64,000 nt of DNA from the NCBI GenBank assembly GCA_943789425.1, contig CALSUB010000009.1, forward strand, positions 1 through 64,000, read 5' to 3'. The translations under genes and the position numbers were made by a program. Of this stretch, positions 1-64,000 are shown in pieces (position 1 is the stretch's first letter; the number at the start of each line of letters is the position of its first letter). The stretch comes from an uncultured Luminiphilus sp. (GTDB lineage: Bacteria > Pseudomonadota > Gammaproteobacteria > Pseudomonadales > Halieaceae). The notes beneath the pieces are model-generated. The model ran no database searches and was not told the DNA's origin. It saw nothing but the letters and a program-made list of their open reading frames with translations.

Positions 1-129
1 AGCGGTGATGCCCAATTAGGAACTTGGCGGATCAACAATCGGTATCGAGCCCTCGACACGCCAACATGATCTATTGATATAACAAACGATCAAATTTACT
101 CTGGGTCCAACAGAGTGAGAGGCAGCGTG

Positions 130-1113
130 ATGAGACAAGTGGTGGTAGTAGAACCGGGTGGTCCAGAAGTGCTGACACTGCAGGAGGCTGAACAACCCGA
201 TCCTGGAGCGGGACAAGTGCGCGTTCAGGTCGCCTATGCCTCACTCAACCCCCTTGATAATCATGCGCGTGCCGATCGCATTAAATGGAATCACCCAGGC
301 TTCCCGTTCACCCCAGGCTTTGAATTTGCCGGTCGTGTCGATGCAGTGGGGGAAGGGGTCGATTCGGCGCTGATGGGTCAACGGGTGGCCACCAATGGTC
401 ATTGGGGGGGTAACGCTGACTTTGCCGTTGTGCCGGCTCATGGGTTAGTCGCCGTGCCGGATGACTTTGATTGGCCACTGGCATGCTGCTTTTCAACCTG
501 CGCCTATACCAGTTGGCTGTTGGTGCACAGTGCCGCGAAGGTGCAGCCCAACCAGTGGGTGGTGGTGCATTCGGCGGCGGGTGCGGTCGGCTCTTTAGTC
601 ATGCAGATCGCTAAATCGGCTGGCGCGCAGGTGATTGGATTAGTCGGAGGCGAACACAAATTCGAATTCGCTGAACAGTTTGAACCGGATGCGGTGATTG
701 ATTATTTACGAGATGACTGGCCCGAGGGGGTCAAGGCCTTAACCGACGGCCGAGGTGCCGATGTCATCTTTGATGGCAATGCCGGTGCCAGAGCGCCGAT
801 GAATCTCGATGCGGTGGCCCCACTGGGCAATATTATTTACCTGGGTGCCAGTGCGGGGCAGGCGCCACCGGTCTCGCCATCCCTATTGATCGGTAAGAGC
901 TGCTCGGTGTCGGGTTTTGTGCAGTATTTTCATCAGGCTGCGAGCGGTGGCGCCGAAGTCTCTGCGACACATCAAGCCCTAGCAGATCACACTTGGCGTA
1001 TCCCCATTGAGCAGACCTTTGATCTATCCGATATTGCTGAGGCGCATCGCGCTTGGGAGGCGCGGGCACTGCTTGGGCGCGCGGTGATTCGGGTCGGTGG
1101 TGATAGCGTGTGA
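130..1113 (+). CDS. Zinc-type alcohol dehydrogenase / NADPH:quinone oxidoreductase family protein
   Basis: MDR N-terminal pattern (PGGPEVLTLQEAEQPDPGAGQVRVQV), Rossmann segment VVVHSAAGAVGSLVMQIAKSAGAQVIG; ATG at 130 preferred over 115. Confidence 0.85.
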   Translation: MRQVVVVEPGGPEVLTLQEAEQPDPGAGQVRVQVAYASLNPLDNHARADRIKWNHPGFPFTPGFEFAGRVDAVGEGVDSALMGQRVATNGHWGGNADFAVVPAHGLVAVPDDFDWPLACCFSTCAYTSWLLVHSAAKVQPNQWVVVHSAAGAVGSLVMQIAKSAGAQVIGLVGGEHKFEFAEQFEPDAVIDYLRDDWPEGVKALTDGRGADVIFDGNAGARAPMNLDAVAPLGNIIYLGASAGQAPPVSPSLLIGKSCSVSGFVQYFHQAASGGAEVSATHQALADHTWRIPIEQTFDLSDIAEAHRAWEARALLGRAVIRVGGDSV

Positions 1114-1119
1114 CGCACA

Positions 1120-2097
1120 ATGAGCGTTGTTAGCGGCCTTTACGAATTTGTTTTTGCCACCCGCACGTCTGAGCGGGAACGACTATTGGCTTTTTGGCAG
1201 GCACTGGGTTTTGAGCCGATAAGCGAGGGCGCGCTGAGTGCCAGCGAGGCCAATACGCTGTATGGGCATCACGCTGCGCTGCAATCGATTCGGTTGCAGC
1301 ACGCTGGCTGTGCCGCCCACCAGACAGGACTGGTGAGACTACAGTGTTGGTCTGAATTAGCCGGAGACGGCTTAGCTGCCCACCGACCATTGGTGTCCGG
1401 TAGCCGGTGGATGGGGATGTACACCGCCGATATTCTTGAGCTCCGTGACAGCTTGAACCACTACCGCAGTGAGGTGTCGGATCGTTGGCTGTCTGATTTA
1501 GTCTCTGCGCCCTTGGCGAATCCACCCCCGCCGGTGACGTTACAAACGCCCTTTGTTGGCCTGAGAGAAACGCTGTACTTCGACCCTGATGGTCGCGTGG
1601 CGTTTATTCAACGCGGCGGGTTCGACCGACCCGGTTTCGGCACGATTGACCTAACGCTGCCTTACAAAAACAGCGAGGGGAGTCATGCCAACGTGGTACA
1701 GCCGACCGGATCCTTTGATACGGCATTTTATAAAGCGGTTTTTGGCTTGGAGTCGGCGCCTTATGGTGAAGCGCATGATTCAGGTGACGAACCGCCCACC
1801 CAGCGCGCCTTGAGGCTTGAAGCAGGGCAGTTATTTCGGGTCGAACGGCTCAAAGCACCGGATTGTCCTACGGGCTTGCTGCAAGTTTATGCTCCTTACT
1901 TTGCGACGCCTGATCATCGCGTGTTGAGTCAGGCCGGTCAGCGAGGTCTGTCGGGATACAGTTATCGGGCGACATCAGTCGACGAAGCGGCCTTGCCAGG
2001 TGTCAGTGACTATCGCGCTGCGACCAATGAATTTGGCGAGCTTTCTTGCCACTTTACCGCGCCTGACGGATACCAATGGATGTGGATCAGTGTCTGA
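1120..2097 (+). CDS. VOC (glyoxalase/dioxygenase-fold) family protein, probable two-domain
   Basis: 325 aa with two VOC-like modules (YEFVFATRTSERERLLAFWQALGFEP; FDTAFYKAVFGLESAPY ... FTAPDGYQWMW). Confidence 0.65.
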   Translation: MSVVSGLYEFVFATRTSERERLLAFWQALGFEPISEGALSASEANTLYGHHAALQSIRLQHAGCAAHQTGLVRLQCWSELAGDGLAAHRPLVSGSRWMGMYTADILELRDSLNHYRSEVSDRWLSDLVSAPLANPPPPVTLQTPFVGLRETLYFDPDGRVAFIQRGGFDRPGFGTIDLTLPYKNSEGSHANVVQPTGSFDTAFYKAVFGLESAPYGEAHDSGDEPPTQRALRLEAGQLFRVERLKAPDCPTGLLQVYAPYFATPDHRVLSQAGQRGLSGYSYRATSVDEAALPGVSDYRAATNEFGELSCHFTAPDGYQWMWISV

Positions 2098-3358
2098 GAC
2101 ATTACCTGAGACAGTGCCTGAGACAGTGCGGGGCTATCCGCTGCGCGCGTTCCTCATTTGTCTGGTGGCTTACACCACGGCACAGATGGATTTAGCCTTA
2201 TTTGGCTACGCGGTCCCGGCGATTCGAGCAGAATTTGATCTGACACTGAGCGAAGTGATGGCCATTGTGTCGATCGCCTTTCTGATAGGCGGGGGCTTGC
2301 TCGTGGTGCTCGGCTGGTTGGGGGACCGGATAGGGCGGCTGCCGATGTTTCAGTTTTCGTTGCTGGGTTCCTCAATACTAGTGGCCTTGATTAGCGTGGC
2401 GCCGGGTGTCATGGCATTGACCGTATTAAGGGGGGCCAGCATTGCCGTTGGTGGGCTGAGTTACCCGATTACCGGTGCCATTGTTACCGAGGAGATGCCT
2501 GCTCGCTTACGTGGCTTATTCATGGGGCTGCTGCAGATTGGTTATCCCCTCGGTTGGGCACTCGCGTCGCTCTGGTCGATGTGGTTGCTAACCCGTTATG
2601 GCTGGAGGCCCTTATTTTTGGTCGGCCTAATCAGTCTGCCTTTGGTGTGGGTGGTGCGGCATTATCTTCGCGAGCCTGCGCGCGCTCAGGCGGCTAAAGC
2701 TGAGCAGGCGCCGGCCGTTCTCTCCGATTTATGGGCTCCTGATATTCGCGCGCGAGCGGCCACGCTATTTTTAGCGCAGTTTTTATTTGTTTGGGCTTAC
2801 GCGGCGTCGATTTTTTTGTTCCCCAGTTTTTTGCGCGACGTTCGAGGATTAGATGCCTTCAACTTCTCGCTGTTAATTGGTGCAGGCAACGGCATTGGTG
2901 TATTGGGCTACGTATTGGCGGCATGGATTGGTGAGCGAGTCTGGACGCGACGCAATACCGTTGTGCTGTGGACGTTACTCGGCTCAATCCTCTTTCAGGT
3001 ATTGGTCTGGGTGCCTGAGCGCTTCGGCCATATTCTGCTGGTCTATGCCCTTATGAGCATGTTTTTTTATGGCTCAGCGGCAGTGAAGTTTGCTTACCTT
3101 GCTGAGGTATTTCCCACGCGAATCCGCGCCCTAGCGATGACCTGTTGTGGTTCCTTAGCGGTGGTGTTGGGCTCAGCAGCGGGGCCTTATAGCGTGTCAT
3201 TGGCGATTGAAGCCTGGGGTTGGCATCTGGGTTATGCCGTCTTAGTCGGTGTGCCTCTGACGCTAGCGGGTCTGCTTTATCTCACCTTGGATTCGTTACC
3301 TTCTGGGCTTGAGGTGGAAGAAATTGAACGACGAATGAGTCAGGAGGCAACAGCTTAA
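2090..3358 (+). CDS. MFS transporter
   Basis: 12-TM-like hydrophobic pattern, MFS loop motif GWLGDRIGRLPMF and FPTRIRALAMT; GTG at 2090 overlaps the VOC stop. Confidence 0.85.
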   Translation: MSETLPETVPETVRGYPLRAFLICLVAYTTAQMDLALFGYAVPAIRAEFDLTLSEVMAIVSIAFLIGGGLLVVLGWLGDRIGRLPMFQFSLLGSSILVALISVAPGVMALTVLRGASIAVGGLSYPITGAIVTEEMPARLRGLFMGLLQIGYPLGWALASLWSMWLLTRYGWRPLFLVGLISLPLVWVVRHYLREPARAQAAKAEQAPAVLSDLWAPDIRARAATLFLAQFLFVWAYAASIFLFPSFLRDVRGLDAFNFSLLIGAGNGIGVLGYVLAAWIGERVWTRRNTVVLWTLLGSILFQVLVWVPERFGHILLVYALMSMFFYGSAAVKFAYLAEVFPTRIRALAMTCCGSLAVVLGSAAGPYSVSLAIEAWGWHLGYAVLVGVPLTLAGLLYLTLDSLPSGLEVEEIERRMSQEATA

Positions 3359-3359
3359 G

Positions 3360-4333
3360 ATGGCGAGTGGATATAGAGTCAATCGCTTTGGTGGGCCGGA
3401 GGTCATGGTCTGGGAAGCGCTATCGCTGGGTGATCTTGCCCCTCAATCTGTGCGCGTTCGTGTTGAGGCCAGTGGCATCAATTTTGCAGAGGTGCGCATG
3501 CGCGCGGGTGACTACAGTGGTCAAGAATTGCCCTTCATTATGGGAATGGAAGTGGCCGGGACCATTGAACAAGTAGGTAGCGAGGTGGTCGATTGGCAGG
3601 TGGGCGACCGGGTCTTTGGGCGCGCGCGCGGTGCGCATGCTGAGGTGGTGGATTGCGACCCAAATCATCTCATGCCCTTGCCCGCCAATCTCAGTTTTGA
3701 GCAAGGGGCGGCGATCCCGGTCGGCTGGCTCACGGCGTGGCATGCACTCTATACCGTGGGAGGCATGAAAGCGGGAGATCGCGTTTTGATCGAGGCAGTG
3801 GGAGGCAGCGTAGGGAGTGCTGCACTCGCTTTGGCAAAGCAGGCGGGGTGTTGGACGCTGGGTACCGCAAGCCGAGACGACAAGTTGACCCGTGCCACCG
3901 CAAACGGCTGTGATGCAGTGGTCAATTACACCCAAGCATCCGTGTCGGAGCCGTGGTAGCTGATCTCACTAGTGGCGAAGGAATGGATATTGGTCTCATG
4001 ACCATCGGCGACGCGACCGCCGATCAACTCATTGACGCAATGGGTATGGATGGGCGTGTCGTGATGTTCGGTAGCACGGGGGGCCGCGACATCACCTTTA
4101 ATTTGAGAATTGGCATACTCAATATTCAGCTGCTGTCGATGAGCATCTCAACTAGCCCCGCCTTTATGACGCAAACGATGCCCGATTTTCGCCAATACGC
4201 GTTGCCCTTGTTTGCCAGTGGGGACCTCACGCCGTGCGTGGATACCGTACTACCGATGTCTGAGCTGCGGCGCGCTCACGAAATGGTGGACGAGCGCAAA
4301 CACTTTGGCAAAGTCATCTTGGTGAACGATTAG
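3360..4333 (+). pseudogene. Zinc-binding quinone oxidoreductase, frameshifted (ORFs 3360..3959 and 3953..4333 are one gene)
   Basis: First ORF has GroES-like and Rossmann half (VEASGINFAEVRMRAGDYSG, GDRVLIEAVGGSVGSAAL); second ORF continues VVADLTSGEGMDIGLMTIGD...HFGKVILVND in another frame. Confidence 0.8.
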
Positions 4334-4399
4334 AGGCTGAGGTATCAGAGCAATAGCACCATAACCATCCATCGCAACGCAAAAAGGTAGCCATCGACC

Positions 4400-5474
4400 A
4401 TGACAAGACCCGTTATTTTATTTCGACCTTTAGTCACTACCCTCATCGGCTGCGTGGTCATTGCCATCACAGCGATCGCACCAGCGATGGCGGTGGAGCC
4501 GATTACAGAGAAGCCTTGGCGCGAAGCGGTCGTGAGTGTGACCGATCTGGATGTCACCGCCCGATTTTTTACTGAGATTGGTGGCTATGAAACCCTTGAT
4601 CGCGGTGCTTTATCGGCGTCAGCGATTGCCGCCTGGGGGTTGCCTGCCGCGGCCAGCGGGCACTATCGCTTACTGCGCGCCCCCATGGGGGGTGACTTCG
4701 GACAGATTCGGTTGGTGACTTTTGACGCGGCGGGACGGCGCGAGCCGATGCGCCCAGGGTCGCGCGCCTGGGACACGGGTTGCTATTTCAGCATGATGAT
4801 CCGGGTGAAGAATATGCAGTCGATTTACGACGATGCCATTCGTCTGGGTTGGTGGACCGAGACGCCCATTACCGCACTGCAATTTGGCGAATCTGATCTG
4901 CGTGTGGTGATTTATCGGGGTCCTGATGGCGTGCAGGTTCAGACTTACGATCGTTTGAGTCCGCCCGCTGCCTGAGACCATTCCCGACTTCGAGCGCATG
5001 ACGGCTCCTTTTAATATGATGCAAATGGTGGCAGACCGCGATGTCGCCTATGATTTTTTCACGCAGATACTGGGGTTTGATACCTTCTATAAAGGCAAGC
5101 CTTACACCGCCAAGACACCGACGCCAACCCCTATTGGTATTCCCCTGAGTCTGACTACCTCCATCCCGTACCGCGCGGGTATTGTCTATCCGGTTGCGGG
5201 GGAGTTTGGGCGTATGGAAATGATTGAGGTAATGGGGCTCGATGGTTTCGATTACGCTGATCAATGCGACGCGCCTAATTTGGGTATTCTCGCGGTGCGC
5301 TATCCGGTCGCGGATATTGAGCGCGCTAAAAATCAGGTGTTAGCGCGAGGCGGCGCTATCTCCCGCGACATCGCCACCGTGTCACTGGGTGGGGTGGGTG
5401 CGGTCGAACTGTTCTCACTCAAGACACCTGACGGCGCGATTATGCAGTTCTTTAGCGATCCTGCTGCTCAGTGA
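4400..5474 (+). pseudogene. Two-domain VOC family protein with N-terminal signal-peptide-like segment, apparent +1 frameshift (ORFs 4400..4975 and 4998..5474)
   Basis: Removing one T near 4965 gives YDRLSRPLPETIPDFERMTAPFNMMQMVADRDVAYDFFTQILGF, a continuous interdomain linker; N-term MTRPVILFRPLVTTLIGCVVIAITAIAPAMA. Confidence 0.7.
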
Positions 5475-6023
5475 GTCAAGCGCCGCCAGTGCTCACAATC
5501 GGGACTGGAGCTAGCGGCCTGGTTGCCGTTCTTTTGCTGGCAGGGCTTGTCTCTGGGCAGGTTATTGCTGATGAGACCCCGCGCATCAAACGCATCTCGT
5601 TAATGACATCCGATATCGACCGATCGATTCAATTTTTTACCGAGGTCATTGGTTTTAGCCTCGATTTTGAGGGAACGCTGCCCCCCAACGGCGAGCCATT
5701 TCTGGGTGCGGTATTCAATATCGATGCGTCAGTGCCTCTCCGGCGAGCGTTGTTGTCGACCTCGCAAGAACCGAGAGGGCTATTCTTGATTGAGCACCCT
5801 AATGCCCCCCCTCCCGATGCCTGCCTTGCCGACGGCAGTCGTGACGGTGATACAGGTGGATGATTTATCAGCAGACGATGGCGCGTGCCGAGCGATTCGC
5901 GCATGCCGACTACCGAGATGGTCACCGATGTGACCCCTGAAGGTGCAACCTTTGCTGAGGCAATGGTGACGAGCCCAGGCGGCCACGCGCTGTTGTTGTA
6001 TCAGATCGGTTTTGCGGCAAACT
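5471..6023 (+). pseudogene. VOC family protein with signal-peptide-like N-terminus, multiply frameshifted
   Basis: VOC N-term IKRISLMTSDIDRSIQFFTEVIGFSLDFEG; continuation in successive frames MPALPTAVVTVIQVDD / MIYQQTMARAERFAHAD / MPTTEMVTDVTPEGATFAEAMVTSPGGHALLLYQIG. Confidence 0.6.
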
Positions 6024-6033
6024 AGTTAGTGGG

Positions 6034-7005
6034 TTAACCCCGATAGTACTCGCGGTACCAGGCAACAAACTGCTCAAGCCCAGCGGCAAGCGATGTCGAG
6101 GGGTTGAAGCCAACCAATGATCTTGCCGCCTCAATATTAGCGGCGGTGCGGTGAACATCCCCTGGCTGCATCTCAACAAACTGTTTATTCGCCTCTTTTC
6201 CGAGTAGGCGCTCAAGTGTGGCGATGAAATCACCGAGTGCGACGGGCTCGTGATTGCCCAAATTCAAAAGACGAAAGGGGGTCTGCAACTCGGTTGGAGG
6301 GGTCTCCGCCACTGCGAGTACGCCCGCGACAATATCGTCGATATAGGTGAAGTCACGTTCTAGATGGCCGTGATTAAAAACGCGAATAGGGCTGCCTGCC
6401 AGTATGGCTCGAGTAAAACTGAAATACGCCATATCCGGTCGACCCGCGGGGCCGTAGACCGTAAAAAATCGCAGCCCGGTGGTGGGTAATTGATAGAGGT
6501 GGGCGACAGTGTGTGCCACGACTTCGTTTGATTTTTTTGTCGCGGCATAGAGGCTGACCGGTTGATCGGTGGCATCGGATTCAGAGAGCCACTCACGGTC
6601 GCTGTTACCGTAGACCGAACTCGATGAGGCAAAGACCAGATGCTCGGGCGGATGGGCGCAGCAAGCGTCGATCACGTGCTGAAAGCCAACCAGATTGCTT
6701 TGCACGTAAGCACCTGGGTTTTGAAGTGAGTAACGGACGCCTGCTTGAGCAGCAAGATGGATCACCACATTAAAGGGTCGGTCTGCAAACAGCGCTTGCG
6801 TGGCATGCGCATCAGCCAGATCCGTTTCGACAAATGAAAAATTCGATTCTGTCAGCAAAGGTCTCAAGCGATAGTGCTTGAGCAGGGGGTCGTAGTAGTC
6901 GTTGATATTATCGACACCGACAACCTCATGGCCCGCACGCAGGAGCGCGGCGGCAACGTTGGCGCCGATAAAGCCGGCGACGCCCGTGACAAGATAGCGT
7001 CTCAT
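6034..7005 (-). CDS. NAD-dependent epimerase/dehydratase (UDP-glucuronate 4-epimerase-like)
   Basis: GVAGFIGANVAAALLRAGHEVVGVDNINDYYDPLLK, SLYAATKKSNEVVAH (YxxxK), ERDFTYIDDIV. Confidence 0.9.
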   Translation of the reverse strand: MRRYLVTGVAGFIGANVAAALLRAGHEVVGVDNINDYYDPLLKHYRLRPLLTESNFSFVETDLADAHATQALFADRPFNVVIHLAAQAGVRYSLQNPGAYVQSNLVGFQHVIDACCAHPPEHLVFASSSSVYGNSDREWLSESDATDQPVSLYAATKKSNEVVAHTVAHLYQLPTTGLRFFTVYGPAGRPDMAYFSFTRAILAGSPIRVFNHGHLERDFTYIDDIVAGVLAVAETPPTELQTPFRLLNLGNHEPVALGDFIATLERLLGKEANKQFVEMQPGDVHRTAANIEAARSLVGFNPSTSLAAGLEQFVAWYREYYRG

Positions 7006-7167
7006 AGTTCTTCTTTTATGATGTAGCGCGGGGTTTCATCTTGCTATTAAACCACGATCACTGGGGTCAGCGATGCGCTAACGCCGAGTCGCCCTATGCT
7101 TGCCAATGATCAATTGAGCACAGCTATTGAGCTCATTGCCTGTTTTACTTACCATGCGTCGGCCCAA

Positions 7168-7243
7168 GCCGGTGTAGCTCAGTTGGTAGAGCAGCGCATT
7201 CGTAATGCGAAGGTCGGAGGTTCGACTCCTCTCTCCGGCACCA
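7168..7243 (+). tRNA. tRNA-Thr (anticodon CGT), CCA encoded
   Basis: GCCGGTGTAGCTCAGTTGGTAGAGCAGCGCATTCGTAATGCGAAGGTCGGAGGTTCGACTCCTCTCTCCGGCACCA; cloverleaf fits, one U6-U67 mismatch. Confidence 0.95.
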
Positions 7244-7693
7244 TCCCTTTTTTATGCTTTTATTAGGGCTACGACTAACGGTTTTTGATAAACCGCCTTC
7301 AAATAGTTAATACAAGAAACTGCCCCAACAAATGGGTGCCCTCACCGTATCGACACGCCTCCGGCGTGTTCCCTGCGCCAACTACAGCCCTAGGTTGTCG
7401 CTGTTTTACTTCGGTATCCTCGTCGGTCTTTTGGGACTCTTTGGCGTGCGTAAACTGACGACGTAATAGCTGCGAATCAGCTTTGAAGTCCAGCCAAGTG
7501 CTGGATTTTTTTGGGGGCTAGTGGTGATAATCAACAAGAATACCGCCAGCAAAAAAGCCTCATCAAAAACGCTGTCAGACCCCTGTTGCACTCTGTAGAG
7601 CATGCTTTTTAGGTAAAGAACAAATTACCGTATTAATGGCTGTCGAGAAGATCTTCTCTATCCTTATTCAGCGTCGCAGTTTACTGTAGAGGC

Positions 7694-8152
7694 ATGAGCA
7701 ATCACTCGATACCCATTCAGTATGATGAGCCGGGAGCCTCTTTAGGAGGCGCCCCGCTCTTTAACTTTGTCTACTGCAGTCAGGTGAGAGAGGGGGTAGG
7801 GAGCGCCGACGTCGATAGCATCATTGCGACCTCACGGCGCCGAAATCGAATTCAGAGAATTACTGGCGTTTTAGTTTTTGGGAGTGGCGTTTTCTTTCAG
7901 TGGATTGAAGGCCCTAAGGCTGAGGTAATGAGTCTGGTAAAAATGATTGAAACGGATGTTCGTCACGAAATGATGGTGACACTCAGCACCGATGAGGAAA
8001 TCCGCGAGCGTGTTTTTCCCACTTGGGATATGGAACTTGTAGATGCTGAGGATATTCAAGAGGTTCTTCAGGATGCCCTACAGACAACGCGAGATAAGAG
8101 AAGCATTGATGCCTTGCAGCTTCTGCTTGATAACCTAAAGGCACGCTCCTAG
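7694..8152 (+). CDS. BLUF domain blue-light (FAD) sensor protein
   Basis: LFNFVYCSQV..., RRRNRIQRITGVLVFGSGVFFQWIEGPKAEV (BLUF Tyr, Asn/Gln region), HEMMVTLSTDEEIRERVFPTWDMEL. Confidence 0.9.
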   Translation: MSNHSIPIQYDEPGASLGGAPLFNFVYCSQVREGVGSADVDSIIATSRRRNRIQRITGVLVFGSGVFFQWIEGPKAEVMSLVKMIETDVRHEMMVTLSTDEEIRERVFPTWDMELVDAEDIQEVLQDALQTTRDKRSIDALQLLLDNLKARS

Positions 8153-8333
8153 AGAAAACTGCTCGGAGTTGTTCAGCCGTCCCTGGCAGTCTTTTGGGTC
8201 TCTTTGGTTACGACAAGCGGAACCAGTTCTGTTATCTCTCAATACGGCTTCATAATGCCAAAAACCCCCTGCTTTTTAAGATGCTGCAGAACGCTATAGT
8301 ACGCTACGCGCTAATTTAGAGAGGACTGCTTCG

Positions 8334-10898
8334 ATGAAATGGACAGTGAGCTGGCTGTTATGGCTGATGTTAAGTACGTCGCAGACGTGGGCGGCGGGAG
8401 AGGCCGCCGCGGATCAGGACGAGTCTGACGCCGACGCCAAGGAGACGGTGGCCGAACTCATTGAAGGCGACCAGCATTACCCTGGGTTGTTCTCGTTTTA
8501 TCGCGATACTGAGACCGGTGATACCACGCTGCTGTTGAAACCGGAGCAGTTGAATCAAGAATTCATTTACTTTATCCATATCGCCAATGGCGTCGTTGAC
8601 GCTGGGAGTTTTCGGGGTGCGTATGGGCCCCGGTTTGTTTTTACGATAGAGCGGCGGTTCGATGAAGTTGCCATTATTCGGCAAAATACGGCCTTTTATT
8701 TTGACCCCGAGAACGCCATCTCGGGCGCTGCGGAGGCCAATATCGCGCGAGCGGTATTAGCAGTGCAGCCCATTCTTGCCGAAGATGAAGAAACGGGCGA
8801 GCTACTCATCGAAACCGACAGTCTATTTCTGAGCGAATCGTTTAGTCAGCTCACGCCAACACCGAATCCCGATGCCGATCCCAAGACACAATTTACATTA
8901 GGAGGGCTGGATAAAGACAAAAGCCAGATCGTAGCGCTGCGCAGCTACCCTCAAAATACCGATATTGAGGTGGAGTACGCGTTTTTTAATGCCGCGCCGC
9001 TGGTATCGGGGTCGGATGCGGTCACGGACTCGCGCCACATTGCGATTAGAGCGATGCATAGCTTGATCGAAATGCCTAAAAATGACTATCAACCTCGTTA
9101 TGCCGATGCCCGTCTGGGATCTTTTAATCAGCAAATCACGGATCTGACCTCAACCGAGGTGGCGCCGTATCGCGACGTCATCAATCGCTGGCACCTGGTC
9201 AAGAAAGATCCCTCAGCGGCGCTATCTGAGCCGGTGGAGCCGATTACGTATTGGATCGAAAATACGACACCACTGGCGTGGCGCCCCATGATTCGGTCAG
9301 CGGCGTTAGAGTGGAACAAGGCGTTTGAAAAAGCCGGCTTTCGCAATGCCGTCGAAGTGAAAATCCAACCCGATGATGCGGATTGGGAGGCAGGTGATCT
9401 CCGTTACAACGTCCTCAGATGGACGTCCTCACCTAATCCACCCTTTGGTGGTTATGGCCCCAGTTTTGCGAACCCACGAACGGGCCAGCTGTTGGGCGCC
9501 GACATCATGCTTGAGTTTTCCTTTTTGAATCGATCGACGCTGGCCCGCGAACTGATTCAAGGCGAGTCGGTAAGCACGACGCCTGCACTTTGGCCCTCTG
9601 ATCACCACTGCGGTGTGAGTCATGTGCTCGGTCTGGGAGGCGCCTTTGCCGAACTGGCGGTTAAAGCAGCGGGCGGCTCTGCCAAGATAGAAGAGCAACT
9701 CACGCGCGATCGCCTGTATTACCTCATCTTGCATGAGATTGGGCACACCTTGGGCATGAACCATAATATGAAGGCCACGCAGTTACTCAGTCGTGATCAA
9801 ATCAGTGATCCGAGCGTGAAAGCAACTGGCATTCTGGCGGGTTCGGTGATGGACTATCCCGCGGTTAACTTCGCCGAGACAGAGGCTGAGCAAACGCTGT
9901 TTTATACCATTGCACCGGGGCCTTATGACGACTGGTACATCGAGTATGCGTATTCCACGGCCTTAGCTGACGCCCCGGCGGAAGCGGCGCGTCTTGCGGA
10001 GATCGCGGCGCGTTCCTCGGAGCCTCAATTAGTGTTTGGTAACGACGCCGACGATATGCGGTATCCCGGCTCGGGATTGGATCCGCGGGTCAATATTTAT
10101 GATCTCAGCTCAGATTCTATTGGCTATGCCGCTGAGCACATGGCGTTAATGCAAACGACTCTGAATAAAATGGCAGTGTGGTCACCGAATGATGGGGCGT
10201 CATATCAAGAGGCCGTTGAGGGCGCTGCGTTAATCATCCGCTTATGGGGTACCAGCGCTGGCGTGATTTCTCGCTGGGTAGGGGGGGTGTATGTAGACCG
10301 GTCGGTGGCGGGGCAGGCCGATGCGACTGAGCCCTTCATACCCGTCGAGCGCGTCCAGCAAAAACGTGCGATGGCCGCATTGGCCGACCATCTCTTTGCA
10401 CCAAATGCGTTTGAGGTGGATGGTGCACTGTGGCGGCATACTGCTCCGCAACGTCGCGGCTTCTCGCACTTTGGTAGTACCGAGGATGCCAAAATTCATA
10501 GTGCGGTACTCAACGGGCAGCAACAGGTGCTGGATCATTTACTGCATCCGGTGGTATTGAAGCGTATTGTTGATACCGAGCTGTATGGTAATCAGTATGT
10601 ATTGAGTGACGTGATGCAGGACCTTACTGCGGCTATTTTTGCCGCGGATATGGATAGCACCGTCAATGGCTTCCGCCGCCATCTTCAGTCTGACTATGTG
10701 ACGCGACTGGGTGCGATGGCAACAGGTGCCGCAAAATCGTCTTACGATAGTTCGGCGCAGGCGATGGCTCTGTATGAGCTGTTAGCACTGCAAGATCAGC
10801 TCAAACAGCGCTCGGCGCCTGATACGATGACTCGGGCACACACACAGCATTTGCTGTTTATGATTGCGCAAAGCCTAGAGCCTGCCGCCGCAGGTTGA
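8334..10898 (+). CDS. Zinc-dependent metalloprotease (DUF5117/DUF4953-like), secreted
   Basis: Signal peptide; metzincin-type HEIGHTLGMNHN; SVMDYP downstream. Confidence 0.85.
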   Translation: MKWTVSWLLWLMLSTSQTWAAGEAAADQDESDADAKETVAELIEGDQHYPGLFSFYRDTETGDTTLLLKPEQLNQEFIYFIHIANGVVDAGSFRGAYGPRFVFTIERRFDEVAIIRQNTAFYFDPENAISGAAEANIARAVLAVQPILAEDEETGELLIETDSLFLSESFSQLTPTPNPDADPKTQFTLGGLDKDKSQIVALRSYPQNTDIEVEYAFFNAAPLVSGSDAVTDSRHIAIRAMHSLIEMPKNDYQPRYADARLGSFNQQITDLTSTEVAPYRDVINRWHLVKKDPSAALSEPVEPITYWIENTTPLAWRPMIRSAALEWNKAFEKAGFRNAVEVKIQPDDADWEAGDLRYNVLRWTSSPNPPFGGYGPSFANPRTGQLLGADIMLEFSFLNRSTLARELIQGESVSTTPALWPSDHHCGVSHVLGLGGAFAELAVKAAGGSAKIEEQLTRDRLYYLILHEIGHTLGMNHNMKATQLLSRDQISDPSVKATGILAGSVMDYPAVNFAETEAEQTLFYTIAPGPYDDWYIEYAYSTALADAPAEAARLAEIAARSSEPQLVFGNDADDMRYPGSGLDPRVNIYDLSSDSIGYAAEHMALMQTTLNKMAVWSPNDGASYQEAVEGAALIIRLWGTSAGVISRWVGGVYVDRSVAGQADATEPFIPVERVQQKRAMAALADHLFAPNAFEVDGALWRHTAPQRRGFSHFGSTEDAKIHSAVLNGQQQVLDHLLHPVVLKRIVDTELYGNQYVLSDVMQDLTAAIFAADMDSTVNGFRRHLQSDYVTRLGAMATGAAKSSYDSSAQAMALYELLALQDQLKQRSAPDTMTRAHTQHLLFMIAQSLEPAAAG

Positions 10899-11024
10899 GC
10901 CTGCGGCGCGGGAGCTTGGCACCCATGTGGTGCCGGGCTAACGCTGCCTTCTACCTTCGCCCCCTCGAATTGCCCCCAAGCAAAGCGGTCTACTTGGCGT
11001 CACGCCTCAGGTAGGGGGCACTCC

Positions 11025-11671
11025 CTAGGTGCTGGGGCAGGTCGCTTCGCGCTCGGGATGCCTCACTAGAGTGAGCAGTATTTCGCCAACACCGACGCCG
11101 AACTTGCGCATCTTCGATTCGTTAATGACAACGTTGTCGCTGACACGATACATGCGATCGTCGATGTTCACGTCGATAGGGCCGTCCTCGAGCTCAATGC
11201 GTAACGTGTAATCTAGAAACATGGCGTTACCTTGCCAACGGGCGTTGCCTTCGCCGACAACGTCGCCTGCAGTGCCAATGTAGCGTTGCGCTCCGTCAGG
11301 CGTCAGCGTCCAAATGCGGACTTGTTGCTCACCGTCATCGAATACAAACGCCTCATCTAGCGTACCCACACCCTCTTGCCAGCAGGCAGTGATATCCGCA
11401 TTAAAGTGGCGTGTTGCAGCGCCAGAATAGTCTCGTACGACTCCGTGTGCTGTTAATACCCCGTTAAAAAAATCTTCGGGGGATCAAATGACGGTTCCGC
11501 CATCTGATGATCATCGATAGACGCGGTGCCACAGGCGCTCAGCAGCCCGATAAGGCCGGATAACACACTCAGCCCTAGCAGGGTTCTCGCAGCGGTGGCG
11601 AATCGACCGGCCCTGTGACGAGGGCCGTCTGGAGGGGAAACAATGAACATGGCAGTGACCTCAGTAAACTC
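11025..11671 (-). pseudogene. DUF3833 family lipoprotein, apparent frameshift (ORFs 11453..11797 and 11025..11369)
   Basis: Lipobox LLSACG; FDPP then in another frame EDFFNGVLTAHGVVRDYSG...WQEGVGTLDEAFVFDDGEQQVRIW...YIGTAGDVVGE...KFGVGVGEI; start uncertain. Confidence 0.6.
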
Positions 11672-11735
11672 AGTGAGCCATACGGACGCTTGAGGGTGTC
11701 GGATCTGCTGAGCGTCACCAGCCCCTGAGTGACGT

Positions 11736-11795
11736 ACCGCATTAGAGAGCACCGCATTAGATAGCACCGCATTAGATAGCGCTGCGCTAGAGAGC
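11736..11795. repeat. 15-bp tandem repeat, about 4 copies (ACCGCATTAGAKAGC)
   Basis: Units at 11736, 11751, 11766 near-identical; fourth (11781) degenerate. Confidence 0.85.
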
Positions 11796-11964
11796 AATGC
11801 GCTTTATCCACGCTGAGCGTAGGCAAGCGTCAATGCGAACAGCGCATCAAAACGAATGAGGTCTTAGCGGCTGAGGTGTTATCGTTTCTTGAGGGGGGGC
11901 GACCGCCCCCTTTTCGACTCGCATGCTCAATAGGGGGCGAGTGCTTGATGAAACGCGCTTTCGT

Positions 11965-13206
11965 TTAGTGCCCACCAAAGACCAGCATTTGCACGGGCAG
12001 TAACAAGGCCTGCATTCTGAGAATAATGGCGTGGATCAGACCGACGGTATCGACCATGTGCAAAAACACGGTTTCGCCTAGCCCTAAATTGCCTTGTTCC
12101 AATCGCTCGTGATTACTGGTGTAGGCGTTAGCAATACACTTACTTCCGGGGATGACGTTGGTAAGGCCTCCGGTGTAGAGAGGCTCCATGACGACGGTCA
12201 GTGTGCCAGGGCGTGCCCGTTGTTGCGCATCAATGAGTACATCCGCCGGCTTGAGTTGCCCCGCGGCGACGACCGGCTGCACTCGCGTCACAACCATGGG
12301 AATCACCGTAAACGGATTCGATAGGCACACCACTTCAGCCAGCATGCCTTTTTTAATGACTTGTGATGCGAGTTGGTTAAAGCCAGCCGCTATTGAGGTT
12401 TGCCCCGATTCCGGTCCAGATGTTGGGATCAATACGCCAGCTGGTCGCAAAATCGGATTGACGTAGTCGCCGCGTTGAAGGAAAAACTGCGCAACTTTGC
12501 CATCCACACCGGCATAGATGACGGTCTTATCGAGCTCTACCTGCGCCTGTTCGAGCTGCTTCTGAGCACTCTTTTGCTGCGCGGGAAGGATCTCGCTGAT
12601 CTGCGTTTCTACAGCGGCAACATTGGCTTTTGCGGCTTGTACGCCGCCTTTTTTCTGGGAGAGGGAAATTTCGAGGCGGTCCAGTTCTATCTGACTCACT
12701 AATTGCTGGCCTCGTGACGCCAATGCCTGCTTTTTAGCGAGCTCGTTTTCTGTTTGTGCCAGCGAGCTTTCGGCTTGCACCTGCTGTGCCTTTGCGCCGT
12801 CTAATTGCGCTTGGGCTTGCACAAAAGCGGAGGCGATTTGACCCAGCTGACTCTCGGCGATGTTGACAGCTGCCGCCTGTGAGCTATCGAGCAAGCTGAA
12901 TAAGGGTGCTCCCGCCTCAACCGCCTCGCCATTTTTGACAAACACCTCTTCGACCAAACCGCCGCCTTGGGGGAGCAAGGGTATGGTGCGAAAGTAGGGG
13001 CCTGCATTAGTCGTTGAGGGGTGAAAATAGAAAACCACCGTGATGAAGCTGATCGTTAAAACAAAGCAGGCGGTAATCCCGATGCGAAGTTCGTACCAAA
13101 GCGTGAAGAAGGTGATCTCATTACCCCAGCGTTTACCTTGGCGGTAGCGGCGGAACAGGTAATCGGGTAAGACCGTAAACAACGAGCAGAGAATCAGTTC
13201 TAGCAT
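11965..13206 (-). CDS. HlyD-family membrane fusion/secretion protein (YiaV-like)
   Basis: N-terminal TM, lipoyl-like halves (QGGGLVEEVFVKNGEAVEAGAPLF; VIYAGVDGKVAQFFLQRGDYV), long coiled coil. Confidence 0.8.
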   Translation of the reverse strand: MLELILCSLFTVLPDYLFRRYRQGKRWGNEITFFTLWYELRIGITACFVLTISFITVVFYFHPSTTNAGPYFRTIPLLPQGGGLVEEVFVKNGEAVEAGAPLFSLLDSSQAAAVNIAESQLGQIASAFVQAQAQLDGAKAQQVQAESSLAQTENELAKKQALASRGQQLVSQIELDRLEISLSQKKGGVQAAKANVAAVETQISEILPAQQKSAQKQLEQAQVELDKTVIYAGVDGKVAQFFLQRGDYVNPILRPAGVLIPTSGPESGQTSIAAGFNQLASQVIKKGMLAEVVCLSNPFTVIPMVVTRVQPVVAAGQLKPADVLIDAQQRARPGTLTVVMEPLYTGGLTNVIPGSKCIANAYTSNHERLEQGNLGLGETVFLHMVDTVGLIHAIILRMQALLLPVQMLVFGGH

Positions 13207-13209
13207 GAC

Positions 13210-13602
13210 TTAACGCGCCTCCTCGGAGTGATCGAGTTGCGGTTCTGTGGGGTCTGCATCCGTTGTCGTCAGTTTTTTTAACGAATCTGAAATACTGCGA
13301 ATCGGCGTTAAAAAGTCGGGTAGCTTGAGCACTGCTAGGATCAATGCGACCACCCAGAAGATATTATTGTGGGTAAACAATGCCAGCAGTGCGAGCACCA
13401 TAATCAATTGAGATTGTGTGTTGCCGTGCTTATGGGCCAGCCGCTCTGGAATCGCGTGAAGCGACAGATAGCCGACACCAATGCCCAATACTGCCAGTAC
13501 TAAAATAACAGTGATCGCGGAAAAGAGGGGATCACTGCCATCGGCAGCACCAATGAAGCTGGGCAGTACGTGGGGGGCAAGCGGATGGAGTTCTGCAGAC
13601 AT
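13210..13602 (-). CDS. Small inner-membrane protein, possibly YiaW/DUF3302-like
   Basis: Two hydrophobic segments; pattern LHAIPERLAHKH...LALFTHNNIFWVVALI; upstream of the HlyD gene. Confidence 0.45.
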   Translation of the reverse strand: MSAELHPLAPHVLPSFIGAADGSDPLFSAITVILVLAVLGIGVGYLSLHAIPERLAHKHGNTQSQLIMVLALLALFTHNNIFWVVALILAVLKLPDFLTPIRSISDSLKKLTTTDADPTEPQLDHSEEAR

Positions 13603-13640
13603 GGTGTCGACCTCTCAGCAGTGACGGTGACTCAAGTTGA

Positions 13641-14108
13641 TCAGGCAGCGGCCGGTGTGTTCTGTCTCAGCAGTGCGTGACGTAAATGATCTGTTGTGAG
13701 TGTACGCAGAATATTACCCTCTTGGTCGAGCTGATCAGTCAGTTGGCCATCGGGCGCATACAGCTCAAATAAGACGAGGGCACCGTTGGCGCCGCCTTGC
13801 TCCATATGGATATCGCCGGGCGGTTTCTTAGCATAGTCACCGGCGGTTCTAACGGTTGTTGCGGTCAGTTCATCATGTTCGTAAGTACTGACATGGAGCT
13901 CTCCGGCGAGGACGATTGAAGTGGTCGAGCAGAGGTGTCGGTGAAAGTGGCAATAACAATGAGGGTCCCAGCGATACAGCACGCTGACATGCCCCGATGT
14001 ATCGATATCAAGAATCGTACCCCAATAGCTGATGGGCGTATCGCTAACACTGTCATCACGGTAGTGAGTCCAGTGCAGCGCACTGTGATCGAGCAAATTA
14101 CCGTTCAC
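13641..14108 (-). CDS. Cupin domain protein
   Basis: HCYCHFHRHLCSTTSIVLAGELHVSTYEHD ... GDIHMEQGG metal-binding cupin pattern. Confidence 0.7.
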   Translation of the reverse strand: MNGNLLDHSALHWTHYRDDSVSDTPISYWGTILDIDTSGHVSVLYRWDPHCYCHFHRHLCSTTSIVLAGELHVSTYEHDELTATTVRTAGDYAKKPPGDIHMEQGGANGALVLFELYAPDGQLTDQLDQEGNILRTLTTDHLRHALLRQNTPAAA

Positions 14109-14240
14109 GTCTCGTTGCCACTGATTATTTAGGAGTGACCCTCGATAATGGCAACATTTCCAGCTCAGTCAACTGGCAAGATGAAACCTGTCACCAATAG
14201 AGCAGTTTTCAGCTGAAATACTGAGATGACGACAGGTGGG

Positions 14241-15878
14241 TTACTCAGCGCTAATAAAGGGCCCATCGACGCAAATTCGGCGACCATCTGGCGACGCACA
14301 GGCGCCACAAATGCCCACGCCACACTTCGTCAAATAGTCGATCGCGCTGTAAATGCGGTCCGCCGACACGAATTGTTGCTGTACGGCTTCGCTGGCATGA
14401 ATCATGGGTGCCGGCCCACAATTATAGAAAATCATCTTCTCCAGGGCGGCGGCTGATTGCTCGGCTAAAAAGGTGGCCAATGCGTCGCTGACGCGACCTT
14501 CGAATCCTGCGCTGCCATCGTCTGTCGCAATAGTGACCCGAGCCGCACTGTCGCACTCCTCACGGAAGTACAGTCGGTTAGCGGTGCGCGCACCGACAAA
14601 GATATCAGCGGGTTGTTCTGCTGAACCAAAATCTTCAGCAATTTGCAGTACCGCGGCCAGCCCCGTGCCCCCCGCGACACACACGATATGCGCACCTTCA
14701 GGGGGGGAGACGGCAACCCCGTGAGGGCCTCTCAAGTACAGCGTATCGCCGGGAGAGATTTGGTAACAGGCATCGGTAAACGGCCCCACATTGATCACCG
14801 CTAACCTGACGGGGTCCGCGGTCAGGCAGGAAAACGGCTTTTCACCGACGCCGGGTATCCAGACAAAGACATATTCACCGGCCCGGATATCGAGGCTGCC
14901 ATCGAGGGTCACCACACTGATGTCGTCACAGACGGGCTTATTGTCAGTCACGTGATAAGGACTAAAACTCATATCCAAGTCGAAGCGAACCTGCTCAGCG
15001 GCTCGGTCTGTTTGGTGGTTCATATCCTGCGCAAGATCGGCAAAGTATTGCCCCAATGCCTCGGTATCGAGCCCGGTGAGCCCCGATCCAATGCCGAAAA
15101 TAGTGGCGCCACAGTGTGCTACTGCCCGGCAGTCCGCGGCAGAAGAGAGACCGCCACAACCGATTAGGGGTAAATCGGTCACAGCGCGCAGGGCCGCTAG
15201 CGCCTTCAAGGTGACGGGTAAAACGCCTTTCCCTGACATCCCACCCAACCCGTTACTGAGTATGGGGTGACCATGACTCTCGGTGTAGCCGGGCCCAGTG
15301 GTGTTGATCGCACACAGACCCGCTGCGCCACCCGCTAACGCGGCTTGTCCAATCACCGCGATATCGTCTACGTTGGGTGTGAGTTTGGCGATAACCGGTA
15401 TCTCTACGGCGTCACAGACCGCGGCGACGATATCCCTCACCATATCCGGATCTTGTCCCATTGCCATGCCGTAGCCTTTGGCATGGGGACAGGACAGATT
15501 GAGTTCCAAACCGTCTGCTACCGGAGCCAGCTGCCGGGCCACGGCAACAAATTCTTCAATGGATCCCCCAAAAATGGAGACGAGCAAAAATCGATCTTCT
15601 GGCACGGTGAGCGTGCGAAGACCTTCGAGGGCATCTTCGACACCTGGGTTGGTCAAGCCAATCGCGTTGACGAAACAGCCCGGCGCATACTGACTGTAAA
15701 CGGGTTCTCGATATCCCAACCGAGGCTCAAACCCGATACTTTTTGTCGTGATCACACCAATCTCAGGGATCGTATCGATCACGCGCTGGATAATGGAAGG
15801 CGCGGTGGTCACAATCCCCGATGGGATCGTAAAGGGGCCCGATAGCTGCTTTCCGAGAAACTCGGTGGTCAAAGTCAT
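14241..15878 (-). CDS. Dihydroorotate dehydrogenase-like PyrD fused to PyrK-like FAD/2Fe-2S electron-transfer subunit
   Basis: N-half NLSCPHAKGYGMAMGQDP, IAKLTPN, GCGGLSSAADC; C-half GPHGVAV, VAGGTGLAAVLQIAEDFG, FYNCGPAPM, CGVGICGACASPDGRRICVDGPF. Confidence 0.85.
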   Translation of the reverse strand: MTLTTEFLGKQLSGPFTIPSGIVTTAPSIIQRVIDTIPEIGVITTKSIGFEPRLGYREPVYSQYAPGCFVNAIGLTNPGVEDALEGLRTLTVPEDRFLLVSIFGGSIEEFVAVARQLAPVADGLELNLSCPHAKGYGMAMGQDPDMVRDIVAAVCDAVEIPVIAKLTPNVDDIAVIGQAALAGGAAGLCAINTTGPGYTESHGHPILSNGLGGMSGKGVLPVTLKALAALRAVTDLPLIGCGGLSSAADCRAVAHCGATIFGIGSGLTGLDTEALGQYFADLAQDMNHQTDRAAEQVRFDLDMSFSPYHVTDNKPVCDDISVVTLDGSLDIRAGEYVFVWIPGVGEKPFSCLTADPVRLAVINVGPFTDACYQISPGDTLYLRGPHGVAVSPPEGAHIVCVAGGTGLAAVLQIAEDFGSAEQPADIFVGARTANRLYFREECDSAARVTIATDDGSAGFEGRVSDALATFLAEQSAAALEKMIFYNCGPAPMIHASEAVQQQFVSADRIYSAIDYLTKCGVGICGACASPDGRRICVDGPFISAE

Positions 15879-15964
15879 ATCTCCATGTTGAAGCCACGAT
15901 TATACGTTGCCCGGCCGCAGGGCGTCATTCAAAGACTGGCACTGACCCGCCAGCACGGGCGATA

Positions 15965-17434
15965 TTAGGTGCCACAAAAGGTTTGCGTGACCCGTTCTTC
16001 TTCGCTCGGGGGGCGCGCCCATTCGAGATCATCGCTATCCCAGGTAAATGGGGTTTGGGCGCGTGCAGCCCATGCGTGTATCCAGTCGGTCTCATCCTTC
16101 TCCGCCAGTTCAATGGCGCGCTGCACCAGATGATTTCTCGGAATCACGACGGGGTTGGCCGATTGCATGTTTGTATTCAGCATCTCGGTATCCCCCGCAT
16201 TGTCTTTGCGCCGCGCTGCCCATTGCTGCGCCCACTCCGTCAACGCTACGGGAGCGGCAAATAGCTCGGGTAGAGGCGAATGCGCCAGTGTGTCGTTGGC
16301 GCATTCCGTTAGCCATCGAAACGCCAAGGTAAAATCTAGACGCTCAGCGGCCAAGATATCGTGGAAAGCCTGCAGTAGTGGGCCGTCGGTCTCTTTCATG
16401 CTATCGAGCCCTAGTTTCGTTGCTAAGCGGGCTTGATGCAGGTGGTGGAAGCGCTGCGGGTAACGGTCAACGACGGCCTGCGCTTGCTGTTGTGCCACCG
16501 TGGGATCCGTGTCGATGAGCGGCAGCAAACACTCCGCTAATACGGCGAGATTCCAATGCATGATGCCCGGTTGATTGGGCCAGGCGTAGCGACCTTGGCG
16601 ATCAATGGAGCTGAAGGAAGCGGTCGGGTCAAAATGGTCCATAAAGGCGCAAGGACCATAATCGATGGTTTCACCACACAGTAAGGCATTGTCGGTATTG
16701 AGGACGCCGTGGACGAAGCCAAGTACCTGCCAGTGCGCCACCAAATTAGCGAAATGAGCGCAAACACCATCGAGCAGCACTAAAGCTGCGTTCTGTTCTC
16801 CTGAGTAGTTCGGAAAATGGCGCTGTACAACATAGTCGACTAATTCTGCCAAACCCTCACCGTCGCGCGTCATGGCGAAGTACTGCACGGTGCCGACGCG
16901 GAGGTGGCTACTCGCCACTCTTGTCAGGACGGCGCCGGGTTCGAGGCGATTGCGATAGACCGGGTCACCGCTGCTAATGGCTGCCAGCGCCCGCGTCGTG
17001 GGCACACCGAGGGCGTTCATCGCTTCGGACAACAAATACTCTCTGATCACGGGTCCTACAGGAGAGCGGCCGTCACCACCACGAGAATAGGGCGTTGGGC
17101 CCGCACCCTTTAACTGAATGTCAAAACGATCGCCAGCAGAGGTGACCCATTCGCCGAGCAAGGTGGCACGGCCATCACCGAGTTGCGGATTATACTGTCC
17201 GAATTGGTGCCCGGCATAAGCAGTGGCGATGGGTTGTGTGCCCTGAAGCATCTCATTCCCTGCCAGCGCGCTCAGTTGCGCCGGGTCGGACAGCGGGTCA
17301 CTCGGCCACTCGAGCGCGGCCGCGAGCCTCGAATTCCACAGCAACAGCTTGGGCGCCGAGACAGGATCGAGTTGCTGTACTGAACTGAAAGTGCGACCCA
17401 GGCGCGCATAGGAATGATCAAACCCTGCTGTCAT
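15965..17434 (-). CDS. selO: Protein adenylyltransferase SelO (YdiU/UPF0061)
   Basis: AYAGHQFGQYNPQLGDGRATLLGE, GAGPTPYSRGGDGRSPVGPVIREYL, HGVLNTDN. Confidence 0.95.
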   Translation of the reverse strand: MTAGFDHSYARLGRTFSSVQQLDPVSAPKLLLWNSRLAAALEWPSDPLSDPAQLSALAGNEMLQGTQPIATAYAGHQFGQYNPQLGDGRATLLGEWVTSAGDRFDIQLKGAGPTPYSRGGDGRSPVGPVIREYLLSEAMNALGVPTTRALAAISSGDPVYRNRLEPGAVLTRVASSHLRVGTVQYFAMTRDGEGLAELVDYVVQRHFPNYSGEQNAALVLLDGVCAHFANLVAHWQVLGFVHGVLNTDNALLCGETIDYGPCAFMDHFDPTASFSSIDRQGRYAWPNQPGIMHWNLAVLAECLLPLIDTDPTVAQQQAQAVVDRYPQRFHHLHQARLATKLGLDSMKETDGPLLQAFHDILAAERLDFTLAFRWLTECANDTLAHSPLPELFAAPVALTEWAQQWAARRKDNAGDTEMLNTNMQSANPVVIPRNHLVQRAIELAEKDETDWIHAWAARAQTPFTWDSDDLEWARPPSEEERVTQTFCGT

Positions 17435-17461
17435 CGTCTCGCTACCGCAATGGGAAACAGT

Positions 17462-19384
17462 TTAATCACCGAACAGTTTCTTCATAAAGGCGCCCGCTTT
17501 TTCCTCGATCACATCTTGAAGCTGCTGCTGAGCCTCATTCTTCAGGATCTGCTCTGCCACCGACGCAATATCAATCTGACAGGCGGCGCCCGATTCCGAT
17601 GATAAATTGCCTTGGCAGTCTACCGGCCAGTCGACGCCTGCGTAACGTTGGTCAATGACGCACAGTGGACTGACCTGCATGATGTCATTATTGACCTGGC
17701 CCTCCAGCCGAAAGCGGTATTCGAGGGTATCTAACGCAATATCACCCGAGCCCTTCATGACCACGCCAGGTGTCGAAAAGCGCAGTGTCTCAATGTCGCC
17801 TGCGCCATCATCAAAATCGAGCCCCAATCTGAGCTCACTAATCGGTGTGTTGGTGGGAAGGCCTGCGATCGGCGGGATTTTATTGACCGTTGCAACGGCC
17901 GCGCAGACTAATCCTTGCACGGCAATTTTATTGAACACAAGGTCCTGACCCTCGGCACTGAGATCACCGTTCAGCCCGGTGATGAGGTCGTTGCTGCTTG
18001 CGCCTTCGGTATCGAGATCCCACGCGAGTTCGATACGCCCTGTGGCGGCATCAGTGTTGCCCATACTCGCCAGTAACGAATCCATATTGACCCCTTTTAG
18101 TCCGCCCTTTATGTCGGCCTCCACGATGGGTCTGCGCGCATTCAATGTGATGCGGGTGTCGAGCTGCCCCTCGTGGAGGACCCCTCGGACGTAGTCAATA
18201 TCGGTGACGCCATCTCGCACTACCATAGAGACTTGAGCGGTGTTGATGGATTGTCCGCTAACAATCAGGTGGTCAGCCGCCACTCGCAGTGCTAAGTCCA
18301 GATCGCGCAGTGGACCTACGGGCAGCGGTGCCGGCACGCTTGTTGGCCCAGCGACGGGCTTGGGCGCCGTTGCTGTCTCGTTTGATGCGGCATCCCTTGC
18401 TATGAGGCTTGTTTGAGTCGATGTTGCCGGGTGAATTTGATCCACATCGAGTCGCTCAGTTGTGATGTCGAGTTTGATCTCTGGACTCTCGAGCGGCGAC
18501 CACACCAGCTGACCGCTGACATCGCCGCCCGGGAGTCTTGTATCAATGGCGAAGTCGGCCTTAGCGGGGGTCATCGTGAAGTTGCCACTGAGTGTATTGA
18601 TTACGGGTTCAGTGAGCGCCCCCTCCACTGTTGTTTGTAACTGGTCCAACTGGAGCCTGCTCAGATCAGAAGCGAGTCGGATACTACCGTCGAGGGTGAT
18701 CTCCAATGGCACGGCGCTGCCATCACCGAGCACGGTGACTGCGCCATCGAGACGCATCGGTTCATCTTGGGTATTCACGCCGGCGAGAGACAGGGTTTTC
18801 ACCACGATGTGGTTGGTGAGATCACCCTCCCAAGATCGGATCTTCACGGTGACATCGTCTATTCGAATGGCCTCAGCGAGTATGCCGATTCCCGAGAAAC
18901 GGCCGCCCTCGTCCAACTGGCGCTGACGTTCTTGCGCTTTGGTACGCCGAATGAGCTTGCCTCGCTGTTCCCATTCCCTGTCACTCATGCTTGGCATGGG
19001 TTCGGGTGCTGGCGGGAGTGCCTGTGGCTCGGTGATGTCCGCGGTGATACCCGCAATGATTATGGTGCCGACATCGACATTGCCACTCAATAGCGGCAAT
19101 AGAGACAGGCCCACCTCTACTTCATCCACCGACGCGGCTACCGCGACGTCATACTCCGTTTGCGCCGGTAGATCCAACTCCACGCCTTCTAGTCGCAACC
19201 CAAAGCGCGGAAAGAAACTGATATCGGTCTCCCCGTTGATGACCAACTCACCACCTGTGTTGGTGCGCACTTGTTCTGCTGCCAGCTCAGTCAGCGCTTG
19301 CTCGTCAATAAAGATGGGGAGGAGCACCGCGGCCAATACGACCAGTGCGAGTAGCGCTCCAAGAATCCAGAGGATGATCAGCAT
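17462..19384 (-). CDS. AsmA family protein
   Basis: N-term MLIILWILGALLALVVLAAVLLPIFID...; C-term FNKIAVQGLVCAAVATVN, GDIALDTLEYRFRLEGQ. Confidence 0.85.
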   Translation of the reverse strand: MLIILWILGALLALVVLAAVLLPIFIDEQALTELAAEQVRTNTGGELVINGETDISFFPRFGLRLEGVELDLPAQTEYDVAVAASVDEVEVGLSLLPLLSGNVDVGTIIIAGITADITEPQALPPAPEPMPSMSDREWEQRGKLIRRTKAQERQRQLDEGGRFSGIGILAEAIRIDDVTVKIRSWEGDLTNHIVVKTLSLAGVNTQDEPMRLDGAVTVLGDGSAVPLEITLDGSIRLASDLSRLQLDQLQTTVEGALTEPVINTLSGNFTMTPAKADFAIDTRLPGGDVSGQLVWSPLESPEIKLDITTERLDVDQIHPATSTQTSLIARDAASNETATAPKPVAGPTSVPAPLPVGPLRDLDLALRVAADHLIVSGQSINTAQVSMVVRDGVTDIDYVRGVLHEGQLDTRITLNARRPIVEADIKGGLKGVNMDSLLASMGNTDAATGRIELAWDLDTEGASSNDLITGLNGDLSAEGQDLVFNKIAVQGLVCAAVATVNKIPPIAGLPTNTPISELRLGLDFDDGAGDIETLRFSTPGVVMKGSGDIALDTLEYRFRLEGQVNNDIMQVSPLCVIDQRYAGVDWPVDCQGNLSSESGAACQIDIASVAEQILKNEAQQQLQDVIEEKAGAFMKKLFGD

Positions 19385-19430
19385 AATTGTCTCTCTACTG
19401 TTTCTAATGGCATCCAGCATAACAAAGGAT

Positions 19431-20900
19431 TTAGGCGGAGGAAGCGCTCTTCGCCTGGCTGACGCGCCGCTCAATATGACGACTGAGGATACGCTCCCGC
19501 TCGCGTTTGACGCCCTCGCTGGATTTGAGACGCCACAACTGCTCTTTAGCATGCTGATAAGAGGTTTTGAGATCCACGACGGGGTCAGGGTAGTCGATGG
19601 GGTGCATCTGGCGCTCAAGTGGTGATCGCAGCCAAGGTTGATGCAACAGCGGGGTGGGTAGGCCAGCCAGCTCTGGTACCCACCGTAAGATAAAAGTCCC
19701 CTCTGGGTCGTGATCCAGTGATTGCTTGACGGGGTTATAAATCCGGATGGTATTGATGCCGGTGACCCCCGCCTGCATCTGCATTTGCGGGTAATGAATG
19801 CCCGGCTCAAAATCGAGAAAGAGCGACCCTAACCAAGCGGCGCCGGTGCGCCAGTCTTGCCATAAATGATGCGTGAGAAAGGACACCAGCATGGCCCGTG
19901 ATCTGAAATTGATGTAACCCGTTTGCAGCAAGCATCGCATCGACGCATCAATTAACGGGTAGCCGGTCCGACCCTCTCGCCAGGCATCGAGCCGCTCTGG
20001 GTCGCGGCGACGCGGAAAATCCAGATACCCCCGGTTTAAGTCCTCACACTCCATCCGGCATTCCATTTCAAACTTTTGAATAAAATGGCAGTGCCAGTGC
20101 AGTCGGGACTCAAACGCGCCGAGTGCGCGTACCCATTCGCCGTCGTTTTGCCGTTGTTTCAGTGCGTGGTAAGTCTGGCGCAGGCTCAGATTGCCCCACG
20201 CCAAATGAGGCGACAGTCGAGAGCAATGATGTCGAGCGGCCTCAGGTTTAGAAATACTCGTTTGATACCGTTGAGCGCGTCCGTCGAGAAAGCTTGTTAA
20301 GACTGACGATGCCGCTTGGGGACCACCGCGCTGAAAGTCGGGTTTTTGTGTGTCCCAACGCGCCAATCGGCGTGTTTGCGCTCCCAATAAGGCTTCGGGT
20401 AGCGGCTGATGCAGTGTCGAGAGGCGGTTCAGGTTGGCCGAAATGAGGGGTTGCCCCATCACCTGATGCCAGGCCCGGTTCCAGCCTCGGCGATCAGTAC
20501 GACCACGCTGCACGCCATTACTCTGGAATTCCTGCCAGCGAATCCCCTCGGCAGTGCAAAAGCGCATGATGCGCTGATCGCGATCAAAAGTGAGGCCCAG
20601 TCCCGTCTCTGCATGGCTGAAAAGCTGTTTAATGGGCAGGTGCTGGTGGAGCGTTTTCAGCACTGCTTCTGCCTCCCCTTCGAGCACCTGAATAGTGGTG
20701 CCGTATGGCTGCAGTTGCCTATTGAGTTCATTGAGCGATTGAGCGATGAAATGCCAATGACGGCCGCGGTAGTGAGCGTCGTGGATGAGCATCGGTTCGA
20801 TGATATAGAGCAGCAGCAGCGGCTCTCCTTGATCGATGGCTGCTGCGAGTGGCCCGTGATCGATGAGCCGAAGATCACGCTTGAACCAGACAATATTCAT
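19431..20900 (-). CDS. Cryptochrome/deoxyribodipyrimidine photolyase family protein
   Basis: [63 protein letters not shown]. Confidence 0.9.
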
Positions 20901-21847
20901 GAGGTGTGAGGGTTTTTTGATAACAGGGCGTTCACGACCGGCTGCCCTGTTGTCACGTCTTGTAAGTTCACGCGACCGCGATACATCGCGCTATAGATCA
21001 GGCGGTAAGCATCGCGATCGAAGGCGGGAGTTTGTTCGGTTAGTAAGGCGTCTTGTGCCGCTGCCAGCGTGTCGAAGCAGCCGTACCATGCCCACTGATC
21101 AATGAGGTGAAATTGTTGCTCGGGTTGTTGTTCGATGGGTTTAATCGTGTGCTCTGCCAATAGTAAAGGACCGTCGAATGGCCATGCTGCAATGCGTTGT
21201 CGTGCGAGTTGATCAAGCAAGCGCGCATTGTGTGCCGTCGTAGATTCCTCTCCGGCGCAAGCACCATCGCATCGACCTAGTTGGTGCTGAAAACAAGGGC
21301 CATGGCCTCGGTCTAGCCCCATCATGCGAAGACATAGGGCGTGATCTCTGGCCAGGTTTTGCAATGAGCTGAGCACTCGGCTTTTATTGGCATAGAGTCC
21401 AAATGTATCGATGTTCCTCGTGGCTACGGGCAGAAAGTCGATGGCGGTGGGCTGCAAAAACCCCTCAGGCGAGGGCGTCAGCGTAATCGTCCACAGGCGC
21501 CGCAGCCGCCTTTGGCGACGATTAAACAGGGGCACCTCCCGTTTGATCGCCTCATTCTCGATTAGCAAGGCACCGACCTCCCCAGCGGTCATCTGACAAT
21601 CCACTTGGCGGACTTGTGACATCAGACGTTGATGGCGACCGGTCTTACGACCCTCATTGATATGCTGAGCCACCCGGCTGCGGATATCGACACTTTTGCC
21701 GATGTATAAGAGCGCGCCGGCCGCATCGAAAAATCGATAAACACCACTGCATCGTGGCAGCGTCTCCGCGGGCTTACCAGCTCGAGTAATCGTGAAGGGC
21801 TCAGTTGCTATGGCCATGCTGTCGTTTTCATTCTTTGCTGGACACAC
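20897..21847 (-). CDS. cho: Excinuclease Cho (UvrC-like GIY-YIG endonuclease)
   Basis: [51 protein letters not shown]-rich [15 protein letters not shown]; start may be 21817. Confidence 0.85.
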
Positions 21848-21985
21848 TGTGTCGGACTTGTCCTCGTTTGGTGCGGGGGTAGACGGTCGGTTACACCGCC
21901 TACCTCAGGGTGCGGCCAGCCTAGGAGGGCGATGAGCAAACCGAACGAGCCGCTGGGTCGTAGGTCATGCAGGAGGGACAGTGTA

Positions 21986-22300
21986 ATGAAAATAGCCTTA
22001 AGCGAGCTCGGTAGTGTTGAACTCACGGATGTTGTCATCGAATCAGTGGATTTGAGCCTGTATATCGCACACGCGCGGCTCGGTGAAGAGGAGCGGCTGA
22101 TTGCCGATCGCAACGGCAAGGTGCTCAAGACCCGTAATCTTTTAGAGATGCAGCGCACCATCCGCAAAGCAGTCACCTGCGAGCTTTTCTTGCGACAACG
22201 CAGCGCCTACGATGAAATGGTGGGTCATAGCTACCAGGCCGCGGATAACGTGATGGAGTTGCCGCTGGGCCGGGAGCCGCTGCCGGAGTGGTTAAATTAA
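21986..22300 (+). CDS. DUF6482-like small protein
   Basis: 104 aa, acidic/basic, VELTDVVIESVDLSLYIAHA pattern. Confidence 0.5.
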   Translation: MKIALSELGSVELTDVVIESVDLSLYIAHARLGEEERLIADRNGKVLKTRNLLEMQRTIRKAVTCELFLRQRSAYDEMVGHSYQAADNVMELPLGREPLPEWLN

Positions 22301-22310
22301 CCTGACGACA

Positions 22311-23132
22311 CTAAGTCGGGGTATCCAAGTCATCGTCGGCTAGCTTGTGTCCCCAATCGCGTTTGGCCTTGAGATACTGCAAGTTGAAATCGTCGACGCC
22401 GACAACGTGCTTCACCTGCTCAATCCCTTGAACGCCCATCGCGGCTAGATCATCCAGCTTTTTCGGATTGTTGGTGAGCAGCCGGATGCTGCGACCTTGG
22501 CAAAAATGTTTGAGCAAAATGGCCGCATCGGAAAAATCTCTGGAATCATCGGGCAAACCTAATGACTGGTTTGCCTGATAGGTATCCTCGCCTGCATCTT
22601 GCAGCAGATAGGTCGCCGCTTTCGCCCAGAGCCCGATCCCTCGGCCTTCGTGACCTGCCATATAAATCAAATAGCCGCCATGGGGATCCTCTGCAATGCG
22701 GTCAATCGCTGCTTCTAATTGTGGTCCGCATTCACATCGCCGAGAGCCAAAAATATCGCCCGTCAGGCAGTTTGAATGCACTCTGACTAGGGGGTTATCG
22801 CTCTCTTCAGGCTTGCCGATGACCAAGATGCTGTTTACTGCCATGCTGGAGGCCAAATGAGAGAACAAGTGCTGGCCGCCTTGCTCACGCAGGGTGCTGG
22901 CCAAATGCTCAACCTCACTCAGCTCGGTGCTTCTAACACAGGCATACCATCTGACTGTGGGGTGCTGCGTGCCTCTAGCGAGCGGCATGGGGATGGGGCC
23001 CAGAAGATTGAGGTGTTGTCCGGGACTCGCTGTGCTGTCTGTCTCGACTGGTTCACCGTCGCTATTGATACGGCGTAGCTTTCCGTCACGAATCAGACGC
23101 TCACGAATCTCCGGGTTGATATAAGTAAACAT
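22311..23132 (-). CDS. ribA: GTP cyclohydrolase II
   Basis: VRVHSNCLTGDIFGSRRCECGPQLEAAI, YMAGHEGRGIGLWAK, RLLTNNPKK. Confidence 0.9.
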   Translation of the reverse strand: MFTYINPEIRERLIRDGKLRRINSDGEPVETDSTASPGQHLNLLGPIPMPLARGTQHPTVRWYACVRSTELSEVEHLASTLREQGGQHLFSHLASSMAVNSILVIGKPEESDNPLVRVHSNCLTGDIFGSRRCECGPQLEAAIDRIAEDPHGGYLIYMAGHEGRGIGLWAKAATYLLQDAGEDTYQANQSLGLPDDSRDFSDAAILLKHFCQGRSIRLLTNNPKKLDDLAAMGVQGIEQVKHVVGVDDFNLQYLKAKRDWGHKLADDDLDTPT

Positions 23133-23391
23133 ATCGGTTCCTACGTTCGCCTCTGGGCACGTCAGCGCGTCAATCAGCGGGTCGCTCAGCGTATAGTATA
23201 AATCGCTTCAGGGTCTCTGGTGCAGCTGATCGCGGAATACAAATCATCTTTCCCGCAGCGTCTGGCGTTACCTCGCGTGAGTGAGACGATGAGGGCCTTC
23301 ATAAGGTGGGGTCAGGCAGGGTGGGCATTCCCAAGTACAACCCCGCCTTGAAATCAGTCTTTTTTAATCGACCTGCAGCAAGCGACCTGAA

Positions 23392-24018
23392 TCAGGGAGC
23401 GGGGGGTGCACTTTCTGTGGGCGGAAACTCCCGCAGAACCCGGTCGGCCGCACTATCGAGTGCGGCCTGATCACGAATGGTTTCTTCCTTCAATTTAGAC
23501 TGCGTCACGCTCCGCCATACTGAGGCTTTTTCCTCGGGGTCGATCATATCGATAATGAAAGTGCCCTGGGTATACTCAGTCACGCGAACGTCTGTCTGTC
23601 CCATGCAGTTATAGCAGTTGTACATCGAGTAACGGTTATAACGGCTGTAACCCATAGAGGCACCGTAGGAGGGATTGTTGTAGCTTTTGACGTCCGTCTT
23701 TTCCATGAGGTTCAAATGCCAGCTCAACAGTAAATCGGCATCGCTCGTATTCTCGACAAACACCAGACCCTTCGCTTCCAGTGAGCCTCGGAGTGCGCTG
23801 TCGATACGATCTCTTTGAAAGTCAGTGAGTTCAGAAGGGTTATTGCCGGTGACAGAGCCACTCAACGCATAGAAGGCCATGGTTTTGGGTTGGCTAAAAT
23901 CATAGTCAGGTGCGAAATCAACCACCGGCTCGGGTGGCTTAGTGGCGCAGGCCGCCAGTGTCGCTATGACAAACCCAGCGCAGGCTAAACGGATTATGTG
24001 CATCGAATCTCTCCACAA
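23392..24018 (-). CDS. DUF4136 domain lipoprotein
   Basis: Lipobox (TLAACA), DFAPDYDFSQPKTMAFY, DADLLLSWHLNL. Confidence 0.8.
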   Translation of the reverse strand: MWRDSMHIIRLACAGFVIATLAACATKPPEPVVDFAPDYDFSQPKTMAFYALSGSVTGNNPSELTDFQRDRIDSALRGSLEAKGLVFVENTSDADLLLSWHLNLMEKTDVKSYNNPSYGASMGYSRYNRYSMYNCYNCMGQTDVRVTEYTQGTFIIDMIDPEEKASVWRSVTQSKLKEETIRDQAALDSAADRVLREFPPTESAPPAP

Positions 24019-24275
24019 ATCATCAAAAATAAAAAACTACTGTACCAAAGTGTGCTGATCATCCCGTGTCGGTGCTGCCGCTGTCGTCCTCGATCGTCAA
24101 GCAACGACAATGAGTTGCCGAGCTCTTAGCACCCCGAGGGATATCTAGCAGGCCCGAAGGATATCGCTCAGCTACTGGGTGGCCCCTTACCTCGGATTAT
24201 CACAGCCCGTGGATCACGATCAAAGTGGCATCTGACACATTGTCGCAATAAGAGGCTTTTCTAACTGCCGGCGAT

Positions 24276-25286
24276 TTAATCCTGCTGGCAGCGTGTGAGC
24301 GTGGCTTGAACGGTTTGGACATGTTGCCGCGTCATTTGAGTCAGTTGCAATAGCAGTGCGTCACGCGCCATCACCCAATCTTGGTAAGGCTGCGTGACTG
24401 AATCCGCGAGAACTGTTTCAAGGCGCTGAGTGGGCTCATGGATGAGCTCTGCTCGCCGGCGAAGGCTGACCACCCAAGGCTGAACGTTGGTCACGAAAAA
24501 CTGTTGCACGACCCGTTTCAAGGCTCTAGATCGCTCGGTGGGTTGTCCAAAGGGGCACAGGGGGCGTTCTGATTGGGTTTTCGTCAGTAGGGCATTGGCC
24601 CCCTCGAGTGCCCATACCAGCTGAGACGTTGCGAGGAGTAGCTCGCCTCCGTCACCCGCTCGCACATCACTCAGTAGTAGCTCAAAGGTGCGATTGTCAG
24701 CGGACCAATCTCCGTTTAGCCAAGGCGCCGTCATGGCCGACAGTGAGGTGACGGTTTGTTCAACGAGACTACTCGTTTGTTGCGGGTAATCCCCCAAGGT
24801 TGGGTCGGCATGCCAAAACGCGCGCCACTCGGCACCAAGCAGTACCGCGTCAAAAACAGCGCTTGGCAGTGCCTGCTTGCGTTCGTCACTGGCAACCCGG
24901 ATGGTGGCTGCCAGTTCGGTATCGCCACGGGTTTCCAATAGCTCGATACACGCCGGAGCGAGGTCGAGAAATTCGAGATCTAACAGCAGTCGCTGTGAAG
25001 GAGAGGCGGTTCTCCCCAGCTGGGTATTGCGCCGTCCGAGATTGACCTGCAGTGAACAGCCGGTCAATGACAGGAAGTCGATCAGATCGATCTGCTGATT
25101 GCTCGCGGGCCCTGCTTTATCGGGTAGCGGCGGTGCCAGATCGAACCGCGGTAGCGCCTGTGACGCGGGCGCGGTGCCGGTGACGGTGGATAATCGACTC
25201 AGGTACTCATTCAAATGCGCGAGTCCTGAATCAGACTGACCACAACCGGCCAAAAGCAGCAGGGATAGGAAGATGACACGACGCAT
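24276..25286 (-). CDS. DUF3080-like lipoprotein
   Basis: Lipobox LLLAGCG; LIDFLSLTGCSLQVNLGRRNTQLGR. Confidence 0.7.
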   Translation of the reverse strand: MRRVIFLSLLLLAGCGQSDSGLAHLNEYLSRLSTVTGTAPASQALPRFDLAPPLPDKAGPASNQQIDLIDFLSLTGCSLQVNLGRRNTQLGRTASPSQRLLLDLEFLDLAPACIELLETRGDTELAATIRVASDERKQALPSAVFDAVLLGAEWRAFWHADPTLGDYPQQTSSLVEQTVTSLSAMTAPWLNGDWSADNRTFELLLSDVRAGDGGELLLATSQLVWALEGANALLTKTQSERPLCPFGQPTERSRALKRVVQQFFVTNVQPWVVSLRRRAELIHEPTQRLETVLADSVTQPYQDWVMARDALLLQLTQMTRQHVQTVQATLTRCQQD

Positions 25287-25288
25287 AC

Positions 25289-25915
25289 TTAGCCACTCAG
25301 TGCATGACGTGCCTCATCACGCCAGCGGCTGAGGTGTTGTAAGGCCGCGTCAGGCGTAACGCGTGCAGCCCACTTAGCGAAATCGAGTGCCACTAATAAA
25401 TCGATATCAGCGAAGGAAAAGTCTGGTCCTGCAAGGTACTGGCGTTGTGCTAATTCTCGGTTCAGCATGTCAAAGCCCTCAGCGAGTCGGAGCTGCCCTC
25501 GCTCAGCCAATGCTGGGAGTTGGATGACTGGCGCAACGCCGGGCAGTGCTCGATCTTGATATTTTGGATGCGCATTTCTGAAGGCGTCCGCGATGGGACT
25601 GAAAATCTCAGTGAACAGTCGGTGGTTCCAGTTAAGCGTATTCGCTCGTGCCTCCGGTGTGCGTCCCAGTAAGGGTTTGTCGGGAAAGCGCTCCTCCAAG
25701 TAATGTACGATGGCAATGACGGCACTCAATACCGTGCCATCATCAAGCACCAATGCGGGAACGGTCGCCTCCGGCACGATGGCTTGATAGGCAGCACCGA
25801 GTTGTTCGTCAGCCCCTAAATCGATTTGAGTGGTGTCTAACTCAATCCGCTTGAAATCCATAAAGAGCTTTAATCGAGCGGGATTTGGGGCAGCATCAAA
25901 GGAGTAAAGCTTCAT
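25289..25915 (-). CDS. Glutathione S-transferase family protein
   Basis: Thioredoxin-like N-term MKLYSFDAAPNPARLKLFM, ATVPALVLDDGTVLSAVIAIVHYLEERFP. Confidence 0.85.
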   Translation of the reverse strand: MKLYSFDAAPNPARLKLFMDFKRIELDTTQIDLGADEQLGAAYQAIVPEATVPALVLDDGTVLSAVIAIVHYLEERFPDKPLLGRTPEARANTLNWNHRLFTEIFSPIADAFRNAHPKYQDRALPGVAPVIQLPALAERGQLRLAEGFDMLNRELAQRQYLAGPDFSFADIDLLVALDFAKWAARVTPDAALQHLSRWRDEARHALSG

Positions 25916-26040
25916 CGCGACGTCGTCTTGGCTTCGGTGACGCCATTATAACCGGGCGGTCACTCAGTGAGTGTGTTGCGCCAGTTTTAGATCTTTTCCG
26001 CAACCGCTATACTCCCGATCCCTGAGACGGAGAATCCATC

Positions 26041-26454
26041 ATGCGCAGTATACTTATTGTTCTGTTGCTGGCCCCAATGGCGGCGCTGGCACTTGATTTA
26101 ACGGATCGACAACGAGCCGACATCGAAGCACGGATACAGCCCTTTTCCGCGGTCTGTGTGCAGGGAGAAGCTTGTGGCGGCGGGGTCGCTATGGCTGAAA
26201 GTGCGGCGCGGTCGGGAGAGGATGTCTACAACGCGGCTTGCATGGCGTGTCATTCCGCTGGTATTGCGGGTGCGCCCAAAGTCGGTGAGCAAGTGGCCTG
26301 GGCCAGTCGTATCGCAAAAGGTATGGATGCCCTGTACGACAGCGGTATCAATGGCGTTGCGGGCACTGGCATGATTGCGCGAGGAGGTTGTGCAGATTGC
26401 TCCGATGATGAGATTAGATTGGCCGTTGACTTTATGGTGGACGGCAGCCGCTAA
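26041..26454 (+). CDS. c-type cytochrome (cytochrome c5 family), periplasmic
   Basis: Signal peptide, CMACH heme motif, MIARGGCADCSDDEIRLAVDFMV. Confidence 0.9.
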   Translation: MRSILIVLLLAPMAALALDLTDRQRADIEARIQPFSAVCVQGEACGGGVAMAESAARSGEDVYNAACMACHSAGIAGAPKVGEQVAWASRIAKGMDALYDSGINGVAGTGMIARGGCADCSDDEIRLAVDFMVDGSR

Positions 26455-27959
26455 GCGCGCTTAGCAGCAGACTGACTGTCGATTTCTCTGAAAGACAGCG
26501 CGGTCTCGACATGGGTAATCGAGACCGCGTCATGACCCCCCAAGTCAGCGAGCGTGCGAGCAACTCGTAGCCGGCGGTGAGCGCTCCGAGCCGATAATGA
26601 CAGTGCCTTGATTGCCGCGACGAACCAAGTCTGCGTTTTGGGCGCGAGTCGGCAAACACTGATCAATTGATCACCCTCCAACGCGCTGTTTAAGCAGTCC
26701 TGACGAGCCAGCTGTTGCTCACGAAGTTGGGTCACACGATCCCTCACAGTCTGGGAGTGGTCCTTCGTGGGGCGTTTGCTTAGCAGCGCATCAGGCGGCG
26801 GTCGGTCGATCGTAATGTGAAGGTCGATGCGATCCAGTAGTGGGCCAGATACACCATGCCAGTAGCGTTGAATGGCAATGGGTGTGCAACGGCAGGTGCT
26901 TTCTGGCCTGCCTGTCATACCGCAAGGGCAGGGGTTCATTGCGGCAACGAGCTGAAACTGCGCGGGATAGGTATGCTGATGAGCCGCACGAGAGACAGTG
27001 ATTTCACCTGTTTCTAATGGTTGGCGGAGCTGGTTCAGCACAGCCCGCGGAAACTCGGCGAGTTCGTCCAAAAACAAGACGCCGGCATGGGCCATCGAGA
27101 TTTCTCCGGGAATCGCTCGCGATGTGCCACCCATCAGCGCGGCAATACTGCTCGAGTGATGCGGCGCTCTGAAGGGCGGTCCTTCGCAATGGGGCAGCCC
27201 TGCCAGATCACGAAGCAAACCAACTTCTCGCCGCTGTGCTGGGGTGACGGGTGGTAAGAGCCCCGGGAGTACCGAGGCAGCCAGTGTTTTGCCGATCCCC
27301 GGTGGCCCCGAGATCAACAAGTGATGGCCGCCGGTAGCGGCTAACTCGAGCGCACGGCACAACAGGGGTTGTCCACGTATCGCTGATAAATCTGGGTAGG
27401 TAATGGGTGCGCTACCTTGGGACTGACTCATGACTGTGAGCGTTGGGTTGGGTTGCTGAAGCTGTCCACAGAGAGACAGCAGGTCGGGCGCCGCAATGAT
27501 GCGACTATGGGTAACCGAGGCCAGTTCTGAAGCGCCGTCGATTGCAACGCCGCAGGCGCACCCGGCCTGTGTGGCCGCTACCACTGCGCTCAACAAACCA
27601 CGGCACTGTCGGATACTGCCATCCAAGCCCAATTCACCGAAAAATTCTCGATTATGAGCAATCGCCTTGGGTAGTTGCTGTGACGCGATCAGTAACCCCA
27701 ATGCCACCGGTAAGTCGTAACGAGCGCTCTGCTGGAGCGACTCTGCGGGGGCTAGGTTCACGGTGATGTGGTAGTCGGGCCATTTGAGGTGTGAGCTGAT
27801 AATGGCACTGCGAATACGACCTCGCATGGCGCGACATGCCGTATCGGACAGACCAACGACTTGGAATCCAGGTAAGCCTGCGCTCAGGTGAATTTCGGCG
27901 GTAACGCTGGGTGCGTCGAGGCCCGCTTGGCCACGCGTTCTGATAAATGCGAGGTGCAT
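26451..27959 (-). CDS. comM: YifB/ComM family Mg chelatase-like AAA ATPase
   Basis: GPPGIGKT, GEISMAHAGVLFLDELAEF, MNPCPCG. Confidence 0.93.
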   Translation of the reverse strand: MHLAFIRTRGQAGLDAPSVTAEIHLSAGLPGFQVVGLSDTACRAMRGRIRSAIISSHLKWPDYHITVNLAPAESLQQSARYDLPVALGLLIASQQLPKAIAHNREFFGELGLDGSIRQCRGLLSAVVAATQAGCACGVAIDGASELASVTHSRIIAAPDLLSLCGQLQQPNPTLTVMSQSQGSAPITYPDLSAIRGQPLLCRALELAATGGHHLLISGPPGIGKTLAASVLPGLLPPVTPAQRREVGLLRDLAGLPHCEGPPFRAPHHSSSIAALMGGTSRAIPGEISMAHAGVLFLDELAEFPRAVLNQLRQPLETGEITVSRAAHQHTYPAQFQLVAAMNPCPCGMTGRPESTCRCTPIAIQRYWHGVSGPLLDRIDLHITIDRPPPDALLSKRPTKDHSQTVRDRVTQLREQQLARQDCLNSALEGDQLISVCRLAPKTQTWFVAAIKALSLSARSAHRRLRVARTLADLGGHDAVSITHVETALSFREIDSQSAAKRA

Positions 27960-28036
27960 AGATCGTCCTTGATCTCATTAGGGAAGGCGGTCACATCAGC
28001 TGGGTTGTCAGCGTATTCGACAACCGTTTATCCGCC

Positions 28037-28297
28037 CTAGGGCTCTGTTGGTCGTTCTAGAGCGTTGCTCAGCGCTTCAATTTGCTGTTCCAGTGTTTCT
28101 AGGCGCTGGCGTGTTCGCTGTAGCACGGCAGTTTGCGCATCAAACTCCTCTCGGCTGACAACATCTAACTTACCAAGGGCGGATTGCAGTAATGATTTGG
28201 CATTGCGATCGATCTGTCCCAGCAAGGGATCGTTGCTTTGAATCAATCGCTCGAAAAGTGATTGGGTACGACCCGAATTAGCGTCCTCGTGACTCAT
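28037..28297 (-). CDS. ubiK: Accessory factor UbiK (BMFP family)
   Basis: ALGKLDVVSREEFDAQTAVLQRTRQRLETLEQQIEAL; adjacent to comM. Confidence 0.8.
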   Translation of the reverse strand: MSHEDANSGRTQSLFERLIQSNDPLLGQIDRNAKSLLQSALGKLDVVSREEFDAQTAVLQRTRQRLETLEQQIEALSNALERPTEP

Positions 28298-28492
28298 GAT
28301 GTGTCCCTGTCTGCAGCTAATGGTGTGTGTTTTTTCAAACTGCGTGTGTTTCTTGCCAATAGTCTTGGTTTCGACCAATCGTGCCGGTCTTTTGCTGAGT
28401 GCTGCGGGGGTGAGTGGTGTTGATGTGTCTCGCAGTTCCCGCTGACACGCTTCAAATGTAGCGCACTATTTTCTGCACTGACAGATCGGAAG

Positions 28493-28531
28493 CCGCCAAA
28501 ACTGGTGCAAGCCTCGCACTAACTTGGTGCA
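28493..28531. promoter_or_regulatory. Putative tandem NtrC-binding sites (one near-consensus, one half-site)
   Basis: cGCACTAACTTGGTGCA at 28515-28531 vs consensus TGCACCAnnnTGGTGCA; TGGTGCA half-site at 28503-28509, 22 bp upstream. Confidence 0.6.
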
Positions 28532-28618
28532 CGCTGGCCATGCCGAATGGGTTGTAGGTCTTCACGCCAGGACCCCTAAATGGCATTAACTAATTGAAAA
28601 TATTAAATAAAAATAAAT

Positions 28619-28634
28619 TGGCTCGATTGTCGCT
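28619..28634 (+). promoter_or_regulatory. Putative sigma54 (-24/-12) promoter
   Basis: TGGCTCGATTGTCGCT vs TGGCACGnnnnTTGCW; GG and GC exactly 10 nt apart. Confidence 0.7.
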
Positions 28635-28728
28635 AAGTCCTAATCGGGGGCACCGGGTCCAATCACCTTGGTCCACGGGCTATTAACAGATCGACACGCA
28701 ACGCTTCTACCCACTCAGGAGATACGAG

Positions 28729-29454
28729 ATGAAATTAGTTAAGTATGCAGTTCCCGCACTGGCACTCGCCGGTAGTTTAAGTTTCACCGCCCCCTTGGCA
28801 CAGGCCGCTGAAGTCAGTGGCAATGTGGCGTTGGTGACTGATTATAAATTCCGCGGTATTTCGCAGTCAGACAGTAAGCCGTCCGTTCAGGGCGGGTTCG
28901 ATATCGCCTTTGACTCCGGCTTTTATCTCGGCACATGGGGCGCGGCGGTCGACTTTGATTGCGCAATCGATACTTGTGGCGGGGCAAACGGGGGCCTAGA
29001 GCTCGATTACTACGGCGGCTACTCGCACAGCTTCGACGGTGGCTTTGGCGTAGATGTGGGCTACATCTACTACGACTACCCCCAGGACGAAGGCGTCCTA
29101 GGTGATTATGAGGAAGTCTATCTCAACGTGAGTTTCGGAGGCTTCTCCGCCGGCGTTGCTTTCTCAGACGAGTATTGGTTCGAAACGGGTGAGATCGTCT
29201 ACACCAAAGCGGGTTACGACATGACCCTGCCCGGTGACTGGGGGCTCAGTTTCTTGGTGGGGCAGGTCGATTACGACGTGGCCAGCTATGTTGAAACCGA
29301 TAAGCATGTCCATTGGTTAGTGGGTTTGAGTAAGTCTTGGCAGGGCATCGACTGGAGCCTGACCTACGAGGATACCGATATCGACGACAACGAGTGCTAC
29401 GGCTACGACTGGTGCGATGCAGCCCTCATTTTCGGAATGGCCAAGAGCCTATAA
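28729..29454 (+). CDS. TorF family putative porin (TIGR02001-like)
   Basis: Signal peptide; VTDYKFRGISQSDSKPSVQGGFDIAFDSGFYLGTWG. Confidence 0.9.
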   Translation: MKLVKYAVPALALAGSLSFTAPLAQAAEVSGNVALVTDYKFRGISQSDSKPSVQGGFDIAFDSGFYLGTWGAAVDFDCAIDTCGGANGGLELDYYGGYSHSFDGGFGVDVGYIYYDYPQDEGVLGDYEEVYLNVSFGGFSAGVAFSDEYWFETGEIVYTKAGYDMTLPGDWGLSFLVGQVDYDVASYVETDKHVHWLVGLSKSWQGIDWSLTYEDTDIDDNECYGYDWCDAALIFGMAKSL

Positions 29455-29835
<381 letters not shown>

Positions 29836-29859
29836 ATCTGAGTTTTGGAGAACATTGTC

Positions 29860-31097
29860 ATGGAAAACGAAATTTTTCAGTTGCAGTACGCGCTGGACAC
29901 GTTCTACTTTCTCGTGTGTGGCGCCCTGGTCATGTGGATGGCTGCCGGCTTTGCCATGCTCGAGGCAGGATTAGTTCGCAGTAAAAACACGGTCGAAATT
30001 CTGACCAAAAATGTCGCGTTGTTTGCGGTCGCCAGCATCATGTACATGGTGTGTGGTTACAGCATCATGTACGGCGGGGATGTCTTGCTGAGCACGATCA
30101 CGGGCTCCGGGGTCGTTGAAGGCGGAGACTCTGCCAGTTATGCCCCTTCGGCAGACTTCTTTTTTCAGGTGGTCTTTGTTGCCACCGCGATGTCCATCGT
30201 GTCGGGTGCCGTCGCTGAACGGATGAAGCTATTCGCCTTTTTAGCTTTCGCTGTCGTGATGACCGGCTTCATTTATCCTCTGGAAGGCAGTTGGACCTGG
30301 GGCGGTAATCCTGTTTTTGGACTGTATACCTTGGGTGACTTAGGTTTCCTAGACTTTGCGGGAAGCGGTATTGTTCACATGTCCGGCGCTGCCGCTGCAC
30401 TGGCAGGCGTCATCTTAGTGGGTGCTCGCAAAGGGAAGTACGGTCCGAACGGTGAAGTCAACGCGATTCCCGGCGCCAACTTGCCCTTAGCGACGTTGGG
30501 CACGTTTATCCTCTGGTTGGGCTGGTTTGGCTTCAACGGTGGCTCAGTACTGGCGACTGCGTCGGTTGATAGCGCCAACGCGGTTGCGGTGGTCTTTATG
30601 AACACTAATCTCGCGGCGGCAGGAGGGTGTATTGCGGCGCTGCTGGTGGCGAGGACGTTGTTTGGCAAAGCCGATTTAACCATGGCACTTAACGGGTGCT
30701 TAGCGGGACTAGTGGCGATCACTGCAGGTCCTGATACCCCCTCTGCATTACAGGCCACTATTTTTGGTGCCGTAGGCGGTGCATTAGTAGTCTTTTCAAT
30801 CACCACACTGGATAAGTTGAAGATTGACGATCCGGTTGGGGGCAATATCGGTCCACGGCGTCGTTGGTTTGCTGGGTCTGCTGCTGGTCCCATTGACTAA
30901 TGATGGCGCAAGTTTTTCCGGTCAAATCATTGGCGCACTGACTATTTTCGGTTGGGTGTTTGGTGCCTCCCTAGTGGCTTTCTTGGTGATCAAGCTAGTG
31001 ATGGGACTCCGCGTTTCGGAAGAAGAGGAGTACGAAGGCTCCGATCTTGAGCGAGTGCGGCATGGAGGCCTATCCAGAGTTTGCTGGCAACCGATGA
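29860..31097 (+). pseudogene. amtB: Ammonium transporter AmtB, two apparent +1 frameshifts
   Basis: MENEIFQLQYALDTFYFLVCGALVMWMAAGFAMLEAGLVRSKN; removing one G of the 30838 run gives DDPVGAISVHGVVG; removing one G near 31050 gives DLSECGMEAYPEFAGNR*. Confidence 0.9.
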
Positions 31098-31122
31098 CTA
31101 CCCTTTTCGATTGTGACAGCCT

Positions 31123-31146
31123 GGGCTCTTCGGAGCCCTTTTTTTT
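31123..31146 (+). terminator. Rho-independent terminator after amtB
   Basis: GGGCTC-TTCG-GAGCCC followed by eight T. Confidence 0.9.
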
Positions 31147-31278
31147 GTCCCTTTATTGACCTTTTGACCCGGCTTTCTTGCCTCTGCTGTCAGCCACTCT
31201 AGGGTTGAGCAGCTTATTCCGGTCCTTAGGCATTGCGAAAACTGCTAGGGGCTTCATAATATCTGCTCTCCTAACTGA

Positions 31279-31626
<348 letters not shown>

Positions 31627-31636
31627 CAGGCTTGTC

Positions 31637-32350
31637 TTAGCGTGGTTTCGTGCGTGCCAGCGCCTCAATGGCATTCGGCAAATCTGCCAGGCGCGTAACG
31701 ATTGCATCCGCTATGTCACTGGTGCCACCATCAGGGCTGAACCAGACGGCCTTTGCCCCAGCGGCTGCCGCGCCTGCTACATCATTGTTGTGGCAGTCCC
31801 CCACGTGAATGACCTCGTTGGCTGCAACGCCCGCTTGTTCAAAAACGCGTTGAAAGAGCAGGATATCGGGTTTGCTGATCCCAAATTCCTCTGCGCGCCA
31901 GGCGTAGCTGAAGTAGCTGGCGATCGGGGTTTTACGGACGTCAGCATTGCCATTGGTTAGCGCGCCGAGCAGGTAGTCTTGGCTTAAGGTGCTGAGCGCA
32001 GTGTCGGCATCCTCGAATAGCGTCACTTTATGCCGTTCCGCATAAAAGGCCGCGAACGCTTCAGATGCCGCTTCAGCGGCGGTTGTCTTTGACTGGCCAC
32101 TGCGTAGCAGTAGTCGATAGATAAAAGCTTCACGGAATTGGCTGATATGGTGGGCGAGCATCGGTTTCTCGGCCAGTATTTCGGCTCGTAGCGTGCCCGC
32201 TTGTTGATCTGCCAGCTCGCGCAGGGGTTCCTTGGGAAATTTCGCGGTCAGGTAGCGCCACTGCGCTGCATCAGCTGCCACTAAAGCGGGTTTGACGTCC
32301 CACAGCGTGTCGTCAAGGTCGAAGGTGATGAGGCGGACGGACGCGGTCAT
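31637..32350 (-). CDS. HAD family hydrolase (YigB-like)
   Basis: ITFDLDDTLWDVKP, GALTNGNADVRKTPI, VIHVGDCHNNDVAGAAAAGAKAVWF. Confidence 0.9.
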   Translation of the reverse strand: MTASVRLITFDLDDTLWDVKPALVAADAAQWRYLTAKFPKEPLRELADQQAGTLRAEILAEKPMLAHHISQFREAFIYRLLLRSGQSKTTAAEAASEAFAAFYAERHKVTLFEDADTALSTLSQDYLLGALTNGNADVRKTPIASYFSYAWRAEEFGISKPDILLFQRVFEQAGVAANEVIHVGDCHNNDVAGAAAAGAKAVWFSPDGGTSDIADAIVTRLADLPNAIEALARTKPR

Positions 32351-32402
32351 TTGCCGGCCTGGGGTGAGGCGTTGGCGCGTGCGGCGCGCTGCAATGAGCT
32401 TG

Positions 32403-33041
32403 TTATAACCATACAGGGAGCTGTCCGATTACCTCGGCGAGGTAATCAAGGAAAAGCGTTCCATCCTCTGCCTGATACCGCTGGGTATTCGTCGCGCCAA
32501 CGGCAATGACGCCCACGACCCCTTGTTGCCGACGAATACAGGACATGGCAACCGATCCCTCGCCAGCTCACCGACGGAAACAGCGTACCGCCATTTCCTC
32601 GGGGCGCAGAACGCCCGAAATGGTCTCCCCCCCCGCTAATAACTTTTTAGCCACCGATTGCCGCGGATCGTCCTGCTCGTCGGGGTCAAACCAGACGAGC
32701 GTGCCAAGCTCTGCACCAAACCCATTGAGCACCTGCTGCTGCCAAATCGTCGCAACATCGGCTTTTGTCTCGGCCGACAGTAGCGCCAAAATAGTGTCGC
32801 GCGTTGCCTTGAGTAACCGCTCATTTTCTTTCCCGATATCCGACAGCTCGGCGAGTTTTTGCCGCGATGCGATCGAGCGCTCTCGTAAGACCGCTACCTG
32901 CCGCTCTACCAGCGAAACTGCACCTTGGCCGCCGTGGGGCAGGTTCAACGCGGCCAGTAGGGCAGGTCTATCCTGTAAAAAGTCGGGGTGGGCTCGTAAG
33001 AAGGTTTCGACATCATCTGGATTCATTGTTTCAGCCATCAC
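32403..33041 (-). pseudogene. DUF484 family protein with internal disruption (in-frame TGA at 32568-32570)
   Basis: N-part DDVETFLRAHPDFLQDRPALLAAL...; continuation GEGSVAMSCIRRQQGVVGVIAVGATNTQRYQAEDGTLFLDYLAEVIGQLPVWL* to 32403. Confidence 0.8.
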
Positions 33042-33086
33042 TTTTATCTCAGGTAGGACACTGTGGGATGCTGCATGGCAGTGTCA

Positions 33087-33923
33087 TTAGGTTCGCAGGG
33101 AGATCGTGCCATTGAAGACCGTCGTTGCGGGACCCCCTAGCCAGACCCGCTCTTGAGCGCCGTGCCACGACACGGTGAGTTTGCCACCCGGTAGGTGAAC
33201 CGTAACGTCGGGATCTAAAAGACCCAGTTGCGCGCCATGGGCGACGGCGGCGCAAGCCCCCGACCCACACGCTTCTGTTTCACCCACACCCCGCTCAAAG
33301 ACGCGCAACTGTATCTCCTCACGCGAGACGATCTGCATAAAGCCAACATTGGCCTTATCAGGGAAGTCAGCGTGACTCTCCAGCAGCGGTCCTAAGGTAC
33401 TGACTGGCGCGCCGCGGCAGTCATCGACGACTAACACAACATGCGGGTTGCCCATTGAGACGGCGCCAACAGACAGCCGTTGTCCTTGAACCTCAATCAC
33501 GTATTGCTGAGCAACGGCGGCGGCAGAGAAAGGGATCTCGGAGGGGAGAAAACGGGGAGGGGCGAGTCCGGCGATGACGCGATTGTCTTCGCTCATGGAG
33601 AGTAAGATCGGTTCACCGTCAGTGATCAGTCTGATCTCTCGCTTGCGTGTGAGCCGCTGCTCTCTCAGGAAGCGGCCGACACAGCGAGCCCCGTTTCCAC
33701 ATTGCCCGGCACGCGAGCCATCTGCATTGAAAATGGTATACCGAAAGTCTGCGTCGGGCTCATCGGGAGGCGTAATAATCAGAATCTGATCGCAACCAAT
33801 GCCCCGATGACGATCGGCAATGCGCCTTAACTGCGCAGCAGTGAGATCAACAACCTGTGTCACACCGTCAATGACGACAAAGTCATTCCCGGCGCCCTGC
33901 ATTTTTGTAAAGGCCAGCATCAC
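33087..33923 (-). CDS. dapF: Diaminopimelate epimerase
   Basis: [58 protein letters not shown]. Confidence 0.97.
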
Positions 33924-35178
33924 GACGTTTCACCCGAGGGAATCACCTCTCGCTGCCACAAGTCAGACAGGTTTTCTCTTTTGCCAATAAGGTGTGCGGT
34001 CTCCCCTTGCACCATCACCTCGGCAACACGCGGGCGGCTATTGTAGTTAGAGGCCATACCAAACCCATAGGCGCCTGCACCCATGATAGAGAGGAGATCA
34101 CCTTGCGATAGCACCATGGCCCTATTTTTCCCTAAAAAGTCGCCGGTCTCACAAATGGGTCCTACCACGTCCCAAACATGGGACTCACCGTCGCTGAAGT
34201 GTCACTGGCTGTATGTCCTGCCAGGCGCTGTACAAAGCGGGGCGCAGTAAATCGTTCATCGCAGCGTCAACGATTGCGAAGTGTTTATCGGCAGTGGGTT
34301 TAAGGTAGAGCACTTCAGTAATTAGCGCGCCGGCCTCAGCCACGATGGAACGACCCGGTTCCAACACCAGCTCTAGCGCCTGATCCTGCAATCGTTCTTT
34401 CAACACAGCGACATAGTCATCGATAGCAGGGGGGCGTTTCTGCCTGGTAATTGACCCCTAATCCTCCGCCAAGATCGATATGTTGGAGCCGGATGCCGAG
34501 CGTACGTAGATCATGAACGAGATCCAGTAAACACTCTAGCGATTCAACAAAAGGGGCCGTCTCCTCTATTTGACTCCCGATATGGCAATCCACGCCCACC
34601 GGATTTAGCGCCGTATGCTCCTCGGCTATTTGATAGAGCTGGCGCGCGACCGCAACCTCCACACCGAATTTGTTTTCCCGCAGGCCGGTGGAAATGTAAG
34701 GATGAGTGCCTGCATCAACGTCGGGATTCACCCGGATCGAAATGGGTGCAACGCAGCCGGCGCCGTCGGCGAGCTCGGCTAAGGATAGGAGTTCCGCCTC
34801 CGATTCGATATTGAAGCATCTGATTTTTAGATCGAGCGCGCGCTGCATCTCGGCGGCCGTCTTGCCCACGCCAGAGAAAACGACCTTGCTGGGGTCACCG
34901 CCTGCTGCGACGACCCGCTCGAGCTCACCCAGACTCACCACATCAAATCCTGCGCCTAACTGCGCCAACACATTGAGGATGGCAAGGTTAGAATTGGCTT
35001 TTACCGCGTAGCAAATGAGATGGGGGATATCGGATAGCGCCGATTGATAGTCTAGGAAGGCGGTTTCGATGGCTGAGCGAGAATAGAGATAAGTGGGGGT
35101 GCCATAGGTTGCGGCAATCGCCTCAAGCGAGACATCCTCGCAGTGCAGGATGCCATCATGTCGTGAAAAGGTGGCCAT
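33920..35178 (-). pseudogene. lysA: Diaminopimelate decarboxylase, two apparent +1 frameshifts
   Basis: ORFs 34417..35178, 34185..34406 and 33920..34168 form one LysA; removing one C gives NYQAETPPAIDDYVAVLKERL; removing one C gives [27 protein letters not shown]. Confidence 0.93.
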
Positions 35179-35285
35179 CAGGTCGTTGTCGCTTCAGCGG
35201 TTTCTGAATCCGCAGGACGCAGCGGGCCCTGCTGTCCACAGCCGGCGGCACAGATTAAGATCAGTGCGATAATAGTGGCCTTCAC
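35178..35285 (-). CDS. Small lipoprotein LptM/LppL-like
   Basis: GTG start, lipobox ILICAAGCGQQGPLRP; position between lysA and cyaY. Confidence 0.75.
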   Translation of the reverse strand: MKATIIALILICAAGCGQQGPLRPADSETAEATTT

Positions 35286-35397
35286 AGTTTGACCTCGATA
35301 AAACTCAGAGTATAACAGTGAGTGAAAGTGCTCACCGACCAATGGCGATAATGCCGAAGGGTAATAGTCGCGCAATGACGGCATGAGGAATCGATAC

Positions 35398-35715
35398 ATG
35401 GCAGGTAATACGTACTTTGAACGGATCGAAGCTATTTTTGAGCAGGTGGAAACCGGACTAGAGGAACTGCCCGATGATCTCGATATTCGCACCGCCGAGG
35501 GTGTGATTAACGTCACTTTTGGCAATGGCGTGGTGTTTGTCTTCAGTCGGCAGCCACCTACTGAGCAGCTCTGGCTCGCAACGCCGGGGGGTGGTTTCCA
35601 CTATCAGTGGGACGACGCTCAGGAAATGTGGCGCGATACGAAAACCGACGAGTCGTTTCATCAGGTGTTGGTGGCAGAGTTGGCGCAACATGTTGGTCTC
35701 ACGCTCGACTGGTAG
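35398..35715 (+). CDS. cyaY: Iron donor protein CyaY (frataxin)
   Basis: DIRTAEGVINVTFGNGVVFVFSRQPPTEQLWLATPGGGFHYQ. Confidence 0.92.
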   Translation: MAGNTYFERIEAIFEQVETGLEELPDDLDIRTAEGVINVTFGNGVVFVFSRQPPTEQLWLATPGGGFHYQWDDAQEMWRDTKTDESFHQVLVAELAQHVGLTLDW

Positions 35716-35719
35716 GCGC

Positions 35720-36703
35720 ATGCTCGTTCGGATCATTAGCTTGCTCAGTGGCGCTTTACTGATGGCGCCAGTAGTGACTTTGGCAGCTAACGATGCCCCG
35801 ATTATGATCAGCAACCTCTCGCCGCTGGCGGCGTTAAGAGGGTTGCCCACCCAGCGTCAAGCCGATGTGCAACTGGGTTCAATTGTCACGGTGTCGCAAT
35901 CGCTTTCGAACCATTTTACCGTTGATGAATCTGGCGATGAGTCATTGATGCTGGATGGGCAGACCGATGTATTGTCTGTGTCACTGCGGTACGGCTTCGA
36001 TCCCGACTGGGATATCGAAGTGACCCTGCCTTGGGTGCAACACTCGCGCGGCTTCATGGATCCACTGATTTCAGACTGGCATGCTTTTTTTGGTCTGCCA
36101 AATGGAAATCGGGAAGACTATCCCGTCAACCAGCTTCAGTATCGTTTAGGTCAGCCCGGCCATGAAGCGGCACTCAACAATAAAGTATCGGGTTTGGGCG
36201 ACGTGCAAGTGGCACTGAATCGCAACATGAGTCTGAAAAACGGCCCTCAGGTGGCACTCAGCGTCGGTATGAAAACAGCTACCGGAGAAGAAGCTAATTG
36301 GCTCGGTAGTGGGGCCACGGATTACTGGGCGCTGGCGCGGGTATCGGGAGACTATTCAGGCCGCGTGCCGCTCATCTGGCATGGGCAGATCGGGATGACT
36401 CACGCTGGCGTCAGCGACCTGATGGGCCCGAACCAAAAGCGTTCACTGTGGTTTGGCGGGGTATCGCTGGCGTGGCCTTTTCGAGACAAGTGGTCAGTTT
36501 TGGCGCAAATTGATGCGCACAGTGCATTGGGCGATGGCAACCTCAGCGCTCTGACCCAGCCCGCAGGGATATTGAGTATGGCGCTGCGTTGGAACACCTC
36601 ACCAAAATGGACGTTGGACTTGGGGTTTAGCGAGGACCTGGTGGTCGAGTCGGCGCCCGATATTACGTTTATGCTGACAGCGCGTTATGTCGCGAATCCT
36701 TAG
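35720..36703 (+). CDS. DUF3187-like outer-membrane protein
   Basis: Signal peptide; [23 protein letters not shown]; beta-rich C-term. Confidence 0.65.
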
Positions 36704-38100
36704 CGATTGAGTTTCGTCTGCGCCAGTGCGATCGCCGCCCGCACTTGGTTCGGTGCAGTACCCCCAATATGATCTCGGGCCGCTATGGAGCCTTCCAGTG
36801 TGAGGACCTGATAGACATCATGTTCGATACCAGCATGAAATGTTTTCAGGGTCTCCAGTGAACAGTCTGCCAGATCGCACTCGGCATCAATGCAGTGAGC
36901 AACCGCTTTACCGACCACTTCATGGGCATCGCGAAAGGCCACGCCGGCACGCACCAGGTAATCGGCCAAATCAGTCGCAGTTGCAAAGCCCTTCAGCGCC
37001 GCATTGCGCATCGCCGCCGAATGCGCTTCGATCGCAGGCACCATGTCTGCGAATGCTTTGAGACAGTCGTTGAGCGTGTTGACGCTATCAAATAGCGCCT
37101 CCTTATCTTCCTGATTGTCTTTGTTGTATGCCAGCGGCTGCGCCTTCATCAGTGTCAATAAGGCCACAAGATTGCCGGTGGTTCGTCCGGATTTACCACG
37201 CACCAGCTCAGGTACATCAGGATTTTTTTTCTGCGGCATGATGGATGATCCGGTACAGAAACGGTCGGGTAGACTGATAAAGCCGAACTGGGCAGACGCC
37301 CACAAAATGAGCTCTTCAGACATCCGTGAAAGGTGACTGAGTATCAGCGCTGCAGCGGCGCAGAACTCGATAGCAAAGTCTCGATCGGCGACGCTGTCGA
37401 GTGAGTTGTTAGTCGGCCCTGTAAAACCTAATGCGATGGCTGTCTGCTCTCGGTCAATCGGAAAGGTCGTGCCTGCTAATGCAGCGGCACCCAGCGGTGA
37501 TTGATTTAGCCGCTGTCGACAATCCAGTAGTCGGCCGTGATCACGATCCAGCATTTCGTACCACGCCATGAGGTGGTGGCCAAAAGTGACAGGTTGCGCC
37601 ACCTGAAGGTGGGTGAAGCCTGGCATGACGGTCTCGGTATGTTGCGCAGCCAGTCCGACAATGCCGGATTGGAGACGGGTGAGCTGCCCGCAAATGATAT
37701 CGATTTCAGTGCGCAGATAGAGCCTCATATCAGTCGCTACTTGATCGTTGCGGGAGCGCCCGGTGTGCAATTTTTTGCCGACATCGCCAATTAATTCGGT
37801 CAGGCGTGCCTCAATGTTCATATGAACGTCTTCTCGCTCGACCGACCACTGAAACGCACCCGCTTCGATTTCGGCGAGCACGCGCGCTAACCCTTCTTGA
37901 ATCGCGGTATTTTCAGCGGCTGTCAGCACACCAACGGCTTCTAACATGCTGGCGTGCGCGCGCGACCCGGCAATGTCATAGCTGGCCAGCTCTCGATCGA
38001 AGGCCTCTGAGGCAGTAAATCGCTGAACAAAACGGTCGGTCGGCTCGCTAAATCTGCCGCCCCATAGCTCCTGTCCGACTTTTGATTTTTCGTCACTCAT
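36700..38100 (-). CDS. argH: Argininosuccinate lyase
   Basis: [43 protein letters not shown]. Confidence 0.97.
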
Positions 38101-38226
38101 GATGCATCGTCATTTCAGTTGGTGTCGAAATGAAAGTCTACCAGTGGATCCACCACTTCCGCCCGGTTTCAGAGCGGTGAAATGTCGCCTCGTGCTAAAC
38201 TGATGGCGAGGAAAAGAGGAGGTAAC

Positions 38227-39138
38227 GTGTCAGAACGTATCGTGATTGCTACCCGAGAGAGCCCCTTGGCGTTGTGGCAGGCGGAGTATGTTAAATCTCG
38301 CCTCGAGGCGGTGCACTCGGGCCTTGAGGTTCAATTGTTGGGAATGACCTCCCGCGGAGATCAATTGTTAGACCAACCGTTATTTAAAGTGGGTGGCAAG
38401 GGGTTGTTTGTCAAAGAACTTGAAACTGCGCTGCTCGACGGTCGTGCTGATATTGCTGTGCACTCAATGAAAGATGTGCCCATGGTGATGCCAGATGAAC
38501 TCACACTCGGCGTGATTTGCGAGCGAGAGGATCCTCGCGATGCGCTTGTCGGTGTCTCCTGTTTTGAAGATCTACCCAAAGGGGGCCGGCTGGGAACCTC
38601 AAGTCTTCGCCGTAGTTGCCAAATTAATCGCCATCGACCTGATCTGGAAATCGGGTTCCTGCGCGGCAACGTGAATACGCGGCTGGCCAAGTTAGAGGCA
38701 GGTGAGTTCGATGCCATCATGCTTGCCTGTGCCGGCCTGATTAGACTCGGATTCGAGGCGCGTATTGGTTGCTCGATTGAACCTGAACTTTCTCTCCCTG
38801 CTGCGGGGCAAGGCGCTGTCGGCATAGAATTTAGAGCCTCGGATGAACGCATTAGACACTTGCTGGCGCCGTTACACCATGCTCCCACGGCAACCCGAGT
38901 GTTGGCCGAGCGAGCGGTAGTCCGCAGACTGGATGGAGGGTGTGATGTGCCCATCGCTGCCTACGCAGAATTAGAGGGCGATACCCTGTGGTTGCGGGCT
39001 CGAGTGGGCGCAACCGATGGTACGACACTACTGGAGGCAGAGGCGCGGGGTGATGATCCGGAAGCGCTGGGACAGGGCGTCGCCGACATGCTCTTGGCTC
39101 AGGGTGCTGAGGATCTTATTCGCGCCGCGAGGGGATGA
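38227..39138 (+). CDS. hemC: Hydroxymethylbilane synthase
   Basis: [37 protein letters not shown]. Confidence 0.97.
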
Positions 39139-39878
39139 CGACAGTCGTACTGACTCGGCCCGAGGCGCACAGCCAAAGGCTAGCGCGGACACTGTCGCGG
39201 CAAGGTTTTGAGTCGTTGGTCATGCCACTCATGACCGTGCAGCCCATCGCAGACAGTGAGCGCTCGCCGGTACCCGATCTGACCGAAGGGGCCGTGTGTA
39301 TTTTTATCAGTGCTAACGCGGTCCAGTACGGGCTCCCTTACATTGCGAGTGCTTTATCGCAGCGAGAAAGCGCGGTGTTGATCGCCGTCGGGCAGCAGAC
39401 ACAATTAGCATTGCAAGCAGCCGGCTTTGAAGCGATTGCCCCCGACCAAGCCGACACCGAGGGACTATTGGCTTTGCCAGCACTGTCGGCAGGCGCGCTG
39501 GAACAGGCCGTTATCGTGAAAGGCGAGGGCGGACGGGCGTTATTGGCGAGTGAGTTGAGAAGGCGGGGTGTCGCCGTCAATGAGTGGTCCTGCTACCGCC
39601 GTTGCTGGCCCTCAGTTGACTTAAGCCCGTTATCAGCGCCTGGACGACATTGGGTATTTCAGGCCAGTAGCGGAGAGATTTTGTCGCGTTTAGTGGTGTT
39701 AATCAGCGAGGCGTCTCGATTAGATCTCTTACAACATCCTGTGATCGTGCCCTCCAAACGCATTGCAGTCTTGGCCACGGAGTTGGGTTGGCATACCGTT
39801 TTGTGCTCGGATAATGCCAGCGACGAAGCCGTGATAGCGAGTTTGCATCAACAACTGACGCACGAGACGAGCCCATGA
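39135..39878 (+). CDS. hemD: Uroporphyrinogen-III synthase
   Basis: [22 protein letters not shown]; position after hemC. Confidence 0.92.
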
Positions 39879-41008
39879 CGGAAAAGACAGTCGATTCACC
39901 CGCGCTAACCCCCCAGCCGGTGGCGAAGTCCGCGTCAGGCGCTCGTGGGATCGTGGTGGCCTTATTGATGACCACAGTCCTTTTGGCCGCACTGGCTGCT
40001 GTGATTTATGTATTTGGCTGGCCTTGGCTCAACGATCAATGGCAGCGTTTGGCACAGATCGAACAGCAGGTCGCAGGCATCTCGCTGCAGGAGCAGCAGG
40101 CCGTTGACAGGCAGGGCCAGCTGCTTAAGAGGGTTGAGGACGACGTGCAAACCGCTATTGCGGCGGGAAGGCAGGAGTGGGAGCGCAAGCTCACCACCAG
40201 CGAAACGCGGCAGCGCGTCGAGCACGCTGCCTCCGAGCGTCAGTTTGCAGATCGAATGGGCCGCTTGGAGGGCCAGGTCGACCGTTTATTGGAGGTCGAT
40301 AGGCGGGCGTGGTTGGGTCAGGAGGCGATTTTCCTAATCCGCTTGGCAGCCCAACGGCTGCTGATTGCACGGGATGTGGCGGCAGCCATCAATTTACTCA
40401 CACAGGCCGATGCCTTATTGCGCGATACCGGCGAGCCAACATTAGAAGGCGTTCGCGCTGATATTGCGCGAGATCGCGCCGCGCTGGCGGCACTGCCCAA
40501 GGTCGATCAAGTGGGATTGTATGCGCGGCTGTCGGGTCTGATTGATCAAGCCGATAAGTTGCAGCTTGCTTATGACATACCCATTGTTAGCGAAGAGGCT
40601 AAACCGGTTACATCGGGCTGGTGGGATCGTGCTGCGGCCGGGTGGCGAGCCGCCTTAACAACGTTATCAGATCATCTTGTGATACGTCGACGCAGTGACG
40701 ACATTGCGCAGCTGATGACGCCAGAATGGGCCTCATTGGCTCGACAAAACATGCGGATGCTGCTCGAGCAGGCGCAAATCGCGATGTTGTCTGCGAACCA
40801 GTCTTTATTTGAAACTGCATTGCAGCGTGCGACGCGTTTTGTTGAGTTATTTACTGATCAAGATCCGGATCGCGTCGCCAGCATGATGGCCGATATTGAG
40901 GCGATGGCGGGCGAAAACATCGCGCCTAAGCTGCCTGACCTTGCGCCCACTCGTAGTCGGCTGGAGACGGCGATAGCGCGTCTCGCCGGACCAACGGGAT
41001 CTCAGTGA
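39875..41008 (+). CDS. hemX: HemX family protein
   Basis: N-terminal TM, coiled coil; position between hemD and hemY; EAIFLIRLAAQRLLIARDVAAAINLL. Confidence 0.85.
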   Translation: MTEKTVDSPALTPQPVAKSASGARGIVVALLMTTVLLAALAAVIYVFGWPWLNDQWQRLAQIEQQVAGISLQEQQAVDRQGQLLKRVEDDVQTAIAAGRQEWERKLTTSETRQRVEHAASERQFADRMGRLEGQVDRLLEVDRRAWLGQEAIFLIRLAAQRLLIARDVAAAINLLTQADALLRDTGEPTLEGVRADIARDRAALAALPKVDQVGLYARLSGLIDQADKLQLAYDIPIVSEEAKPVTSGWWDRAAAGWRAALTTLSDHLVIRRRSDDIAQLMTPEWASLARQNMRMLLEQAQIAMLSANQSLFETALQRATRFVELFTDQDPDRVASMMADIEAMAGENIAPKLPDLAPTRSRLETAIARLAGPTGSQ

Positions 41009-42186
41009 TGGCACGTTTTAGTGTGTATTTAGTGTTGTTATTGGTATCAGGTGCTGCATTAGTCAACGGCGTGGCGAGCGATCCCGGTTATGTATTAGTG
41101 GCATGGGGGAGCTGGCAGGTTGAGACATCGGTATGGCTTGCGCTGGCAACGCTGTGCATCACTATGGGTCTGGTGTGGCTACTGCAGCGCGCATTGAGCT
41201 CGACATTGCACGTGCCGGCGGCTCTGACTCGTTGGCTGGGAGGCCGCTCTGAACGGGGCGCTCAGCAGCACGCTGAAAAAGGACTGGTGGCTTTTTTTGA
41301 AGGTCGGTGGGAGGTCGCTGAGAAGACGTTGCGAAAGCGTTTACCGGCGGATCAACGTAGTTTATTGCAATCTCTCTTTGCGGTGCTCGCAACACATCGC
41401 CACGGGCAGAGACAACGCGCATTAGCGCTGTTGGATGAATTGGAAGGTGATAGCAAGATGCCTCAGCACTTGGTGTCGATCGTGCGGGCTGAGTGTCATA
41501 TTGAGGCAAATGAGTGGTCATTAGCCGCGCGATCACTCGACGCGTTAAGCCCCGCGGCGACCGCCACTCCTCGGGTACAAAAGCTGCGCGCAGAGCTGGC
41601 TTATGCCCGGGGTGATTGGCCCACAGTGATTGAATTACTGCCAGCCTTGAGAGCCGCTTATCTGCTTCCGGAAGTGGTCTTAGCCGCGTGGGAGCAAGCT
41701 GCTTGGGTGGGGGTCATGACACAGGGTGATCTCTCCGCATCCGCGCTGGCGTCGCTCTGGAAGCAAGCGCCGGAGGCACAAAAATCGTCAGGTAGTGGGC
41801 TATGGACGAGCCTGATTGAACAGTTGCGGTTGCAGTCAGAGTGGGGCGCCTTGACTAAGGCCTTGCAAGGACGATTCGATCAGTTTTGTGAGCCCGCCTC
41901 CTTGGCCGCGATCGCAGTATTACCGCATGATCATGCCAAGAAGCTGAAAAAATCGGTGAAGCGATGGGTGAGTGAGGATCTGCAGAGTGGCGGTTACGCG
42001 GCACTGGCGATGATTGCACACCACGACAATGACCCGGTGGAGTCAGAGGCGATGTGGCGGAAAGCGTGCGAATGCAGGCCTTCAGTGGAATCTATGTTGG
42101 GATGGGCAAAGTGGTGTCGCGATCACGGCAATAACGATCAAGCAGCGGTGCTAGAAGTGGATGCTGTCGCCTTGTTGAAACAATAA
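41005..42186 (+). CDS. hemY: Heme biosynthesis protein HemY (TPR)
   Basis: Two N-terminal TM segments plus TPR-like repeats after hemX. Confidence 0.85.
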   Translation: MMARFSVYLVLLLVSGAALVNGVASDPGYVLVAWGSWQVETSVWLALATLCITMGLVWLLQRALSSTLHVPAALTRWLGGRSERGAQQHAEKGLVAFFEGRWEVAEKTLRKRLPADQRSLLQSLFAVLATHRHGQRQRALALLDELEGDSKMPQHLVSIVRAECHIEANEWSLAARSLDALSPAATATPRVQKLRAELAYARGDWPTVIELLPALRAAYLLPEVVLAAWEQAAWVGVMTQGDLSASALASLWKQAPEAQKSSGSGLWTSLIEQLRLQSEWGALTKALQGRFDQFCEPASLAAIAVLPHDHAKKLKKSVKRWVSEDLQSGGYAALAMIAHHDNDPVESEAMWRKACECRPSVESMLGWAKWCRDHGNNDQAAVLEVDAVALLKQ

Positions 42187-42211
42187 TGGGAGCAGCAGCA
42201 ACCGTGTTGCG

Positions 42212-43717
42212 TCACTCCTTTGACTGACCCGGCAAGTGAATATTGAGGGAGTCCCACAAGAGATCAATACGAGACTGAGTGGCTGAATCCATTTGAATGG
42301 TTCGACCCCATTCTCTATCGGTTTCGCCTTCCCATTTGTGCGTGGCATCCATTCCCATTTTTGAACCCAGCCCCGCAACGGGTGAAGCAAAGTCCAGATA
42401 GTCGATCGGGGTATTTTCAACCAAAGTGGTATCTCGGGCAGGGTCCATGCGGGTCGTTATGGCCCACATCACGTCTTCCCAGGACCGGGCGTTAATATCA
42501 TCGTCGGTCACGATAATAAATTTTGTGTACATGAACTGACGCAAGAAAGACCACACACCAAACATCACCCTTTTGGCATGTCCGGGATATTCTTTGCGTA
42601 TCGTTACCACGGCCATGCGGTAAGAGCACCCTTCAGGCGGTAGATAGAAGTCGCTGATTTCGGGGTACTGTTTCTTCAGTAAGGGGACAAATACCTCATT
42701 CAGTGCGACGCCTAAAATAGCCGGTTCATCAGGTGGGCGGCCTGTATAAGTACTGTGGTAGATCGGCTTCTCTCTCGTTGTGATGGCGGTGACGGTGAAA
42801 ACGGGGAAAGACTCTACTTCGTTATAGTAGCCAGTATGATCACCATACGGGCCCTCATCTGCGAGTTCGTCAGGGTCGATATGGCCCTCTAAAATAATCT
42901 CACTGTGCGCTGGGACCATTAGGTTATTGTCACGGCACAGATCAGTGACGCATTTGGCGAGGTCTGTTTTTTTCCCCCGTAATAGTCCCGCAAACGCGTA
43001 CTCTGAGAGGCTGTCGGGCACGGGGGTTACGGCACCCAGTGTGGTCGCTGGATCGGCACCTAGCGCGATAGCCACTGGGTAGGGCTCACCGGGGCGCTTT
43101 AATTGCCAGTCTCTAAAGTCGAGGGCGCCGCCGCGATGCGAGAGCCAGCGCATGATCAATTTGTTGCGCCCAAGCAACTGCATGCGATAGATGCCTAAGT
43201 TCATCCGCTCTTTTTCAGGACCACGTGTTACCACCAGCGGCCAAGTGACCAGTGGGCCTACGTCTTCCGGCCAGCAGGTTTGAATGGGAAGCCGGTGTAG
43301 GTCGACGGCTTCGCCGGTTTTGATGGTTTCTTGGCAAGGGGCGTTTTTCACCACATTCGGGCCCATGGTGAGCAATTTTTTCAGCAAAGGCGCCTTGTCG
43401 ACCAGATCTTTAAACCCCTTAGGAGGATCAGGTTGGCGCAGATAAGCAAGTAGTTCGCCCACCTCTCGCAAAGCCGATACCGACTCCTCTCCCATACCCA
43501 AAGCCACCCGATTGGGTGTGCCAAATAGATTGGCCAGTACCGGTACATCAAAGCCTTTAGGGTTCTCAAAAAGCAGTGCCGGGCCGCCACCACGCAGCGT
43601 TCGGTCTGCGATCTCGGTCATTTCAAGATTGGGGTCCACTTCTACCGCAATGCGGACCAAGTCTCCGCGCCGCTCTAACTCGGCTATGAACTCACGAAGA
43701 TCCATAAAGCTCGGCAT
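42212..43717 (-). CDS. ubiD: 4-hydroxy-3-polyprenylbenzoate decarboxylase UbiD
   Basis: [47 protein letters not shown]. Confidence 0.96.
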
Positions 43718-43726
43718 AGTAGGTGG

Positions 43727-45355
43727 CTACTTACGCTTCATAGACTTGAAGAATTCCTCGTTAGACTTGGTACCCTTGAGCTTATCGAGTAGGAACTCAA
43801 CCGCTGGTAGGTCTTCCATGCCATGTAGGAGCTTGCGTAAGATCCACATTCGGTGAAGCTCTTCATCACCCGTCAATAACTCCTCTCGACGAGTACCTGA
43901 TCGGCGAATATTGATCGCCGGGTAGACGCGTTTCTCAGCAATTTTCCGGTCCAAATGCAGTTCCATATTACCGGTGCCTTTGAATTCCTCGTAAATGACT
44001 TCGTCCATCTTCGATCCGGTATCGATCAATGCAGTGGCGATGATCGACAGGCTGCCGCCTTCCTCAATGTTACGTGCGGCACCGAAGAATCGCTTGGGTC
44101 GCTCGAGCGCGTGTGCATCGACGCCTCCAGTGAGCACTTTTCCTGAACTCGGGATGACGGTGTTGTAAGCCCGCGCTAAACGAGTGATTGAGTCGAGCAG
44201 AATGACGACATCGCGCTTGTGTTCAACAAGCCGCTTGGCTTTCTCGATGACCATGTCGGCGACCTGAACGTGTCGCGATGGCGGCTCATCAAAAGTGGAT
44301 GCGACAACCTCAGCACCGCGAGCTCCCACTGATCGCTGCATCTCGGTCACTTCTTCGGGACGCTCATCGATTAATAAGACCAGCACATAGCACTCTGGGT
44401 TATTAGAGATAATGGCTTGAGCAATACTCTGCATCATGATGGTTTTGCCCGCTTTGGGCGGCGCAACTAGCAGTCCTCGTTGACCCTTGCCAATCGGCGC
44501 AACCAAATCAATGATCCTTCCGGTCAGATCCTCGGATGATCCATTGCCTTTTTCTAGGGTCAGTCGCTCATTCGGAAAGAGGGGCGTCAGGTTTTCAAAA
44601 AGCACCTTGCTCTTCGCGCTTTCAGGCGACTCAAAATTAACGTCTTTGACCTTCAAGAGCGCAAAATAACGCTCGGAATCCTTGGGTGGCCGAATCATAC
44701 CGGTGACGGTGTCGCCAGTCCGAAGGTTGAATCGACGGATTTGACTCGGACTGACATAGATATCGTCAGGGCCGGCCAAAAAGGAACTATCGGCCGATCT
44801 TAAGAATCCAAAACCATCTTGGAGAATCTCGAGAACGCCGTCGCCCCAAATATCTTCTCCGCTTTTAGCGTGCCGTTTTAGGAGCGCAAAAATAATATCT
44901 TGCTTGCGCGAGCGCGCCATATTTTCCAGGCCCATCTCGCGAGCCATGTCAATGAGCTCCTGCGTTGACTTACTTTTAAGGTCAGTCAGGCTCATGGGAT
45001 TAGCGCTAGGCGTATTGGGGTCTCGTTTGGGCCGCCGCTGCCGACCGCGACGGGAACGCCCGGGTTGACCGTCCTCTTCGCTATTGGCTCGCGGCTCCGA
45101 CGATTTTGCCTCGGGGGGCGACTCTGCGCTCGACGCCGGCTTTTCGTCTGCCGGCGCATCTGGCGTTGCGGGGCTGTCGCTGACATCCATCGCAGTAGAC
45201 TGGGCTGAGTCAGATTGCTCTTCTGAGGCCTTGAGTTTCAGTGTTCGTCCATTACTTTTAGTGGACTCTGCACCGTCGGCTTCGCCTGAGAGGGCGGCGG
45301 GTTCATTAGCAGGGGTTGCCGATTCTTCGGCGTTGGCGCTGTTTTGCTCTTCCAC
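43727..45355 (-). CDS. rho: Transcription termination factor Rho (with acidic N-terminal extension)
   Basis: [47 protein letters not shown]. Confidence 0.98.
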
Positions 45356-45631
45356 GAATCACTTCCGGGTTACAGTCAAAAAGGAGAAAAAATGGGACCG
45401 ACGTTTTGCTAGGCGTTTTGTGCTGACGCGAATCGGTCTAGGGGTTGTGCCCTCGCAGTCTCGCTACACTGACGTTGCCACAGATTATTTGTCTACCCTG
45501 TGGGAGTCGTTATAAGGGGATGCTGCTGGACGTGGTAGGTCTCTCGCGAGACCTCGATTGCGCAAAAGTAGCACCCGAAGATGAGCGCGTCCAGCAAAAT
45601 ATTGTAGGGTTTTTTGGGCGCGTGTTGACGT

Positions 45632-45958
45632 TTAGAGAACGGAGTCGACAAACTCTCCCATCTGAGTTTTTGATAAAGCCCCGACTTTAGTGTCAACCGC
45701 ATTACCGCCTTTGAAGACAATCAATGTTGGGATGCCTCGGATGTTAAACTTTCCTGGCATATCAGGATTCGCATCGACGTCGACCTTACAGACTTTGACC
45801 TTTCCCGCATATTCTGTGGCAATCTCTTCAAGGATAGGCGCAATCATTTTACAAGGGCCGCACCACTCAGCCCAAAAGTCCACCAGCACCGGTAAGTCGC
45901 TCGAGAGGACCTCAGTATCAAAGTTGTCGTCAGTAACGTGCAGGATTTCAGCGCTCAT
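45632..45958 (-). CDS. trxA: Thioredoxin
   Basis: [13 protein letters not shown]. Confidence 0.97.
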
Positions 45959-46013
45959 AAGGGCTCCAGTGTGTGGTCAGAATCTGACCATAGCTCGTAG
46001 GGGAAATTTGTTC

Positions 46014-46346
46014 ATGTCAGACGGAAAATATATCACTGCTTGCCAACCGGCAAGCGCTTCGAGCAGTTCAGGCGAAAAAGAATGGCAGGTGTACCTGCTG
46101 CAATGTAGCGATGACACGCTGTATTCTGGAGTCACCACTGACCTGACTCGCCGTTTGCGTCAACATAATGGCGAAATTGTGGGCGGTGCCCGGTATACCC
46201 AAGGGAGACGACCGGTCGCGGTGATGTGGTGGGCGAGTTGTGACTCGAGATCTGATGCTCAGCAGCGAGAGGCGGCCTTACGGCGGCTGAGTCGTCAGCA
46301 AAAATGGGATTTGATTGCCGCTGCGAGAGGAGTTGATACGGCATGA
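46014..46346 (+). CDS. GIY-YIG nuclease family protein
   Basis: WQVYLLQCSDDTLYSGVTTDLTRRLRQHN...GGARYTQGRRPV. Confidence 0.92.
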   Translation: MSDGKYITACQPASASSSSGEKEWQVYLLQCSDDTLYSGVTTDLTRRLRQHNGEIVGGARYTQGRRPVAVMWWASCDSRSDAQQREAALRRLSRQQKWDLIAAARGVDTA

Positions 46347-46840
46347 CCGTCGACGCATTCTGGGATTGGGCCATTGCTTGCTATCGTCGTGCTGGGGTTC
46401 AACAACACCTCCTACTCTTACAGGACACGCAGGATCTCGTCATTCTAGAAGCGTTGTTTGCCTGTTGGCTGGCGAGTCACGATCGGCAATGGCAGCTTGA
46501 TGACGTACGGGCGATGGCTGTCTCGACACGCACATGGATTGATGAAGTGGTTTTGCCGCTCCGAGCTACCCGAACGCGATGGACGGGCGCCGCGGACCTG
46601 AGTGACTCCCGGCAACACTTACTCGCACTCGAAGTGACGGCAGAGCGCCATCTCGCTGAGCTAATGTGGTCAGGCGTGATGAAAGACCGAAGCCCCTCAG
46701 AAGGAGTCGTTTCGCCAGTCGAAAAGGGGACGTCTTCGACATTAATGTCATCAAACCTCAGTCTGCTGCCGACTTTTTTTGATGGTAAATGTGCGCCTGA
46801 GCGTCTCCAATTGGTGGCACTGCTGGAAAAGGGCACGTAA
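46343..46840 (+). CDS. TIGR02444-like protein
   Basis: FWDWAIACYRRAGVQQHLLLLQDTQDLVILEALFACWLA. Confidence 0.7.
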   Translation: MTVDAFWDWAIACYRRAGVQQHLLLLQDTQDLVILEALFACWLASHDRQWQLDDVRAMAVSTRTWIDEVVLPLRATRTRWTGAADLSDSRQHLLALEVTAERHLAELMWSGVMKDRSPSEGVVSPVEKGTSSTLMSSNLSLLPTFFDGKCAPERLQLVALLEKGT

Positions 46841-46882
46841 TATCGGCCTTCTTTTTCAGCACGACTAGGGAGTAGCAATACG

Positions 46883-47611
46883 ATGAGCATCTCAATTTCG
46901 AGAATGAGTCGAATCGCCGGTGCAGCGACACTGCTGGCAGTGATGGGGTGCGACAGCACCGCGCAGGAGCAACCGGTGAACTTGGAGTCAACCGAGGCGC
47001 GATTAAGCTACGGCATTGGTTTACGGATGGGGCAGAGGATGGCAGCTGATGGGATGGCCATTGATGTGAATGCCTACGCCGCGGGACTCGCTGACGCCGT
47101 CGAGGGTGCCGAAGCACGCCTGACAGAAGAGGAAATTAACACCGAAATGACCGCTTTTCAGGAGCGACGTCAGGCTGAAGTAGAAGCTGAGCGCGTTGCC
47201 GTGTCACAAACTAATCTAGAGGAAGGTAGAGCCTACATGGCAGAGATGAGCAGCAATGAAGAAGTACAAACGACAGAGTCGGGGCTGCAATACATTGTGG
47301 TTGCAGCAGGTGAGGGCGATAGCCCCGTATTGGCAGATTCTGTCGAGGTGCATTACGAAGGCCGCTTAATCGATGGGACGGTGTTTGATAGCAGTTATGA
47401 CCGTGGACAAACGGTGACCTTTGGCGTGACACAGGTCATCCCCGGTTGGACCGAGGGACTGCAGTTGATGAAGCCCGGTGGTAAATTCAAATTTATCATT
47501 CCACCAGAGTTAGGCTATGGCGAGGGTGGTGCAGGGCAGATGATTGGACCCAACGCCACGTTGTTGTTTGACGTGGAGCTGATCGCGGTAACTAACGCCG
47601 ACAGCGAGTAG
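46883..47611 (+). CDS. FKBP-type peptidyl-prolyl cis-trans isomerase
   Basis: SVEVHYEGRLIDGTVFDSSYDRG, PPELGYGEGG, signal/lipobox MGC. Confidence 0.95.
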   Translation: MSISISRMSRIAGAATLLAVMGCDSTAQEQPVNLESTEARLSYGIGLRMGQRMAADGMAIDVNAYAAGLADAVEGAEARLTEEEINTEMTAFQERRQAEVEAERVAVSQTNLEEGRAYMAEMSSNEEVQTTESGLQYIVVAAGEGDSPVLADSVEVHYEGRLIDGTVFDSSYDRGQTVTFGVTQVIPGWTEGLQLMKPGGKFKFIIPPELGYGEGGAGQMIGPNATLLFDVELIAVTNADSE

Positions 47612-47668
47612 CCTTGGTTGTAACACTTGTGCCAGTGCGGTCTCCGCGACCGCACCGTCATGTCTGAA

Positions 47669-47689
47669 ACGCCCTAAGGGGCGTTTTTT
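47669..47689 (+). terminator. Rho-independent terminator after FKBP gene
   Basis: ACGCCC-TAAG-GGGCGT followed by T-tract. Confidence 0.85.
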
Positions 47690-47717
47690 CTGGGCGGTTA
47701 ACTCGGTGTCAACATAT

Positions 47718-49310
47718 TCAGGCTTCGTTGTTCTGATATTGCTGGTAGAACAGTTTCAGATAATCCTCAAAAGTCTCGCTGTCTTGAGCCTCAATAGCCT
47801 GTTGCCGCTCAATGGACTGCTCAGCCTCGATTTTCAGCCGATTAGAAGCTGCTTCCGAGAGGGGATCGCTGAGATGTTGAGCATGCCATTGACGAGAATA
47901 ACGTAACGCGAGTTGTGAATAACTGAGTCCGCTCTCTTCCATTTCACGCAACATTCGAGCAGCGAGTGTTCGGTCTGGGTCAGCGAATTTTTGTTGGGCC
48001 TCGGCTGCAACCCGTCGATAGTCCGCTACGGAGTCCTCAGTCGTAAACCATTCGGCAATTTCTGCCATGCGCTCGAGCACCGGTTGCGCCAACGACTGCA
48101 TAGGCGTTTCAGCGCCACTCGCCGATAGCAACGTCAAATCGGGTTCTCTTCCGCGATTAATCATTCTCTGTAGGTTGATCTCATTTATCTTTTGGCCCGC
48201 TTCATCGCACAGTGGGCTGTCGTCAATCAGGCAAGACATGAGAAAAAGATCGAGCAAGCGCATGGTATCGGCATCGATGCCATAAGGAATGAAAGGGTTA
48301 ATATCGACACAGCGCACTTCGATGTACTCAATGCCATTGCGCCCGAGGGCCGCAATGGGTGCTTCACCACTTTCGGTAACCCGTTTTGGTCGGATCGGGC
48401 TGTAATACTCATTTTCAATTTGGAGCAGTGCGTCATTGAGCTGTGCCGGTTCACCATTATCCATAAGAGTGAACCCCTGATAGGCCTCGTGCGGCGTCAG
48501 GATGGCATGGCGTAACGTGGAGATGTACTGATCTAGATCGTTATAACAAACATTTAAACCTGCCTGAGCGTTACTCGTATAGCCAAGGTCCCCCATTCTC
48601 AGTGAAGTGGCATGGGGGAGATAATAACTGTGGTGGTCGTCGCCCATCGGCTTGAGGGGATGGTTGCGATTGCCCTGCACAAAGCTGGCGCACACCGTGG
48701 GCGATGCGCCCAGTAGATAGAGCAGCACCCAAGCACGCGAAAAAAAGTTACGTATCAGGCTCAAATACCCATCGGTTTGCAGGTGCATGGAATCGCGACC
48801 CGGCTCAACATGTTCTTGTACCGTGGACCAAAAGTTGAGCGGTAAGGAAAAGTTGTAATGGAGCCCTGCAATAGCCTGCATCTTGCGGCCGTATCGCACG
48901 CTCAAACCATTGCGGTAAACGCGTTTCATCTGCCCAACATTAGACTGCCCAAATTGGGCGATAGGAATTTCTGCATCGCCACTGACAATGCACGGCATGC
49001 TGGCACTCCAGAGCAGCTCCTTGTTGAGTTGCCGAGCCGTAAATCGGTGTAAATCTGCCAGCGACTGTTCTGTTGCTTCGATAGACGATTCTGCTGGGGT
49101 AATAAACTCGAGTAACGCTTCCGAGTAATCGGTCGTAATAGCGGGGTGTGTCAGTGCAGAGCCCAGCGCCGATGGATGTTGAGTTTGGGCAAGCGTCGCA
49201 TGATCCTCCGTGACACGCAGGCTCTCTTTCTCAACACCACGTCGAATCTGAGTAAGCAGTTCCGGGTGCTCATTCAGCACCTGGCGAAAGACTGAAGCGT
49301 ATTTCGACAC
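47718..49310 (-). CDS. gshA: Glutamate-cysteine ligase
   Basis: RRGVEKESLRVTEDH, YIEVRCVDINPFIPYGID; start codon uncertain (49340 ATG or 49310 GTG). Confidence 0.95.
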   Translation of the reverse strand: MSKYASVFRQVLNEHPELLTQIRRGVEKESLRVTEDHATLAQTQHPSALGSALTHPAITTDYSEALLEFITPAESSIEATEQSLADLHRFTARQLNKELLWSASMPCIVSGDAEIPIAQFGQSNVGQMKRVYRNGLSVRYGRKMQAIAGLHYNFSLPLNFWSTVQEHVEPGRDSMHLQTDGYLSLIRNFFSRAWVLLYLLGASPTVCASFVQGNRNHPLKPMGDDHHSYYLPHATSLRMGDLGYTSNAQAGLNVCYNDLDQYISTLRHAILTPHEAYQGFTLMDNGEPAQLNDALLQIENEYYSPIRPKRVTESGEAPIAALGRNGIEYIEVRCVDINPFIPYGIDADTMRLLDLFLMSCLIDDSPLCDEAGQKINEINLQRMINRGREPDLTLLSASGAETPMQSLAQPVLERMAEIAEWFTTEDSVADYRRVAAEAQQKFADPDRTLAARMLREMEESGLSYSQLALRYSRQWHAQHLSDPLSEAASNRLKIEAEQSIERQQAIEAQDSETFEDYLKLFYQQYQNNEA

Positions 49311-49480
49311 GGTCTCTCCTGTGTGATGAATTGACGACAATAGCGCTGGGCTAATTGTGGCAGACGGCGTTAAATTGAAGCGGAGTGTACGGTGCCAGCG
49401 GGACCTCGTACAGAGGCGATGCCATTAAGTTGGTACGAGCCACTCAGCCCAAGACGTGTACACAAGGAGTAGTGTCAGTC

Positions 49481-50587
49481 ATGCGAATCTATGGATGGTT
49501 AAAAGCCCTGGCAGACCGCCGAGGGTCAGACCTTTATTTGGCCACCGGTGCACCGGCTTACGCCAAGTTTGATGGCGCGCTCACTGCACTTTCCGATGAG
49601 GTGTTAGTACCTGGTGAAGTGGGTGATATTGCCAACGAGTTGATGGATGAGACGCAGCGCCAAGAATTTGAGCGCGACCTCGAGATGAATTTGGCGATGT
49701 CACTGCCTGACATAGGTCGTTTTAGAGTCAATATTTTTCGGCAACGGAGTGAGGTGAGCATTGTCGCCCGCTTTATCGTCGCTGATATCCCCTCTTGGCG
49801 TGACCTGGGATTGCCCGAAATTCTGACCGACCTGATTATGGCAAAGCGCGGGTTGCTGCTATTTGTGGGCGCGACGGGCTCGGGAAAATCGACGTCACTC
49901 GCCGCAATGATCGATTATCGCAATCGCCACGCCAGTGGGCATATTGTCACGATTGAAGATCCTGTCGAATTTGTTCATCAACATCAAAAATCGATCGTGA
50001 ATCAGCGCGAGGTGGGGGTCGATACCCGCGACTGGCAGAGCGCCTTGAAAAACACATTGCGACAGGCACCCGATGTGATTTTGATTGGTGAAATTCGCGA
50101 CCGTGAGACGATGGAACACGCGCTCTCTTTTTCGGAAACCGGACACCTCTGTATCTCTACGCTCCATGCCAATAGTGCTAATCAAGCTCTGGACCGCATT
50201 ATTAATTTTTTCCCGGAGGAAAAGCGTCAACAGCTACTGTTGGATTTATCAATGAATTTGCAAGCGTTTGTGTCCCAGCGATTGATTCCTAATATCGAGG
50301 GCGGTCGAAGTGCCGCGATCGAAGTCATGCTGGGGTCTCCAACGGTGAAAGAGCTGATTCTTCGGGGCGATATTAGCGGACTCAAAGAGATCATGGAGAA
50401 GTCACAAGATCGTGGCATGAAAACCTTCGATATGGCGCTCTTTGATTTGTGTCAGGCTGGCCTGATCTCGGAAAAAGAAGCCCTGCACAACGCGGATTCT
50501 GAGAATAATTTGCGTCTAAAATTCAAGCTTGAAGGTGATCAAACCCAAGCAGAGAGGGCCAGTTTTACCCTAGCGTCAGACGCTTAA
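49481..50587 (+). CDS. PilT/PilU family twitching-motility ATPase (PilU-like)
   Basis: VGATGSGKSTSLAAMIDYRN, IVTIEDPVEFVHQH, ILIGEIRDRETMEHALSFSETGHLCISTLHA. Confidence 0.92.
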   Translation: MRIYGWLKALADRRGSDLYLATGAPAYAKFDGALTALSDEVLVPGEVGDIANELMDETQRQEFERDLEMNLAMSLPDIGRFRVNIFRQRSEVSIVARFIVADIPSWRDLGLPEILTDLIMAKRGLLLFVGATGSGKSTSLAAMIDYRNRHASGHIVTIEDPVEFVHQHQKSIVNQREVGVDTRDWQSALKNTLRQAPDVILIGEIRDRETMEHALSFSETGHLCISTLHANSANQALDRIINFFPEEKRQQLLLDLSMNLQAFVSQRLIPNIEGGRSAAIEVMLGSPTVKELILRGDISGLKEIMEKSQDRGMKTFDMALFDLCQAGLISEKEALHNADSENNLRLKFKLEGDQTQAERASFTLASDA

Positions 50588-50717
50588 GATCGGCCAATAT
50601 AGACCCCGATTGAGAGGGGGAGCCATTCCCGCTTGCTGCTGATCCGGTGCTGGGATAATCGTGCCCTCAGTGAATTAGATCAGTGAGGCGGGGCACCTCA
50701 TTGCGCTGCTCAGGGTG

Positions 50718-52164
50718 TTAGCGTCTGTCGGAGAGCAACTTATCAATGATGCGCTCAAGCTGTTTGAGGTTATTGCACTCGCGCGCGAGATGGCAGTGCC
50801 TTTTCACGAGCAACATTTCGGAGTCGCCGGTACCCCCACAATCGAATAGATTCTGGGTTCAGCCAGATTAGCTGTTTGGCGCGCGCTTTCATTTCTGCCA
50901 GCAGATCGAGCCGGGGGTCGGCTTGATTATTGCGCGCGTCGCCTAGAATGATGATGGTGGTGGCGTTATTCACCTCCGCTAACGCAGATTCCGAAAACTC
51001 GTGCAACGCTCGTCCGTAGTCTGTAGCACCGCCATATTTGAGATTGACCCGTTCAATCGCCTCGGCCACCGGTAAGTCAGCGAACAGATCGCTGACTTCC
51101 CCAAGCGCCGCTGAAAAAGCAAAAGTCCGTGTTCTTGGCAGCACGTCCTGTAATGCATAGAGAAACATCAACAGAAACTTGGCGTAAGCGGCGACCGAGC
51201 CGCTTACATCGCAAATTGCCATAATTTGAGGCCGTTTCCGCTCGGATTTACGCCAACGGGGCGAGAAGGGGACGCCGTCGGTGGGAATCGCGCGCCGCAC
51301 GGTTTCTCCCACGTTCAGCTTGCCCCGGCGGTAGCGTCGACGACGTCTGCCATGACGTGCAGCCAGTTTACGAGCCATACGATCCATCAAGCGCTTCAGG
51401 CGCGCCATCTGGCTGTGATCCACATTGCCCAGTTTTATCTTCGAGAGTGACTCGTCTAGCAGGTCTTCTGTGTCGGCTTTAGCGTGAATGAGATAGGCGC
51501 GCTCGACACGATCTCTAACGCGCTCGCGCAGTTGTTCCCTCAGCGCCTGTACGGCTTCGAAAGCAGCGGGCTCGCTCTGTTCAAACTCGATGGCGGCATC
51601 CCTCAGCGCCTCATCGCCCAAGGCGTCCAGTATCTTTCGAACATATTGTCCGCGTTGCGTAAACAGCGAAATATCATCCACTTTGGCGTCTGCCGCGGCG
51701 GTTTCAATGGCAACAGAAAGGGCACTGTCATCTCTGTTTTCCAGCGCATCAAACAGGCTATTGCCGCGCAGACCGTCCAGTGGGTCTTCATTGCCTTGCT
51801 CCGGTGTCGAAGCGGGCATGAGACCCTCTGCTTCCGAGGGTTCTGTTGCGCTGGCGCCTTCATCATTCGCTGCGGTAGGCGCGCCTGGCCGTCGCATGGT
51901 GGGTTGAAAGTACTGGTCGAATGCCGCTTCAAATACGGTGAGTTCGTGGGCAGATTTAGCCAGTGTCGAAGCCAGGCCGTTGCGCAAGAGAGAGCGATTG
52001 TCGTAGCCCAATAACTCGGCGACGGCGACGGCATCGAGCGTGTCGGCCGGTGATACCGCTATCTTTTGACCTCTTAAATACTGCATGAAAGCGAGGAGTT
52101 GATCGCTACTGACAGCGCCATGATGGGCGCCGTCGGTCGTCTTGTCTTGTTCCTTTTGCCCCAT
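50718..52164 (-). pseudogene. VWA domain containing CoxE-like protein, apparent +1 frameshift near C-terminus
   Basis: MAICDVSGSVAAYAKFLLMFLYAL; removing one C gives LWGYGDSEMLLVKRHCHLARECNNLKQLERIIDKLLSDRR* ending 50718. Confidence 0.85.
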
Positions 52165-52169
52165 TGGTG

Positions 52170-53111
52170 CTACGACTCTACTGCAGCGACCATGAGTTTA
52201 GAGAGCTGCCCCTGGGCTGTCTGGATGTCGTCCTCATATTTGAGTAGGACGTTGAGCGTATCCTGAACAAGTGCGCTGTCTAAGTCTTTGGCGTGCAGTA
52301 GCAAAAGACTCTTAGCCCAATCAACCGTCTCTGAAATGGCCGGTGCCTTTTTAAGATCCAGTGACCGCACCGCGTGAACAAATTGGACCAGCTTTTTCGT
52401 CATCGACTGTGCCAGCTCCGGCACGCGGCTGGCGACGATTTTCGCCTCTAACTCGACCGTCGGAAAGGGAATGTGAAGGTGCAGACAACGACGCTTTAGC
52501 GCGTCGGAGAGATCCCGCGTATCGTTACTGGTGAGGAACACTAATGGTTTGGAGCGAGCCTGAATGGTGCCGAGCTCGGGAATCGATACCTGATAGTCTG
52601 AGAGCACCTCTAAGAGCAGCGATTCAAATTCGAAATCGGCCTTGTCGATTTCATCAATGAGTAAGACCCCACCTTGATCTGCCTCCATGGCCTTGAGCAG
52701 GGGGCGCGATTCCAGAAAAGCCTCCGAATAAAACACGTCACCGAACTCGTGCAACCGGGCCATTGACTCGTCGAGCCCCTTTGCACCATCCAGTACATCA
52801 CCCAATTGCTCTTTTAGCAGCTGCGTGTAGAGGAGTTGCTTGCCGTATTTCCATTCGTAGAGTGCTTTGCTCTCGTCGAGTCCCTCATAACATTGCAAGC
52901 GAACCAGTGGGCGATTGACCACCGTGGCGCAGGTTTTGGCGAGTTCCGTTTTACCAACGCCGGGCGGCCCTTCAATCAGCACTGGTTTTTCCAGTGCTGC
53001 CGCAAGGCGGACCACGGTGGCGATACGGGTCGTACAAATATAGCCGGCCGCTTCAAACGCATTTTGAATGGCTTCAACCTGATGTAGTGCAGGGTAGTGA
53101 TCAGTAGACAC
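52170..53111 (-). CDS. MoxR family AAA ATPase
   Basis: LIEGPPGVGKTELAKTCA, GVLLIDEIDKADFEFESLLLEVL. Confidence 0.95.
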   Translation of the reverse strand: MSTDHYPALHQVEAIQNAFEAAGYICTTRIATVVRLAAALEKPVLIEGPPGVGKTELAKTCATVVNRPLVRLQCYEGLDESKALYEWKYGKQLLYTQLLKEQLGDVLDGAKGLDESMARLHEFGDVFYSEAFLESRPLLKAMEADQGGVLLIDEIDKADFEFESLLLEVLSDYQVSIPELGTIQARSKPLVFLTSNDTRDLSDALKRRCLHLHIPFPTVELEAKIVASRVPELAQSMTKKLVQFVHAVRSLDLKKAPAISETVDWAKSLLLLHAKDLDSALVQDTLNVLLKYEDDIQTAQGQLSKLMVAAVES

Positions 53112-53135
53112 GGGCTCTCTCTCGATGGACTTAAG

Positions 53136-54158
53136 TTAACCGCCGGTCGCATTCATGAACCGCATAATTTGCGGCTCATTGGGACGGTCGAAAACATGTC
53201 GTTCTGGTTTCAGTGACAAGCTGTCAATGATAGCGGTCTTGATGCCCTGGTCACTCTCGCCATCGCGCATCAGTTGCCGAAGGTCGATCGATTCCTCATT
53301 GCCAAGGCACATCAGTAAGCGGCCTTCAGCACTGATTCTCAGTCGATTACAGGATCCACAAAAGTTGTTGCTATGTGGCGAGATAAAACCCACCTGAGTT
53401 TGCGTCCCCGGGATTGAGAAATTGCGGGACGGGCCGGCTGTTTGACCACTGCTGACGGGCTCAAGCGCGAAATGGGTACTCAACTCTTCGATCAGTTCGT
53501 CTGATGAGACATAGCTCAGGGACTTACTTCCTAAGTTGACTTGCCCCAAGGGCATTTCTTCAATAAACGCGATGCCAATTTTTTTTTCGAGGGCAAATTG
53601 AGTCAGCGGTAAGACTTCGTCCCGGTTGAGTCCCTCTAAAATGACAGCGTTTAATCTGATGTTGTCGAAACCAGCTTGCACGGCCGCGTCGATACCGCGC
53701 AGTACCGTGTCTAGCTTGCCGATCCGAGTGATAGTGTGGAATCGGTCCGGATACAGGCTGTCTAAGCTAATGTTGACCGAGTTCACACCGGCTTGTCGCA
53801 GTACCGGGGCAAACTCAGCCAAGTGACTGGCATTGGTAGTGAGTGCAAGGGTTTCTATGCCCGGGAGCTCTCCAATTCCTTGAAAAAGAGTGTCGACGCC
53901 GCGACGAATAAGGGGCTCGCCACCGGTGACGCGGATTTTTTTGACCCCCAATTCAGTGAACAGTCGCGCTGTCCGCAGAAGCTCTTCGATGGACAATACC
54001 TCGGCACGAGGGAGAAACTGCATCGTTTCTGCCATACAGTACTGACATCGAAAGTCGCAACGATCGGTAACCGATAATCTCAGGTACGAAATCGTGCGAT
54101 CGAAGCCATCGATCAACTGTGTCGTGTTGCCTAATGTCATGCGGGGGAGTGTACACAA
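53136..54158 (-). CDS. moaA: GTP 3',8-cyclase MoaA
   Basis: LRLSVTDRCDFRCQYCMAE, KIRVTGGEPLIRRG, NFCGSCNRLRISAEG. Confidence 0.97.
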   Translation of the reverse strand: MCTLPRMTLGNTTQLIDGFDRTISYLRLSVTDRCDFRCQYCMAETMQFLPRAEVLSIEELLRTARLFTELGVKKIRVTGGEPLIRRGVDTLFQGIGELPGIETLALTTNASHLAEFAPVLRQAGVNSVNISLDSLYPDRFHTITRIGKLDTVLRGIDAAVQAGFDNIRLNAVILEGLNRDEVLPLTQFALEKKIGIAFIEEMPLGQVNLGSKSLSYVSSDELIEELSTHFALEPVSSGQTAGPSRNFSIPGTQTQVGFISPHSNNFCGSCNRLRISAEGRLLMCLGNEESIDLRQLMRDGESDQGIKTAIIDSLSLKPERHVFDRPNEPQIMRFMNATGG

Positions 54159-54185
54159 GGACGCGGGTGGGGGAGCATACAGCAG

Positions 54186-55578
54186 ATGAAGATTATGACC
54201 TACTTAGATCCACGGCAGACGGTCTGGCCCGGAGTGATCACAGCGGCCTGCCTCGCCGCGGTTTTGATGACGGTGGACCAAAGTAACGCCATTACCGTGA
54301 CAGCTGTGGTGGCTTGGCTCTGCATGATGTGGTGGATTTTTGAGCCTATTCCGATACCCGTGACATCGCTCCTTCCGCTGTCAGTATTGCCGATGGCGGG
54401 AGTCTTAACGGTCGAGCAGGTTGCTGGCGCTGTGGGTTCACCGCTGATTATCCTGTTGTTAGGGGGGTTTTCTGCTCTCTCGAGGTATGGAAAGCTCGGG
54501 GGCGCACCATCGGGTGGCTCTGTCGGTGGTCAGGCTCGTGGGCGGGCATCGCCCTCGACAATTGGTGATGGGCTTCATGCTGGCGGGTGCCGGTCTCAGT
54601 ATGTGGATCTCCAATACGGCATCGGCACTGATGCTAATGCCCGTTGCGATGGCCGTGCTCGCATCTTGTGATGATCGTGAGCGCTTAGCGGTGCCGCTAC
54701 TGCTCGGCCTGGCGTGGTCTTGCAGTATCGGTGGCTTGGGCACGCCCATTGGCACCCCCCCTAACCTCATCTTCGTCCAAGTTTTCGAGGAGACCACCGG
54801 TCAAACGATTAGCTTTGGCCAGTGGATGTCATGGGGGATACCGGTCATTGCGATGCTGCTGCCAGCCGCTTGGTGGTGGGTGACGCGGAATCTACCGACG
54901 GAGTTAGGGATTACGTTGCCGTCAGTGGGCCCTTGGCGCAGTGCTGAGCGACGCGTGATGACCATTTTCGCGCTCACTGCGCTCGCTTGGATTACCCGCG
55001 CTGAGCCTTTTGGTGGTTGGCAAGCATGGCTGGGCCTGCCCTTTACCAACGATGCCTCAGTGGCGCTGTTGGCGGTTATCGCCCTATTTGTGGTCCGTGA
55101 TAAGACGGGCGCGCCGCTTATCGATTGGCAACAAGCAAATCAAATCCCTTGGGGCGTATTGCTGTTATTTGCTGGGGGTATTTGTTTGGCAAGAGGCTTT
55201 GTTGCGTCGGGGCTCAGTGCCCAAGTTGGCGAGGCATTGACCTTGGTCGCTGCATTGCCTGTTTTCTTGATGATGTTGCTGTTGGCGTTGGTGGTGACCT
55301 TTTTGACCGAAGCGACCTCTAATACGGCGACGACTGCGCTACTGATGCCTGTGTTGGCAGCAGTCGCGTTGGCTGTTGATATTGATCCTCTGTGGCTCAT
55401 GGTACCCGCCGCAATGAGCGCCAGCTGCGCTTTTATGCTTCCGGTTGCTACGGCGCCTAACGCGGTCGTGTTTGGTAGTGGAGAGTTGCCGATCCAGCGG
55501 ATGGTGCGCGAAGGGTTCGTACTCAATCTATTTGGGGCGATCGTAATTGCCGGACTCATGACGCTGATCTTGTCATAG
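54186..55578 (+). pseudogene. DASS/SLC13 family transporter, apparent +1 frameshift
   Basis: ORFs 54186..54671 and 54487..55578; removing one T gives LLLGGFSALSRGMESSGAHHRVALSVVRLVGG...GFMLAGAGLSMWISNTASALMLMPVAMAV. Confidence 0.88.
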
Positions 55579-55757
55579 CGCTATCGGTTCGCTGCGCATC
55601 ATAAGGGTGTTGGAGAGGCCACCAAGACGGATCTTGGCGGCCACAAATTCAGCCTTGCTCAGATTGATCTGAGGTCAATCTGACTGAACTTGACGCCATG
55701 CTGAAAAGCGCGTTAGTTGCAGTGGGCCGCCGGTAGGCTCTTTAAACGGTAGGCTCC

Positions 55758-56237
55758 TTAAAGCAGGGCCATCATGGTTTCTGCAGAGCTGACGTCGATG
55801 CCCGGCCCTTCCTCAACATTGAGGTGGGTCACTTTGCCGTCTTCGACAATCATGGCAAAGCGCTGACTGCGAGTGCCGAGCCCAAAACCTGAGCCATCGA
55901 GTTCAAGACCCAGTGCCGCCGTGAGTTCACCGTTGCCATCGGCCAGCATAATAATGTGCTCGGCGTTCTGAGCTTGTCCCCACGCGCCCATGACAAAAGC
56001 ATCATTCACCGACATGCAAATAATACTGTCTACACCGTGGCTTTTAATGGTGTCTGCGTTGGCAACATAGCCGGGTAAGTGGGTCATCGAACAGCCGGGC
56101 GTAAAAGCCCCGGGTACGGCGAAGAGCAGTGCCTTCTTGCCATTAAACAGCTCGGCAGTGGTCACAGGTGCGGGGCCTTCGCTCCCCATCACCGCGAGGG
56201 TGCAATTAGGAATGCAATCTCCTACAGAAATGGTCAT
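55758..56237 (-). CDS. Peroxiredoxin (Prx5-type)
   Basis: ALLFAVPGAFTPGCSMTHLPGYV; ATG at 56237. Confidence 0.93.
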   Translation of the reverse strand: MTISVGDCIPNCTLAVMGSEGPAPVTTAELFNGKKALLFAVPGAFTPGCSMTHLPGYVANADTIKSHGVDSIICMSVNDAFVMGAWGQAQNAEHIIMLADGNGELTAALGLELDGSGFGLGTRSQRFAMIVEDGKVTHLNVEEGPGIDVSSAETMMALL

Positions 56238-56327
56238 GTTTGATACTCCATATAGTGAACAGTGAATGGGTTTCGCCCCACGTAGAGGCGATCTACCAAA
56301 GAAAGGGTAGCCAGAGCTCATAATAAC

Positions 56328-56996
56328 TCATGCAGAACCGGCATCGAGCAGTCTGGCATTGATTAATTCGCACTCATGGTAAAAATCTGCCGCTTGGTCG
56401 CCCAAGTAGGGGGCGCAATGGGACAAAATCTGCAAAACGCCCCGATGAATGACTTGTTGCGGGTGCTCAGACGGGGTCATCCATTGATCAAAGCTGAGCC
56501 AGTAGCTCAATGTCATCGTCATACTGTCTGCAATATGATCCAGTCGTTGAGGCTGTGCGGTGATGTCAACAGGGGCCAGTAATTCAGAGGCGAGTGCGCG
56601 CGATGCCCGTCGTTTGAGTGACATCAGGCGCCGCATTCCCCGGTCGATATCCGGGTAGCGCTGCATCAAATCAGTCATATTGAGGTAAAAAAACCGATGT
56701 GCGTACATCGCTTCCATGATCACCGTTAAAAACAGCCAGCTTCGTTCCAGCGGCGCGCTCGTCTCGAGAAAGTCGGTGTCCGCAATGGGTGTCGCAAGCA
56801 TCCCCGCGATATCGCGATAAAAGCTGAGAAACAGCGCGGAAAGTATCCCGTCTTTACCTTTAAAATGGTAATACAAGTTGCCCGGACTGATATCCAGTTC
56901 GAGGGCGACATCACTTGCGGATACGTTGCGCTCTCCGCGTTCGTTGAAGAGACCGGCGGCAGTGTCGAGAATACGTTGCGCAGTTTTCATGACCAA
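56328..56996 (-). CDS. TetR/AcrR family transcriptional regulator
   Basis: AQRILDTAAGLFNERGERNVSASDVALELDISPGNLYYHFKGKDGILSALF. Confidence 0.92.
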   Translation of the reverse strand: MVMKTAQRILDTAAGLFNERGERNVSASDVALELDISPGNLYYHFKGKDGILSALFLSFYRDIAGMLATPIADTDFLETSAPLERSWLFLTVIMEAMYAHRFFYLNMTDLMQRYPDIDRGMRRLMSLKRRASRALASELLAPVDITAQPQRLDHIADSMTMTLSYWLSFDQWMTPSEHPQQVIHRGVLQILSHCAPYLGDQAADFYHECELINARLLDAGSA

Positions 56997-57142
56997 AGTG
57001 TAACCGATGGGGTGGCTCAGCGGTTTGCATCGCCACGTCCATTAGATCGAGCCTGCTGCGCCATTGCCCCAGTGATGATTTCTGCCGGCTGCGCTGCCGT
57101 CTTCAAGAAGATGTTTGCGCGGCTTTTCAATGGTGCTGGCAA

Positions 57143-57168
57143 TAAAAAAAGGGGAGCCGTAGCTCCCC
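57143..57168 (-). terminator. Rho-independent terminator of the phasin gene
   Basis: Minus strand GGGGAGC-TACG-GCTCCCC followed by TTTTTTT. Confidence 0.85.
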
Positions 57169-57191
57169 CAAAAAAACGGACGGGTGTTGCC

Positions 57192-57703
57192 TCAGTTGGC
57201 CTTTGCCAAACTTGGCTTTCAACTGATTGAAACGTGCCTTTGCCTTTTTCATTTGCGCTTCCAGTTTTGTCCGGTCAGCCAATGAATCGAGCTCAAGGTC
57301 GGCCAATGCTCTGAGAGCATCTTTTTCGACTGCGCTACCGCGCTTAACGAGCGATTGGTAAATCGCTTCTGCCTGCTTTCGGCTGGCGCTGAGGCGATTT
57401 TGTGCATCGTCGACTTGCTCCTGCATCCCTGCAAATTGCTCCAGCACTTGGTCATAAGCCTTGCCGTAGACCCCTAGGCCAGCCAACAGCGCTTTACGCC
57501 CCGTATCCACCGCAGCCGGTCGTGCGCGCTTCTTGCTATCGCTTTGCTTTAGCCTTAGGCTGTGCTTTGGCCTTGGCTTTGGTTTTTACAGCGGGCTTTT
57601 TGGCCACGGTTTTTTTGGCGGCCACTTTTTTAGTCGCAGCCTTTTTTGCGGTCGCCTTCTTAGGCGCCCCTTTTGCTTTTGCCTTTACCTTTGCTTCTGC
57701 CAT
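57192..57703 (-). pseudogene. Phasin family protein with Lys/Ala-rich N-terminal domain, two apparent +1 frameshifts
   Basis: 57703->57536 encodes MAEAKVKAKAKGAPKKATAKKAATKKVAAKKTVAKKPAVKTKAKAKAQPKAKAKR*; removing one A joins SDSKKRARPAAVDTGRKALLAGLGVYGKAYDQVLEQF; removing one C near 57198 gives KFGKGN*. Confidence 0.75.
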
Positions 57704-57960
57704 CACTTTTTCCTCTGGGTTGATGTCAACGAGGCTCAGTGTGGTCTTTAAAATTAGAATCTGCTCTCTAACGCGCTCGCCCAGAGTTGGTAATAATGCG
57801 CAGCCGGCTCGAGGGACGGCATGGGTAACCTAGATGACATCCGGAGGAACTCGCCTGTCGTACAGTTTACTGTGACACGCTCAGCACGGACCGATCTGGC
57901 TGAAGGCTTGCAAACTGCTCATTCGCCCCCAATTTAAGTACTGAAGTGGGATATCGCATG

Positions 57961-59160
57961 ATGACCGATCACAGTATAAGCACCGCTCGCTTTGCTCGCC
58001 GCCGTTTGGCGGGCGCAGTGGCGTTTACGATCACCGGTTTGGTGGTCTGCTTTTGGGTGCTTGTGGGGAAACCCGAGGCTGAGTCATCTCAACAGGTTGA
58101 GCCACGCAGGCCGCTCGTCGATGTAATGATCGCTACCCCCGCCGAGCATGCTATTACGGTGCAGACTCAAGGCACGGTGGAGCCGGTGACTCGAGTCAGT
58201 TTGCTGGCGCAGGTCAGCGGTAAAGTGGAAGCGGTGAGCGAGACTTTTCTTGAGGGCAGGTTCTTCAAAAAAGGCGATACGTTGCTGCAATTAGAAACAG
58301 CAGACTATGACTTTGCTATCGCCCGAGCAGTGGCTCAGGAGGCGGCAGCGGCACAGCGGCTCGCGGAGGAGCGAGGACGAAATTTACAAGCCAAGCGAGA
58401 GTGGCGTGATCTGGGTTCGAACGAAGCTAACGATCTCTTTCTCAGAAAACCGCAGCTCTACGCTGCCGAGACGGCGCTTGAAGCTGCTAGAGCGGATGTG
58501 GAAGCGGCCAAATTAGCGCTGGCGCGAACCGCTCTCAAGGCACCTTTTGATGGACGATTAGAAAAAAAGTTGGTTGATGTCGGGCAATTTGTGGCACCTG
58601 GGGCCGCACTGGCCCAAGTTTACGCAACCGACCGAGTAGAGGTGCTCCTTCCGATCAGTGAGTCGCAACTGGCTTTGTTGGCCTTGCCCTTATTTGAGAC
58701 CAGCATCGATACGTATCCTGATGTGACGTTGACTGCTCGTTTTGGCGGGGAGCGCTGGCAATGGCAGGGCCAGATTACGCGAATGCAGGCGAGCATTGAC
58801 CGTGATAGTCGGGCTACCTTTGCCATCGCCGAGGTCAACGATCCGTTTAGTGAGGGGGTGGATGGTCGGCCGCCGCTGACACCCGGTTTGTTTGTGGAGG
58901 CGAGCATCCGAGGTAAGCCGATCCAGCAGTCTATTGAATTGCCCGCAACCGCGCTGCGCGGCGACAACACCGTGCTCCGCTTGGCAGCGGGGGACCGCCT
59001 TGAAAGACTGCCGGTTGAGTTATTGCGAAGAGCGCAGGAACGGGTTTGGGTGCGAGGCATTGCAGCAGGGGAGCGCATCGTACTAGAACAGAGCAGTTTG
59101 TTGTCCTCGGGCACTGCGGTCGCAGTGGCTAAGGTGCTCAGCGATGGCAGTGAACCATAG
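57961..59160 (+). CDS. Efflux RND transporter periplasmic adaptor subunit
   Basis: VTVQTQGTVEPVTRVSLLAQVSGKVEAVSETFLEGRFFKKGDTLLQL; ALKAPFDGRLEKKLVDVGQFV; overlaps the permease start. Confidence 0.92.
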   Translation: MTDHSISTARFARRRLAGAVAFTITGLVVCFWVLVGKPEAESSQQVEPRRPLVDVMIATPAEHAITVQTQGTVEPVTRVSLLAQVSGKVEAVSETFLEGRFFKKGDTLLQLETADYDFAIARAVAQEAAAAQRLAEERGRNLQAKREWRDLGSNEANDLFLRKPQLYAAETALEAARADVEAAKLALARTALKAPFDGRLEKKLVDVGQFVAPGAALAQVYATDRVEVLLPISESQLALLALPLFETSIDTYPDVTLTARFGGERWQWQGQITRMQASIDRDSRATFAIAEVNDPFSEGVDGRPPLTPGLFVEASIRGKPIQQSIELPATALRGDNTVLRLAAGDRLERLPVELLRRAQERVWVRGIAAGERIVLEQSSLLSSGTAVAVAKVLSDGSEP

Positions 59161-62100
59161 TGTCAGCTGAAAAATCTGGCTTGCTAGGTTGGTTTATTGC
59201 CAACCCTATCGCAGCCAACCTATTCATGGTGGTGCTAGTGGTCGGCGGGCTTTACAACATTCCCGGTCTCGACAAGCAGTTTTTCCCCACTCCTGTGATT
59301 GACCGAGTGAGCATCGCCATGCCGTTTCCGGGCGCTAGCCCTAAGGAAGTCGAGGAGCAGATTTGCGTTCGCGTTGAGGAGGCTATTCACGATCTGGATG
59401 GGATCAAAGAGATTCGATCGACCGCTTTAGACGGCCTGGGTCAGGTGGTCGTCGAGGCGCTTCCGGGCTATCCGACGCAGCGATTGACCAACGAAATCAA
59501 AACTCGAATCGACGCGATTACGACCTTCCCCACCGATGCTGAGCGTCCTGTGGTCACTGAATTGGTGTATCGCCATTTGCTCGGTATTGTTGAGTTGGCG
59601 GGTGATTTAGACGAATGGGAGTTGAAAGAACTCGGGGAGTCGCTTCGCGATGACTTGGCTCGGCAACCTTGGATATCAGTGGTCGATTTGGTATCGCCGC
59701 GTCGGTACGAGGTGTCCGTTAATGTTTCTGAAGTTGATTTACGCCGCCATAAGCTGTCCTTCGACGACGTGGTTCGCGCCATTCAATCGGCCTCGCTGAA
59801 TTTGCCGGCGGGTGCCATCAAAGGAGGCGACGGTGACATTCGCGTGCAGACCCGGGGACAAGCCTACTACCGAGAGGACTTCGAAAAAATCGTGCTGATT
59901 ACTGCGCGAGATGGCACTCAGATATATCTCGGCGAGGTGGCGACAATCGAGGATGGGTTTGAGGATGTCGATACGGTCAGTCGTTTCGATGGTATGCCTG
60001 ATCATGGTTTGTACGCCTACGTGACGACAAACCCCGATGTTGTGCAGTCCTCCCGAGTCATTACTGAGTGGGTGGAAGCACAAACGCCAGACCTGCCTCA
60101 GGGCGCATCACTGTCATTTTGGCGCGACGCGGCGGTGCCGTTCAAAGATCGGGTTGAGACGCTGCTAAAGAACGGCTTGGGTGGATTGGCGTTGGTCTTC
60201 TTGGTGCTTGTCCTATTTTTGAGGCCAGTGGTCGCTGTCTGGGTCTCTGTCGGTATCGCAGTGGCTTTTCTCGGGACGTTTTTTTTACTGCCCTACACGG
60301 GAGTGGGTTTGAACATGATCTCCTTGTTCGCCTTCTTGCTGGTGCTCGGCATTGTTGTAGACGATGCCATTATCGTCGGAGAATCGATTCATACCGCGCA
60401 GTGCAAGGGCCTCGATAGCGGTACCGCGTCGTTGTGGGGTGTGCGAGAGGTGGTCAAACCCGTTCTGTTCGCCGTGATTAGCACGATGGTGTTTTTTGCG
60501 CCAATGATGTTTATGCCCGGCGAATGGGCGCATGCCGCGAAGGGCATCCCGATTGTCGTGTTACTGGCGCTGACCTTCTCCCTTGCTGAATGCCTGCTTA
60601 TTTTGCCCGCCCACTTATCAAAAATCGGACCTGAAAAGCCGGCCACGACGCCATTGCTCAAGCAGTTGACGTCGTGGCGGCACGCTTGCGCCGATTGGTT
60701 AATGTCAGTGGCGAAGCATCGTTATCGGCCATTATTGCGATGGGCCTTACAGCACCACTTTTTGGTGGCGGGCTTTTTTCTGGTGATGCTGAGCCTGAGC
60801 CTCGCGTTTTATGGCGGTGGGTGGCTGCGCTCGGCATTTTTCCCCCGGATCAACTCTGACTTCGTCGAAGCCCGCATTACCATGCCCGAAGGGGGCGCAT
60901 TCCTACAATCTGAGCAGGTGATGCAGCGGGTCGTTGACACTGCTGAGACGCTAAAAAGCGAGTGGAACCAACGGTCTGAGTACGACGGGGCACCTGCGAT
61001 CGGCAGTATTTTGGGCCGAGCACGGGATAACGAGGTCGAGGTTATTGTACAAACTCTGGGGCAAGGCGTGGACACGGAAGCCTTCGCTAAGGCTCTGCGG
61101 GGTGCCTCTGGCGCGTTGAGTGAGGCTAAGGAGATCAGGATGGATTACACCATTCGTGACCCAGGTAAGCCCATTAGATTGGTGTTGGCATCGCGCAACA
61201 TCGAAGATCTGGAAAGTTTGGCCGCTGATGTCAGGGGCGCTCTGCTGTCTTATCCCGGCGTCTTTGACGTCTCGGACAGTTTTGATAGCCCTCGTGATGA
61301 ACTGGTACTCGAACTCAAGCCAGCAGCTGAAACGCTGGGCATTGGGCTCGCCGATGTCGCGCGGCAGGTGCGACAGGCATTTTATGGCGCCGAGGCGCAA
61401 CGCATCCCTCGTGGTCGTGAGGATGTCAAAGTGATGGTGCGTTACCCCGAGAAGGAGCGGCTGGCGATTGCCAATTTGAATGATATGTACATTCGTGTTC
61501 CGGGGCGGGGGGAGGTGCCCTTTGAATCCGTCGCCAGCTATCGAGTGGAGGCGGGCTATCAAAAATTAGAGCGCCTTGACAGACTTCGGACACTTGAGAT
61601 TGATGCTGATGTTGAGACGAATGGCCCACCGCCTAGGGCCATTGTTGATGCAGTATTTCGAGATTATTTGCCCACCTGGCTGCAGCAATATCCTGATTTA
61701 TATGTGAATTTAGATGGTGAGCTGCAGGAAGAGATTGAATTTCGGGATGCCACCGTCAGGCTCATGACGCTCGCTATGATGATTATCTACGCGTTAATGG
61801 CCGTTGCATTTCGGTCCTATTGGCAACCGATGTTGATTCTCACAGCCGTCCCATTTGGCTTGATGGGCGCTATATTTGGGCACATGATCCTGGGTTGGCA
61901 GGTCAGCCTGTTTTCCATCATGGGCGTGACCGCTTGTGCTGGGGTTGTTGTCAACGACAACTTGGTTTTGATTGATCGCATCAATCGGCTCCGAGGGGAG
62001 GGACAAGAGGTGGTTAGTGCGTTGCTGCAGGCCGGTGAGGATCGTTTTCGCCCCATCATTTTGACGTCTTTGACGACCTTTGTGGGTCTGCTCCCGATCA

Positions 62101-62297
62101 TGTCAGAGACAAGCGTTCAGGCACAGTTTTTGATTCCCATGGTGACCTCATTGTCCTTCGGCGTGCTGTTCGCCACGGGTGTCACCCTAATACTCGTCCC
62201 TGCTCTGTACCTGATCGCGGAGGACCTGAGTGCATTCAAATCACGTTTCTTGGCCCGCTATCAGCGCCACCAAGGGGAGACCCCTAGCCCGTCTTAG
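59160..62297 (+). CDS. Efflux RND transporter permease subunit
   Basis: 1045 aa; FPGASPKEVEEQICVRVEEAI, GIVVDDAIIVGESI, GVVVNDNLVLIDRINRLRGEG. Confidence 0.95.
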   Translation: MSAEKSGLLGWFIANPIAANLFMVVLVVGGLYNIPGLDKQFFPTPVIDRVSIAMPFPGASPKEVEEQICVRVEEAIHDLDGIKEIRSTALDGLGQVVVEALPGYPTQRLTNEIKTRIDAITTFPTDAERPVVTELVYRHLLGIVELAGDLDEWELKELGESLRDDLARQPWISVVDLVSPRRYEVSVNVSEVDLRRHKLSFDDVVRAIQSASLNLPAGAIKGGDGDIRVQTRGQAYYREDFEKIVLITARDGTQIYLGEVATIEDGFEDVDTVSRFDGMPDHGLYAYVTTNPDVVQSSRVITEWVEAQTPDLPQGASLSFWRDAAVPFKDRVETLLKNGLGGLALVFLVLVLFLRPVVAVWVSVGIAVAFLGTFFLLPYTGVGLNMISLFAFLLVLGIVVDDAIIVGESIHTAQCKGLDSGTASLWGVREVVKPVLFAVISTMVFFAPMMFMPGEWAHAAKGIPIVVLLALTFSLAECLLILPAHLSKIGPEKPATTPLLKQLTSWRHACADWLMSVAKHRYRPLLRWALQHHFLVAGFFLVMLSLSLAFYGGGWLRSAFFPRINSDFVEARITMPEGGAFLQSEQVMQRVVDTAETLKSEWNQRSEYDGAPAIGSILGRARDNEVEVIVQTLGQGVDTEAFAKALRGASGALSEAKEIRMDYTIRDPGKPIRLVLASRNIEDLESLAADVRGALLSYPGVFDVSDSFDSPRDELVLELKPAAETLGIGLADVARQVRQAFYGAEAQRIPRGREDVKVMVRYPEKERLAIANLNDMYIRVPGRGEVPFESVASYRVEAGYQKLERLDRLRTLEIDADVETNGPPPRAIVDAVFRDYLPTWLQQYPDLYVNLDGELQEEIEFRDATVRLMTLAMMIIYALMAVAFRSYWQPMLILTAVPFGLMGAIFGHMILGWQVSLFSIMGVTACAGVVVNDNLVLIDRINRLRGEGQEVVSALLQAGEDRFRPIILTSLTTFVGLLPIMSETSVQAQFLIPMVTSLSFGVLFATGVTLILVPALYLIAEDLSAFKSRFLARYQRHQGETPSPS

Positions 62298-62353
62298 GCC
62301 AGAGAGGTGTCGCGTTGTGACACCGCTGGGTACCCCGGCGACTGATTATCCTG

Positions 62354-63916
62354 TCAGCGTGGCTGTGGTCCGGCGGCAATAATGGCCTCACTCACATCAA
62401 ACTTCTTAATATTCTCTGTAAAGAGCGTCGCCAATTCATGGGCCTGTTCTTCATAGGCGTCGTCGTTCCCCCAACCTGCTTTGGGATTCGTGAATTGTGG
62501 ATCAACGCCCTCAATGTGGGTGGGGTAATAGAGGTTGAGGCTCTCGATGTGCTGGGTCTCTGTGCCGATCAGTGAGCCTTCTTGAGCTGCTTTGACCACT
62601 GCGCGGGTAACGGGGATGGGAAAGCGTGCGCCGCTCCCGCCAGGTGCGCCAGAGCCTCCGGCCCATCCGGTATTGATCAAGTAAACCTGACTGCCAAAAT
62701 CTTCAATGCGCTTAATCAGTAGCTCAGCGTAGTCCCCTGCCGGTCTTGGCATGAAAGGTGCGCCAAAGCAGGTTGAAAACGTCGGGTTGATGCCGGCCTC
62801 AGCGCCCACTTCGGTAGAGCCCACTCGAGCCGTATAGCCGGACAGAAAATGAAAAGCGGCGGCCTCTTTGGATAAGATCGAAACGGGCGGTAACACACCA
62901 AATACGTCACAGGTAAGGAAGATGACGCAGCCGGGTTCTCCACCAGCATTACTGGATGAGCGTTTTTGAACATGCTCAAGGGGATAGCAGCAGCGGCCAT
63001 TTTCGGTCAGTTTGGTATCGCAGTAGTCGGCATGTCCTTGCTCGTCGAGTACCACGTTTTCGATGATCGCACCGGTTCGGATCGCGTCCCAAATAACGGG
63101 TTCATTTTTCTGGCTTAAATCAATGGTTTTTGCGTAACAACCGCCTTCAATGTTGAAGACTGATCCTTTAGACCAGCCATGCTCGTCATCACCGATGAGG
63201 TAACGACCGGGATCCGCAGACAGCGTCGTTTTGCCCGTACCGGAGAGGCCGAAAAACAAGGTGGTGTCGCCGGCCTCGCCAATATTGGCGGAACAGTGCA
63301 TCGGCATGACGTCCTTTTCTGGCAGTAAGAAATTCTGAACTGAGAACATCGCCTTTTTCATTTCTCCGGCATAACGCATGCCGGCGATTAAGACTTTACG
63401 TTGTCCGAAATGAATGATGACGGTGCCGTCAGAGTGCGTGCCGTCGCGCTCAGGGTCACAGACAAAGTCGGCAACATTGAGTATTTTCCATTCGGGTTTA
63501 TGCGATGGGTTGTAGGTTTCAGGCTGGATGAACATGTTGCGACCAAACAAGGATTGCCAAGCGGTGGCAGTAATCACTTTGACCGGGAGGTAGTGATCAC
63601 TGTGCGCTCCAACATGCATGTATTGCACCCAGGTCTCGGACTGACTGGCGTGGGATTTAACACGCTCCCAAAGCGCGTCAAAACGATCTGCGTCGAACGG
63701 TCGGTTCACGCCGCCCCAGTCGATCGCCTCCTCGCTGGAGGGCTCTTTAACGACAAAGCGATCTGCAGGCGATCGACCGGTGCGGGGTCCGGTTTCGATT
63801 CGCAACGCGCCGGTGTCAGATAAAATGCCCTCACCCCGCTCAAGTGCCATTTCAATGAGTGCGGCAGGCAATAGTTCGGTGTGAGTGTCAGGAGGTGTGG
63901 GGACTGCGTCGGTCAT
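62354..63916 (-). CDS. pckA: Phosphoenolpyruvate carboxykinase (ATP)
   Basis: [41 protein letters not shown]. Confidence 0.97.
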
Positions 63917-64000
63917 TTTGGGTTCCGTGATGATTGCATAATGGCAATGGGTTTGTGTGAGTTGCTCGTCGTTTCGCTGTTGGTTTGTTCGTGGTTCATT

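Follow-up and report, generated by a model that had tools for sequence, protein, structure and literature searches.

Gene Organization at the Porin-glnK-amtB Locus

In an uncultured marine bacterium of the genus Luminiphilus, the gene for a TorF-family porin lies immediately ahead of glnK and amtB, which raises the question of whether this predicted outer-membrane protein is part of the response to nitrogen limitation and, if so, through which promoter. We analyzed a 64-kb stretch of DNA (the window), which is part of an 18-contig MAG assembly (Luminiphilus, Halieaceae). The nearest named relatives of the porin were found in Gammaproteobacteria MAGs and uncultured Luminiphilus of the family Halieaceae. 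To the left of the porin gene lie a divergent yifB and a ubiK-like gene, and to the right the order on the plus strand is porin, glnK, amtB and a second PII gene. The porin gene (28729-29454, 241 aa) is preceded by a Shine-Dalgarno sequence AGGAGA at 28717-28722. The glnK gene (29497-29835) encodes a PII protein of 112 aa (PF00543; NF007946 above the cut-off) and amtB (29860 to about 31093) an ammonium transporter of the marine subtype TIGR03644. The amtB frame is broken by two single-base insertions, one in a G run at 30838-30842 and one at about 31045-31048 near CTTG. In the near-identical relatives G004 and G012 amtB is one intact frame of 416 aa, and the break in the MAG is probably an assembly or sequencing error. 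A terminator-like hairpin with T8 behind amtB (31123-31138, plus strand) is the probable end of the operon. The second PII gene (glnK2/glnB-like, 31288-31626) is located behind this terminator and has no sigma-54 or NtrC sites of its own; a weak sigma-70-like site lies ahead of it at 31233-31260, and it apparently has its own non-sigma-54 promoter. The glnK-amtB-glnK2 spacing recurs in other Luminiphilus.

The porin scored 168.9 bits against TIGR02001 (cut-off 47.15) and also matched PF09694 (Gcw_chp). A signal-peptide-like segment at the N-terminus is followed by a predicted beta-barrel, and the AlphaFold2 model (pLDDT 89) predicts an outer-membrane barrel of 12 strands. Foldseek returned general porins and, by size, the monomeric 12-strand proteins KdgM and NanC. 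The latter are of similar size and gave TM-scores of 0.53-0.56 by query and 0.61-0.75 by target, whereas their sequence identity to the porin is about 7-10%; the likeness is one of predicted fold and size and is no pointer to a sugar-acid substrate. A PDB sequence search with the TorF profile gave no match. Literature searches for TorF or Gcw_chp with nitrogen, or for TIGR02001, returned nothing relevant, and the literature found establishes neither substrate nor physiology for the TorF family.

A Putative NtrC-Dependent Sigma-54 Promoter Upstream of the Porin Gene

The region upstream of the porin gene contains a sigma-54-type -24/-12 element, TGGCTCGATTGTCGCT (28619-28634, plus strand), with two mismatches to TGGCACGN4TTGCW. 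Its GG (28620-28621) and GC (28632-28633) are separated by 10 nt, and its -12 variant TCGCT also occurs in the E. coli glnA promoter (TTGGCACAGATTTCGCT). Upstream lies an NtrC-like dyad, CGCACTAACTTGGTGCA (28515-28531, plus strand), the candidate main enhancer site, which agrees with 12 of 13 consensus positions and has a single mismatch to TGCACYN4TGGTGCA. The dyad centre is about 110 bp from the -12 element, and the dyad thus falls within the 80-200 bp upstream of a -24/-12 element by which members of the NtrC regulon are recognized. An auxiliary half-site, TGGTGCA (28503-28509, plus strand), is located at a distance of 22 bp from the dyad's own TGGTGCA arm and is kept in the closest relatives as TGGTGCA or TGGTGCG. 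No sigma-70-like site was seen upstream of the porin on the plus strand, and transcription is predicted to start near 28645. The initial annotation had proposed this -24/-12 element with exact 10-nt spacing, a near-perfect dyad about 100 bp upstream and a half-site two helical turns away; coordinates, letters and spacing of the element were right, and both NtrC-like sites were found again as described.

Between the putative enhancer and the promoter we found an IHF-like site, TTTCAATTAGTTA (28587-28599, minus strand), which had been missed in the initial annotation and matches eight of the nine positions of WATCAAN4TTR. On its own, the match in the window is not significant (P 0.18). Among the glnK-linked named loci, the best IHF match occurred at an offset of -32/-33 on the minus strand in about 21 of 43, against about 0.5 expected from uniform placement, and several of these loci carry perfect matches (AATCAACACGTTA, AATCAATGAGTTA, and AATCAACGACTTA). 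The genome encodes both ihfA and ihfB.

Conservation of the Promoter Sites

The main evidence for the porin promoter sites is their conservation as read from the sequences. Near relatives keep the -24/-12 element and the dyad while flanking bases vary (TGGCTCGATTGTCGCT, TGGCCCACTCGTCGCT, TGGCGCGCCACTCGCA, and TGGCTCGACCCTCGCT); in L018 the better dyad is TGCGCACCATTGTGGTGCG. For the locus search we used a narrower TorF alignment, the broad one having proved too diverse. In 47 of 80 named loci glnK directly follows the TorF gene, and this pairing recurs across families; glnK-adjacent TorF genes of other families have sites closer to the consensus, and their dyads precede the -12 element by 86-125 bp. 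Applying thresholds of ≥ 17 for the sigma-54 score and ≥ 10/13 for NtrC, which are our own consensus scores rather than those of a trained matrix, both sites were present at 38 of the 47 glnK-linked loci vs. 4 of 27 unlinked ones (Fisher P = 3e-8, a value that is indicative only because the loci are phylogenetically related). Seven of the 47 linked loci fell below the sigma-54 threshold.

TorF genes also occur away from glnK. Several Luminiphilus loci (L022-L029, L031, and L034) carry a second, more distant TorF type that does not adjoin glnK; in several cases a terminator of its own comes after the gene. These genes have strong sigma-54 sites of their own, most of them with NtrC-like dyads, and in the unlinked Luminiphilus group an IHF-like element is often found at -20 on the opposite strand. 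Six loci of Rheinheimera, Alishewanella and Arsukibacterium (L102, L103, L110, L112, L113, and L116), likewise unlinked to glnK, share a conserved TGGCAT/TGGCAC-N5-CTTGGA-like element, with GG in place of GC at -12, about 50-70 bp before the start; a dyad of the NtrC-like type lies about 85 bp upstream.

Porin-Less Loci and the Porin-glnK Junction

Three Luminiphilus loci (L144-L146) lack the porin; in these the NtrC/sigma-54 region, comprising a dyad, the auxiliary half-site and a sigma-54-like site, lies directly before glnK. This arrangement fits the reading that the promoter belongs to glnK-amtB and that the porin is a passenger without a role of its own under nitrogen limitation, which we consider unlikely. 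The glnK leader of L145 matches the 3′ end of the porin gene at 21 of 23 bases (0 of 1000 shuffles), which suggests that the porin was lost in L145 rather than gained in the lineage of the window; in L144 and L146 only weak remnants are seen. The recurrence of the TorF-glnK pairing across families also speaks against a passenger, as do the Luminiphilus TorF paralogues located away from glnK with their own sigma-54 sites and, mostly, NtrC-like dyads. These observations speak for nitrogen control having been retained for the porin and not for glnK-amtB alone.

The 42 nt between the porin stop and the glnK start contain a terminator-like hairpin that had escaped the initial annotation (GCCGCGC-GGGTA-GCGCGGC, 29462-29480, plus strand); it has a 7-bp GC stem, is followed by T6 at 29481-29486 and directly precedes the glnK ribosome-binding site. 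Co-transcription of porin and glnK is not certain because of this hairpin. Its stem persists, with altered sequence, in the closest relatives (L010-L012), and similar hairpins occur in L144-L145, where the porin is missing; the Luminiphilus subclade L013-L018 has no hairpin at this position. If the GC stem and T6 formed a full terminator, the promoter would drive the porin alone and glnK-amtB would be transcribed otherwise. We regard this as quite improbable: no second sigma-54/NtrC site is present before glnK, the spacer is short, the gene order in L013-L018 is retained without the hairpin, and the corresponding Herbaspirillum seropedicae operon was reported as apparently co-transcribed (PMC3023670). 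The hairpin with its T run (29462-29486) could set the ratio of porin to GlnK or act as a leader attenuator.

Regulatory Genes and the glnA Promoter of the Same Genome

In this genome ntrB and ntrC adjoin glnA. The deduced NtrC shares 65% identity with E. coli NtrC over its length, scores above the TIGR01818 cut-off and has the C-terminal segment GWGRNTLTRKLKEL in common with the E. coli protein; its DNA-binding helix is conserved. The glnA promoter carries TTGGCATAAGCTTTGCA and two NtrC dyads in the same layout as at the porin gene, and the motif is therefore used elsewhere in the genome. Sigma-54 is encoded as well, with both AID and DBD found. The rpoN gene is split into two frames by a frameshift (G000:C11:28854-30255; L001 and L002); as it is a single long frame in G004 and G006, the break in the MAG is probably a sequence error.

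Four sigma-54 activators are encoded, so that a genuine sigma-54 promoter might be driven by an enhancer-binding protein other than NtrC. This is very unlikely, as the remaining three are a PspF-like protein, a LuxO-like protein and an unassigned response regulator, and the dyad upstream of the porin fits the NtrC motif that is present at the genome's own glnA and in E. coli.

Frequency of Sigma-54 and NtrC Sites in the Window

We estimated how often such sites would be expected by chance. The window contains 12 -24/-12-like matches with at most two mismatches vs. 13.9 expected, i.e., no enrichment, and a lone match of this type was therefore rejected as proof. NtrC dyads were in slight excess only (6 vs. 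3.84 expected). Dyads with one mismatch occurred at only seven places in the whole assembly, two of which are at the ntrBC/glnA locus. A pair, defined as a sigma-54 score of ≥ 17.4 and an NtrC score of ≥ 11/13 with the dyad 50-200 bp upstream, was found once in the 64 kb, at the porin gene, whereas 0.07 were expected from shuffles. The scan for both sites that the initial annotation had suggested thus singles out the paired sites, while lone -24/-12 matches stay at chance level. A reading in which the sites are chance matches and an ordinary promoter serves the porin fits this frequency of single matches, and is extremely improbable in view of the rarity of the pair and of the deep conservation at the matching positions. 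The enhancer layout named in the initial annotation is borne out by the uniqueness of the pair in the window and its conservation in relatives.

Proposed Mechanism

Taken as a whole, the region upstream of the porin gene is very probably an NtrC-activated, IHF-assisted sigma-54 promoter that drives porin-glnK-amtB. Under nitrogen limitation, NtrB would phosphorylate NtrC, which would bind the dyad at 28515-28531, aided by the half-site at 28503-28509. IHF would bend the AT-rich DNA at 28587-28599, and the bend would bring NtrC hexamers into contact with sigma-54 RNA polymerase poised at 28619-28634. From a start near 28645, transcription would cover the porin gene first, and read-through of the terminator-like hairpin, which would be leaky, would give glnK and amtB; the porin would probably be made in excess over the downstream products. 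With one promoter for all three genes, ammonium sensing, ammonium transport and an outer-membrane pore would therefore be induced together. The initial annotation had predicted that the porin belongs to the nitrogen-limitation response, which finds support in footprinting across relatives, the NtrBC, sigma-54 and IHF genes, the glnA layout and the nlmA-glnK-amtB operon of H. seropedicae.

Comparison with Known glnK-amtB Operons

In H. seropedicae, nlmA-glnK-amtB (orf1-glnK-amtB) is induced under nitrogen limitation in an NtrC-dependent manner; an amtB fusion was induced 21-fold, and NlmA was present in membrane extracts of nitrogen-limited cells (PMC3023670). The orf1-glnK-amtB operon was also the subject of Noindorf et al. 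(2006), as cited in PMC3023670. With this operon published, the Luminiphilus arrangement belongs to a known kind: in both organisms an envelope-protein gene is located immediately ahead of glnK-amtB, with NtrC control in Luminiphilus deduced from the sites described above. Unlike H. seropedicae, a Betaproteobacterium, Luminiphilus has a second PII gene after amtB and a conserved IHF-like site. NlmA is likely a TorF protein. A short motif from a published primer was considered as an argument for this identity, and was set aside as too weak; the H. seropedicae glnK primer pattern had no match in the genome contigs searched. The E. coli glnA and glnK-amtB promoters have the same NtrC motif and -24/-12 element, but the E. 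coli glnK-amtB operon contains no porin gene. To this the present comparison adds how widely the TorF association occurs in Gammaproteobacteria, together with a phased IHF-like site.

Because TorF genes are repeatedly found under putative nitrogen-starvation promoters, with or without adjacent glnK-amtB, nitrogen scavenging is the first hypothesis for TorF function, and marine bacteria, which are often nitrogen-limited, provide a setting for it. Tentatively, and with somewhat less than even confidence, we propose that the glnK-amtB-linked TorF is a dedicated outer-membrane entry for scarce nitrogen compounds. In many Pseudomonadota, the GlnK-AmtB module would then include this porin as a conserved third component. 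A phased NtrC-IHF-sigma-54 promoter would control it, and in some lineages the intercistronic hairpin would tune it against GlnK. The fixed geometry of NtrC, IHF and sigma-54 sites can guide the prediction of promoters of this type in uncultured relatives.

Further TorF loci differ in their surroundings. TorF genes on Cupriavidus plasmids showed no linkage to glnK, and a Burkholderiales MAG (L141) has TorF-glnK-amtB with a -24/-12 element. On plasmid pTB101 of Aquabacterium olei (L172), TorF is followed by an ammonium transporter gene with no glnK, and a divergently oriented gene for a sigma-54-dependent regulator adjoins.
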